Assembly (NCBI GenBank): GCA_945863035.1
Contig: CAMAZH010000024.1
Span: 1 to 41,423, forward strand
DNA length: 41,423 nucleotides
Source: Chitinophaga pinensis
GTDB lineage: Bacteria; Bacteroidota; Bacteroidia; Bacteroidales; GCA-2748055
Reading direction: 5' to 3'
Positions within the stretch are counted from its first letter, which is position 1, and each line of letters begins with the position of its first letter. The position numbers and the translations under genes are program-made. This document shows positions 1 to 41,423 of the stretch, piece by piece. Below the pieces are notes generated by a model that did no database searches, was not told the origin of the DNA, and saw only the letters and a program-made list of their open reading frames with translations.

Positions 1-196
1 CACTGTATACTTCCCATTGATAAGAATAAATGCCAAGACTAACGGCTATAGAAAAGGTAACATTTCCGGTACCTCCTGAGCAGAGAGTTACATTTTGCGG
101 ATGTTGCGTTATTGATCCGCTGACTTCATTGCTGCTAGCTGCCAGTAACAAAAAAGTAAGGACTAAAAGTATGCTGAACCGTAAATTTTTTTTCAT
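1..196 (-). CDS. Secreted Ig-like domain surface protein, N-terminal fragment (runs off the left edge)
   Basis: Reading the minus strand from the ATG at 196-194 gives an open frame of 65 codons to the window edge. It starts MKKNLRFSILLVLTFLLLAA, a typical signal peptide: three lysines/asparagine, a hydrophobic core, then small residues. After it comes a segment with ITQHPQNVTLCSGG and, near the edge, YSYQWEV. A Cys in the first strand and a YQW motif in a later one are typical of the Ig-like modules in large Bacteroidota surface proteins, many of which end in a T9SS sorting domain. The C-terminus is outside the window, so neither sorting signal nor total length can be judged. The export call is strong; the Ig-like call is by motif only. 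Confidence 0.7.
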   Translation of the reverse strand, partial: MKKNLRFSILLVLTFLLLAASSNEVSGSITQHPQNVTLCSGGTGNVTFSIAVSLGIYSYQWEVYS

Positions 197-565
197 AGGA
201 TTTCAGATTTTGGTTAAACCTTGAATACCAAAAGGCATGAAACGAATGTACAAAATATCAAATTACTTTATGAAATCGTTTGTCAAATTAAAATCAAATA
301 CTGAGGAACGTCAAAAAAATCAGACATTCTGATTCTATCTGAATGCAAGAATCAATCCCTTGATTTTCAAACTTGTAAAAACCATTTAAAACAAAAAAGT
401 TATCTAATCATAAAACAATAATTAATTCGCTCGTCAAAAAAACTTTGCTCCAATTATTTTTCACCCTCAGAAAAAAGGGCGGATAAACGCTAATCATTAA
501 AACAGTAGATTCCTTAAAATCGTTTCATCGAGTAATTCACAAAGGGTGACGGGTTGGTTATCAAT
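197..565. other. Intergenic region without a recognised gene
   Basis: This 369-bp AT-rich stretch separates the start of the left-edge secreted protein from the 3' end of the lptF/lptG-like gene. Both flanking genes are on the minus strand, so it should hold the terminator of the permease operon and the promoter of the Ig-like gene. I found only near-matches to the TAnnTTTG element (a TATTTTG around 250) and no convincing hairpin with a T tract. No coding signature was seen. Confidence 0.5.
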
Positions 566-1699
566 CTATTTTGGTGCAAGTCTGTACAAGAACAATGCAA
601 CCACGGCAAAAATAAGATTTGGCAGCCATACAGCCAAAAGCGGAGGCAGACTCCCCCCAATTGCAAACTGCGACGAAAACTGCATGAACAGAATATACCC
701 GAAGCTCACGCCAAGGCCTACCCCCAGCTGTGCACCGATGCCTCCCCTGACTTTTTTTGAGGAGACAGTAACCCCAATGAGCGTAAGTATAAAGGTTGAA
801 AAAGGAAAGGCGGTTCGTTTATACCGTTCGATGAGGTATGCCGTGAGGTTTGTTTCCCCCTGCATTCTGGAAACATCGATAAATTCGTTCAACTCCCGGA
901 ACGACATTGCCTCAACAGCATTCAGCCTTCTGGAAAAATCCCCCGGTAAAAGTCTTATAACCGTATCCAAAGCGGATCCTTCCGTGATGGTTTCATTCAG
1001 GCCGTCGATGTCGCGAATATAATAGCGGCGCATCACCCAGGTATTTTTGGTGGTGTCCCAGGCAATCTGATCTGCCATGGTTTTCGAAATCAGTTTTCCT
1101 TCATCAAACTTCTCCATCGAAAAATTATACCCGGTTTGACTTACCGTGCTGTAGCTTTCCAAATAAATGAAAACCCCAGGCTCGATTTGTTTATGAATGT
1201 TCTTCCGGTTAAACGACTGGGGGCGCTTGTGGATATACTTCTCCTCAAATTCAAGCTTGGTTTTATTGGCCTTTGGAATAACAAAATTGCTGAGCGAAAA
1301 GGCGAAAATGGTAATAACACTGGCAGAAATAAAATAAGGCAAAAGCAGTCTCCTGAAACTCACACCACTGCTTAGAATAGCAATTATTTCAGTATTATAG
1401 GCCATTTTTGAGGTAAAGAAGATTACCGAAATAAAGGTGAACAAAGAGCTGAACAATACTGCGAAATAAGGGATGAAATTAAGATAGTAATCAAACACCA
1501 CTTCCCTTGCAGGAGCTGAGTTTTCGATAAAATCGTCAATTTTTTCGGAGAGGTCAAAAACCACGGCAATGGCAAGAATCAGCACGATGGAATACACAAA
1601 AGTCCCGAGAAACTTTCGGATTATGTAAAGATCAATGATTTTCAGCCCAAGAAGGTTTATAATCTTGTGGCTAATTTTTTTGTCATTGTTGTTTTCCAT
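566..1699 (-). CDS. LptF/LptG family permease (YjgP/YjgQ), LPS export ABC transporter membrane subunit
   Basis: The 377-residue protein fits the YjgP/YjgQ family: one transmembrane block near residues 30-50, two more up to about 135, a large soluble middle region expected to be the periplasmic jellyroll, and three helices in the last 90 residues. The segment KIIDLYIIRKFLGTF near the N-terminus matches the usual start of the family. LptF and LptG pair with LptB to pull lipopolysaccharide from the inner membrane to the Lpt bridge; sequence alone does not say which of the two this is. The ATG at 1699 lies inside the end of tgt, overlapping it by 43 nt, which suggests translational coupling. No other in-frame ATG lies close by, so I kept this start. 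Confidence 0.9.
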   Translation of the reverse strand: MENNNDKKISHKIINLLGLKIIDLYIIRKFLGTFVYSIVLILAIAVVFDLSEKIDDFIENSAPAREVVFDYYLNFIPYFAVLFSSLFTFISVIFFTSKMAYNTEIIAILSSGVSFRRLLLPYFISASVITIFAFSLSNFVIPKANKTKLEFEEKYIHKRPQSFNRKNIHKQIEPGVFIYLESYSTVSQTGYNFSMEKFDEGKLISKTMADQIAWDTTKNTWVMRRYYIRDIDGLNETITEGSALDTVIRLLPGDFSRRLNAVEAMSFRELNEFIDVSRMQGETNLTAYLIERYKRTAFPFSTFILTLIGVTVSSKKVRGGIGAQLGVGLGVSFGYILFMQFSSQFAIGGSLPPLLAVWLPNLIFAVVALFLYRLAPK

Positions 1700-2787
1700 G
1701 CTGTAAATTCTCCGGTTCTGATCTTTTCAAATGCTTCCCTTACAAGAGACAGATAAAAAGCCAGGTTATGAATACTCGCAATCTGCGCGCCAAGAATCTC
1801 ATTTGAAATTATCAAGTGCCTCAAATATGCCTTCGAATAATAGCGGTCCACATAACTCGTACCATTTATGTCCAGGGGACCAAAATCGTCCTTCCATCTC
1901 AGATTCCTGATGTTAATTATACCTTCACTGGTAAACAGCATCCCGTTCCGTCCATTTCGGGTAGGCATTACACAATCAAACATATCCACTCCCAGGGCAA
2001 TGGACTCGAGAATGTTAACCGGTGTTCCCACTCCCATGAGATAACGGGGTTTATCGTAGGGCAAAATGTCGGTTACCACGTCGGTCATGGCGTACATGTC
2101 TTCTGCGGGCTCTCCCACCGATAATCCGCCAATAGCATTGCCCTCCATACCGAATGATGCGATTTTCTCAGCCGATTCGATCCTCAGATCTTTATAAACG
2201 CTGCCCTGAACAATAGGGAAATACGATTGGTGATGTCCGTATAAGGGATCGGTTTCTTTATAATGCTTCACCCCTCTTTCGAGCCATCGGTGCGTAAGGC
2301 CAAGCGAGTTTTTGGCATATTCGTAATCACAGGGAAAGGGTGTGCATTCATCCAAGGCCATCATAATGTCTGCCCCTATAATTCTTTGTGTGTCAACAAT
2401 GCTTTCAGGCGTAAAGGTATGCTTCGAGCCATCAATATGCGAACTGAAAAACGCGCCCTCTTCCTTAAGCTTGCGATTTGCGGAGAGCGAGAAGACCTGA
2501 TATCCCCCGCTGTCGGTAAGAATAGCCCCGTTCCAGTTAATAAACTTATGAAGACCACCGGCTGCGCGAAGAATATCGATTCCCGGCCGCAGATACAGAT
2601 GATAAGTATTACCCAGAATTACCGGCGCCTTGATATCGTCCGAAAGCTCACGCTGATGTACACCCTTTACCGTACCGGCGGTACCCACGGGCATAAAAAT
2701 CGGAGTGTTATAGGTTCCGTGATCTGTAGTAATCTCTCCCGCCCTAGCCTTCGAAAGTGGATCTTTAAATAAAATCTTGAAAGTCAT
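1657..2787 (-). CDS. tgt: tRNA-guanine transglycosylase (queuine tRNA-ribosyltransferase) lacking the zinc cysteines
   Basis: Tgt exchanges guanine-34 of GUN-anticodon tRNAs for the queuosine precursor preQ1. The 376-residue frame has TDSGGYQVFS (Asp92, general base), GGLSVGEP (221-228) and GVDMFDCVMPTR with the nucleophile-position Asp268. The zinc site is altered: where the E. coli enzyme has Cys302, Cys304 and Cys307, this protein has Gly309, Ser311 and Asp314 in the segment INGTSYVD, while the fourth ligand, His340 in ASIHNL, is kept. I start at the ATG at 2787, not the in-frame ATG at 2862. The family begins at this point, a perfect -7 element (TATCTTTG, 2812-2805) lies inside the longer frame, and AAGGAAT precedes this ATG. 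The 3' end overlaps the LptF/LptG gene. Confidence 0.93.
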   Translation of the reverse strand: MTFKILFKDPLSKARAGEITTDHGTYNTPIFMPVGTAGTVKGVHQRELSDDIKAPVILGNTYHLYLRPGIDILRAAGGLHKFINWNGAILTDSGGYQVFSLSANRKLKEEGAFFSSHIDGSKHTFTPESIVDTQRIIGADIMMALDECTPFPCDYEYAKNSLGLTHRWLERGVKHYKETDPLYGHHQSYFPIVQGSVYKDLRIESAEKIASFGMEGNAIGGLSVGEPAEDMYAMTDVVTDILPYDKPRYLMGVGTPVNILESIALGVDMFDCVMPTRNGRNGMLFTSEGIINIRNLRWKDDFGPLDINGTSYVDRYYSKAYLRHLIISNEILGAQIASIHNLAFYLSLVREAFEKIRTGEFTAWKTTMTKKLATRL

Positions 2788-2804
2788 ATTCCTTGAATCT
2801 GCAG

Positions 2805-2812
2805 CAAAGATA
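2805..2812 (-). promoter_or_regulatory. Predicted -7 element of the tgt promoter
   Basis: On the minus strand this is TATCTTTG, an exact match to the Bacteroidota TAnnTTTG element. A start of transcription a few bases downstream would leave a leader of roughly 10 nt before the ATG at 2787, which supports that start. I see no exact TTG at the matching -33 distance. Confidence 0.45.
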
Positions 2813-2881
2813 ATATTATGTGCATAAAATTGCTGTTCTGTAGAAAACTCCTTTTGGTTCATAGCAAAATCTTTCCTAAAA

Positions 2882-4051
2882 TTGCCTGTTCAAATAAAAG
2901 TAAAATTGGAAAAATATATTTCGGGTCTGGGTATTGATGTTTTGATTGTTTTAGTCCTGTTCCTGCTGACCTTCTCAATTCAGGTTTATTATTACCTAAG
3001 GTACTACAGGAAAGCTTTTTATAAGAAGTCGTCCATCCTTAAAAAAGCCGGGAATAAACCCGAACCGGTCAGTATTATAATTTGTGCAAGAAATGAGGCC
3101 TCCAATCTCGAAAAAAACCTTCCCCTGGTGCTCGAGCAGGATTATCCGGATTTTGAGGTAATTGTTGTGAACGATCGTTCCGAAGACGAAACAGACGACA
3201 TTCTTAAACAGCTTGCTACCCGATACAAGCATTTGCGCGTCTCGGAAGTCAGAAACGACCCCATGTTTACCCATGGAAAAAAACTAGCTCTCACCCTTGG
3301 CATAAAAGCATCTGCAAACGAGTGGCTGCTGTTGACCGATGCCGACTGCGTTCCCGATGGACGAAACTGGCTTTCCCGCATGCAGCAGAATTTTACAGCT
3401 AACACAGATCTTGTATTGGGTTACGGGGGATACAAAAAAGAAAAGGGCTTGCTAAACCTGATTATCCGTTTCGAAACTGTTTTTACTGCCATGCAGTATT
3501 TCGGGATGGCAAGCGTTGGCAAAGCATACATGGGTGTTGGAAGAAACCTTGCATATAGGAAATCTGTTTTTTTTAACAACAAGGGGTTTGCATCGCACTC
3601 CAACCTCTATTCAGGCGACGACGACCTCTTTGTTAACGAAACAGCCAACCCATCAAATGTGGCGGTTGAAATGCACCCGGAGAGCTTTACCTGGTCGGAT
3701 GCGGAAAAAACTTTCAAAAACTGGTACAATCAAAAAAAGAGACACCTCACCACCGGCCCCCGTTACTCTTCAAAAACAAAATTCCGCCTGATTACAGAAA
3801 ATGTTAGTCGGGTAGCTTTCCTGGCCAGCTTTATTTTCCTTCTTTTCACCTACCCCTTCCCTGAATATGTACTTATAATCTTTGGCCTTTTGCTTGTTCT
3901 AAAAGGAATTATTTATAAAATTGTTTTCACCCGGTTGAACGAAAGTATTTTATTTTTACCTTCGCTCGTTATTGAACCAATTATTCCTTTGTTTTATAGT
4001 TTCTTGCATTTCAGAAACATAACCGAAAGAAAACGAAGAAGATGGAATTAA
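2882..4051 (+). CDS. Membrane-anchored family 2 glycosyltransferase
   Basis: Numbered from a TTG at 2882, the 389-residue protein has a transmembrane helix at about 18-40, then a GT-A domain: VSIIICARNEASN (63-75), VVNDRSED (95-102), the metal-binding DADC (153-156), SGDDDLF (244-250, acceptor/catalytic acid region) and QKKRH (284-288), a variant of QxxRW. Two or three helices follow (about 310-375). This is the layout of membrane-bound GT2 enzymes that transfer sugars to lipids or polysaccharide; the substrate cannot be read from sequence. The start is uncertain: no ATG lies near, and the TTG codons at 2882 and 2906 are both possible. It diverges from tgt and overlaps the sigma gene by 10 nt. 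Confidence 0.85.
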   Translation: MPVQIKVKLEKYISGLGIDVLIVLVLFLLTFSIQVYYYLRYYRKAFYKKSSILKKAGNKPEPVSIIICARNEASNLEKNLPLVLEQDYPDFEVIVVNDRSEDETDDILKQLATRYKHLRVSEVRNDPMFTHGKKLALTLGIKASANEWLLLTDADCVPDGRNWLSRMQQNFTANTDLVLGYGGYKKEKGLLNLIIRFETVFTAMQYFGMASVGKAYMGVGRNLAYRKSVFFNNKGFASHSNLYSGDDDLFVNETANPSNVAVEMHPESFTWSDAEKTFKNWYNQKKRHLTTGPRYSSKTKFRLITENVSRVAFLASFIFLLFTYPFPEYVLIIFGLLLVLKGIIYKIVFTRLNESILFLPSLVIEPIIPLFYSFLHFRNITERKRRRWN

Positions 4052-4647
4052 ACCCTAACCTTTCTGAGAAGGCGCAACACGACTTTAAACTGGTTGAACT
4101 CGCAAAACGAGGCGACCAGAAAGCCTATGCAGAGCTTATGGGCCGATACCGTGATGCAATTTTCTATATGCTCCTAAAAATGGTAAATAACTCGAGCGAT
4201 GCGGAGGACCTTACCATTGAAGCCTTTGGAAAAGCATTCAAAAACATCAACCAGTACGCTCCAAACTTTGCCTTCAGTACCTGGCTTTTCAAAATCGCCA
4301 CCAATAACTGCATCGATTTCATCCGCAAAAGAAGAGGAAATGTTGTTTCGCTCGACCAGAACATTCATAACGACGATTCTTTAACCCCCTCGGCAAACAT
4401 CCAATCAGATACACTCGACCCCGAAGCGCACATGATCAACCAACAAAAAATCAAACTTATGCGCGATGTGGTTAACAAACTTAAGCCCCGGTATCGCAGA
4501 TTGGTTGAACTGAGGTACTTCAGTGAATACTCGTACGAGGAAATCTCACAGGAGCTCGAATTACCCATTGGAACTGTAAAAGCCCAACTCTTCAGGGCCA
4601 GGGAGTTACTTTACAATATCCTCAAAAATACCGAGGGAAAAATATAA
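4042..4647 (+). CDS. ECF-type RNA polymerase sigma factor
   Basis: The 201-residue protein has sigma region 2 at about residues 30-97 (DAEDLTIEAFGKAFKNI, then FSTWLFKIATNNCIDFIRKR, which carries the -10 recognition helix) and region 4 at about 145-195 (LVELRYFSEYSYEEISQELE followed by PIGTVKAQLFRARELL, the helix-turn-helix). It lacks regions 1 and 3, as ECF factors do. It sits between a glycosyltransferase (10-nt overlap upstream) and rsmG (1-nt gap downstream), so all three are probably one transcript. No anti-sigma gene is adjacent, which is unusual for an ECF factor and leaves its signal unknown. Confidence 0.92.
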   Translation: MELNPNLSEKAQHDFKLVELAKRGDQKAYAELMGRYRDAIFYMLLKMVNNSSDAEDLTIEAFGKAFKNINQYAPNFAFSTWLFKIATNNCIDFIRKRRGNVVSLDQNIHNDDSLTPSANIQSDTLDPEAHMINQQKIKLMRDVVNKLKPRYRRLVELRYFSEYSYEEISQELELPIGTVKAQLFRARELLYNILKNTEGKI

Positions 4648-4648
4648 A

Positions 4649-5299
4649 ATGGATCCTAACTATTTAAGGCTTTCCATGGATCTTATCGGCAAATACTTTC
4701 CAGACCTCAGTCCCCAACAAATTCAGCAGTTCACCATGCTCGACGGACTTTACCGTGACTGGAACGAAAAAATAAACCTGATTTCCCGCAAGGATATCGA
4801 AGGTTTGTACGAACGCCATATCCTCCATTCCCTGGCTATTGCAAAACTTATCGCTTTTAAACCCGGAACAAAGATTCTTGATGTGGGTACCGGGGGAGGA
4901 TTTCCCGGGATTCCCCTGGCCATTATGTTTCCCGGTTCGCATTTCGTGTTGAACGACTCGATTGCAAAAAAAATCAAGGTAGTCGATGATATCGCTAAAG
5001 CAATCAGTCTGCAGAATGTTACCACAAGCAATTCCAGAGCCGAGGAAATCGATGAGAAATTCGATTTTGTGGTAAGTCGCGCGGTAACCGCTTTCCCTCA
5101 ATTCTATGGCTGGGTAAAAGGAAAGATCCTTCGTAAGGATATGAACAGCCTTTCCAACGGGATTCTTTATCTCAAGGGAGGCGATCTTGGAAAAGAATTG
5201 GAGGATTTTGAAAAAAGAGTAAAAATCGTTGAGATAAGCAGCTTTTTTGAGGAAGCGTTTTTTGAGACAAAAAAAATCATCTACTGTCCATTTTACTAA
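4649..5299 (+). CDS. rsmG: 16S rRNA (guanine-527-N7)-methyltransferase RsmG
   Basis: RsmG (GidB) methylates N7 of G527 in 16S rRNA using S-adenosylmethionine. The 216-residue length is usual. The family signature is clear: LDGLYRDWNEKINLISRKD near the N-terminus, HILHSLAIAK, then the SAM-binding loop ILDVGTGGGFPGIPLAIMFP and the later VVSRAVTAFP. The ATG lies one base after the sigma-factor stop codon, so translation is likely coupled. A 214-codon frame on the opposite strand is a shadow of this gene. Confidence 0.95.
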   Translation: MDPNYLRLSMDLIGKYFPDLSPQQIQQFTMLDGLYRDWNEKINLISRKDIEGLYERHILHSLAIAKLIAFKPGTKILDVGTGGGFPGIPLAIMFPGSHFVLNDSIAKKIKVVDDIAKAISLQNVTTSNSRAEEIDEKFDFVVSRAVTAFPQFYGWVKGKILRKDMNSLSNGILYLKGGDLGKELEDFEKRVKIVEISSFFEEAFFETKKIIYCPFY

Positions 5300-5345
5300 T
5301 AGTAGCATCCGAACACCGCAACAGCTTATAAATTAAAGAAAAGTG

Positions 5346-6611
5346 ATGGGAGATTGGGTTCAGGTATTCAGGGAAAATAAGCGCTTGCTGACCTTCGGGT
5401 TTCTTTTTAGTTTTTTCTCCTCTTTCGGTCAAACGTTTTTCGTGTCGCTGTATGTTCCTTTCTGGATCCAGTCACTGGATATTTCCAACACTGCATTTGG
5501 TACCCTCTATGCCACTGTAACAGTTGTTGCAGCCGTGCTGATTTCCTTTTCCGGGAAGTACATCGACACCATCCCCCTTAAAAATTATGCCCTGTTTGTT
5601 TTTGGAGGGCTTACACTTTCCGTGTTGCTGCTTTCGCAAGCCAAAAGCCTGGTTCTTTTAACCGCAGGACTCTTCCTTGTAAGGTGGCTGGGGCAGGGAC
5701 TAATGACGCACACCTCATCCACCGGAATCGCAAAGTTTTTTGAGGGAAACCGGGGGAAAGCACTAAGCTTCAGTGCCATGGGGCATCCGGCAGGCCACTT
5801 TCTGCTGCCGTTCATAATGCTTCCTTTAATTGCTTTTGCAGGATGGAGCAACAGCCTTATTATTCTTTCGCTGATAGCCTTGCTCATAATGATTCCGGTT
5901 ATCCTTGCCATTGCACCCGTTTGTGAGGCAAAGTCGATGGAAGAAAAGAACAACGTAAAAGACAGTGTAAAACCGGCACATACCAATCATTTCAAGAGCC
6001 TTGATTTCTGGATCATATCGCTCAATATTTTTGCCCTGCCTTTTATTCTGACAGCTGTATTTCTGTATCAATACACAATTGGCGAAGCAAGGGGATGGTC
6101 GGTATCGTGGGTGGCCTTTTCATTTTCTTTCTTTGCGATTTTCAGTGCCATTGGCCTGCTGATTTCCGGAAACCTTACCGATCGGTTTTCCGGGCTGTTT
6201 CTCTTCCCCCTATACCTAATTCCGGCAATCCTGGGCGTTCTGATGGTAACCATATCCGACAGCCAATATGTTTTCCCGGCTTTCTATGCCCTTGTGGGGA
6301 TCGCATCCGGGCTTGGGAGCACGATAAAAACCGCCACACAGACCGAAATTTATGGCACTGGCAACCTGGGCAAAGTACGAAGCTATTTCAGTACCATTCT
6401 GGTGCTAAGTACCGCCCTTGGCCCGCCGGTATTTGCATTCTTGCTTGACCGGAACGTCCCGTTTAACATCATCATGGCTTTTTCGGGCCTGCTTATTATC
6501 CTTTCATCCCTTGCCAGTTTCAGGCTCTGGCCACTGGAGTATTTTAGCCGGATGAAAGCCCTGGCTAACGTTTGGGTTGGCAAAACAAAGACAAGGAAAT
6601 CAAAACCTTGA
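5346..6611 (+). CDS. Major facilitator superfamily (MFS) transporter
   Basis: The protein has about 421 residues and about 12 hydrophobic segments in two halves, with a charged central loop (KSMEEKNNVKDSVKPAHTNH) between helices 6 and 7, as in MFS carriers. RWLGQGLMTHTSSTGIAKFF in the first half and GLLISGNLTDRF in the second resemble the loop motifs of nucleobase/monocarboxylate-type MFS proteins, but the substrate cannot be inferred. I take the ATG at 5346; a GTG directly before it would add one residue. It lies 46 nt after rsmG on the same strand and may be read through from it. Confidence 0.88.
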   Translation: MGDWVQVFRENKRLLTFGFLFSFFSSFGQTFFVSLYVPFWIQSLDISNTAFGTLYATVTVVAAVLISFSGKYIDTIPLKNYALFVFGGLTLSVLLLSQAKSLVLLTAGLFLVRWLGQGLMTHTSSTGIAKFFEGNRGKALSFSAMGHPAGHFLLPFIMLPLIAFAGWSNSLIILSLIALLIMIPVILAIAPVCEAKSMEEKNNVKDSVKPAHTNHFKSLDFWIISLNIFALPFILTAVFLYQYTIGEARGWSVSWVAFSFSFFAIFSAIGLLISGNLTDRFSGLFLFPLYLIPAILGVLMVTISDSQYVFPAFYALVGIASGLGSTIKTATQTEIYGTGNLGKVRSYFSTILVLSTALGPPVFAFLLDRNVPFNIIMAFSGLLIILSSLASFRLWPLEYFSRMKALANVWVGKTKTRKSKP

Positions 6612-6650
6612 GGCATTATAAAGATTCAATGCGAATTATTTCGCTTTTCT

Positions 6651-6681
6651 TTTTGATAGTAAGAAAAAAACCTTATTTTTG
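6651..6681 (+). promoter_or_regulatory. Bacteroidota-type promoter of rpmH
   Basis: TTTTG at 6651-6655 and TATTTTTG at 6674-6681 are separated by 18 nt, matching the primary-sigma consensus of Bacteroidota (TTTG/TTG, 17-23 nt, TAnnTTTG). Transcription would start near 6688, leaving a leader of about 40 nt before rpmH. This is the best promoter match in the window. Confidence 0.78.
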
Positions 6682-6727
6682 CAGTCCGAATTTTTAGGAA
6701 CGACATTAACGGATAATATATACAGAG

Positions 6728-6886
6728 ATGAAAAGAACATTTCAACCATCGAGGAGAAAAAGAGCAAACAAACATGGTTTCAGACAAAGAATGTCGACTG
6801 CTAACGGCAGACGGGTTCTTGCTGCAAGACGTGCCAAAGGAAGAAAAAAACTCACCACCTCCGACGAGCCGAAGCATAAACTTTAA
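6728..6886 (+). CDS. rpmH: Ribosomal protein bL34
   Basis: A 52-codon frame begins [18 protein letters not shown], the nearly invariant start of bL34, continues with [19 protein letters not shown] and ends [13 protein letters not shown]. This small, arginine/lysine-rich protein belongs to the large ribosomal subunit. It has its own promoter at 6651-6681 and a strong terminator at 6913-6943, so it is probably transcribed alone. In many bacteria rpmH sits next to rnpA, yidC or dnaA; here none of these is adjacent, which is common in Bacteroidota. It was identified by direct translation of the intergenic stretch. Confidence 0.97.
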
Positions 6887-6912
6887 TTGCTGAAATTTCA
6901 CTCCAAAAATAC

Positions 6913-6943
6913 AACGAACTGCAAACCGCAGTTCGTTTTTTTT
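6913..6943 (+). terminator. Intrinsic terminator of rpmH
   Basis: AACGAACTGC (6913-6922) pairs perfectly with GCAGTTCGTT (6928-6937) around a 5-nt loop, and the right arm runs into a T tract to 6943. It lies 26 nt after the rpmH stop codon. Confidence 0.9.
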
Positions 6944-6964
6944 GTTTGGGGTGGGTGGTTGGGA

Positions 6965-7022
6965 AGGTGACGGGTGCTGCCCTGAGCCTGTCGAAGGGCG
7001 CTGCCCTGAGCCTGTCGAAGGG
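6965..7022 (+). repeat. Dispersed GC-rich repeat, left copy plus a partial tandem copy
   Basis: Bases 6965-6998 contain CCTGAGCCTGTCGAAGGG preceded by a 16-base GTGACGGG-type segment. Bases 6999-7022 repeat the last 24 bases. The same 34-base unit occurs in inverted orientation at 9910-9943 with 32 of 34 matches. Sequences of the form CCTTCGACAAGCTCAGG are widespread dispersed repeats in several bacterial phyla. Confidence 0.8.
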
Positions 7023-7030
7023 TAGCTTAA

Positions 7031-7078
7031 TCCCGATGGCTATCGGGAACTCCTCGCCGGGCTCCCGAAAAATCGGGA
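7031..7078. repeat. Two small palindromes of the TCCCGAT...ATCGGGA type
   Basis: TCCCGAT-GGCT-ATCGGGA (7031-7048) and TCCCGA-AAAA-TCGGGA (7063-7078) are adjacent hairpins built from the same arm sequence. Short palindromes of this kind are common dispersed intergenic repeats in Bacteroidota genomes. They lie at the left border of the accessory segment, after the GC-rich repeat. Confidence 0.65.
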
Positions 7079-7124
7079 TAGGCATTGCAGACCGCTCAGA
7101 ATCCTGTTTATTGGCTGTAGCATT

Positions 7125-7859
7125 TTATTGTTTTATTAAATTATAAAATATTGTGTCTCCATAATTTAATGCTTCCAAATACAATTCTTTAAAGTCATTT
7201 CTAAACCTGATTGCATTCAAATCACTAAAAAAAACATCCTGTGTATTAACATAAGAATACCGACCCTTAAAAGTTGAGTCATTTATCATTGAATAAACTG
7301 AGATTGTTTTATCAGGATGGTTAATTGAATCAATTCCAAGATGATTAAAAACAGCTGTAATTGAACCATTTAATACCTCGTCTACTCTACCTTCATACTG
7401 TCCGTTATCAGTAATTTCAAATGTTGCCAACCACTTCGTGCCATCAGATTTAAGTCCTGGTCCCTTCCACTCAACTTCAAGATAATTAAAGACAGATTCT
7501 TCCTTAAATTCAATATTTATTTGTTTAATCTCTGTAAGGCTCTTATTATCAACATTTATTGTCACTTTAATTGTATAGAGACCTAATTTTAATGGTATCC
7601 AGGATATTGTATTGCCACTCTCAGATACTAAATTTAATAATTCACCTTGTTCCGTTTCAATTTCCCAATCGTAAGAATCTATGGTAACTTCTTTCCCATC
7701 TATAATTGCTTCTGCAATTACAGTATTAGTTATAGTGTCTAACAGATAAGGCGAAATTGGAGAAGTAGTAACAGATGGATTAACAATTTCAATTTTCTTT
7801 TCACAGCCTATTGCAAAAAGCAATAAGAAAACGGTAAATAGAGCAAATGATTTTTTCAT
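7125..7859 (-). CDS. Predicted lipoprotein with a PKD/Ig-like segment, function unknown
   Basis: The 244-residue protein has a lipoprotein signal: MKKSFALFTVFLLLFAIGC, with Cys19 in an AIGC lipobox followed by EKK. The middle (about 35-120) reads like a PKD/Ig-like beta-sandwich, with YDWEIETEQGELLNLV, ISWIPLKLGLYTIKVTINV and a closing INIEF strand. The C-terminal half (WLATFEITDNGQYEGRVDEV onward) gives no family I recognise. Codon choice is more AT-rich than in the core genes, and it stands alone in the accessory segment. Its 48-nt leader is nearly identical to that of the flavoprotein gene at 13102. The location is probably the outer-membrane periplasmic or surface leaflet. Confidence 0.75.
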   Translation of the reverse strand: MKKSFALFTVFLLLFAIGCEKKIEIVNPSVTTSPISPYLLDTITNTVIAEAIIDGKEVTIDSYDWEIETEQGELLNLVSESGNTISWIPLKLGLYTIKVTINVDNKSLTEIKQINIEFKEESVFNYLEVEWKGPGLKSDGTKWLATFEITDNGQYEGRVDEVLNGSITAVFNHLGIDSINHPDKTISVYSMINDSTFKGRYSYVNTQDVFFSDLNAIRFRNDFKELYLEALNYGDTIFYNLIKQ

Positions 7860-7904
7860 TCGATAATAGTTTAGTTAATTAATTGGTCTCATGGAACTCC
7901 CATG
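7857..7904 (-). promoter_or_regulatory. Shared palindromic leader, copy A (before the lipoprotein gene)
   Basis: Read on the minus strand, this segment begins CATGGGAGTTCCATGAGA, continues through CCAATTAATTAAC and TAAACTATTATCGA, and ends with the lipoprotein ATG. It aligns to 13058-13104 on the plus strand at about 43 of 48 positions with a single 1-nt gap, and both copies end at a start codon. The core CATGGGAGTTCCATG is a near-palindrome. Confidence 0.7.
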
Positions 7905-8315
7905 TTGCTGATATTGCTGATGCTGTTATCCTTGAGTTTGTGTTTGCATAACAGCGGTGTTTCATAACAAGTAGCTTCTAGTATTTGAATTAATAATACT
8001 GCTGTGGAATCCATATAATCCTGTCCATCCTGAAAATCATTTAATCCTGTTCAGACACTTAATCCTATACCAGACAACGTGTATTCGTTTTCGACTTGAT
8101 ACAGTGGCACTTCCTATCATAAAAGTAGAAATTAATCGGATTGTTTTTACCGGTATTTATTTAGAATCAGAATAAATTACATGAAAAAGTTAGGTAATTT
8201 ACCCTTTGCTGCCTCTATTATTATGGGGAAAAATATTTTATCCTCATGTGGTAAAAAAAATGTCCGCTCTGATTTTGGCAAATGAGCAAGCTATCCTTAA
8301 ATAGGCCTGAAAATA
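7905..8315. other. Intergenic stretch with no recognised gene
   Basis: AT-rich sequence without a plausible coding frame. It contains direct repeats of AATCCTGT(C/T)CA at about 8017 and 8043, of a type often seen in Bacteroidota intergenic DNA. No promoter-like element in the right place for the lipoprotein gene was found. Confidence 0.5.
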
Positions 8316-8748
8316 TTGAAATAGGCCCCATATCTTTAAAAGAAGTGCCTAATTATTAAAAGAGACGGCATATTATAAAAAGAGACGGCATATTATTAAA
8401 AGAGACGGCATATTATTAAAAGAGATGCCTAATTATTAAAAGAGACCGCGAAAATATTAAAAGAGACGCCATAATTATTAAAAGAGCCCGCAAAAATATT
8501 AATAGAGACGCCATAATTATTAAAAGAGACCGCAAAAATATTAATAGAGACGCCATAATTATTAAAAGAGACCGCGAAAATATTAAAAGAGACGCCATAT
8601 TATTAAAAGAGGCTGCGAAATTATTAAAAGAGACGCCTAAATTATTAAAAGAGACTGCAAAATTATTAAAAGAGATGCCCATATTATTAAAAGAGCTCCG
8701 AAAATATTGAAAGTGCAACGTATAGAATTGAAATTGTCCGTGATATCT
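8316..8748. repeat. Degenerate 20-21-bp tandem repeat array (minisatellite), about 20 units
   Basis: The unit is TTAAAAGAGACGCCATAATTA and variants. Eighteen well-conserved units run from 8336 to 8706: five of 20 bp first, then mostly 21 bp, with 20-bp units at 8583 and 8687. More decayed units lie on both sides (8316-8335, 8707-8727, 8728-8748). Between 8436 and 8582 two subtypes alternate, one ending GACGCCATAATTA and one GACCGCAAAAATA, giving a 42-bp higher-order period. On the plus strand some units read LLKETAK; on the minus strand they read SFNNFAV. There are no spacers, so it is not a CRISPR array. Confidence 0.92.
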
Positions 8749-8850
8749 TTAATATCCTAAAACGCACCAACCACATGCCTTTAGCTCTGAGTCTATGAAT
8801 TCAGCTCTTGTTTCCGCTTCGTTTATTTCGTTTCTATTAGTATTGTTACT

Positions 8851-8902
8851 TGGGACATTTGCGACTTCGTGGGAAATTGTCGCCCGAGTCGCATGTGTCC
8901 CA
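8851..8902. repeat. Long imperfect hairpin
   Basis: TGGGACATTTGCGACT (8851-8866) and AGTCGCATGTGTCCCA (8887-8902) are inverted complements at 14 of 16 positions. They enclose a 20-nt loop that itself has GGG and CCC able to pair. It lies just past the stop codon of the broken four-helix-bundle gene (minus strand) and could be its old terminator or an independent palindromic repeat. Confidence 0.65.
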
Positions 8903-8909
8903 CAAATGG

Positions 8910-9488
8910 CTATTTTTTCTTATTTCTCTCGTCAATTCTGGCTTTTGTCATTCTTTCTCTTAAGCCACCTTCTTTTACAAAAGCAATTTCCAATTGCTTT
9001 ATCTGCTGCTTCAGGAGATAAGTGGTGATTTTAATCAAAGTGATCATCGTATTGGCACAAATTTCCGGGCTTTCGTGCTCAATGGCTTTTTTGAAGGTTT
9101 CGTAAGAGGGATTGGGTACACTTTTGTTGAGTTCTCGAAGCCTTACAACTAATCAATGTTCTTTATCCCAAAGAGGTAGCTTTTGAGTTCTTAAGAAATC
9201 TTCGTAATCAATTTGCAGCTCCTCCAAACTGGCACGAGCAACATTGGTAAGCTTTATTTCTGTTTCTTTCGAAGTGGCTGACGCCATACTTCCTTCTGCA
9301 ATGTTTTGTTTGCCGCTGCGGGCAGCTTGAACCATTTGTCCAACAGTGCGATCGTATTTGTTAAAAAAACGATTGGTAAAATATACTGTGCCATCATATA
9401 TGATTTCCGCTTTCTGAAAGCTGAATAGATTGCGGTAACCACCATGAGTGGGGATGAAGCCTTGTGTATTTTTTTCTTTATCGCTCAT
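8910..9488 (-). pseudogene. Four-helix-bundle (S23/IVS-type) protein gene, broken by an in-frame TGA
   Basis: The start is the ATG at 9488, overlapping by one base the TAA that ends the hsdS remnant. The first 111 codons (MSDKEKNTQGFIPTHGG onward, with TVGQMVQAARSGKQNIAEGS and LEELQIDYEDFLRTQKLPLW) match a family often encoded beside hsdS. A TGA at 9155-9153 ends this frame after WDKEH. The same frame then continues for 80 sense codons (RLRELNKSVPNPSYETFKKA, ESPEICANTMITLIK, GGLRERMTKARIDERN) to a TAG at 8912-8910. The second half is clearly the missing C-terminus, so a single nonsense change, for example CGA to TGA, explains the break. Either a pseudogene or a truncated 111-residue product. 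Confidence 0.85.
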
Positions 9489-9780
9489 TATATGATAATC
9501 GCTTTTTGAGTTTCCAATTCTCCAACAAACGTCTTTTGCAACAAACTCTTTTCCAACTCTTCCAACTTTAAATGTTTTTGCTGACAAATAGCTTCTAATC
9601 TTTTAGTTCCGGCTCGTAGGGCATCTAATTGGTGAGCGATGGCTTGTTGATCATTTATTGGTGGTAAAGGAAAACAAACATTTTAAATTTTTATTAATCT
9701 TGTATTTGCTGCACCATTGATATAACCAAGAAAATTTATATATCCAACAATAATAGCCACCACTCCAAATCTCAGTACAA
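9488..9780 (-). pseudogene. hsdS: Remnant of a type I restriction specificity subunit (C-terminal part)
   Basis: On the minus strand, bases 9682-9488 encode a classic HsdS C-terminus: FPLPPINDQQAIAHQLDALR, then an amphipathic helix ending LEELEKSLLQKTFVGELE. The same frame continues upstream through an in-frame TAA (9685-9683) into YINFLGYINGAANTRLIKI, which is the expected preceding region. Further upstream the frame is lost: no N-terminal target-recognition domain, hsdM or hsdR is present within the window. The gene is therefore a dead fragment of at most about 100 codons. Its TAA overlaps the start codon of the four-helix-bundle gene, a normal operon layout for intact type I systems. Confidence 0.85.
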
Positions 9781-9909
9781 TTTACAAAAATCCAACTAAC
9801 TATTAAAAGTAAACCTTTATTTTTATTTCCGGCCAGTTCCGGAAGGAAAATTCAAACAGCAAATTGAAACCATCTTTCAAAAGCTCCGATGGGCGATCAA
9901 CCCCGTCAC
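9781..9909. other. Junction between restriction remnant and flanking repeat
   Basis: No intact gene. The minus strand may carry further decayed hsdS sequence, but I cannot find a frame I would defend. It joins directly to the GC-rich repeat at 9910. Confidence 0.4.
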
Positions 9910-9943
9910 CCCTTCGACAAGCTCAGGGCAGCGCCCGTCACCT
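9910..9943 (-). repeat. Dispersed GC-rich repeat, right copy (inverted relative to 6965)
   Basis: Its reverse complement matches 6965-6998 at 32 of 34 bases and contains CCTGAGCTTGTCGAAGGG. It is followed by a run of GTCACC units (about 9937-9966). Together with the left copy it brackets the accessory segment. Confidence 0.8.
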
Positions 9944-10037
9944 CGTCACCTCATCACCCCGTCACCTCATTTTCAATCCCCAATTACCCAATAATTTGAT
10001 ATTTTCGTATCTTCACTTTTTTTTAAGCCAATCAGAA

Positions 10038-12890
10038 ATGAGCAGAAGTAAAAAACAACTTAAGGAAACATCCATTCCAATTGATAAAAACCTATACTTC
10101 AGGTTTATTTTCACCATTGGGAAATGCCGGGTTGAAAACCTTAAAGTGCTTGGCGAGTCTGTTTCCCGTATCAAAAAGGAGTTTCTCGACCAGTTGGATA
10201 TTATCATTATTGACTCCCACAACAGCCAGGCTGCAAACCTCATTGCCGATTCTCAAAACGAACTGGGCACTCTTGTCGCTCCCAATATAAAAATACTTGG
10301 AAACGATTCCCTCCCGGATGCAGGAGAAATCCCCCGAACAAAAAGCAGCCTGAGCGTTTGGCTGAGTCTCGAGAGATTGATAAGCCCTATTAATTTCAAC
10401 GACTTTTTCCGTGTTGGAATTGCACCTCCCCCCGATACCGAATATTACCTTCTAAACTGGGACGACAAAACATCATCGGCTTCGGCCGGATGGGTTCTTT
10501 CTGCCTGCACCTCGGATTTCCTCCTTGCCCGTCCGGTTTTTTCAAAACAACCAGACCTCGCCGATTACTCATGGTACCTTAAAAATAACAATCTTACGCA
10601 AACTCCCCTGGCGATTCAGCAATCCACACCCTACCAGTCTTCAGGCATTCTCAAAAGCCTACAGCTTAAGCCCCTTGGGAACATAAGGCGTTGGATGGAC
10701 TGGAACATCAGCAGCGTTTTCAGGAAACAGACCCCCGCAGAAATCCTGTCAACCTCCTCAAACCCGCCCTACAGCAGACTGCTTTTCTTTCTTATTGCAG
10801 TACTCTCCCTGATTATCCTACCTCTGATCAGCTATAATGCAGGGATTTCCGGAGACGAGGAAAAACATTACATGCAGGCTGAGAAAGTCTACAATTATTT
10901 TGCAACCGACGGGAAAGACACGACTTCACTCAGCGACGAGAAGTACAAGCTTAACTATTACGGGCAGTCGTTTGACCTGTTCACCTATGTGGTAATCAAA
11001 AAGCTCAATATCGAAAACGTCTATGAAGCGCGGCATGTTATGAATGGCGCCGTGGGTGCGTTTGCTGTTATCTGCAGCGGGTTGCTTGCCCGCATTCTGA
11101 TGGGGAATTTCGCCGGTATCATTACCATGCTGCTTTTGCTCTTTTCACCCGGTTTCCTCGGTCATGCAATGAACAATCCCCTGGATATCCCCTTTGCTTT
11201 CGGATATATATTCACCCTGCTCCAGCTGGTAAGATTTCTGAAGAGACTTCCAGCAATTAACTATGGAATTGCTATTCTTATTACCCTGGGAATTGCTTTC
11301 ACAATAAGCATCAGAATTGGCGGACTATTGCTGATTCCTTATCTTTTCATGTTCAGTGGGCTGTACCTCCTTTTGATCCCAATGCCCTGGAAAAATTTCA
11401 CCAAACCCTGGTTTCAGCTTGCCGGGAAAGGCTTTCTGGTTCTTTCCGGAATTACAATTGCCTCCTATTTTCTAAGCCTTCTGCCCTGGCCCTACGCACT
11501 TCAAAGCCCCCTTAAAAATCCTTTTGAAGCGATGAGGATTATGGAAAACATCACGGTCTCCCTGAGGGTGATGTTCGAGGGGAAAATAATCTGGTCCGAC
11601 AGTCTGCCGGCCTCCTATATTCCGAAAAGCATTTTTCTGTCGATCCCAATTATGGTTATGGCCGGGTTTTTAATGGGCAGCATGCTTATCCGAAAAAGGC
11701 AAAACACCTTCTGGATCTTTCTTTTGTTCTTCGTGGTTGTGTTCCCTGTAGCCTACATTATTTACAAAGAGTCGAATGTTTATGGGGCATGGAGACACCT
11801 GCTGTTTATTTATCCACCCATGGTGGTTATGGCCGGAATCGGGATGCAATCGGTATTCAAAGCGTGGGGAAACAAATATTACCGGATTGCCGTCCTGGTG
11901 GTTTTCATCGGATCCATGATAAACCCTGCCGCTCATATCCTCAGGAATTACCCTAACCAATACATCTATTTTAACGAAATTGCCGGGGGAGTAAAAAAAG
12001 CCTACAAAAAATACGAGACCGACTATTATATGGTCAGCCTGAAACCCGGCACCGAATGGATAATTGAAAACATTGTGAAAAAGTCCGGTGCCGACTCCCT
12101 AAATCCCATCCGTATTGTTTCGAACGCACCCTCCGATATCATGAATTACTATTTCAGGGACTATAAAGACAAGGTAAGACTTCCCTATACAAGGTATTAC
12201 GATCGGGGATTGTACGACTGGGATTACGCGATTTTCTTCTGCAATTACATTGATCCCTATCAGATTACCCATAATATCTGGCCCCCGAAAAACACGATTT
12301 ACACCGTTACTCTTGACGGGGTTAAAATTTGTGCCGTGGTGAAGAGAGAAAACAAAAACGACCACTACGGGTTTGAAATGCTCAATGACGCTATCCGGTT
12401 ACGCGACAATGCCAAACTCGATGAATCCGTTCGATTGATGGAAAACGCTCTGGAATACGACAAGCATAATGAAATCACCTACCTCAATATTGCCCAGGCA
12501 TATATTCTGAGGGAGGAATTCGACCAAGCCCGAAAAAAACTCAATATTCTCCTTGGTTTCTACCCGAACTATGAAAAAGCTATTAACCTGATCGGTTATT
12601 CTTATCTCAATGAAGGCGAAATTTATAGCGACAAAGCCAAAATCGAAAGGGCAATATCCCTCTTTAATGAAACCATTCGGATAAATTTCAAATTCGCAGC
12701 CGCTTATCATAATCTGGGCCTTGCCCATATGATAAAGGGCGACGACACCGCAGCCTTCAACTATTTTCAGAAGTCTGTCGATAATAATCCTGTTGCCCGC
12801 GATTCATACTATATGATGGCAAATATCATCGAAAAAAGGGGTGATCCGCAACAAGCCAGAGAAATCCGCGAATATGCAAGCAGATTGTAA
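10038..12890 (+). CDS. GT-C (GT39/ArnT-like) glycosyltransferase with an unknown N-terminal domain and C-terminal TPRs
   Basis: The 950-residue protein has three parts. Residues 1-245 form a soluble region of no family I recognise (LDIIIIDSHNSQAANLI, then GIAPPPDTEYYLLNWDD). Residues 246 to about 660 are a polytopic GT-C core: a first helix, the acidic loop ISGDEEKHY (270-278) and SPGFLGHAMNNPLDIP (370-385), as in enzymes that transfer sugars from polyprenyl-phosphate donors in the periplasm. After a soluble stretch, about 780-945 contains TPR-like repeats (ITYLNIAQAYILREEFDQA, AAAYHNLGLAHMIKGD). I use the ATG at 10038; a longer in-frame start at 9864 would translate the GC-rich repeat. Neighbours (a UGM-like flavoprotein and, further on, a sugar transferase) agree with surface glycan work. 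The acceptor is unknown. Confidence 0.8.
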   Translation: MSRSKKQLKETSIPIDKNLYFRFIFTIGKCRVENLKVLGESVSRIKKEFLDQLDIIIIDSHNSQAANLIADSQNELGTLVAPNIKILGNDSLPDAGEIPRTKSSLSVWLSLERLISPINFNDFFRVGIAPPPDTEYYLLNWDDKTSSASAGWVLSACTSDFLLARPVFSKQPDLADYSWYLKNNNLTQTPLAIQQSTPYQSSGILKSLQLKPLGNIRRWMDWNISSVFRKQTPAEILSTSSNPPYSRLLFFLIAVLSLIILPLISYNAGISGDEEKHYMQAEKVYNYFATDGKDTTSLSDEKYKLNYYGQSFDLFTYVVIKKLNIENVYEARHVMNGAVGAFAVICSGLLARILMGNFAGIITMLLLLFSPGFLGHAMNNPLDIPFAFGYIFTLLQLVRFLKRLPAINYGIAILITLGIAFTISIRIGGLLLIPYLFMFSGLYLLLIPMPWKNFTKPWFQLAGKGFLVLSGITIASYFLSLLPWPYALQSPLKNPFEAMRIMENITVSLRVMFEGKIIWSDSLPASYIPKSIFLSIPIMVMAGFLMGSMLIRKRQNTFWIFLLFFVVVFPVAYIIYKESNVYGAWRHLLFIYPPMVVMAGIGMQSVFKAWGNKYYRIAVLVVFIGSMINPAAHILRNYPNQYIYFNEIAGGVKKAYKKYETDYYMVSLKPGTEWIIENIVKKSGADSLNPIRIVSNAPSDIMNYYFRDYKDKVRLPYTRYYDRGLYDWDYAIFFCNYIDPYQITHNIWPPKNTIYTVTLDGVKICAVVKRENKNDHYGFEMLNDAIRLRDNAKLDESVRLMENALEYDKHNEITYLNIAQAYILREEFDQARKKLNILLGFYPNYEKAINLIGYSYLNEGEIYSDKAKIERAISLFNETIRINFKFAAAYHNLGLAHMIKGDDTAAFNYFQKSVDNNPVARDSYYMMANIIEKRGDPQQAREIREYASRL

Positions 12891-12914
12891 ACCTGCTTAA
12901 TATTCGTATTTTTG
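12885..12914 (+). promoter_or_regulatory. Predicted promoter upstream of the flavoprotein gene
   Basis: TTG at 12885-12887 and TATTTTTG at 12907-12914 are 19 nt apart, a good Bacteroidota promoter match. It overlaps the stop codon of the glycosyltransferase gene. It would give a leader of about 180 nt containing the inverted repeat and shared palindrome before the ATG at 13102. Confidence 0.6.
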
Positions 12915-12936
12915 ACACGCCATCAAGGAATTAAAC

Positions 12937-13072
12937 TATGAAACTTCCATGCCACAATTTTTATTTCAGATGGAGGAGGCACAAAAGGACATGAACTTAG
13001 CGGAGCGATCTCATGAACGAAGTGAATAAAATTACGCATAATTCAGGAAGCTGGGCGCATGGAAGTTCCATG
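12937..13072 (+). promoter_or_regulatory. Structured leader with a long-range inverted repeat
   Basis: AACTTCCATGC at 12942-12952 is exactly complementary to GCATGGAAGTT at 13057-13067, with 104 nt between. The right arm also belongs to the local palindrome CATGGAAGTTCCATG (13058-13072). The two pairings are mutually exclusive, so this transcribed leader could fold in two ways. An 18-codon frame starting at 12938 lies within it and could be chance. Confidence 0.5.
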
Positions 13073-13104
13073 AGGCCAATTATTAAATAAACTATTTTCG
13101 AATG
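13058..13104 (+). promoter_or_regulatory. Shared palindromic leader, copy B (before the flavoprotein gene)
   Basis: CATGGAAGTTCCATGAGG, CCAATTATTAAA and TAAACTATTTTCGA followed by ATG. It is the plus-strand counterpart of 7857-7904 (minus), with about 43 of 48 aligned positions identical. The similarity stops at the palindrome on the 5' side and at the start codon on the 3' side. Confidence 0.7.
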
Positions 13105-14541
13105 AAAATTGCAGTAATCGGTGCAGGCCCGGCAGGTATAACAGCCGCATACAAACTCTCGGGGGAGTTGAAAAGCGGAAGAATCTCCCAGCTTGATGTG
13201 TATGAGATTTCTGCACATATCGGGGGACTCTCAAAATCCATTTCAATGTGGGATCAGACAGTTGACCTTGGTCCGCACCGGTTTTTCAGTCACGACCCGA
13301 AAATCAACAGCCTCTGGCTCGAAGTTGTGGAAAAAGATTTTGATATTGTCAACCGGCAAACCCGCATCTTTTACAAAAATACATTTTTCGATTACCCTAT
13401 TCAGGCATCAAATGCCCTAAAAGGCTTGGGCTTTTTTCAAGCTGTGCTTTGTGTGTTCAGCTATCTCTGGCAACTGGCTTTCCCTTATAAAAAAGCCGAC
13501 ACCTTCGAATCGTGGGTAAGCAACCGCTTTGGGAAAAGATTGTACCGCATTTTCTTCAAAACCTACAGCGAAAAGCTCTGGGGTATCCGGTGCGACCAGC
13601 TCGACTCCGATTTCGCCTCTCAAAGAATTAAAAAACTCTCCCTCTTCGAGGCAATAAAAAACGCTCTGTTTCAGGGAGGCAAAAACAAACACGCCACTCT
13701 GGTCGACCAGTTTGCCTATCCACTGCGCGGTACCGGTTCGGTTTACGAGAAAATGGCCGAAAAAATCAAGGCTAACGGAGGCACAATAAACCTGAATACC
13801 GGAGTTGAAAAAGTACTTACATCGGGAAGAACAATTACCGGACTCGAACTGAACAACGGAAAAGTAATCGAGTACGACCACATTATTTCCTCAATGCCCT
13901 TATCCCTTCTTGTTACCCGATTGCCCGAGACTCCCTACGACATTAAGGAACTGGCGCAATCCCTGAAATTCAGAAACACGGTCTTGGTCTACCTGAGTAT
14001 CGATAAAACGGATCTGTTCACCGACCAGTGGCTCTATATTCACTCTGCCGATCTGAAAACGGGACGAATCACCAACTTCCGCAACTGGGTCCCCGAACTT
14101 TACGGCAGCCAAAAAAGTTCAATCCTTTGTCTGGAATACTGGTGCAACTTCGAAGATCCCGAGTGGCAACTCGACGACCCATCCTATATAGCTTTGGGAA
14201 CTGAAGAAATCGTAAAAACAGGACTCATTGGCTCCGGAAAAGTTCTGAATGGAACGGTGGTGCGAATCCCCCGTTGTTATCCTGTCTATTTCAAGGGATA
14301 TAAGGAAAAGTTAAAACCCATTGAAGAATATCTCGACACAATTAAAAATCTTCAGGTTATCGGGAGATACGGGGCTTACAAATACAATAATCAGGATCAC
14401 AGTATTTTAATGGGAATCATAGCCGCCGAAAACATCTTCTCGGAAAAGAAAAACAACCTTTGGAACATAAATACCGATTACGAGGTTTATCAGGAGTCGA
14501 GCGTTATTACCAAAACCGGACTGATCAGCACAAACCCTTAA
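13102..14541 (+). CDS. FAD/NAD(P)-binding oxidoreductase, UDP-galactopyranose-mutase/protoporphyrinogen-oxidase-like
   Basis: The 479-residue protein begins MKIAVIGAGPAGITAAYKL, a Rossmann dinucleotide-binding loop (GAGPAG, 7-12), followed by the acidic end of strand 2 (DVYE) and GGLSKS. DLGPHRFFSH and a C-terminal VIGRYGAYKYNNQDHSI segment, where the second flavin-binding region is expected, are typical of the amine-oxidase/UGM superfamily. Its neighbour upstream is a GT-C glycosyltransferase, and a gene of this kind beside glycosyltransferases often handles sugar nucleotides or lipid-linked sugars. Its neighbour downstream is mqnE, so a redox role in isoprenoid or quinone chemistry cannot be excluded. 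The exact reaction is not assignable. It has its own promoter candidate and an unusual shared leader. Confidence 0.8.
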   Translation: MKIAVIGAGPAGITAAYKLSGELKSGRISQLDVYEISAHIGGLSKSISMWDQTVDLGPHRFFSHDPKINSLWLEVVEKDFDIVNRQTRIFYKNTFFDYPIQASNALKGLGFFQAVLCVFSYLWQLAFPYKKADTFESWVSNRFGKRLYRIFFKTYSEKLWGIRCDQLDSDFASQRIKKLSLFEAIKNALFQGGKNKHATLVDQFAYPLRGTGSVYEKMAEKIKANGGTINLNTGVEKVLTSGRTITGLELNNGKVIEYDHIISSMPLSLLVTRLPETPYDIKELAQSLKFRNTVLVYLSIDKTDLFTDQWLYIHSADLKTGRITNFRNWVPELYGSQKSSILCLEYWCNFEDPEWQLDDPSYIALGTEEIVKTGLIGSGKVLNGTVVRIPRCYPVYFKGYKEKLKPIEEYLDTIKNLQVIGRYGAYKYNNQDHSILMGIIAAENIFSEKKNNLWNINTDYEVYQESSVITKTGLISTNP

Positions 14542-14566
14542 CTATTTTCAACATTCCGCAACCCAT

Positions 14567-15697
14567 ATGCCTGCAACTGCAATACTTACAAATTTAAAGG
14601 GACAAATCGGCCAGATCGCCGGAAAGATCAGCCGTTCGGAGCGAATCACCCCCGATGAAGGTGTCTGGCTTTTCGAACATGCAGAAACAGCCGAACTGGG
14701 AATACTGGCATCCCAGGTGAAAAAAAAGCTTAGTAGCGACAAGGTTTTTTTCAACCGGAATTTCCATATCGAGCCAACCAACATCTGTATCCATAATTGC
14801 CTGTTTTGCTCCTACCGCCGCAGGGTTAACGATGCTGAGGCCTGGGAGTTTGGTCTCGACGACATATCCGAGCTTGCCGCTTCACATGCCAACGATAACA
14901 TCACTGAGGTTCATATTGTCGGGGGAGTTCACCCGTCGCGCGACCTTAACTACTATTGTTCGCTTATCCGCAGGGTAAAGGAAGAACTTCCAAACGTTCA
15001 GATAAAAGCCTACACTGCGGTAGAGATCGATTTCATGACTCACAAAGCAGGACTGAGCATAAAAGAGGGTTTGCAAAAATTGAAAGAGGCCGGTTTGAAT
15101 TCCATTCCCGGAGGTGGAGCCGAAATTTTTGACAAGGAAATCCGGTCCAAAATCGCTCCGGACAAAACCTCTTCAGCAAAGTGGCTGGAGATTCATGAAA
15201 CGGCTCATAATCTGGGAATCCCCACTAATGCTACCATTCTGTACGGACATATCGAGAATTACAGTCACCGCATTGACCATCTTAACCGCCTGAGGGAATT
15301 GCAGGATAAGACCCGCGGGTTCAACTGTTTTATTCCCCTGAAATACCACAGCACCGGAAACAAGCTTTCGCCCAACCCGGAAACAACAAAAATCGAAGAT
15401 CTTCGTAACTATGCCGTTTCCCGGATTTTCCTCGACAACATTCCCCATCTGAAGGCCTATTGGCCCATGATCGGGAAAGAGATGGCGGAACTGTCGCTCT
15501 CCTTTGGTGTCGACGATCTTGACGGTACCATACAGGATTCCACAAAGATATACAGTATGGCCGGATCCAAGGAACAGAATCCTGCAATACTGGCTTCCGA
15601 ACTGGTTGAGCTGATTCAGAGAAACGGACTAGTAGCGGTAGAAAGAGACAGCCTTTACAATACACTTAAAATTTACAAACGGGATCATACCTTTTAG
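14567..15697 (+). CDS. mqnE: Aminofutalosine synthase MqnE (radical SAM)
   Basis: MqnE joins 3-(1-carboxyvinyloxy)benzoate to SAM-derived adenosine to make aminofutalosine in the futalosine route to menaquinone. The 376-residue protein has the radical-SAM CX3CX2C motif at Cys74, Cys78 and Cys81 (TNICIHNCLFCS), preceded by NRNFHIEPT, and continues with ITEVHIVGGVHPSRD, IKAYTAVEIDF and NSIPGGGAEIF. These features are closer to MqnE than to its paralogue MqnC, though the two are related. No other mqn gene is in the window. It starts 25 nt after the flavoprotein stop and is probably co-transcribed with it. Confidence 0.9.
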   Translation: MPATAILTNLKGQIGQIAGKISRSERITPDEGVWLFEHAETAELGILASQVKKKLSSDKVFFNRNFHIEPTNICIHNCLFCSYRRRVNDAEAWEFGLDDISELAASHANDNITEVHIVGGVHPSRDLNYYCSLIRRVKEELPNVQIKAYTAVEIDFMTHKAGLSIKEGLQKLKEAGLNSIPGGGAEIFDKEIRSKIAPDKTSSAKWLEIHETAHNLGIPTNATILYGHIENYSHRIDHLNRLRELQDKTRGFNCFIPLKYHSTGNKLSPNPETTKIEDLRNYAVSRIFLDNIPHLKAYWPMIGKEMAELSLSFGVDDLDGTIQDSTKIYSMAGSKEQNPAILASELVELIQRNGLVAVERDSLYNTLKIYKRDHTF

Positions 15698-15702
15698 TCA
15701 GA

Positions 15703-15736
15703 TTTCCCGTTCATATTGTGCATTTGTTTATCTTTG
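15703..15736 (+). promoter_or_regulatory. Predicted promoter of the PASTA-protein operon
   Basis: TATCTTTG at 15729-15736 is an exact -7 match. A weak -33 (TTTC, 15703-15706) lies 22 nt upstream. Transcription would start near 15743, which favours the ATG at 15761 over an upstream in-frame ATG at 15716. Confidence 0.45.
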
Positions 15737-15760
15737 CGCAGATTAATCATATACCAGAAC

Positions 15761-16600
15761 ATGGATTTCCTGAAGTTTTTGCTTACCCGAATATTCCTTA
15801 AAAACTTACTGATCGCTTTCGGTATCGGTCTCTTTCTTATGATCGCAACGCTCATCTGGCTTCGTGTTTTCACTCATCACGGACAGGCACTTACGGTTCC
15901 CGACCTTACAGGCCTTACCCTGGAAGAAGTCGAAGTGGTTACCAAAGCAAAAAAAATAAGGTATAACGTTACCGATTCGGTTTTCTTCCGCGAACTTCCG
16001 AAAGGCACTGTTGTGAAGCAGAATCCCATCCAGGGAATGAAAGTAAAAGCCAACCGGACCATTTACCTGAGCATGAACGCCATTAATCCTGAGCGGATTG
16101 TAATGCCAACGGTTACAGGTGTTTCGTTACGACAGGCCAGGGCAATTTTGGAAACTTACGGCTTATACCTCGGGAAAATTTCATACAAACCGGATATCGC
16201 TGTAAACAACGTCCTGCAACAAATGATCAACGACACTGTTATACAGTCGGGAAGCATGGTAATCAAAGGATCGTCAATCGATCTGGTTCTTGGCCTGGGA
16301 CTTAGTGATCAGACCACTCTTGTTCCTGATCTGATAGGCCATACCGTTGTGAACGCGAAAGATCTTCTTGCCGACCGCTACCTTAATTACGGGGCTATTG
16401 TTTTCGACAATTCGTTTGTAACAGCAATGGACTCCTTGTCGGCATTTGTATGGAAACAAAGACCTGAAGTCATTGATGAAGCCCGGCTGCATCTTGGTTC
16501 GAACGTAGATATGTGGGTTACAATCGACTCCACCAAACTCCCGCAACCCGAAATGGAATTAATCGAAGAAATGGAAAATCCCGATGAGGAAAATTTCTGA
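15761..16600 (+). CDS. Membrane-anchored PASTA-domain protein
   Basis: The 279-residue protein has an N-terminal transmembrane helix (about 12-37, LLIAFGIGLFLMIATLIW) and then about three PASTA modules: from TVPDLTGLTLEEVE (45), from VMPTVTGVSLRQARAIL (about 109) and from LVPDLIGHTVVNAKDLL (about 182). PASTA modules bind peptidoglycan fragments and usually sit on Ser/Thr kinases or penicillin-binding proteins; here neither enzyme domain is present. An acidic tail (MELIEEMENPDEEN) ends it. It heads an operon with a T9SS cargo gene (17-nt overlap), an RluD-type gene and D-Ala-D-Ala ligase, so a role in sensing or anchoring the cell wall is reasonable. Confidence 0.88.
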   Translation: MDFLKFLLTRIFLKNLLIAFGIGLFLMIATLIWLRVFTHHGQALTVPDLTGLTLEEVEVVTKAKKIRYNVTDSVFFRELPKGTVVKQNPIQGMKVKANRTIYLSMNAINPERIVMPTVTGVSLRQARAILETYGLYLGKISYKPDIAVNNVLQQMINDTVIQSGSMVIKGSSIDLVLGLGLSDQTTLVPDLIGHTVVNAKDLLADRYLNYGAIVFDNSFVTAMDSLSAFVWKQRPEVIDEARLHLGSNVDMWVTIDSTKLPQPEMELIEEMENPDEENF

Positions 16601-18455
16601 AATAGCAATCTCTTTCTTACTGTTCGTAAGCCCTTTAACGCTCTTTTCGCAAGAGATCACAAGCCGGCTCGAGGGGAATGCCGTTGCCGAGAAATACTAT
16701 CAGGGGAAAAAGACATTAAAAAAATCGAATAGTCAGCCCGACACCATCGAAATCCCTTTTATTGATGATTTTTCGGATTCCTTCGTGGAGCCCAAACCGG
16801 GATTATGGTCCGACCGATACGCCTTCATCAATAACAGCTATGCAATCTACCCGATAACAGCAGGTGTAGCCACTCTTGACGCGCTGGATTTTGACGGATC
16901 CCACTACCCTGCCGCCAGCTTCTTTCCCTATCAGGCCGATTTCCTAACCTCACAACCCATAAACCTCAACTATTCCCCCTCCGATAGCATCTACCTGAGT
17001 TTTTATTACCAGCCCGGGGGATTGGCAGAACCACCGGAACCCTTGGACAGCCTCATACTCGAGTTCTATAACCCCACCGATTTGCTGTGGAAAAAAACCT
17101 GGTCAACTCCCGGAATAAACACTTCGAAACCATTTACCAGGGTGATGATAAAAATTGACGATCCGGCTTACCTGAAAAAGGGCTTCCGATTCAGGTTTAA
17201 GAATTATGCCAGCCAACTAGAAAATCCCGATCAGTTCGATAAAAGGGCAAATGTTGACCTTTGGCATATCGATTACCTCAAACTCGACAAAAACCGTTTT
17301 GTTTCCGACACTATTAACAGAGATGTGGCATTTCTGGAACCCATTAAAAGCCTGTTGAAAGATTACACATCAATACCCTGGTCTCATTTCGAAGCTGCCT
17401 ATAACACCCAGAGAGCTCCTTTTATCGGAGTTGTTATACAGAACCATGACACCATTTCCAGAAATATCGGTGCAAGCCTTGAAATCAGGGACTTGTTAAA
17501 TTCCGGGCCTGTTTACAAAGTTCCGGTCCTCTATAACGATCTTCCGTCGGGCGACACCCTTTTTTACGACTATTCATATAACTATCCCTTCGATTTCTCA
17601 ATCGGCGATTCGGGAGCCTTCGAGATTAAGGCAATCATCCAAACCGATGTTTTTGATTACAAACCCAACGATACTCTTAAGCACATTCAGAAATTCCACG
17701 ATCAATACGCTCTCGACGACGGGACAGCTGAAGCCAGCTACGGATTCAGGGGAGCAGGAACAAAAGATGTATCTTCGGCCCTGAAATACAATTCCTTTAT
17801 TGGCGATACCCTTCGGGCTATCGACATGTATTTTGTACAAATAGTTGATTCCTTGAACACCGACTATTATTTTTATCTCAATGTATGGACCGATAATGGA
17901 GGCAAACCCGGGACAAAAATCATCGACCAGATTGGAATGCGCCCTGAGTATTCCGATGAACTCAACAAATTTGTGCGCTACAGGTTGGATTCTGCTGTTT
18001 ACGTCAAAGATGCTTTTTATATAGGATTCACCCAAACGGTTGAAAAACTCCTCAATGTTGGTCTGGACTTAAACCGCCTAAACAAGCCAAGACTATTCAA
18101 CAATTATTCCAACGGGGTATGGAATACCTCAACTCTTCCCGGCACACCCATGATGCGGCCGGTTTTTGGTAAAGATCAAGCCGTAGGAATCGAAAATACC
18201 CCTGCCACAATGTTTTCAGCTTTTCCAAACCCGGCCGACAGCTATGTCACGATTCGCATGAATGAGAATCTGCGCATATCAGCCTTGGCTTCCCTTGAGC
18301 TCATTGATGTGAGCGGGAGGACAGTCAGAAGCATAAACCCCAACCTGGAAGATGCAATCGGCACTTCAGACCTGCAAAACGGCATGTACTTCCTGAGAAT
18401 GTTCGACCCTGCTTCGAAGAAAAGCAGCGCACTAAAAATTATAATAAATCACTAG
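16584..18455 (+). CDS. Secreted protein with C-terminal type IX secretion (type A) sorting domain
   Basis: The 623-residue protein has a signal peptide (MRKISEIAISFLLFVSPLTLFSQ) and a long beta-rich body with aromatic and Asp/Tyr-rich segments (YLSFYYQPGG, DLWHIDYLKLD). The last 80 residues form a T9SS C-terminal domain: FSAFPNPADSYVTIRM, LELIDVSGRTVRSI and LQNGMYFLRMFD. The passenger resembles no enzyme I recognise; the central region could hold jellyroll domains. The ATG lies 17 nt inside the PASTA gene, so the two are tightly coupled. The protein should cross the outer membrane and be anchored or released at the surface. Confidence 0.88.
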   Translation: MRKISEIAISFLLFVSPLTLFSQEITSRLEGNAVAEKYYQGKKTLKKSNSQPDTIEIPFIDDFSDSFVEPKPGLWSDRYAFINNSYAIYPITAGVATLDALDFDGSHYPAASFFPYQADFLTSQPINLNYSPSDSIYLSFYYQPGGLAEPPEPLDSLILEFYNPTDLLWKKTWSTPGINTSKPFTRVMIKIDDPAYLKKGFRFRFKNYASQLENPDQFDKRANVDLWHIDYLKLDKNRFVSDTINRDVAFLEPIKSLLKDYTSIPWSHFEAAYNTQRAPFIGVVIQNHDTISRNIGASLEIRDLLNSGPVYKVPVLYNDLPSGDTLFYDYSYNYPFDFSIGDSGAFEIKAIIQTDVFDYKPNDTLKHIQKFHDQYALDDGTAEASYGFRGAGTKDVSSALKYNSFIGDTLRAIDMYFVQIVDSLNTDYYFYLNVWTDNGGKPGTKIIDQIGMRPEYSDELNKFVRYRLDSAVYVKDAFYIGFTQTVEKLLNVGLDLNRLNKPRLFNNYSNGVWNTSTLPGTPMMRPVFGKDQAVGIENTPATMFSAFPNPADSYVTIRMNENLRISALASLELIDVSGRTVRSINPNLEDAIGTSDLQNGMYFLRMFDPASKKSSALKIIINH

Positions 18456-18456
18456 G

Positions 18457-19512
18457 ATGACCGACAGGATTATTGACGATGAACTCATAGACAGTGAGCT
18501 ATACGAGCATTTCCGTTTTGTGGCCGATCCGGGCCAAAGCTTGCTCCGGATAGACAAATTTCTGGTAAACCGACTCGAGAATACCTCCAGAAGCAGAATC
18601 CAGGCTGCATCCGAATCGGGTAACATTCTGGTAAACGATGTTGCCGTAAGATCAAGTTACAGGGTTAAACCCGGTGATACCATTACAATTGTTTTACCCG
18701 ACCCTCCACGGGAAATTGAGCTGTTACCCGAAAACATCCCCCTGAACATTGTTTTTGAGGATGATCAGCTGATTGTTGTCAACAAGAACCCGGGAATGGT
18801 AGTTCACCCGGGCTATGGCAATTACACCGGCACCCTAATAAATGCGTTGATGTACCATTTGCGCGACAATCCCCTGTTCCAGTCGGGAGAACAACGGCCC
18901 GGTCTGGTTCATCGCATCGACAAAGACACCTCCGGGTTACTCGTTATCGCCAAAACTGAGCTGGCTATGAATAAGCTGGCCCTGCAGTTCTTTAATAAAA
19001 CCAGCAAGCGTAACTATGTTGCGCTGGTTTGGGGAAATATGGAGGAGGATGAAGGCACAATAACCGGCAACCTCGGCCGAAATCCCAAAGACCGCAAGAA
19101 AATGCATGTGTTTGCCGACGGTTCGGAAGGAAAGCACGCCGTTACCCACTACAAAGTGCTTGAACGCTTCGACTATGTCAACCTTGTGGAATGCAGGCTG
19201 GAAACTGGCAGGACCCACCAGATCCGCGTTCATTTCCAATACATCAAACACCCCCTATTTAACGATCCTGAATACGGGGGAAACCAAATTCTCCGGGGAA
19301 CAACCTTTACCAAATACCGGCAGTTTATTCAAAACTGTTTCAAAATACTGCCCAGGCAAGCACTTCACGCTCGCTCCCTGGGTTTCGTCCATCCTACTTC
19401 CGGAAAGGAAATAATGTTCGAGTCGGCCATCCCTGATGATATGCAAACAGTACTCGAAAAATGGAGAAGGTATGTCTCGGGCAGAGAAAATCAAGAGTTT
19501 CAAGAAGAATAA
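18457..19512 (+). CDS. rluD: RluD-family 23S rRNA pseudouridine synthase
   Basis: The 351-residue protein has an N-terminal S4 RNA-binding domain (about 28-85: LRIDKFLVNRLENTSRSRIQ, with NILVNDVAVRSSYRVKPGD) followed by a RluA/RluD catalytic domain. HRIDKDTSG at 152-160 contains the catalytic Asp155. LETGRTHQIRVHF and GFVHPTSGKEI follow as expected. RluD modifies helix 69 of 23S rRNA; RluC/RluA-type specificity cannot be excluded by sequence alone. The start follows the preceding stop codon by one base. An AT-only palindrome (19508-19525) spans the stop. Confidence 0.9.
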   Translation: MTDRIIDDELIDSELYEHFRFVADPGQSLLRIDKFLVNRLENTSRSRIQAASESGNILVNDVAVRSSYRVKPGDTITIVLPDPPREIELLPENIPLNIVFEDDQLIVVNKNPGMVVHPGYGNYTGTLINALMYHLRDNPLFQSGEQRPGLVHRIDKDTSGLLVIAKTELAMNKLALQFFNKTSKRNYVALVWGNMEEDEGTITGNLGRNPKDRKKMHVFADGSEGKHAVTHYKVLERFDYVNLVECRLETGRTHQIRVHFQYIKHPLFNDPEYGGNQILRGTTFTKYRQFIQNCFKILPRQALHARSLGFVHPTSGKEIMFESAIPDDMQTVLEKWRRYVSGRENQEFQEE

Positions 19513-19618
19513 TAATATTATTATTACCTTTATTGAAGCTACAGCTTAATCGGGTTAAAGGCGTTTGGAGGTTTTCTTTAGCCAAAGCCGGGGTCCTAAA
19601 ATACTAGAATTCAGAAAT

Positions 19619-20596
19619 ATGCTCAGGAATATTGCAATTGTTGGCGGAGGGGATTCTTCCGAATATGTGATCTCAGTTAAAAGTGCTGCCCAGATCATTG
19701 ATCTTATAAATAAAAAGAAATACAGGCCCATTGCCGTCACAGTAAAAGGAACAGAGTGGTTCGCAAAAATGGCCGACGGCACCGATATCCAGGTTGATCT
19801 GAGAGACTTCAGCATCAGCCCTAACGGGAAAAAACTGCGATTCGAATACGCTTTCATTATAATTCACGGCACTCCGGGAGAAAACGGAAAACTCCAGGCT
19901 TACCTCGATATGCAGAAGATTCCCTATAGCACTTCTTCAGTTTTATCATCGGCTTTGACCTTTAACAAATACGCCTGCAAGATTTACCTGAAAAACTTCG
20001 GAATAACAACCGCTGAGGCAGTAATGATCAACAAGAAGCGAAGCGTATCGAATGAAGCGATTATCGACAGGGTTGGCCTGCCCTGCTTTGTAAAGCCCAA
20101 TAACGGGGGCTCCAGCTTCGGCACATCCAGAGTAAACAAAGCAGACGAGATGGAGGATGCGATTCGAGAGGCATTTAAGGAGGACAATGAGGTGATTGTC
20201 GAATCGTTTGTTAAAGGAACCGAAATAAGTTGCGGGCTTGTCAAAACCAGTGAAGAGGAAATAATATTTCCGATAACGGAAATCGTTACCAGTAACGAGT
20301 TCTTCGATTATGAAGCAAAATATACCGATGGCCTTGCCGAAGAAATAACTCCGGCACGACTTTCAGACGATATAACCAAACGATGCAGGCAATTGGCTTC
20401 TGAAATATATGACAATCTGGATTGTCGGGGGATTGTAAGAATCGACTTTATAGTTAGGGGAAACCAGATCTATTTCCTCGAACTCAATTCCATTCCCGGA
20501 ATGAGCAGAGAGAGCATTGTTCCCAAACAGATCCGGGCAATGGGCTTAAGGGTGGAAGATATTATCGACAAGGTTATTGCGGATACCTTCAGGTAA
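19619..20596 (+). CDS. ddl: D-alanine--D-alanine ligase
   Basis: Ddl makes D-Ala-D-Ala for peptidoglycan precursors using ATP. The 325-residue length and motifs fit: MLRNIAIVGGGDSSEY at the start, HGTPGENGKLQAYL, the ATP-grasp segment FVKPNNGGSSFGTS, EITPARLSDD and, near the end, VRIDFIVRG and FLELNSIPGMSRES with the metal-binding Glu and Asn. I use the ATG at 19619; an in-frame TTG at 19565 would add 18 residues with no family match. It closes the PASTA/T9SS/rluD run and is convergent with the biotin-carrier gene, 27 nt away. Confidence 0.94.
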   Translation: MLRNIAIVGGGDSSEYVISVKSAAQIIDLINKKKYRPIAVTVKGTEWFAKMADGTDIQVDLRDFSISPNGKKLRFEYAFIIIHGTPGENGKLQAYLDMQKIPYSTSSVLSSALTFNKYACKIYLKNFGITTAEAVMINKKRSVSNEAIIDRVGLPCFVKPNNGGSSFGTSRVNKADEMEDAIREAFKEDNEVIVESFVKGTEISCGLVKTSEEEIIFPITEIVTSNEFFDYEAKYTDGLAEEITPARLSDDITKRCRQLASEIYDNLDCRGIVRIDFIVRGNQIYFLELNSIPGMSRESIVPKQIRAMGLRVEDIIDKVIADTFR

Positions 20597-20623
20597 TTGC
20601 TTTGTTGATTTCCGGGGAGTAAA

Positions 20624-21160
20624 TCAGAATTTTTCGATTTCAATGAGAATATCATCCTTCATCACCGAATCGTTCTGCCTGACATAAATCTTTTTCACTT
20701 TACCGGTTATATTTGCCAGAATTTCGTTTTGCATCTTCATGGCCTCCAGAATCAGGACCGCCTCCCCCTGCTTGATTTCAGTGTTCTCCTCAACCAGAAT
20801 GTCCAGAATCTTACCGGGCATGGGAGCTACGATTCGCTCGGTTTTTGAGGAGACTTCACTCTTGATCAGGAATTTGCGTCGCTTATAGGAAATCGGGGTC
20901 TCAATCGAAAAATAATACCAAACCCCATTGATAATCACGGTGTACTTATTTTGATTTTTCTCAAGGATATCCACCTGATATTTGTGGTTTTTCCAGATCA
21001 GGTAGCTGAAACCGTCCGGGTCCTCAAAAACCCGTATATCCATCTTCTTCCCTTTTATCTTAACGTTTTCGTCCAATGGGTTTACGATCTCGAATTTTCG
21101 TTTACCCTCCCCACAGGCAATAAAAACGTCTTTCAAGGCTTTTTCGCTTGTATATCTCAT
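20624..21160 (-). CDS. Biotin carboxyl carrier protein of an acyl-CoA carboxylase
   Basis: The 178-residue protein ends in a biotinyl domain: IVAPMPGKILDILVEENTEI, LEAMKM with biotin-accepting Lys142, then ITGKVKKIYVRQND. The first 100 residues are a beta-rich region of unclear fold that may dock to the other subunits. It is the last gene of the carboxylase operon, 16 nt after the biotin carboxylase gene, and carries carboxybiotin between the two active sites. Confidence 0.92.
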   Translation of the reverse strand: MRYTSEKALKDVFIACGEGKRKFEIVNPLDENVKIKGKKMDIRVFEDPDGFSYLIWKNHKYQVDILEKNQNKYTVIINGVWYYFSIETPISYKRRKFLIKSEVSSKTERIVAPMPGKILDILVEENTEIKQGEAVLILEAMKMQNEILANITGKVKKIYVRQNDSVMKDDILIEIEKF

Positions 21161-21176
21161 TTCTGGTTTGTTTAGA

Positions 21177-22682
21177 TTAGCGGGATTTCAATCGTTTATT
21201 CAGAATCCAGGGCGTGATGTTTTTCCCCTTGTCAAAATCCACTGTTTTATCCTCATCTTCTTTAAGACTCCGGGCAAAATCATAGGTGGCAAAAAAGGCA
21301 GCAAGCATTTCCGCATCCTTATCCTGAAAATAGTGAATTTTCATTTCAGACTGCAGGAATGAAGTGTCGTATTTCCCCTTCTTAAAGCTACTGTTGTTCA
21401 AAACAGCTTTGCAAAAGGGTATGGTTGTTTTAAGACCTTTAATCCAAAGTTTCTTAAGTGCATTGGCAGAATAAAGAATGGCCTTCTCCCGATTCTCCCC
21501 GTGAATTATCAGTTTTGCGATCATTGAATCGAAATAGGGGGTAATAACCGCACCTTCCTGAATTCCCGAATCGATTCTGATGTTCTTGCTTCGCGGGAGC
21601 GACATCTTTTCAATTGTTCCCAGACTTGGCGAAAACCCGGCCTGAACGTCCTCGGCATTGATCCTGAACTCAAAAGCCCAACCATTGCACTGCACATCTT
21701 TTTGTTTCAGGGGAAGGGGTTCGTCCTGGGCTACGCGGATCTGAAGCTCAATCAGATCTAGCCCGGTAACCATCTCCGTAACAGGATGCTCAACCTGAAT
21801 ACGGGTATTCATCTCCATAAAGTAGAACTTGTTATCCGAGTCCAGCAGAAACTCCACCGTGCCCGCACTGTAATAATTAACCGACTTTGCAATGTTAATA
21901 GCTGCAAGTCCCATCTTTTCCCTCAGGGCTTTATCAAGAGCGGCCGATGGGGATTCCTCAATGAGTTTTTGATGTTTCCGCTGTACAGAGCATTCCCTTT
22001 CCCCGAGATGAATAATATTACCCTGCTTGTCCCCGAAAATCTGAAATTCTATATGACGGGGATTCCGAACGTATTTTTCAACAAAAACGGCTGGGTCGTT
22101 AAACGCTTTGGCTGCTTCTGAACTTGCCATTTTAAACATCTTCTCAAGCTCGCCATCGTTTTCAACGATCCTCATTCCCCTGCCTCCACCACCGGATGCG
22201 GCTTTAAGTATTACAGGGTATCCAATCTTCCTGGCAATTTCCCTGGCCTCCTGAGGATCTTTAACATCCCCCAGAGAACCTTCGAGCAGAGGCACTTTGT
22301 GTTTTCTGGCCAACTGCTTAGCAATTGTTTTGTTACCCATTTTCAGGATAGCTTCTGGCGAGGGACCTATGAAAATGATGTTCTCATCTTCGCATCTCTG
22401 CGCAAAAACAGGGCTTTCGGCAAGAAATCCGTATCCGGGGTGAACCGCAGAGATATTGTGCTCCTTAACCGCACTGACAATTTTCTCGATATCCAGAAAT
22501 TCAGGAATATCTTCCGCATGGTCGGTAAAATCGATCACCTTATCGGCAGCACTTAAATAAAGTGCGTTGGGCTCCTTGGAGGTTTTGATAACCCAGGTTT
22601 CGATTCCCATGAGTTTTGCAGTCTGAATCACCCTGATTGCAATTTCTCCACGGTTAGCAATTAGTAAACTGTTAATTTTCAT
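21177..22682 (-). CDS. Biotin carboxylase subunit of an acyl-CoA (probably propionyl-CoA) carboxylase
   Basis: The 501-residue ATP-grasp enzyme carboxylates biotin using ATP and bicarbonate. Signatures: NSLLIANRGEIAIRVIQTAK, HPGYGFLAESPVFA, the glycine loop AASGGGGRGMRIVEN (about 160-175), ERECSVQRKHQKLIEESPS, FYFMEMNTRIQVEHPVTEMV and FRINAEDV. It is about 50 residues longer than a minimal AccC; the tail (IHYFQDKDAEMLAAFFATY) is the kind of extension seen in propionyl/methylcrotonyl-type subunits. It lies between carboxyltransferase (9-nt gap upstream) and carrier protein, a complete three-gene set. Confidence 0.92.
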   Translation of the reverse strand: MKINSLLIANRGEIAIRVIQTAKLMGIETWVIKTSKEPNALYLSAADKVIDFTDHAEDIPEFLDIEKIVSAVKEHNISAVHPGYGFLAESPVFAQRCEDENIIFIGPSPEAILKMGNKTIAKQLARKHKVPLLEGSLGDVKDPQEAREIARKIGYPVILKAASGGGGRGMRIVENDGELEKMFKMASSEAAKAFNDPAVFVEKYVRNPRHIEFQIFGDKQGNIIHLGERECSVQRKHQKLIEESPSAALDKALREKMGLAAINIAKSVNYYSAGTVEFLLDSDNKFYFMEMNTRIQVEHPVTEMVTGLDLIELQIRVAQDEPLPLKQKDVQCNGWAFEFRINAEDVQAGFSPSLGTIEKMSLPRSKNIRIDSGIQEGAVITPYFDSMIAKLIIHGENREKAILYSANALKKLWIKGLKTTIPFCKAVLNNSSFKKGKYDTSFLQSEMKIHYFQDKDAEMLAAFFATYDFARSLKEDEDKTVDFDKGKNITPWILNKRLKSR

Positions 22683-22691
22683 ACAAGGGAT

Positions 22692-24248
22692 TTATAACGG
22701 AATGTTTCCGTGTTTTCTTGAAGGAACGCTTACATGTTTGTTTTCCAAAGCTTCATAGGCGGAAATAAGCTTTTTGCGTGTAATTGAGGGATCGATTACT
22801 TCATCAATAAACCCCTTTTCATCGGCAATGTAGGGATTTGCAATTTCGCTTCTGTATTTTGCAGCCAAATCTTTTCGAAGTTTTGCCGGATCCTCCGACT
22901 CAGATAATTCCTTCCTGTAAAGAATCGCGACGGCTCCCTCGGGACCCATAACAGCAATCTCCGCTGTAGGCCAGGCGAAATTAAAATCCCCTCCAAGGTT
23001 CTTGCTGTTCATCACGCAATACGCTCCACCGTACGACTTTCTAAGGATAATGGTAATTCTTGGTACCGTTGCATCGGCAAATGCATATAAGAGCTTGGCG
23101 CCGTGCCGGATAATCCCGCTGTGTTCCTGGTCAATTCCCGGCAAAAATCCCGGCACATCCTCCAGGGCCAGCAAAGGTATATTAAACGAGTCGCAGAATC
23201 TTACAAAACGGGCTGCCTTCATCGATGAGTTTATATCAAGCGTACCGGCAAGCACTTTGGGCTGGTTGGCAACGATTCCAATCGTTTTGCCATCGAGCCT
23301 TCCTAATCCGATCACAATGTTCTGTGCATACAACTCGGAGATCTCGTAAAAGCTGCCTTTATCAAAGATCAGATTAATTACATCCTTAACATCATAAGGC
23401 TTGTTGGTGTCATCAGGAACAACTTCCCGCAGCTTCTCATCGGTATCCCTCTGTACTTCAGCCAAAGATACAAAAGGCGAATTCTCAAGATTGTTGGAGG
23501 GAAGATACGACAATAGCTTGCGCACACCGAGCAAGGTGTTTTCCTCGTCTTCGTATATCATGTTGGCAACACCGCTTTTCCTGGCATGAACCTCAGCTCC
23601 GCCCAAATCTTCAAAACTCACATCCTGATTCAACACTTCCTTGACCACATTGGGACCGGTAACAAACATGTGACTGGTTTTATTGGTCATAAAGACAAAA
23701 TCCGTTATAGAGGGGGAATAAACTGCACCTCCCGCTGCCGGACCCATGATAACCGAAATCTGAGGAATAACCCCGGATGACTGGACATTCCTGTAGAAGA
23801 TACCGGCATAACCTGCCAAACTGGCAACGCCTTCCTGTATCCTGGCCCCTCCCGAGTCGATAAGTCCTATGATTGGTGCTCCCATTTTGAGCGCCATATT
23901 CTGAATCTTCATGATTTTGGCTGCATGAACCGCACCAAGAGATCCGCCCATTACATTGAAATCCTGAGCGTATGCGAATGCAAGCCTCCCGCTGATTTTC
24001 CCGTGCCCAATAATCACCCCGTCACCAAAGGTGTGCGTCATTCGCCCAAACCCCTTTTCAATGGATGCGGGAGTTACAAAAGCGTCAATTTCCTCGAAGG
24101 TTCCCTCGTCGAAAAGAATCTGAATGCGTTCCCAGGCAAGTAGCTTTCCCTTGGAGTGCTGCTTCTCCGCAGCCTCCGGGCTGTTTTGCAGGTCATACTT
24201 ATTCAGGCGATCCTGGAACTTGATGAAATTTCTTCCGTTTATGTCCAT
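22692..24248 (-). CDS. Acyl-CoA carboxylase carboxyltransferase beta subunit (propionyl-CoA carboxylase-like)
   Basis: The 518-residue protein is a fused carboxyltransferase of the PCC-beta/methylmalonyl-CoA decarboxylase family. It has FAYAQDFNVMGGSLGAVHA, LIDSGGARIQEGVASLAGY, IMGPAAGGAVYSPSITDFV (N-half oxyanion GG), and in the second half FLPGIDQEHSGIIRHGAKLL and KSYGGAYCVMNSKNLGGD. It transfers CO2 from carboxybiotin to the acyl-CoA, most likely propionyl-CoA. No methylmalonyl-CoA mutase or epimerase, and no membrane pump subunit, is in the window, so direction and coupling are open. It leads the minus-strand operon. Confidence 0.92.
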   Translation of the reverse strand: MDINGRNFIKFQDRLNKYDLQNSPEAAEKQHSKGKLLAWERIQILFDEGTFEEIDAFVTPASIEKGFGRMTHTFGDGVIIGHGKISGRLAFAYAQDFNVMGGSLGAVHAAKIMKIQNMALKMGAPIIGLIDSGGARIQEGVASLAGYAGIFYRNVQSSGVIPQISVIMGPAAGGAVYSPSITDFVFMTNKTSHMFVTGPNVVKEVLNQDVSFEDLGGAEVHARKSGVANMIYEDEENTLLGVRKLLSYLPSNNLENSPFVSLAEVQRDTDEKLREVVPDDTNKPYDVKDVINLIFDKGSFYEISELYAQNIVIGLGRLDGKTIGIVANQPKVLAGTLDINSSMKAARFVRFCDSFNIPLLALEDVPGFLPGIDQEHSGIIRHGAKLLYAFADATVPRITIILRKSYGGAYCVMNSKNLGGDFNFAWPTAEIAVMGPEGAVAILYRKELSESEDPAKLRKDLAAKYRSEIANPYIADEKGFIDEVIDPSITRKKLISAYEALENKHVSVPSRKHGNIPL

Positions 24249-24543
24249 ATTGTAATGGTTTCGATTAACCTAAGTCTGATAAATTATTGAACAAATTAAT
24301 TCCAATTTTTTCATGCTGGCTTTTTACGCTAACCGCAAAACATGACAAAAGTCAATCTTTTTTAACCCTGCAAATGTAAGAATAAAATTAAATTTTAGAA
24401 TTTCTAATGCGATTAATCTTGCTTAAACGCCACATCCATCTGTTGTTCAATTATTTGCAAGACCCGAATTTTCCGAACGCACATTTGACTCACAATAAGC
24501 CATGGACTGACAAATTTCTGAGATTCAGCCTGATAGAGACTGT
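24249..24543. other. Intergenic region: carboxylase leader, otherwise nothing recognised
   Basis: It holds the predicted -7 element of the carboxylase operon at 24371-24378 and about 115 nt of leader. I found no gene or strong hairpin between 24400 and 24543. Confidence 0.5.
24371..24378 (-). promoter_or_regulatory. Predicted -7 element of the acyl-CoA carboxylase operon
   Basis: Minus-strand TACATTTG matches TAnnTTTG exactly. A T-rich segment lies at the -33 distance but no exact TTG. It implies a leader of about 115 nt. Confidence 0.45.
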
Positions 24544-24583
24544 ACAAAAATAAACGCAGGACAAATATCCATCTGTCCTGCGT
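24544..24583 (-). terminator. Intrinsic terminator of ssb
   Basis: ACGCAGGACA (24554-24563) and TGTCCTGCGT (24574-24583) form a perfect 10-bp stem with a 10-nt loop. Read on the minus strand it is followed by a T-rich tract (24553-24543). It lies 54 nt past the ssb stop. Confidence 0.82.
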
Positions 24584-24636
24584 CCCCCAAAAAAAACGAA
24601 TAACCCAACTAACTATCCGATTCAGAAACCCAATAG

Positions 24637-24984
24637 TTATGCTTTGTCGTTTCTCGAAGAAAGAAACATAAAATTGTCACAAATAATTTCGGTAGAGAAG
24701 CGCTTCACTCCATCTTTGTCTTCATAGCTGGAAGTTTGGATTTTCCCTTCAACATAAATAGGATCGCCTTTCTTAACAAAATTTTTCACTAATTCTGCCC
24801 GCTTGTTAAAAACGGTAACCTTATGCCATTCCGTTTTCTTTACCTCTTTCCCTTCCTTATCGGTATATTCCTCATTGGTAGCCAGAGAAAAATGAGCTAC
24901 CGCCTGTTTGTTTTCCAGCTGGTTGAAGCGGGGAATCTCTCCCACGTTTCCTACCAGAGTGACTTTATTGATGCCGTTTTTCAT
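24637..24984 (-). CDS. ssb: Short single-stranded DNA-binding protein without an acidic tip
   Basis: The 115-residue protein is an SSB OB fold: INKVTLVGNVGEIPRF, AVAHFSLATNEEYTD, TEWHKVTVFNKRAELVKNFV, GDPIYVEGKIQTSSYED and FSTEIICDNFMFL. It ends at SSRNDKA. It lacks the flexible linker and the acidic C-terminal tip (DDxPF type) that recruits replication and repair partners in standard SSBs. This suggests a secondary SSB, with the main one elsewhere in the genome, but that is inference. It stands alone on the minus strand with its own terminator. Confidence 0.92.
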   Translation of the reverse strand: MKNGINKVTLVGNVGEIPRFNQLENKQAVAHFSLATNEEYTDKEGKEVKKTEWHKVTVFNKRAELVKNFVKKGDPIYVEGKIQTSSYEDKDGVKRFSTEIICDNFMFLSSRNDKA

Positions 24985-25162
24985 AAAAGTGGATTTAACT
25001 GGTTAAGTAATTATCTACTCCTTAATGATGCGAGATTTAAAAAATCAGCGTCGGAAATCAAAAAAAATCAGAAAATCATAAAAATAAATTGCGGGATTTC
25101 ATAAAGCGCTGATTATTTGAACTTTGCGATCACTCCTTGGAACATGGAAAAAATAGCTGTGG

Positions 25163-25930
25163 CTAACGGAGTTTTTTGAGAACTTTCTGAGCTATATCGG
25201 AGTGTGAGCTGTTATCTGATATAATTTCCTGAAGAAGTGTTTTGGCTGTTTCATCATTATTGATCCTAACGTAACACATAGCGAGGTAGAACTTCGCGTT
25301 CTCTTGGATGAAGCTGTATGGTTGGGTGAGAATATATTCGAAGGAAGTAATTGCACTCTGAAACTCATTCAGGTACATATAGCATAGGCCATTGTAAAAG
25401 CGTGCATTTTGGTTTTCAGAATCTTCGCTGAGCACGATCTTGAATTGCTGCGATGCATCGGAGTAATTTCCACGGGTATAGAGTTGAATCCCATATTCCA
25501 GTCTTTTTTTACCCGCATCAAGCTGCGAATGACTGCGGAGCGTAAGGTTATTGGAATAGGTAACCATATACTTTTCAAAAATCACCTGGTTGGACTCCTT
25601 TTTTATTGCAACAAAATAGAATACAAGGCTAAGAGTCGATATTATTGTGGCTGAAACGGCTATTAGCCATTTCTTGCTGACTTTTTTGCCTGAAACGGGC
25701 TTTTTGTCAATTTTATCAGTAGGTAAAGCATTATAGGCTTCGTATACTTCGTTAAGCTTCTTTCTGAATCTCTCCTCATCGCGAGAGGCCACAACTTTAT
25801 CAATGGAACGGTAAAGATCCAATTCCTGAACCAATTCAGGGTCTTTCTGTAAATCCTCCCTGAATTTTTTCAGCTCATTTTCACTCATACTACCATCTAG
25901 GTACTTTTGTATCCTGCTGATTGAGTTCAT
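25163..25930 (-). CDS. Single-pass membrane protein with TPR-like C-terminal region, putative anti-sigma partner
   Basis: The 255-residue protein has a cytoplasmic N-terminal part (1-85) beginning ISRIQKYLDGSMSENEL, which looks like the helical head of Bacteroidota anti-sigma factors. One transmembrane helix follows (about 88-108, WLIAVSATIISTLSLVFYF), then an outer TPR-like region (about 140-250: IQLYTRGNYSDASQQFKIVL, ARFYNGLCYMYLNEFQSAI). Its start lies 41 nt inside the ECF sigma gene, the normal arrangement of a sigma/anti-sigma pair. I infer that it holds the sigma factor at the membrane and senses an envelope signal through the TPR part; no zinc-finger anti-sigma motif is present. Confidence 0.7.
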   Translation of the reverse strand: MNSISRIQKYLDGSMSENELKKFREDLQKDPELVQELDLYRSIDKVVASRDEERFRKKLNEVYEAYNALPTDKIDKKPVSGKKVSKKWLIAVSATIISTLSLVFYFVAIKKESNQVIFEKYMVTYSNNLTLRSHSQLDAGKKRLEYGIQLYTRGNYSDASQQFKIVLSEDSENQNARFYNGLCYMYLNEFQSAITSFEYILTQPYSFIQENAKFYLAMCYVRINNDETAKTLLQEIISDNSSHSDIAQKVLKKLR

Positions 25931-26495
25931 CCTTTAATTCTTTGTATCTTGGGTTATTCCACACCGCTCTGAACAATCGGGATTTACATTTTGATTTTCG
26001 ATTCATGGTGTACTGATCACTGGCATATCCCATTATAGCTGTTGAGATACTAATGGGTGTTTCTTTGATATGAAGGTCAAGGATTTTCTTGCATTCTTCA
26101 TTAAGTTCGTTATAGTGTTCCAGAACAAGCTTACGCTTCTCCATTTTTACATAATCCTCTAGAAAATCAATATCGCCAAGCAATAAATCGGCATCTTCCA
26201 CAGAAGTGCCAAAATATTTTCTTTTTCGTTCCAACTCTTTCAGCCACAAAAATTTTACCACTCCATACAGATAGGACCCAAATGAATTTTTTAAATTTAA
26301 TGTGTTCTTCTTGATTTTCAGATAAATCAAGACCAATGCATCCTGAAACACGTCCTCGGCATCAAATACATTCCCGCTGTTTGCCATAATATAATGGCGG
26401 GTCTGAGGAAAATAAATTTTATAAATTTCGAGCAATGCCACACGGTCTTCTTTCCGGATGGAATCGACAAAATTGGACTGCTCGTTGCTGTTCAT
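25890..26495 (-). CDS. ECF-type RNA polymerase sigma factor
   Basis: The 201-residue protein has region 2 features at about residues 15-95 (RHYIMANSGNVFDAEDVFQD, then GSYLYGVVKFLWLKELERKR) and a region 4 helix-turn-helix at about 145-190 (ISTAIMGYASDQYTMNRKSK, CKSRLFRAV). The GYASDQY...NRKxKCK pattern is common in Bacteroidota ECF factors. It overlaps the TPR membrane protein by 41 nt. Compared with the sigma factor at 4042 it is lysine-rich and AT-rich and only distantly similar, so the two are not recent duplicates. Confidence 0.88.
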   Translation of the reverse strand: MNSNEQSNFVDSIRKEDRVALLEIYKIYFPQTRHYIMANSGNVFDAEDVFQDALVLIYLKIKKNTLNLKNSFGSYLYGVVKFLWLKELERKRKYFGTSVEDADLLLGDIDFLEDYVKMEKRKLVLEHYNELNEECKKILDLHIKETPISISTAIMGYASDQYTMNRKSKCKSRLFRAVWNNPRYKELKDELNQQDTKVPRW

Positions 26496-26562
26496 TTAGG
26501 GTAGCGCAAAATATTAAATCTCTAAAAGTATAAATAAAATTTTACGCCCTATAAAAAAAGCA

Positions 26563-29433
26563 TCATTTTTTATATGAGTCTATGGGTGTGCATGAACAAA
26601 CCAGGTTTCTGTCGCCAAAAGCATCATCGAGCCGTGCCACCGAAGGCCAGAATTTGTTTTCCGCACTCCATTTCAGGGGATAGGCGGCTTTATGGCGAGG
26701 GTATGAATGTTTCCAATCATCGGAACTAACCTCAAATGCCGTGTGCGGCGCATTTTTGAGCACATTGTCAAGTGTGTCGGCCGACCCGTTTGCCACCTCG
26801 GTGATTTCTGCAAGAATGGAGTTCATAGCCTCAACGAACCTGTCGAGTTCAGCTTTTGATTCGCTTTCCGTGGGCTCAACCATCAAGGTTCCATGTACTG
26901 GAAACGAGAGTGTTGGGGCATGAAAGCCATAATCCATAAGCCTTTTTGCCATGTCTGTCTCCGAAATTCCGGCCATTGGTTTGAATCCTCTGCAATCGAG
27001 AATCATCTCATGAGCTACTCTTCCGTTTTCATTGGTATAGAGAATCCGGAATTTGTCTTTCAGACATGCGGCAAGGTAGTTTGCATTCAGAATAGCCACT
27101 TTAGTAGCCATAGTAAGTCCTTCGCTTCCCAACATTTTTATATAGGCGTGGGAAATCGTAAGTATGCTGGCGCTACCGTAAGGGGCAGCAGAAACCGCCG
27201 GAATCCCATTAATACCTCCCGTTGCCATAACCGGGTGCGAGGGAAGGAATTCCACCAGGTGTGCTGCAACTGCGATAGGACCGACACCAGGGCCACCTCC
27301 CCCGTGAGGAATAGCAAAAGTTTTATGAAGATTCAAATGGCAAACATCCGCACCAATAAGCGCCGGATTGGTGAGCCCTACCTGTGCGTTCATATTGGCA
27401 CCATCCATATAAACCTGACCGCCCCTTTGATGGATCATGTCAACCATGCTTTTTACAGATTCCTCGAAAACCCCATGTGTAGAGGGATAGGTGATCATAA
27501 ACCCGGCAAGTTTGTCTTTGTGAAGCTCGGCTTGTTGCTTAAGTGAATCGAGATTTACATTCCCCCGTTCGTCGCAGTCAACCACCACCACTTCCATGCC
27601 GGCCATAACTGCACTGGCGGGATTTGTGCCATGGGCAGAGGCTGGGATAAGCACGATGTTACGATGGGCTTCTCCCCTGCTCTCGTGGTAAGCCCGGATC
27701 ACCATAAGCCCCGCGTACTCACCTGCTGCCCCTGAGTTGGGCTGAAAAGAAACCGCGTCGAAACCGGTAATCTCCCTGAGGTCATTTCCCAACTCATTGA
27801 ACAGCTGCTGATAACCCTCAACCTGATCGATGGGAACAAAGGGGTGAATTGATGAAAACTCCGGCCAAAGAAATGCCATCAGCTGTGATGCCGCATTAAG
27901 CTTCATGGTACACGAGCCCAATGAAATCATAGAGTGGGTGAGTGAGAAATCTTTTCGCTCAAGCATCTTGATGTACCTCATGAGCTCGGTTTCGGAACGA
28001 TACTTGTGAAAAACTTCCGCGTTCAGAAACCCGGTTTTCCTTGTTAGCCCGGCAGGAAACTGAAAGCCTGACACTAAATCGTGAGCAGGCTCATACTTGT
28101 GCTTCACCACTCGTGCAAACACGTCGATTATCTCATTTAATTCCTCCAGGTTCAAGGTCTCATCAACACTTAAGCTCACCGTCCGATTATCCGGATAATT
28201 GAAATTCATTTCTTTCTCCAAAGCTATTATCCTTAGGTCCTCAGCGCTTGTGCCTGTAGGCATTGCAAAACTGAGCGTGTCGAAAAAGTTCGGGTTCTTC
28301 AAAGCAAAACCCAAAGCCGAGATTTTTGAAGCCAGCGTTTTTGCTGCAAAATGGATGTTTGAGGCAATCCGGGTCAGCCCCTCAGGTCCGTGATAGACCG
28401 CATACATCCCAGCCATAGTTGCCAGCAGAGCCTGAGCGGTACAAATGTTGGACGTTGCTTTTTCCCTTTTAATATGCTGTTCCCGGGTTTGGAGTGCCAT
28501 GCGCAAAGCAGGATTCCCATGACGGTCAACTGAAATGCCGATGATTCTCCCGGGCATGTTCCGTTTGAACTTGTCTTTGCAGGCAAAGTATGCGGCATGT
28601 GGCCCACCGTATCCCAATGGAACGCCAAATCGTTGGGTGGAGCCCACTACGATATCGGCATCCCACTCGCCAGGAGGGGTTAGCAACACAAGCGACATCA
28701 GATCTGCGGCAACACCTGTAAGAATTTCTTTTGCATGCGCTGTTTCAACAAATTTCCGGTAATCCCTAACCTCGCCGGTTGAATCGGGATACTGCAGCAA
28801 TGCGCCAAAAAATCCCCCGGTAAAAGAAAAAGAAGCATAATCACCTGTCACGATTTCAATCCCCAAAGGAATGGCTCTGGTTTGCATTACAGCAAGTGTC
28901 TGAGGAAAGAGATTGTTGTCGGTAAAAAACTTTGCCCTACCCTCTTTTACAGCCTCGCGGGAGCGGCAGTTAAACATCATAATCATGGCTTCAGCTGCTG
29001 CAGTTGCTTCATCGAGAAGGGATGCGTTTGCAATTTCCATCCCGGTAAGGTCCATCACCATGGTTTGAAAATTCAGCAGGGCAGTGAGCCTTCCCTGCGA
29101 GATCTCAGCCTGATAAGGCGTGTAGGATGTATACCAGGAAGGGTTTTCGAGAATGTTGCGCTGAATTACAGGAAGGGTGATTGTATTATAGTATCCCATC
29201 CCGATAAAACTCTTGTAGAGCTTATTCTTTCTGCCGATTTCCCGAATTGATTTCAGATATTCGTATTCGCTGATCCCTTCAGGCAAATGCAAGGGTTTTT
29301 CCATGAGGATGGAAGAGGGAATGGTTTGCTTTATAAGTTCGTCAAGACTGGAGGCTCCCGTTTTCGCAAGCATTACTTCAATGTCTTCCCCTGACGGACC
29401 GTTATGACGATTAATAAACTTATCTAATATCAT
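26563..29433 (-). CDS. gcvP: Glycine dehydrogenase (P-protein of the glycine cleavage system)
   Basis: This PLP enzyme decarboxylates glycine and loads the aminomethyl group on the H-protein lipoyl arm. At 956 residues it is the single-chain form with both halves. Motifs: FINRHNGPSGEDIEVML at the start, GMGYYNTITLPVI, TSNICTAQALLATMAGMYAV, and in the C-half SLGSCTMKLNAASQL, YPSTHGVFEE, YMDGANMNAQVGLT and the PLP-lysine segment HLNLHKTFAIPHGGGGPG. The gcvT and gcvH genes are not in the window. A good promoter lies at 29482-29515. Confidence 0.97.
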   Translation of the reverse strand: MILDKFINRHNGPSGEDIEVMLAKTGASSLDELIKQTIPSSILMEKPLHLPEGISEYEYLKSIREIGRKNKLYKSFIGMGYYNTITLPVIQRNILENPSWYTSYTPYQAEISQGRLTALLNFQTMVMDLTGMEIANASLLDEATAAAEAMIMMFNCRSREAVKEGRAKFFTDNNLFPQTLAVMQTRAIPLGIEIVTGDYASFSFTGGFFGALLQYPDSTGEVRDYRKFVETAHAKEILTGVAADLMSLVLLTPPGEWDADIVVGSTQRFGVPLGYGGPHAAYFACKDKFKRNMPGRIIGISVDRHGNPALRMALQTREQHIKREKATSNICTAQALLATMAGMYAVYHGPEGLTRIASNIHFAAKTLASKISALGFALKNPNFFDTLSFAMPTGTSAEDLRIIALEKEMNFNYPDNRTVSLSVDETLNLEELNEIIDVFARVVKHKYEPAHDLVSGFQFPAGLTRKTGFLNAEVFHKYRSETELMRYIKMLERKDFSLTHSMISLGSCTMKLNAASQLMAFLWPEFSSIHPFVPIDQVEGYQQLFNELGNDLREITGFDAVSFQPNSGAAGEYAGLMVIRAYHESRGEAHRNIVLIPASAHGTNPASAVMAGMEVVVVDCDERGNVNLDSLKQQAELHKDKLAGFMITYPSTHGVFEESVKSMVDMIHQRGGQVYMDGANMNAQVGLTNPALIGADVCHLNLHKTFAIPHGGGGPGVGPIAVAAHLVEFLPSHPVMATGGINGIPAVSAAPYGSASILTISHAYIKMLGSEGLTMATKVAILNANYLAACLKDKFRILYTNENGRVAHEMILDCRGFKPMAGISETDMAKRLMDYGFHAPTLSFPVHGTLMVEPTESESKAELDRFVEAMNSILAEITEVANGSADTLDNVLKNAPHTAFEVSSDDWKHSYPRHKAAYPLKWSAENKFWPSVARLDDAFGDRNLVCSCTPIDSYKK

Positions 29434-29481
29434 GATGTTGTGTTATTTATATTTTTCAATGATTTATTGCATTCAGGTTCA

Positions 29482-29515
29482 CAAAATTAATATCTTAGTT
29501 TAAGCGGCAGCCCAA
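29482..29515 (-). promoter_or_regulatory. Predicted gcvP promoter
   Basis: Minus strand: TTG at 29515-29513, 23-nt spacer, TAATTTTG at 29489-29482. Both elements match the Bacteroidota consensus, with the spacer at the upper limit. The leader would be about 40 nt. No glycine riboswitch fits in that space. Confidence 0.6.
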
Positions 29516-29526
29516 GGTCTGTATGT

Positions 29527-30174
29527 TTAAGAACTCCTGTTTAAAAAAGGGTTGTGATCAGCCTCTTTCCCAACACCGGTCTCTGATCCATGCCCCGGAA
29601 ACACCCGGGTATCGCGGGGTAAAACAAGAATCTTTGTTCGGATACTTTCGATCAGCTGAGTAAAATTACCCCCGGGAAGATCTGTGCGGCCAATGCTCCC
29701 ATCGAACAGCACATCCCCTGTGATAAGAATCTTAGCTTCGGGGGAATAAAAAACCAGCGATCCGGGGGAATGCCCGGGAGTGTGAAGGGCCTTGATCTCC
29801 GAAGACCCGAACTGGTAAGTGTCGCTATCGTTAAGCCAGGCTGCTGGCTCAGGCGGTGTCTCCACCTGAAAACCAAATGACCGCCCGTACACGCCAGCCT
29901 GATCGAGCAAAGGCTTGTCGCTCTGATGCATCAGCAGGCCGATGGAATACTTGTCGCAAACCCTGCGTGCACCTGTCAGGTGGTCAACGTGCCCATGGGT
30001 ATTGAGAACGGCTATGGGTTTGAGGGATTCCCCTTGGATAAACCCAAAAAGCTCTTCAAATTCATGATCGTGGTAACAGGAAGCATCGATTATCAGGCAT
30101 TCGCGGGTTTCGTCGTAAAGCACGTAAGTATTGACCTGAAACGGATTAAATGAAAAAGATTTTATATGGATCAT
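29527..30174 (-). CDS. MBL-fold hydrolase of the glyoxalase II type
   Basis: The 215-residue protein has the metallo-beta-lactamase metal motif THGHVDH (His60, His62, Asp64, His65), then ALHTPGHSPGSLVFY, LITGDVLFDGSIGRTDLPGG and a terminal VFPGHGSETGVG. These are the zinc-binding histidines and aspartate of glyoxalase II-like hydrolases. The substrate is uncertain; small stand-alone members often act on thioesters. The ATG at 30174 is preferred because the family starts there (MIHIKSFSFNPFQVNTYVL) and a -7 element, TACATTTG (30197-30190), lies just upstream, inside a longer in-frame extension. Confidence 0.85.
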   Translation of the reverse strand: MIHIKSFSFNPFQVNTYVLYDETRECLIIDASCYHDHEFEELFGFIQGESLKPIAVLNTHGHVDHLTGARRVCDKYSIGLLMHQSDKPLLDQAGVYGRSFGFQVETPPEPAAWLNDSDTYQFGSSEIKALHTPGHSPGSLVFYSPEAKILITGDVLFDGSIGRTDLPGGNFTQLIESIRTKILVLPRDTRVFPGHGSETGVGKEADHNPFLNRSS

Positions 30175-30189
30175 TATTGCTGATAATTT

Positions 30190-30197
30190 CAAATGTA
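30190..30197 (-). promoter_or_regulatory. Predicted -7 element before the MBL-fold gene
   Basis: Minus-strand TACATTTG, an exact TAnnTTTG match 16 nt before the ATG. The -33 region is weak. It implies a very short leader. Confidence 0.4.
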
Positions 30198-30286
30198 TTT
30201 GATTCCGAATAGTTATATAACTGAAAAGCATGTACTAAAAGGGATTTAACTCTACCTTACAATTTAACATCCCCCGGTAAAAAAAC

Positions 30287-30931
30287 TTATCCTGCTTTTC
30301 CTTTTAAAAGGGGAACAAAAGCGAAGGCCCCATGTTCAGTGCGAACAAAAGAACTTTCGGATTCCCTGACAATTTTAACCATCGACTGCCCTTTATCGCC
30401 ACCCACAGGAATCACGAGAACCCCTCCTACCTTAAGCTGCTCGAGCAATTTGTTGGGGACTTCCGGTGCTGCTGCGGTGACCAGTATTTTGTCGTATGGT
30501 TGGTAGGAAGGTACTCCCTCATAGCCATCCCCATAAAAGAAATGAGGCTTATAACCCAGCATTTTCAGGGTCGACTGCGCTCGCATAAACAGGTCGCGTT
30601 GCCTCTCGATGGTATAAACCTTGGCTCCCATTTCCAGAAGAACCGCAGCCTGGTAGCCAGATCCGGTGCCAACCTCAAGGACTTTCTCCATGGGCTTTAT
30701 TTCCAAAAGTGAAGATTGGAAAGCCACAGTATAAGGCTGAGAGATTGTCTGCCCCGAGCCAATTGGAAAAGCCTGGTCGCTATAGGAAAAGTTTATGAAA
30801 CTGCTGTCCATAAACAAATGCCGTGGAACCTTGTTAATGGCAGATAACACCGCAACATCGCCAATGCCTTTGCTTTTGATGAGTTCCACCAGTTTTTTCC
30901 GCAGTCCTTTATGCTGAAAGGAATCTTCCAT
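30287..30931 (-). CDS. pcm: Protein-L-isoaspartate O-methyltransferase
   Basis: Pcm repairs isoaspartyl residues in aged proteins by SAM-dependent methylation. The 214-residue protein has the family's substrate motif GSGQTISQP (58-66), SAM motif VLEVGTGSGYQAAVL (84-98), then KVYTIERQ, FFYGDGYEG and DKILVTAAAPEVP. It diverges from the Gfo/Idh-like gene; a -7 element for it lies at 30957-30964. Confidence 0.94.
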   Translation of the reverse strand: MEDSFQHKGLRKKLVELIKSKGIGDVAVLSAINKVPRHLFMDSSFINFSYSDQAFPIGSGQTISQPYTVAFQSSLLEIKPMEKVLEVGTGSGYQAAVLLEMGAKVYTIERQRDLFMRAQSTLKMLGYKPHFFYGDGYEGVPSYQPYDKILVTAAAPEVPNKLLEQLKVGGVLVIPVGGDKGQSMVKIVRESESSFVRTEHGAFAFVPLLKGKAG

Positions 30932-30956
30932 ATCTGAATTATCGAATTCGTGAATG

Positions 30957-30964
30957 CAAATTTA
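30957..30964 (-). promoter_or_regulatory. Predicted -7 element of pcm
   Basis: Minus-strand TAAATTTG, an exact match, 26 nt upstream of the ATG. A TTTTC about 22 nt further upstream could act as -33. Confidence 0.42.
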
Positions 30965-31030
30965 ACTTTATCAACAGAATTAGTTGAAAAGTCGGTCATC
31001 AATTTATAGCAACCTTATTAACAATTGGCT

Positions 31031-31038
31031 TATGTTTG
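31031..31038 (+). promoter_or_regulatory. Predicted -7 element of the Gfo/Idh-like gene
   Basis: TATGTTTG, an exact match 20 nt before the ATG at 31058. It lies inside a longer in-frame TTG extension and so supports the downstream start. Confidence 0.42.
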
Positions 31039-31057
31039 CAACCATACACTATATGCG

Positions 31058-31972
31058 ATGATTCGTGCAGGAGTTTTTGGTTCGGGAGAGGTACTGGAAA
31101 ATGCGCTGGAACGGCTCCGGCAGCACAACGGGTTTCTGATTACCGGGTACCACAGTGGCGGATCGATCGTTAACAAACATTCCGTTATTCAGCAGTACCG
31201 TATTCCGGAAGAGCTGATTTCCGTTTCCGAGGCACTTATTATCACAAACGATCCCGGCGATTTTCAGGATGTAATCCCCCTCGTGCTGAAAAGCTCTCGG
31301 CATCTTTTGATTTTCCCCGACTTTTCCCTTTCGTTTTATCAGGTCGACAGTATGCTAAAGCTAGCGGAAGAGGCTGGTGTGGTTTTCTATTTGCATCAGG
31401 ATGGTATAAAGGACTGGATGAAGGATCTCACTCAGAAATATTGTGGAAAACCCGAGTTTATTCAAGTCTACAGCTATATCGACAAGCGCCATTCGAGTCA
31501 GGGAAAAGCCATTTTCAATGCCCTTTACAAAGCCGTTACAGGAGTTATCAAACTCAACCCCAATAACCTCAGGAAATTCCATACTAACATGGTTCCTTAC
31601 TGTCCTCCCGATCCATTAATGACGAATGTTCGACTGGAGTTTGAAAACGGCAGCGCTGCGAACATTACCATAAATGGCTTTTTTGAACGGAGCGACACAA
31701 AAATCGAAGTGTTCCGAAACGATTGCGAAGCCATTATTGATCCGGTATTGATGGAACTGAGTATTGTGAGCAAGGATCCGAATGTATCCCGGATTTTCAA
31801 CAGGTCGTCCGACCTTCAATCCAGCGTTTTTAGCGAAGGATTGGATGGGTTTGCCTTACGGTTGTTTTCGCCGGGTTTATACATTGATCCATTCGAATCG
31901 GGAATCATTGCCCACAAAACCGCCACAAAAATCATTAATAAGTTTATTCCCTATCCGGTAAGAAGTGTGTAA
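31058..31972 (+). CDS. Gfo/Idh/MocA-like protein with a degenerate catalytic motif
   Basis: The 304-residue protein has a Rossmann start (MIRAGVFGSGEVLENALERL, FLITGYHSG) and a C-terminal beta-sheet region (TNVRLEFENGSAANITINGF, SDTKIEVFRNDCEAIID), the layout of Gfo/Idh/MocA oxidoreductases. The nucleotide loop reads GVFGSGE, and where family members have EKP after a hydrophobic strand (FIEKPLS type), this protein has Phe86-Pro87-Asp88 in HLLIFPDFS. The lysine that takes part in hydride-transfer catalysis is therefore missing, so it may be a non-enzymatic or repurposed relative. It is transcribed towards the sugar transferase gene, 136 nt downstream. Family confidence is moderate, since it rests on pattern matching alone. 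Confidence 0.65.
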   Translation: MIRAGVFGSGEVLENALERLRQHNGFLITGYHSGGSIVNKHSVIQQYRIPEELISVSEALIITNDPGDFQDVIPLVLKSSRHLLIFPDFSLSFYQVDSMLKLAEEAGVVFYLHQDGIKDWMKDLTQKYCGKPEFIQVYSYIDKRHSSQGKAIFNALYKAVTGVIKLNPNNLRKFHTNMVPYCPPDPLMTNVRLEFENGSAANITINGFFERSDTKIEVFRNDCEAIIDPVLMELSIVSKDPNVSRIFNRSSDLQSSVFSEGLDGFALRLFSPGLYIDPFESGIIAHKTATKIINKFIPYPVRSV

Positions 31973-32044
31973 ACTCAATTCCTTATGCAAATTCAGCTTC
32001 CTGATAAACGGGATTTTTTCTCATGAGAGGATTATCTGTGAATC

Positions 32045-32081
32045 TTTTCGGAAAGAGTTCAAACAATAATATCTAATTTTG
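32045..32081 (+). promoter_or_regulatory. Predicted promoter of the sugar transferase gene
   Basis: TAATTTTG at 32074-32081 is an exact -7; TTTTC at 32045-32049 is a partial -33, 24 nt upstream. Transcription would begin near 32088, consistent with the ATG at 32109. Confidence 0.48.
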
Positions 32082-32108
32082 AGCGTTTGCAAAACACTAC
32101 GCCCTTCT

Positions 32109-33524
32109 ATGAATAAGAAAAAACAGGTTTTACGGTATCTTCTTTCCGACTTTCTGAGCGCATCGGTTGCCTGGACACTTTTTCATATCTTCAGAAAAGA
32201 ATATATCGAGCCAATGAAATTTGGCTACGACATCCCGCTCACTTTCAGTGATCGATTTTTTCTCGGACTTGTCATAATACCCTCGTTCTGGATTCTTTTT
32301 TATTATCTCACAGGCTTTTACAAGAATATTTATCGGCACTCCAGAACTGATGATTTTTTAAGGACTTTTGTACAGAGCCTGTCGGGCGTGCTGATTATCT
32401 TCTTCCTGTTGCTCCTTGATGATGAAATTCAATCCTATAAAAATTACTACCTTCTGTTTACAGTATTGTTTGGGCTTCACTTTTTCCTTACACTTATACC
32501 AAGGCTTATCCTAACTTCAAGTACTGTAAAAAAAGTCCATAACAAAGAGATAGGCTTTAACACGCTGATTATCGGGAGTAATCAGCAAGCAGTGGATATT
32601 TACCAGGAATTAACGGAATCCCTTTCCTCCCCCGGTAATAAATTTGTTGGCTTTATGAGTCTGCAAAAACAAGACAACTGCCATTTGTCCGAGTTTATTC
32701 CAAATCTTGGCACACTTAAAGACCTTGAACGCATAATTGAGCAACAAAATATTGAAGAGGTCATCATTGCCCTCGACAGCTCGGAGCACAGCCAGATCAG
32801 TAAAATTATCAACCAGCTTGGTATGTGCAACGTGATTATCAAAGCTATTCCCGACATGTACGACATACTCACAGGGAAGGTTAAAATGGATCATTTGTTC
32901 GGCACCCCGCTTATTCAGCTCTCGAAAGACCTTATGCCGGTTTGGCAAAGCAACCTGAAACAACTGCTCGACATTGGCTTGTCGTTGTTTGCACTTACGA
33001 TCTCCTCCCCCTTGATTCTTGTATTAGCTCTGGGAGTGAAACTCAGCTCAAAGGGGCCGGTGTTTTACAGCCATGAGAGGATTGGCCGGTATGGGAAACC
33101 CTTCCAGATTTATAAATTCCGCTCGATGCGAACCGATGCGGAAAAAAACGGGCCTGAATTGTCGAGCAAAGAAGATAGCCGGCTAACCAACCTGGGCCGT
33201 TTTATGAGGAAATACCGCCTGGATGAAATCCCGAATTTTTTCAATGTTCTCAAGGGAGAAATGTCACTTGTTGGCCCCCGGCCTGAGCGACAGTTCTTTA
33301 TCGATCAGATCGTTAAGAAAGCACCGCACTACCACCATCTTCATAAGGTAAAACCCGGCATAACCTCTTGGGGACAGGTAAAGTACGGCTATGCGGAAAA
33401 TGTTGATCAGATGGTCAAACGCCTTCGCTACGACATTCTTTATATTGAAAACATGTCGCTTTTTGTTGATTTCAAAATTCTTTTCTATACCGTTCTCACC
33501 ATTATCCGCGGCCGTGGGGTCTAA
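32109..33524 (+). CDS. Polyprenyl-phosphate sugar-1-phosphate transferase (exopolysaccharide initiating enzyme)
   Basis: The 471-residue protein has four N-terminal membrane segments (about 10-125), a CoA-binding/Rossmann-like middle region (NTLIIGSNQQAVDIYQEL, then IEEVIIALDSSEHSQISKII), a further hydrophobic helix and the bacterial sugar transferase domain: FYSHERIGRYGKPFQIYKFR, then LDEIPNFFNVLKGEMSLVGP with its Asp-Glu pair and RPE. Such enzymes attach the first sugar phosphate to undecaprenyl phosphate for capsule or exopolysaccharide. No other glycan genes are adjacent. It ends 5 nt from the convergent thpR gene. The start at 32109 drops a 10-residue extension with no family match. Confidence 0.92.
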   Translation: MNKKKQVLRYLLSDFLSASVAWTLFHIFRKEYIEPMKFGYDIPLTFSDRFFLGLVIIPSFWILFYYLTGFYKNIYRHSRTDDFLRTFVQSLSGVLIIFFLLLLDDEIQSYKNYYLLFTVLFGLHFFLTLIPRLILTSSTVKKVHNKEIGFNTLIIGSNQQAVDIYQELTESLSSPGNKFVGFMSLQKQDNCHLSEFIPNLGTLKDLERIIEQQNIEEVIIALDSSEHSQISKIINQLGMCNVIIKAIPDMYDILTGKVKMDHLFGTPLIQLSKDLMPVWQSNLKQLLDIGLSLFALTISSPLILVLALGVKLSSKGPVFYSHERIGRYGKPFQIYKFRSMRTDAEKNGPELSSKEDSRLTNLGRFMRKYRLDEIPNFFNVLKGEMSLVGPRPERQFFIDQIVKKAPHYHHLHKVKPGITSWGQVKYGYAENVDQMVKRLRYDILYIENMSLFVDFKILFYTVLTIIRGRGV

Positions 33525-33529
33525 GAGTT

Positions 33530-34117
33530 CTATTTCAGGGGATGTGCAGAAAGCACCTGGTAAACAGGACCATCGGGTGTGGTTATGCTTTCATAGAATA
33601 GAATTTCCTCAACCTTCACCCGGAGAAAAACAAATTCCTCGTATTTCCCGATAAGCTCCGACAGGTTCTTCTGATCATCGATTCTCCTCATTCTACCGAT
33701 GGTAAGGTGTGGCTTAAACATTTCCCGGGAACCGGGCTTCAGTACCGCGCAGAGTTCCTCATCGACAACTTGTTTTAAATTCATAAGATCAATGGAGTTA
33801 TTAACTCCCATCCATAAAACTCTCGGACGATGGATTGTGCGAAAGACTCCAAGTCCCGAAACAGTAAAATCAAATGGCTTTGACTGCTTTGCGATCCTGT
33901 CGAGCGCTTGCTGCACCGGGACAATCTGTTCCGGGAAAGTATCGCCGATAAACAAGAGTGTAACATGAAAATTAGCTGTTCGGTTCCAGACGATAGTCTC
34001 ATCACACAGCGAAGTTCGGATTTCCGACAGCATTTCTTCAGCTGCCTGGTTTGGTTCAACCCTAACTGCGATAAATGTCCTTAACGCTTTTGATATATGC
34101 CTTTCAGCAGGATCCAT
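33530..34117 (-). CDS. thpR: RNA 2',3'-cyclic phosphodiesterase (2'-5' RNA ligase family)
   Basis: The 195-residue protein has the two HxTx motifs of the 2H phosphoesterase family: HVTL at 51-54 (NFHVTLLFIGD) and HLTI at 137-140 (FKPHLTIGRMR). RTFIAVRVEP opens the fold. The enzyme hydrolyses 2',3'-cyclic phosphate ends to 2'-phosphates; the natural substrate is unclear. The ATG at 34117 is preferred to one at 34174, which would add 19 residues before the family start. It diverges from elbB across 83 nt. Confidence 0.9.
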   Translation of the reverse strand: MDPAERHISKALRTFIAVRVEPNQAAEEMLSEIRTSLCDETIVWNRTANFHVTLLFIGDTFPEQIVPVQQALDRIAKQSKPFDFTVSGLGVFRTIHRPRVLWMGVNNSIDLMNLKQVVDEELCAVLKPGSREMFKPHLTIGRMRRIDDQKNLSELIGKYEEFVFLRVKVEEILFYESITTPDGPVYQVLSAHPLK

Positions 34118-34200
34118 ACTCTTGACTAACTTGAATAAATAAAGTAACTTACATTCGTTTCGTGAAACAACCAAAAAATCAATTCTAAATATACCGAATT

Positions 34201-34878
34201 ATGTCCAATCCAAAAAAAATTGCAGTAATCCTTTCCGGCTGCGGGGTTTTCGACGGGGCCGAGATTCACGAGGCCACCCTTACGATGTATGCGATTGCGA
34301 AACTGGGAGCGGAGTATGAGATTTTCGCCCCGGACATTGACCAGTTACAGGTTATAAACCATCTCACCGGCAAGGAGATGAAAGAGACCCGGAATGTACT
34401 TATTGAAGCGGCCAGGATTGCCAGAGGAAACATTCAGGAATTGGCCCATTACAAAGCAGCCGATTTCGACGGACTAATTTTCCCGGGTGGGTTTGGGGTT
34501 GCGAAAAACCTTTCCGACTGGATAAGCAAAGGACCTGAAAGCACCATAAACCCGGACGTAGAGGTGGCTATCCGCGAGACGGTTAAGGCTGGCAAACCGA
34601 TCGGTGCATTATGTATTTCCCCTGTTTTACTTGCAAAGGTTTTGGGTGATGTGGAAGTAACAATTGGGGAGGATTCTGCAACCATAGCAGCTATCGAGGC
34701 AACCGGTGCCAAACATGTCAAGGTCGGTCACGGGGAAGTTATGATCGACAAGAAATACAAAACCGTAACCAGTCCCTGCTATATGCTGGATGCCCGTATC
34801 GACCAGGTCGGCGCTGCTGCAGAGAAAGTTGTAAAAGAGATGATCAAACTGATGCAAAAAGAAAGTTGGAATTCGTGA
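34201..34878 (+). CDS. elbB: ElbB-type DJ-1/PfpI family protein (glyoxalase III-like)
   Basis: The 225-residue protein is full length for ElbB: KIAVILSGCGVFDGAEIHEA at the start, DFDGLIFPGGFGVAKNLSDW in the middle, then the nucleophile-elbow segment PIGALCISPVLLAK with Cys138, and VTSPCYMLDARIDQV near the end. ElbB belongs to the DJ-1/PfpI superfamily, has been reported to have glyoxalase activity and was linked by name to isoprenoid synthesis; its physiological role is unsettled. It is a single gene divergent from thpR. The short spacer after it is low-complexity. Confidence 0.92.
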   Translation: MSNPKKIAVILSGCGVFDGAEIHEATLTMYAIAKLGAEYEIFAPDIDQLQVINHLTGKEMKETRNVLIEAARIARGNIQELAHYKAADFDGLIFPGGFGVAKNLSDWISKGPESTINPDVEVAIRETVKAGKPIGALCISPVLLAKVLGDVEVTIGEDSATIAAIEATGAKHVKVGHGEVMIDKKYKTVTSPCYMLDARIDQVGAAAEKVVKEMIKLMQKESWNS

Positions 34879-34887
34879 GGAACTCAC

Positions 34888-34948
34888 TTCCCCTCCTCTC
34901 TCACTAAACTCACTAATACTCACTGCACTCACTAACCCTCACTCCCCC
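34888..34948. repeat. Low-complexity CTCACTAA-type repeat
   Basis: After the elbB stop the sequence repeats CTCACT with spacers of varying length (CTCACTAA, CTCACTAATA, CTCACTGCA, CTCACTAACC, CTCACTCC). It fills the spacer between the convergent elbB and DUF4294 genes. No terminator hairpin with T tract is seen. Confidence 0.7.
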
Positions 34949-34954
34949 AAATCC

Positions 34955-35551
34955 CTATAACAGCCCCATCTCCATCATCTGAATAATATATTCAATCATC
35001 TTATCTTCCTCGTCGGTATCGGGGTTATAAACGGATTTGAGGTTAGAGCCGAAGATGCGTGCAACAGCCTGCCAGAATCCCGCAGAGAAGTTCCCTTTAA
35101 CATCCTGAACAACCTGGTAGGTGGTATTTCCGGTTTCGCGGTAAACTAGTTTGATGAGTATTCTCCCTTGGGTAACCGTCAGACTTTTGAGCTGATCCTC
35201 GAACTCAGCCTTCAGCTGTTCTTCGGTCTGATCGATATACTGCCTTTTCTGCCGCTCATTTCGCATGGATGCAAGACGAAGATCCAGGTCTTTGAGTTTG
35301 TTTCCCGCGATTTTCGCATAAGGGTAAGCCGCTTTCACGTTCCTGATAAGCCTTCTGTATTTCCAGTGTTCCCAACGGTTGGCAAAAACCATGGGATAGA
35401 TGTTAAGCTCGGGGATTGAAGAAACCAGAATGGTATCTCCCCCAACAATTACTGCCTGCATAACATTCAGGGTATCCCTCCCCTTTCTGGCCTGAGAAAA
35501 GGCTGATAAAGAGATTAAAAGGAGCACAAACAGAAGGTATTTGCGTTTCAT
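34955..35551 (-). CDS. DUF4294-family secreted protein
   Basis: The roughly 198-residue protein has a signal peptide (MKRKYLLFVLLLISLSAFSQA) and a mature part with DTILVSSIPELNIYP, WKYRRLIRNVKAAYPYAKIA and the long charged helix MRNERQKRQYIDQTEEQLKA, then VTQGRILIKLVYRETG and FWQAVARIFGSNLKSVYNPD. This matches the Bacteroidota-specific DUF4294 family as I remember it; the function is unknown. An ATG two codons further upstream (35557) is an equally possible start. A -7 element (TAGTTTTG) lies at 35596-35589. Confidence 0.8.
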   Translation of the reverse strand: MKRKYLLFVLLLISLSAFSQARKGRDTLNVMQAVIVGGDTILVSSIPELNIYPMVFANRWEHWKYRRLIRNVKAAYPYAKIAGNKLKDLDLRLASMRNERQKRQYIDQTEEQLKAEFEDQLKSLTVTQGRILIKLVYRETGNTTYQVVQDVKGNFSAGFWQAVARIFGSNLKSVYNPDTDEEDKMIEYIIQMMEMGLL

Positions 35552-35588
35552 ATGCAATGGTTAAACCTGCCCTTCTGAAAAGGGTTTA

Positions 35589-35596
35589 CAAAACTA
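35589..35596 (-). promoter_or_regulatory. Predicted -7 element of the DUF4294 gene
   Basis: Minus-strand TAGTTTTG, an exact TAnnTTTG match, 38 nt before the ATG. The spacing to the nearest TTG (35611-35609) is only 12 nt, so the -33 is unclear. Confidence 0.42.
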
Positions 35597-35725
35597 CTAA
35601 AAGCTTTTCAATTCATAAGCCTTGGATTTGATTCCTTCAAAAACCATGCAAGATTAATACTTTAGTTATAAATAAATACCGCAGAGTTTTATAAAACAAT
35701 TGTGTCCCTTGCGGATTCATACCAC

Positions 35726-35849
35726 AAAGGACACTTAGGAGAAAAACACAAAGTCCACAAAGAGATACCAAGAATACAGGAAATTCGATAAATGAAACAG
35801 GAATTTCTTTGTGTCCTTTGTGTAAGCCTTTGTGAACTTTGTGGCTAAA
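35726..35849. repeat. CACAAAG-rich large inverted repeat
   Basis: The left part (35726-35765) carries CCACAAAGGACAC and CACAAAGTCCACAAAG; the right part (35810-35849) carries CTTTGTGTCCTTTGTG and CTTTGTGAACTTTGTGG, its approximate reverse complement. The centre (35766-35809) is AT-rich. It resembles dispersed intergenic repeats of Bacteroidota and lies between the T9SS beta-helix gene and the DUF4294 gene. Confidence 0.7.
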
Positions 35850-35874
35850 TTTTCATACAGCCTAAAGATGTATC

Positions 35875-37485
35875 TTACTTAACAAACTTCACTACCGTGT
35901 CGTCATTTACCTTAACAAAATAAATTCCACGGGAGTAATTACGTACATCAAAGCTTGCCTGAGTTCCCTCAACCAAAGCAGAATCCATAACACGTCCAAG
36001 ACTATTGTAGATTGCAACTTTTGCATTAGGTGAAGAGAGTGCAATGTTTAACTCATCAACAGCAGGATTAGGATAAACCTTTACTGAAAGGACCTTACTG
36101 ATTGAAACTTCAGTCGCGAACCAAATGGAAGCATTTAAAACAGGTGAGTCTGCCAGAGGCTCGAAATCCCTTGCGTCATAATTGAATGGGTTGCCCAATT
36201 TTAGCGATGTGGCAAGCAAAAGTGTATCATTGGCTCTTGACTCAGCATCGAACCATGATTTGACATCTTCAACAACAGGACCGCTCGAAGTTTTAACCCA
36301 CGAATTTCGGATTCCTGCAATAAGGGTATTCTGAACTGTAAGTGAATCCGATTGTGCAGAAGCCCAGCCGTTTGCCGACTCAAGGTTCAGACCATTCCCC
36401 CAACCTGCAAATACGGAGTTGTACACCTGAAGGCATGAACCTCTTCTGATTCTCATTGCTGAACCCGAATTATGATTCGACAAGAGGTTAGCCGGTTCTG
36501 AATTTGTTTTGGAGGGTCCGAAACCGCTTATATTGCTGAATGTTGGATTTGTTTTGGGGACGTTGTTGGTGCCACTGGCATCATTGTCGGACTCAAAACC
36601 GTTAGCCGCGTCGGTATCAACAATTGTTGAATCACGAGCAATCAGCCCAAACTGAACCATTCCCACGAAGCCGTTGTCTGTGTCGAAATCGTCATCTTCG
36701 GTTTTATAAGAAATAAGGTGTTTTGCATTTACGGCTCCACCCCACCACTCGAAACCATCGTCACCGGAATGGGAAACCTGAACATAGTCAATAACGGTTC
36801 CACTGCCAACCGAAGCCAGACTGAGACCATTGATTTCATTTCCTTCGGAAACCAGATAACCCGGAAACTCAATACGCACATATTTCAGTACTCCGGAATT
36901 ATCTGCATTATCGCTGCCACCGTGGAAAACCCCGGTGCCACCCTCCGTTAAACCTTCGCCATCGCCAGTTCCATTTGTAGCATTTGCTTTGAGGTTGTTT
37001 ATTCCTTTACCGGCAATAATCAAGCCTGCCCAGTCACTGTTGTTCCTGAAACCAGCACCCTGATTCGAAGTGAAAACTATGGGCAGGTTGCTTGTGCCTT
37101 CGGCCATAATTTTTGCCCCTCTGTCGATAATTACAGCGCTTTTTGCTTCTCCGCGAATTATGGTTCCGGGTTGGATGGTTAAAACCGCAGGAGCGTCAAC
37201 GTAAACCCAGCCGTCGAGTTTAATTGTTCCACTCCATGTTTCGTCGGAGGTAATATGTGTCGAGAGACTTGGACTGAATGCCCCGTTGCCTTTTGTTACA
37301 GATGCTTCAGGATATTCTGTATCCACAGGATTCCAGTTCGCCCAGCCAGTGGTCCAATCGTTGGTACCGTCAAAAGCCCCGATATAATCCACAGCTGTAA
37401 AGAAGGTGTTGTTGATCTTCAAACTCTGGGCGTTCAGAGAGAAAGCCAGAATACTGATCATTAGTGAGAATAAAAGTTTTTTCAT
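35875..37485 (-). CDS. T9SS-exported, predicted right-handed beta-helix protein
   Basis: The 536-residue protein starts with signal peptide MKKLLFSLMISILAFSLNAQ. The body (about 75-430) has repeated short beta-strand turns (LTIQPGTIIRGEAKSAVIID, KIMAEGTSNLPIVFTSN, VLKYVRIEFPGYL, VIDYVQVSHSGDDGFEWWGG), the look of a parallel beta-helix. The last 75 residues are a T9SS type A domain (VKVYPNPAVDELNIALSS, VAIYNSLGRVMDS, YSRGIYFVKVND). The gene follows the TonB receptor on the same strand, 136 nt away, with its own promoter candidate. The aspartate-rich segment TEDDDFDTDNGF could bind metal. A surface partner of the receptor is inferred; the ligand is unknown. Confidence 0.85.
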   Translation of the reverse strand: MKKLLFSLMISILAFSLNAQSLKINNTFFTAVDYIGAFDGTNDWTTGWANWNPVDTEYPEASVTKGNGAFSPSLSTHITSDETWSGTIKLDGWVYVDAPAVLTIQPGTIIRGEAKSAVIIDRGAKIMAEGTSNLPIVFTSNQGAGFRNNSDWAGLIIAGKGINNLKANATNGTGDGEGLTEGGTGVFHGGSDNADNSGVLKYVRIEFPGYLVSEGNEINGLSLASVGSGTVIDYVQVSHSGDDGFEWWGGAVNAKHLISYKTEDDDFDTDNGFVGMVQFGLIARDSTIVDTDAANGFESDNDASGTNNVPKTNPTFSNISGFGPSKTNSEPANLLSNHNSGSAMRIRRGSCLQVYNSVFAGWGNGLNLESANGWASAQSDSLTVQNTLIAGIRNSWVKTSSGPVVEDVKSWFDAESRANDTLLLATSLKLGNPFNYDARDFEPLADSPVLNASIWFATEVSISKVLSVKVYPNPAVDELNIALSSPNAKVAIYNSLGRVMDSALVEGTQASFDVRNYSRGIYFVKVNDDTVVKFVK

Positions 37486-37512
37486 ACTAAATTTTTTTTG
37501 GTTTATGTTTCA

Positions 37513-37542
37513 CAAAAATACTTTTGGCATCATAAAGAAAAG
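37513..37542 (-). promoter_or_regulatory. Predicted promoter of the beta-helix T9SS gene
   Basis: Minus-strand TATTTTTG (37520-37513) is an exact -7; TTTTC at 37542-37538 is a partial -33 with a spacer of about 17 nt. It suggests that this gene can be transcribed apart from the receptor. Confidence 0.5.
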
Positions 37543-37621
37543 TTGAGTCTGAGTTATCTTATCTTTAAAAACCAGCCTGTTATTTGCATTGGGTTATGAA
37601 TTAAGTAAGGTTTAGCTAAGA

Positions 37622-40513
37622 CTAGAATGTCCAGGTGACACCTAAATTGATTTTTCGGTTGGGGACATACTTTAGCTTAGTAACCTCAATATTGTCGTTT
37701 GCACCAAAATATTCGACCCAATGAACGGGGCTGTTGGTTAAGTCTTTGATTCCTAGTTTGAGATCAAAATGTTCCCCGATTTTCTTTTCAATGCTCAAAT
37801 CAATTGAGTTTCTGGGAAGCTCCCATGTATGCGGATTAAGAGGCGTACCCACAAACATGATCCTCTTCCCGATCCGGTTATAGCTAAGGTTCATCATTAA
37901 GCCTTTTTCCGGATTATTGTAAAAAAGACCCAGATTAACAATGTAGGGCGATTGTCCTTGCATAATACGCACCGAATCCCTTGAGAAGGAAATATTGGTA
38001 TTAATCTCGCTCTTTATTAAGGACGAATTAAACACAACAGTCAGATTCTTCAAAAGGCTCAGAACAGGGACATCCTCGAGGAACATAAGGGATTTGCGCG
38101 CATCGAACTCTATTCCCCTGCTAAACGCTTTTTCTGTATTGTAGGGTTGGTAAACGAATTTATTACCTGCAAGAATCTGAAACAGCTCGATAGGGTTGGA
38201 GAAATCCTTGTAAAATCCTGCCACTGAAATCATCTCACCGGGTGAAGGGTACCATTCGTAACGAATGTCATAGCTCTGGATTGTCGCGGAAACCAAATCC
38301 GAATTGCCATAAACCAGGGAATTAAGTTCGAAATCTTCGTAAAAACTTACCGAGTTCTCCCTGAATTCAGGGCGGTTAACGGTTTTGCCGTATGATAAAC
38401 GGATATTGTGCCTCTCGCCCAGCTTGATCTTCATATTCAAAGATGGGAACAAGCTAAGTGTGTCTCTGTTGATGTCGAGGGAGTCGTTGAGAACATTGCC
38501 GCTAGCATCACTGGTCTTTTGATAAAAGCCTGTAATCAGACGGCTGTATCGTTCCATCCTTACTCCTCCATAAATATCGACAATCTCCCCAATGGGTAGT
38601 TTCACGCCTACATAGCTGGCAAACAAATCATCCACGGCCTCATAGGTGTTAACCGAATTGGTTCCGTCCATATAAGCAAGACCGGTAACATTTATATTGG
38701 CAGGATTGTAGTAGAAATTCGTATCGGCCACCAGGTTTTCTACTTCCTGGAACAGACCGCCTGTCAAAGCCAGCTTATTGGTTCCCCTTGGAGCAACAAT
38801 CCCCAACATTCGGGTATCAACATCCCTGCTTTTTGAGTCGCTGAAGACCCCTGCCTTAATCTGTACCGGATGTTGGGATATAGAGGTGTAAATGTCATGA
38901 GTGACATCGAATTTGAAATTCTTATCCCACTCAACAAGGCTCTGGCTTAGCCTTCCCCCGTTATAAACGCTCGGCTTGTTATCTATCACAAAAAAATAGG
39001 GTATTGTATCGGGGGAGTAAATATCGCGGGCATATGTATACCTGCGATTGTCGGGATCATTATTTGAAGTGTAGGAAAGGCCAGCCGTCCAGTTAAATCT
39101 TGTTTTGTTGTTATTGATATGGTGTTTCCCATCAAGTTGTCCGGAGTAAATGAAGCGTTGGTTAAAACGCAGATTCGTACTCCTCCAATCCTGAGAACTG
39201 TTCACTGCGTATCCCTGCCTCTGAACGGTTCTGCTTTCGCCCAGGTTGTTGGCCAAATTCCGGAGGCCAATCTTCTGGTTGTTACCAAAAACAAAGAGCC
39301 AATTGTGTATAAGCCCTAAAGATGCATCCTGAACATAAGTATAATCATCAAAATCATATGCCATATCGATGTCATCGGTAATAGCATTGTACGATTCATA
39401 TTCCGCCCTTCTTACGATATTGAAATTGCTCGTGGCTTTATAAGTAAGGCTGGTAATGTTTCCCACCGATACCTTCCCCAACAGAAAGCGCCTCTGAGCC
39501 GTCAAACCAATGCTCTGATCCAGAAAGGGGTTGATTGTATGGGTGTCCCAATTTTTGTTAAAAGCTCTTGAAATGATTTTTAGCGAATCCATCCGCGCAA
39601 CATAAGTTGCCAGATTGGGCCATTTGTACAATTCCGTCATCTTTTGGGTGGATGGGAGCTCGGCAGGGAAATCGCGGGTCCCGTCATCAAAACCCAATCG
39701 ATCGAACCTTCCGCCCTGATAGGTCTGAAAATCACGGATAAAACTGGTATTCTGAACATACCCGGAACTGTACGACAGCTTAAAACTGTTTTTGTCGGCC
39801 ACCTCATTGGTCAGAATATCGATTACCGCACCGGCAAAATCAGCCGGGAGCTCAGGAGCAGGACTCTTATAAATCATAATATTTTCGATCATTCCACTGG
39901 GAATGGCATCGAATGAGAAGGAACGTTTTGAAGGTTCAAAGCTGGGGGCAGGGGCTCCATTCAGAAGCACTGAGTTATACCGCTCACTAAGTCCGCGGAC
40001 CACCACAAACTTCCCATCGGTGATGGTAATTCCCGGCACCCTGCGCATTACTTCAGCAGCATCGCTATCCTGAGATTTCTTTATCTGATCGGCTGTAATT
40101 CCGTTTGCAATCAGATCAATGGATTTGATGTTAACCACCATTGCAGCCTCGGTGCTTGTTCTTTTCCGGGCTGTCACCGTTACCTCATCAACCGTCAACG
40201 ATGCCGCACCAAGCTTTACATCCAGATAACCGACCTTTCCGCCCGACACTTCCAGCATGAGTATCTGCTTGTCGTAGGAAATATAGGATACAACAATATT
40301 ATAGGTTCCGGGAGCCACGTTCTTAAGCTCAAATAACCCGTCGAGGTTGGTGATGGTCCCGGTAAAAGTACCCTGTATCAAAACTGATGCGCCTACCAGC
40401 GACTCCCCCGTAACAGCATCAGAAACCTTTCCCTGTATACTTCCGTTCTGCGATAAAGCTGGGAAAACAATCAGAACAAATAATAAACTTAGTAAAACTC
40501 TCATAATCATCAT
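37622..40513 (-). CDS. TonB-dependent outer-membrane receptor with carboxypeptidase-regulatory-like N-terminal domain
   Basis: The 963-residue protein has a signal peptide (MRVLLSLLFVLIVFPALSQ), a CarboxypepD-reg-like domain (about 25-110: GSIQGKVSDAVTGESLVGAS, GTYNIVVSYISYDKQ), a plug domain (RRVPGITITDGKFVVVRGLS, RYNSVLLNGAPAP) and a beta-barrel ending in NLGVTWTF with the usual terminal Phe. Such receptors import large or scarce nutrients with TonB energy. There is no SusD gene beside it, so it is not a standard Sus glycan importer; its downstream neighbour is the beta-helix T9SS protein. The start may be either 40513 or 40504. Confidence 0.93.
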   Translation of the reverse strand: MMIMRVLLSLLFVLIVFPALSQNGSIQGKVSDAVTGESLVGASVLIQGTFTGTITNLDGLFELKNVAPGTYNIVVSYISYDKQILMLEVSGGKVGYLDVKLGAASLTVDEVTVTARKRTSTEAAMVVNIKSIDLIANGITADQIKKSQDSDAAEVMRRVPGITITDGKFVVVRGLSERYNSVLLNGAPAPSFEPSKRSFSFDAIPSGMIENIMIYKSPAPELPADFAGAVIDILTNEVADKNSFKLSYSSGYVQNTSFIRDFQTYQGGRFDRLGFDDGTRDFPAELPSTQKMTELYKWPNLATYVARMDSLKIISRAFNKNWDTHTINPFLDQSIGLTAQRRFLLGKVSVGNITSLTYKATSNFNIVRRAEYESYNAITDDIDMAYDFDDYTYVQDASLGLIHNWLFVFGNNQKIGLRNLANNLGESRTVQRQGYAVNSSQDWRSTNLRFNQRFIYSGQLDGKHHINNNKTRFNWTAGLSYTSNNDPDNRRYTYARDIYSPDTIPYFFVIDNKPSVYNGGRLSQSLVEWDKNFKFDVTHDIYTSISQHPVQIKAGVFSDSKSRDVDTRMLGIVAPRGTNKLALTGGLFQEVENLVADTNFYYNPANINVTGLAYMDGTNSVNTYEAVDDLFASYVGVKLPIGEIVDIYGGVRMERYSRLITGFYQKTSDASGNVLNDSLDINRDTLSLFPSLNMKIKLGERHNIRLSYGKTVNRPEFRENSVSFYEDFELNSLVYGNSDLVSATIQSYDIRYEWYPSPGEMISVAGFYKDFSNPIELFQILAGNKFVYQPYNTEKAFSRGIEFDARKSLMFLEDVPVLSLLKNLTVVFNSSLIKSEINTNISFSRDSVRIMQGQSPYIVNLGLFYNNPEKGLMMNLSYNRIGKRIMFVGTPLNPHTWELPRNSIDLSIEKKIGEHFDLKLGIKDLTNSPVHWVEYFGANDNIEVTKLKYVPNRKINLGVTWTF

Positions 40514-40934
40514 AAAATCATTGAAATTTATTCACAAAGGAAGGCTTCCTATTTCACCTTAATCTGAGGAATTTGTTATCTGTACATTATGATTTCCTTG
40601 CCGTAAAGGCAAATTTTCAATCGATTATGAATTCTGTCTTATCCCAGTCTTTAGTTAATCTTAACAAAACAGTCAGGAATTGCTTCATTGGATAAGAAAT
40701 AACTCAAGTTAAGAATAAAAGAAGCCAACAGGGGTTGAAATGGGTTTTGAAAAATCAGGGTGACTGAACAATCTTTTTGATATCTTTGTTTAAGGTTGAA
40801 ATTACGAAATGCTTATACCTTCCACCTTTAAACCCTATTGAACATCATTGGTCAGCGGAAAAGGGAAAGGCTAGAAATCAGCATCAAGGACTATTTGGGA
40901 TGATAAAGACAGAAAGTAAAAATACAGAACATAA
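40514..40934. other. Divergent intergenic region between the TonB receptor and the Fe-S protein
   Basis: No gene was recognised in these 421 bases. It contains a small hairpin TTGCC-GTAAA-GGCAA (about 40598-40612) in the receptor's leader region and a perfect -7 element for the plus strand at 40781-40788. No -7 match was found for the receptor gene. Confidence 0.5.
40781..40788 (+). promoter_or_regulatory. Predicted -7 element of the Fe-S protein gene
   Basis: TATCTTTG, an exact match, about 147 nt before the ATG. No TTG lies at a normal -33 spacing, so it is a weak call. Confidence 0.35.
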
Positions 40935-41423
40935 ATGAGCGTAAACGACAGACAATACACCAACGGAGAGATAACCGTTTTCTGGAAACCCTCCAAATGC
41001 ATTCACGCAACCACCTGCTTCAGGGAACTGATTGAAGTCTTCAATCCCCGGAAACGGCCCTGGGTGAACATGCAGGGAGCTCCAACCGAAAGAATCAAGG
41101 AAGTGGTCGACAAGTGTCCCACTCTGGCCATTTATTGGAAATACAACAGCGAAATGACCCCCGAGGAACTTGCCGGTGTTGCTCCGCTTGGGGAGGAAGT
41201 TACTCCTGTCGACATGGCAGCCCAACCCAAAGAAGAGGAGGCAGCCGGTGCTAGCATCAGTGTAATGAAAAACGGCCCGCTTCTCGTCGAGGGCGATTTC
41301 AAAGTAATTGGCCCCGAAGGCAACGAACTGAAAACCACGATCATGACATCTTTTTGCAGGTGCGGGCATTCCCGGGCACAGCCATTCTGCGACGGAACAC
41401 ATCGGAAGGTGGGGTTTCAGGGG
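40935..41423 (+). CDS. Two-cluster Fe-S protein: divergent 4Fe-4S (YjdI-like) plus CDGSH domain, right end cut
   Basis: An open plus-strand frame of 163 codons starts at the ATG at 40935 and runs off the window. Residues 1-70 resemble the divergent single-cluster ferredoxin domain of YjdI (FWKPSKCIHATTCFRELIEV, VVDKCPTLAIYWKY) with Cys22, Cys28 and Cys61. After a linker rich in Glu and Ala (about 75-108), residues 141-156 are a CDGSH motif, CRCGHSRAQPFCDGTH, with the three-Cys, one-His ligand set (Cys141, Cys143, Cys152, His156) of mitoNEET-type 2Fe-2S clusters. Probably only a few residues are missing. A minus-strand frame over the same DNA is a shadow. An electron-transfer or Fe-S storage role is likely, the partner unknown. 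Confidence 0.88.
   Translation, partial: MSVNDRQYTNGEITVFWKPSKCIHATTCFRELIEVFNPRKRPWVNMQGAPTERIKEVVDKCPTLAIYWKYNSEMTPEELAGVAPLGEEVTPVDMAAQPKEEEAAGASISVMKNGPLLVEGDFKVIGPEGNELKTTIMTSFCRCGHSRAQPFCDGTHRKVGFQG

Follow-up and report, generated by a model that had tools for sequence, protein, structure and literature searches.

A degenerate 20/21-bp minisatellite in a Bacteroidales genome as a probable copy of a small dispersed intergenic element

How does a degenerate array of 20- and 21-bp units come to lie between two genes of a Bacteroidales genome, and is it a gene, a regulatory sequence or DNA that moves? The question is raised by the window, the whole stretch of 41,423 nucleotides that was analysed (contig CAMAZH010000024.1, here C24), in which a first-pass annotation had placed the array at 8316-8748. 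It had seen there about 20 units of 20-21 bp, 18 of them well conserved, with two subtypes alternating at 42 bp and with edges more decayed than the centre, and it had offered as readings an expanded relic of a coiled-coil gene, a variable-number locus, or a protein- or RNA-binding array with about two helical turns per unit.

The array and its copies in the genome

The array is where it had been placed, and its units, its alternation and its decaying edges were all borne out, but it extends further: decayed units span 8297 to about 8765, and they are preceded by a leader. Wrap-around alignment to a 21-bp consensus gives 23 head-to-tail units of 18-21 bp (8297-8765), 18 of which (8336-8706) are well kept, each agreeing with at least 16 of the 21 consensus positions and all being 20 or 21 bp long. 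TRF finds the 21-bp period at 8336-8695 (17.4 copies, 80% matches, score 383) and, at 8336-8713, periods of 42 bp (9.2 copies, 87%, score 488) and 83 bp (4.6 copies, 87%, score 495); the maximum score in 200 dinucleotide-preserving shuffles of 7860-9150 was 72.

Read along the plus strand, the element of about 545 bp consists of a non-repeated leader of about 75 bp (8222-8296), two decayed 5' edge units (8297-8335), five 20-bp units delimited by the consensus alignment (8336-8435), thirteen units in which two subtypes alternate (eleven of 21 bp and two of 20 bp; 8436-8706) and decayed tail units (8707-8765). Within the unit, the TTAAAAGAG block is constant and the other half is variable. From 8436 on, where units are mostly of 21 bp, ACCGCGAAAATA-like and ACGCCATAATTA-like halves alternate, and this alternation is the cause of the 42-bp period: the mean edit distance between 16 core units is 2.0 at lag 2 versus 4.0 at lag 1 (p = 0.0002 against 5000 random unit orders). 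Units are less conserved the nearer they lie to either edge (Spearman -0.50, p = 0.014).

The genome itself (4,188,772 bases in 241 contigs) contains at least three copies of this leader-array-tail block. A DNA search revealed the second, on the minus strand of another contig (C33:32715-33063). The unit profile matched 17 times with E at or below 0.01, each time on C24, C33 or a further contig, C34, in a search that scored 36 of 1864 candidates and may therefore have missed weaker copies. The third copy, at C34 33270-33319, is represented by its tail only, since the array runs off the end of the 33338-base contig. The C33 and C34 tails are 86% identical over 77 bp; both keep one extra unit where about 20 bp are absent from the C24 tail. 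No array with an 18-23-bp unit and more than 3.3 copies was present in 20 stretches of 20 kb of the genome.

Comparison of the two full copies separates what they share from what they do not. The leaders are identical in 70 of 76 alignment columns, the 5' edge units in 35 of 39 and the tails in 46 of 62 (over 8687-8746 of the window); moreover, the alignment shows a sharp outer boundary of the leader, and the leader lies at an equal distance from the array in both. Between the common edge units there are 20 units in C24 versus 16 in C33, and the inner patterns differ, the two-unit alternations not being alike: in the centre of C33, 20-bp units alternate between ATCT and ATTA over a short part only (lag test, p = 0.061). 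Conservation of the C33 units likewise falls toward the edges (Spearman -0.48, p = 0.022). The shared leader and edges, together with the differing unit number and inner pattern, suggest that the block was probably copied first and that the arrays changed later. From the shared and unshared variants, we infer that the decay of the edges predates the copying and that the centres are younger. The variable-number locus that had been proposed is supported in so far as these two paralogues of one genome are compared.

Both full copies are intergenic. The one in C24 has on its left a gene (7125-7859, minus strand) that is lipoprotein-like by our reading of its start, which reads away from the element and has no Pfam or NCBIfam match, and on its right a minus-strand gene for a four helix bundle protein (TIGR02436; 9153-9587), whose 3' end faces the element; about 65 N-terminal residues of the latter lie outside the family match. 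The C33 copy sits between two genes that diverge from it, one AMP-ligase-like by our own reading of the sequence and the other with a sub-threshold pectic lyase match. The inner side of the C34 copy lies beyond a gene ending at L287:2069, and its other side is off the contig.

Other repeats occur in the same genome. One of them, dispersed, up to about 119 bp long and unrelated to the element, has a copy at window 9733-9850 and is found in six other places; its copies come within 110 bp of the leader in C33 and about 970 bp of the tail in C24. Tandems like CGCTGCCCTGAGCCTGTCGAA, of 24 and 32 bp, occur at window 6972-7022 and on contig C7 (L252 1-151 and L253 2041-2214), and a degenerate array with 9-, 18-20- and 38-bp periods (AGTGCCTAG, AAAGTACTTTAGGCACTC) lies on contig C5 (L235 9429-9646).

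Distribution in other genomes

At E 1e-4 or less, the leader of the element was found in one of the 393 genomes of the order, its own, with two candidates scored per genome; among 41 genomes searched with the leader and flank at E 10 or less, the best value outside its own genome was E 0.0036. The array DNA matched in 5 of 100 genomes, its own included, and in the other four over 25-46 bp only. A pattern of two TTAAAAGAG blocks matched in 13 of 393 genomes, with more than one match only in its own genome and in one other, G036. The 61-position unit profile matched in 16 of 149 genomes at E 0.01 or less, its own again included, in a search limited to 36 scored candidates per genome; of the 15 others, G060 and G041 were inspected at their best place and had no such array there.

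Phages and plasmids gave no match at E 1e-5, and the leader pattern did not occur in viral contigs. A three-block unit pattern picked out six stretches in viral contigs, which by eye were unrelated. Three TTAARAGRG blocks gave at least 118 stretches in genomes of species, most of them by eye unrelated arrays that contain the motif. Taken together with the six viral ones, the stretches listed have a unit length that peaks at 21 (36 of 124) and is 18-23 in 84 of 124; a single genome contributes several of them and some lie in coding sequence, and we claim nothing from this peak. TRF was run on 40 loci (L191-L230), of which 13 are same-family orthologues, 59-70% identical, of the gene neighbouring the C33 copy, and some have flanks cut by contig ends; apart from the arrays of C24 and C33, no array with an 18-23-bp unit exceeded 2.0 copies.

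The congener G001 offers a direct comparison. Neither the array nor the unit profile has a significant match in its assembly, which is 87% complete, and the best value for the leader is E 0.47. The large gene downstream of the C24 element (window 9864-12890) is 89% identical there; upstream of it there is no array, in a contig that begins 1,675 bases upstream, so that a displaced copy further out could be missed. In the same 1,675 bases there is no similarity to the four helix bundle gene, and the DNA at this site is unrelated. The restriction of the leader to one of 393 genomes and the array-free site in G001 suggest that the element comes and goes. In the searches made, related units are nearly absent from other species, although the genome itself carries such arrays elsewhere.

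Rival readings and the origin of the element

The idea that a coiled-coil gene, its 21-bp repeat coding for heptads, has left a relic here draws on two features that had been read correctly at the outset: the plus frame of C24 reads LKETAKILKETP, a stop and then LLKEPAK and so on, i.e., LKETAK-like heptads with TAA in one subtype, and a minus-strand frame (8416-8718) is open for 100 codons. This frame is mildly unusual: 100 or more open codons in any frame arise in 39 of 2000 random unit orders, which makes it longer than in 98% of them. It has no Pfam or NCBIfam family match and was judged not to be a gene, and in C33 none of the six frames has an open run of more than 68 codons or an ORF of 80 aa or more. 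The mixture of 20- and 21-bp units, the TAA, the lack of a kept frame in C33 and the lack of a family led us to reject both a coiled-coil gene and its relic, the latter being scarcely credible; the element is not gene-like. A transcribed regulatory or RNA element, with tandem promoters or a small RNA, might account for the 16 sigma-70-like matches in 7800-9200 (versus 5.2 in shuffles), of which 12 are on the minus strand of the array, and it would have a parallel in the bidirectional promoter activity of segments of BrickBuilt, an element of Porphyromonas gingivalis (PMC4596501). Those matches are mostly one AT-rich unit repeated and were not taken as evidence for a promoter array. Moreover, Bacteroidota use a promoter type other than the sigma-70-like one. 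RNA from either strand of the C24 array folds more weakly than its shuffles (z +2.5 and +1.5), and folding with flanks gives z +2.1 for C24 and +1.1 for C33. Rfam, searched at gathering scores, has no match in the window, and 7860-9150 is free of inverted repeats of at least 14 bp. The folding speaks against the RNA-binding part of the proposed array and, with the lack of an Rfam family, excluded a structured RNA from our candidates, and we hold a transcribed element to be extremely unlikely.

Another possibility is that selection maintains an array of sites for a DNA-binding protein, each unit spanning two helical turns. The 20-21-bp period and the constant TTAAAAGAG block next to a variable half favour it; the mixing of 20- and 21-bp units, the differing unit number, the absence of the element from the congener's orthologous site and that of the leader from 392 of 393 genomes make this reading very unlikely. 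More plausible than these, although still unlikely, is a plain local minisatellite that is not mobile and that was duplicated with a little flank by illegitimate recombination. Copies are few, no inverted ends were found, and the unrelated 119-bp repeat near both C33 and C24 suggests that such intergenic sites gather repeats anyway. Against this, the leader is equally spaced in both full copies and has a sharp outer edge, and the tail recurs in a third copy.

The explanation that we consider likely is that the array belongs to a copy of a short dispersed element without a gene, whose whole block was copied before the arrays changed. The element would be non-autonomous, and its leader, array and tail would have been copied together to new intergenic sites, at least three in number, most likely in trans by a transposase, as has been proposed for BrickBuilt. 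Each array would then have been altered in length via replication slippage or unequal exchange, processes that would keep the centre uniform and leave old, decayed units at the edges. No cellular function is needed to explain such an element, which may incidentally affect the transcription of its neighbours.

Several observations count against this dispersed-element explanation: there are only three copies, the C24 alternation at 42 bp has only a weak counterpart in C33, and the open minus frame is of a length that few random unit orders attain. We identified no transposase or insertion sequence that matches the element. Terminal inverted repeats were not found either, the leader matching the reverse-complemented tail no better than shuffles in C24 (p = 0.80) or in C33 (p = 0.17), with the outer end of the tail uncertain. 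A resemblance to IS5-type ends (GAGACC..GCAAAA in one unit) occurs once in C24, is absent in C33 and was dropped.

Comparison with known repeat elements

Other dispersed arrays came to light during the searches. In G036, whose 10,415-base contig matches record DYNA01000151.1, a MAG of the same order named Paludibacter propionicigenes, there are two intergenic 21-bp arrays of TTAAAAGAGTCTCTCTGGGTG (L055 5901-6243 and L056 7173-7416), which have 45 bp of common flank on one side; the second is at a contig end, and the intact one is 97% homogeneous. They resemble the element in their 21-bp period, in having at least two copies with a shared flank, and in TTAAAAGAGTC, which is common to some C33 units, in arrays that were themselves found with TTAAAAGAG as the search pattern; in contrast, the rest of the unit and the flank are unrelated. 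The 45 bp of shared flank hint at the same anatomy as that of BrickBuilt.

A different degenerate 21-bp array is dispersed in a horse-gut Bacteroidaceae MAG (L060 and L319-L356 of G415; record JAKSLT, Horse_feces106), with 73 matching segments in about 40 places by our own grouping. There, a minus-strand arm is often followed by a plus-strand arm, which makes long imperfect inverted repeats. Of 38 places taken, 35 were tested with 15 shuffles each, the three at contig ends being omitted: 32 of the 35 gave a folding z below -2 (median -4.5), versus 6 of 28 controls placed 1.5 kb from 28 of these arrays (median -0.6). By a crude ORF count, 13 of the 35 lie between convergent genes, versus 8 of 47 other gaps of at least 100 bp. 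These arrays were reached via the TTAARAGRG motif, so the letters that they share with the C24 unit prove nothing; they are possibly more unusual than the C24 element itself. Rumen and omasum Bacteroidales MAGs (records ONNR, JAEEUA and JAFZBE) contain dispersed arrays of a 10-bp unit, GGGTTAAGAG (L061, L068, L074, L088, L099, L118, L120 and similar loci), followed in some loci by an inverted arm such as CCTTTCGAACC.

Given unit lengths of 20/21 bp here, 21 bp in G036, 21 bp in the horse-gut MAG and 23 nt in P. gingivalis, one might imagine that mobile DNA in Bacteroidales repeatedly takes the form of leader-array-tail elements whose units approach two helical turns, with a shared mechanism of spreading and a unit length set by the spacing that a host protein or transposase requires on the DNA; we regard this as improbable. 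If the wider class were real, it would contribute to intergenic variation in this order in a way so far neglected. The present findings suggest that dispersed elements bearing minisatellites are not peculiar to Porphyromonas. Arrays of this kind break assemblies and yield spurious open frames, and two full copies with old edges in common and young centres that differ would constitute a small natural record of how bacterial arrays grow.

The closest known system is BrickBuilt, described in PMC4596501 as a MITE with an internal 23-nt minisatellite, made up of a leader, the array and a tail, and present in 19 intergenic copies, with assembly gaps at the sites, a target-site duplication in three of the four complete copies, terminal inverted repeats that resemble the ends of IS5-family elements, and predicted long stem-loops. 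The likeness lies in the leader, the spacerless head-to-tail array and the tail, in the several intergenic copies per genome with a unit number that varies between them, in the confinement to one species or near it, and in the coincidence of arrays with assembly breaks. The differences lie in a 20/21-bp unit of a sequence other than the published 23-nt consensus, in at least three copies rather than 19, and in the lack of inverted ends and of a tendency to form stem-loops (z being positive here); the published 12-nt BrickBuilt ends do not occur exactly in the 460,812 bases of the genome that were searched for them (about 1/9 of it, overlaps included). Since three of the tested features (unit, inverted ends and stem-loops) failed, we call the element neither BrickBuilt nor a MITE.

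MITE464/PgRS of P. gingivalis, which section 7 of PMC4596501 covers, is likewise dispersed and has internal tandem repeats, and the repetitive flanks of its arrays may be compared to the decayed edges here; it differs in the length (41 nt) and sequence of its unit and in its reported inverted ends. In the parts consulted of the open-licence literature, including PMC5771137, no report of the present 20/21-bp unit was recognised. Further afield, there is a likeness in that dispersed intergenic tandem arrays with a variable unit number are also found in another phylum. These are the mycobacterial interspersed repetitive units (MIRU-VNTR), whose units are longer. We file the C24 element under the broad kind of dispersed intergenic minisatellite elements, of which it is a fairly ordinary example.
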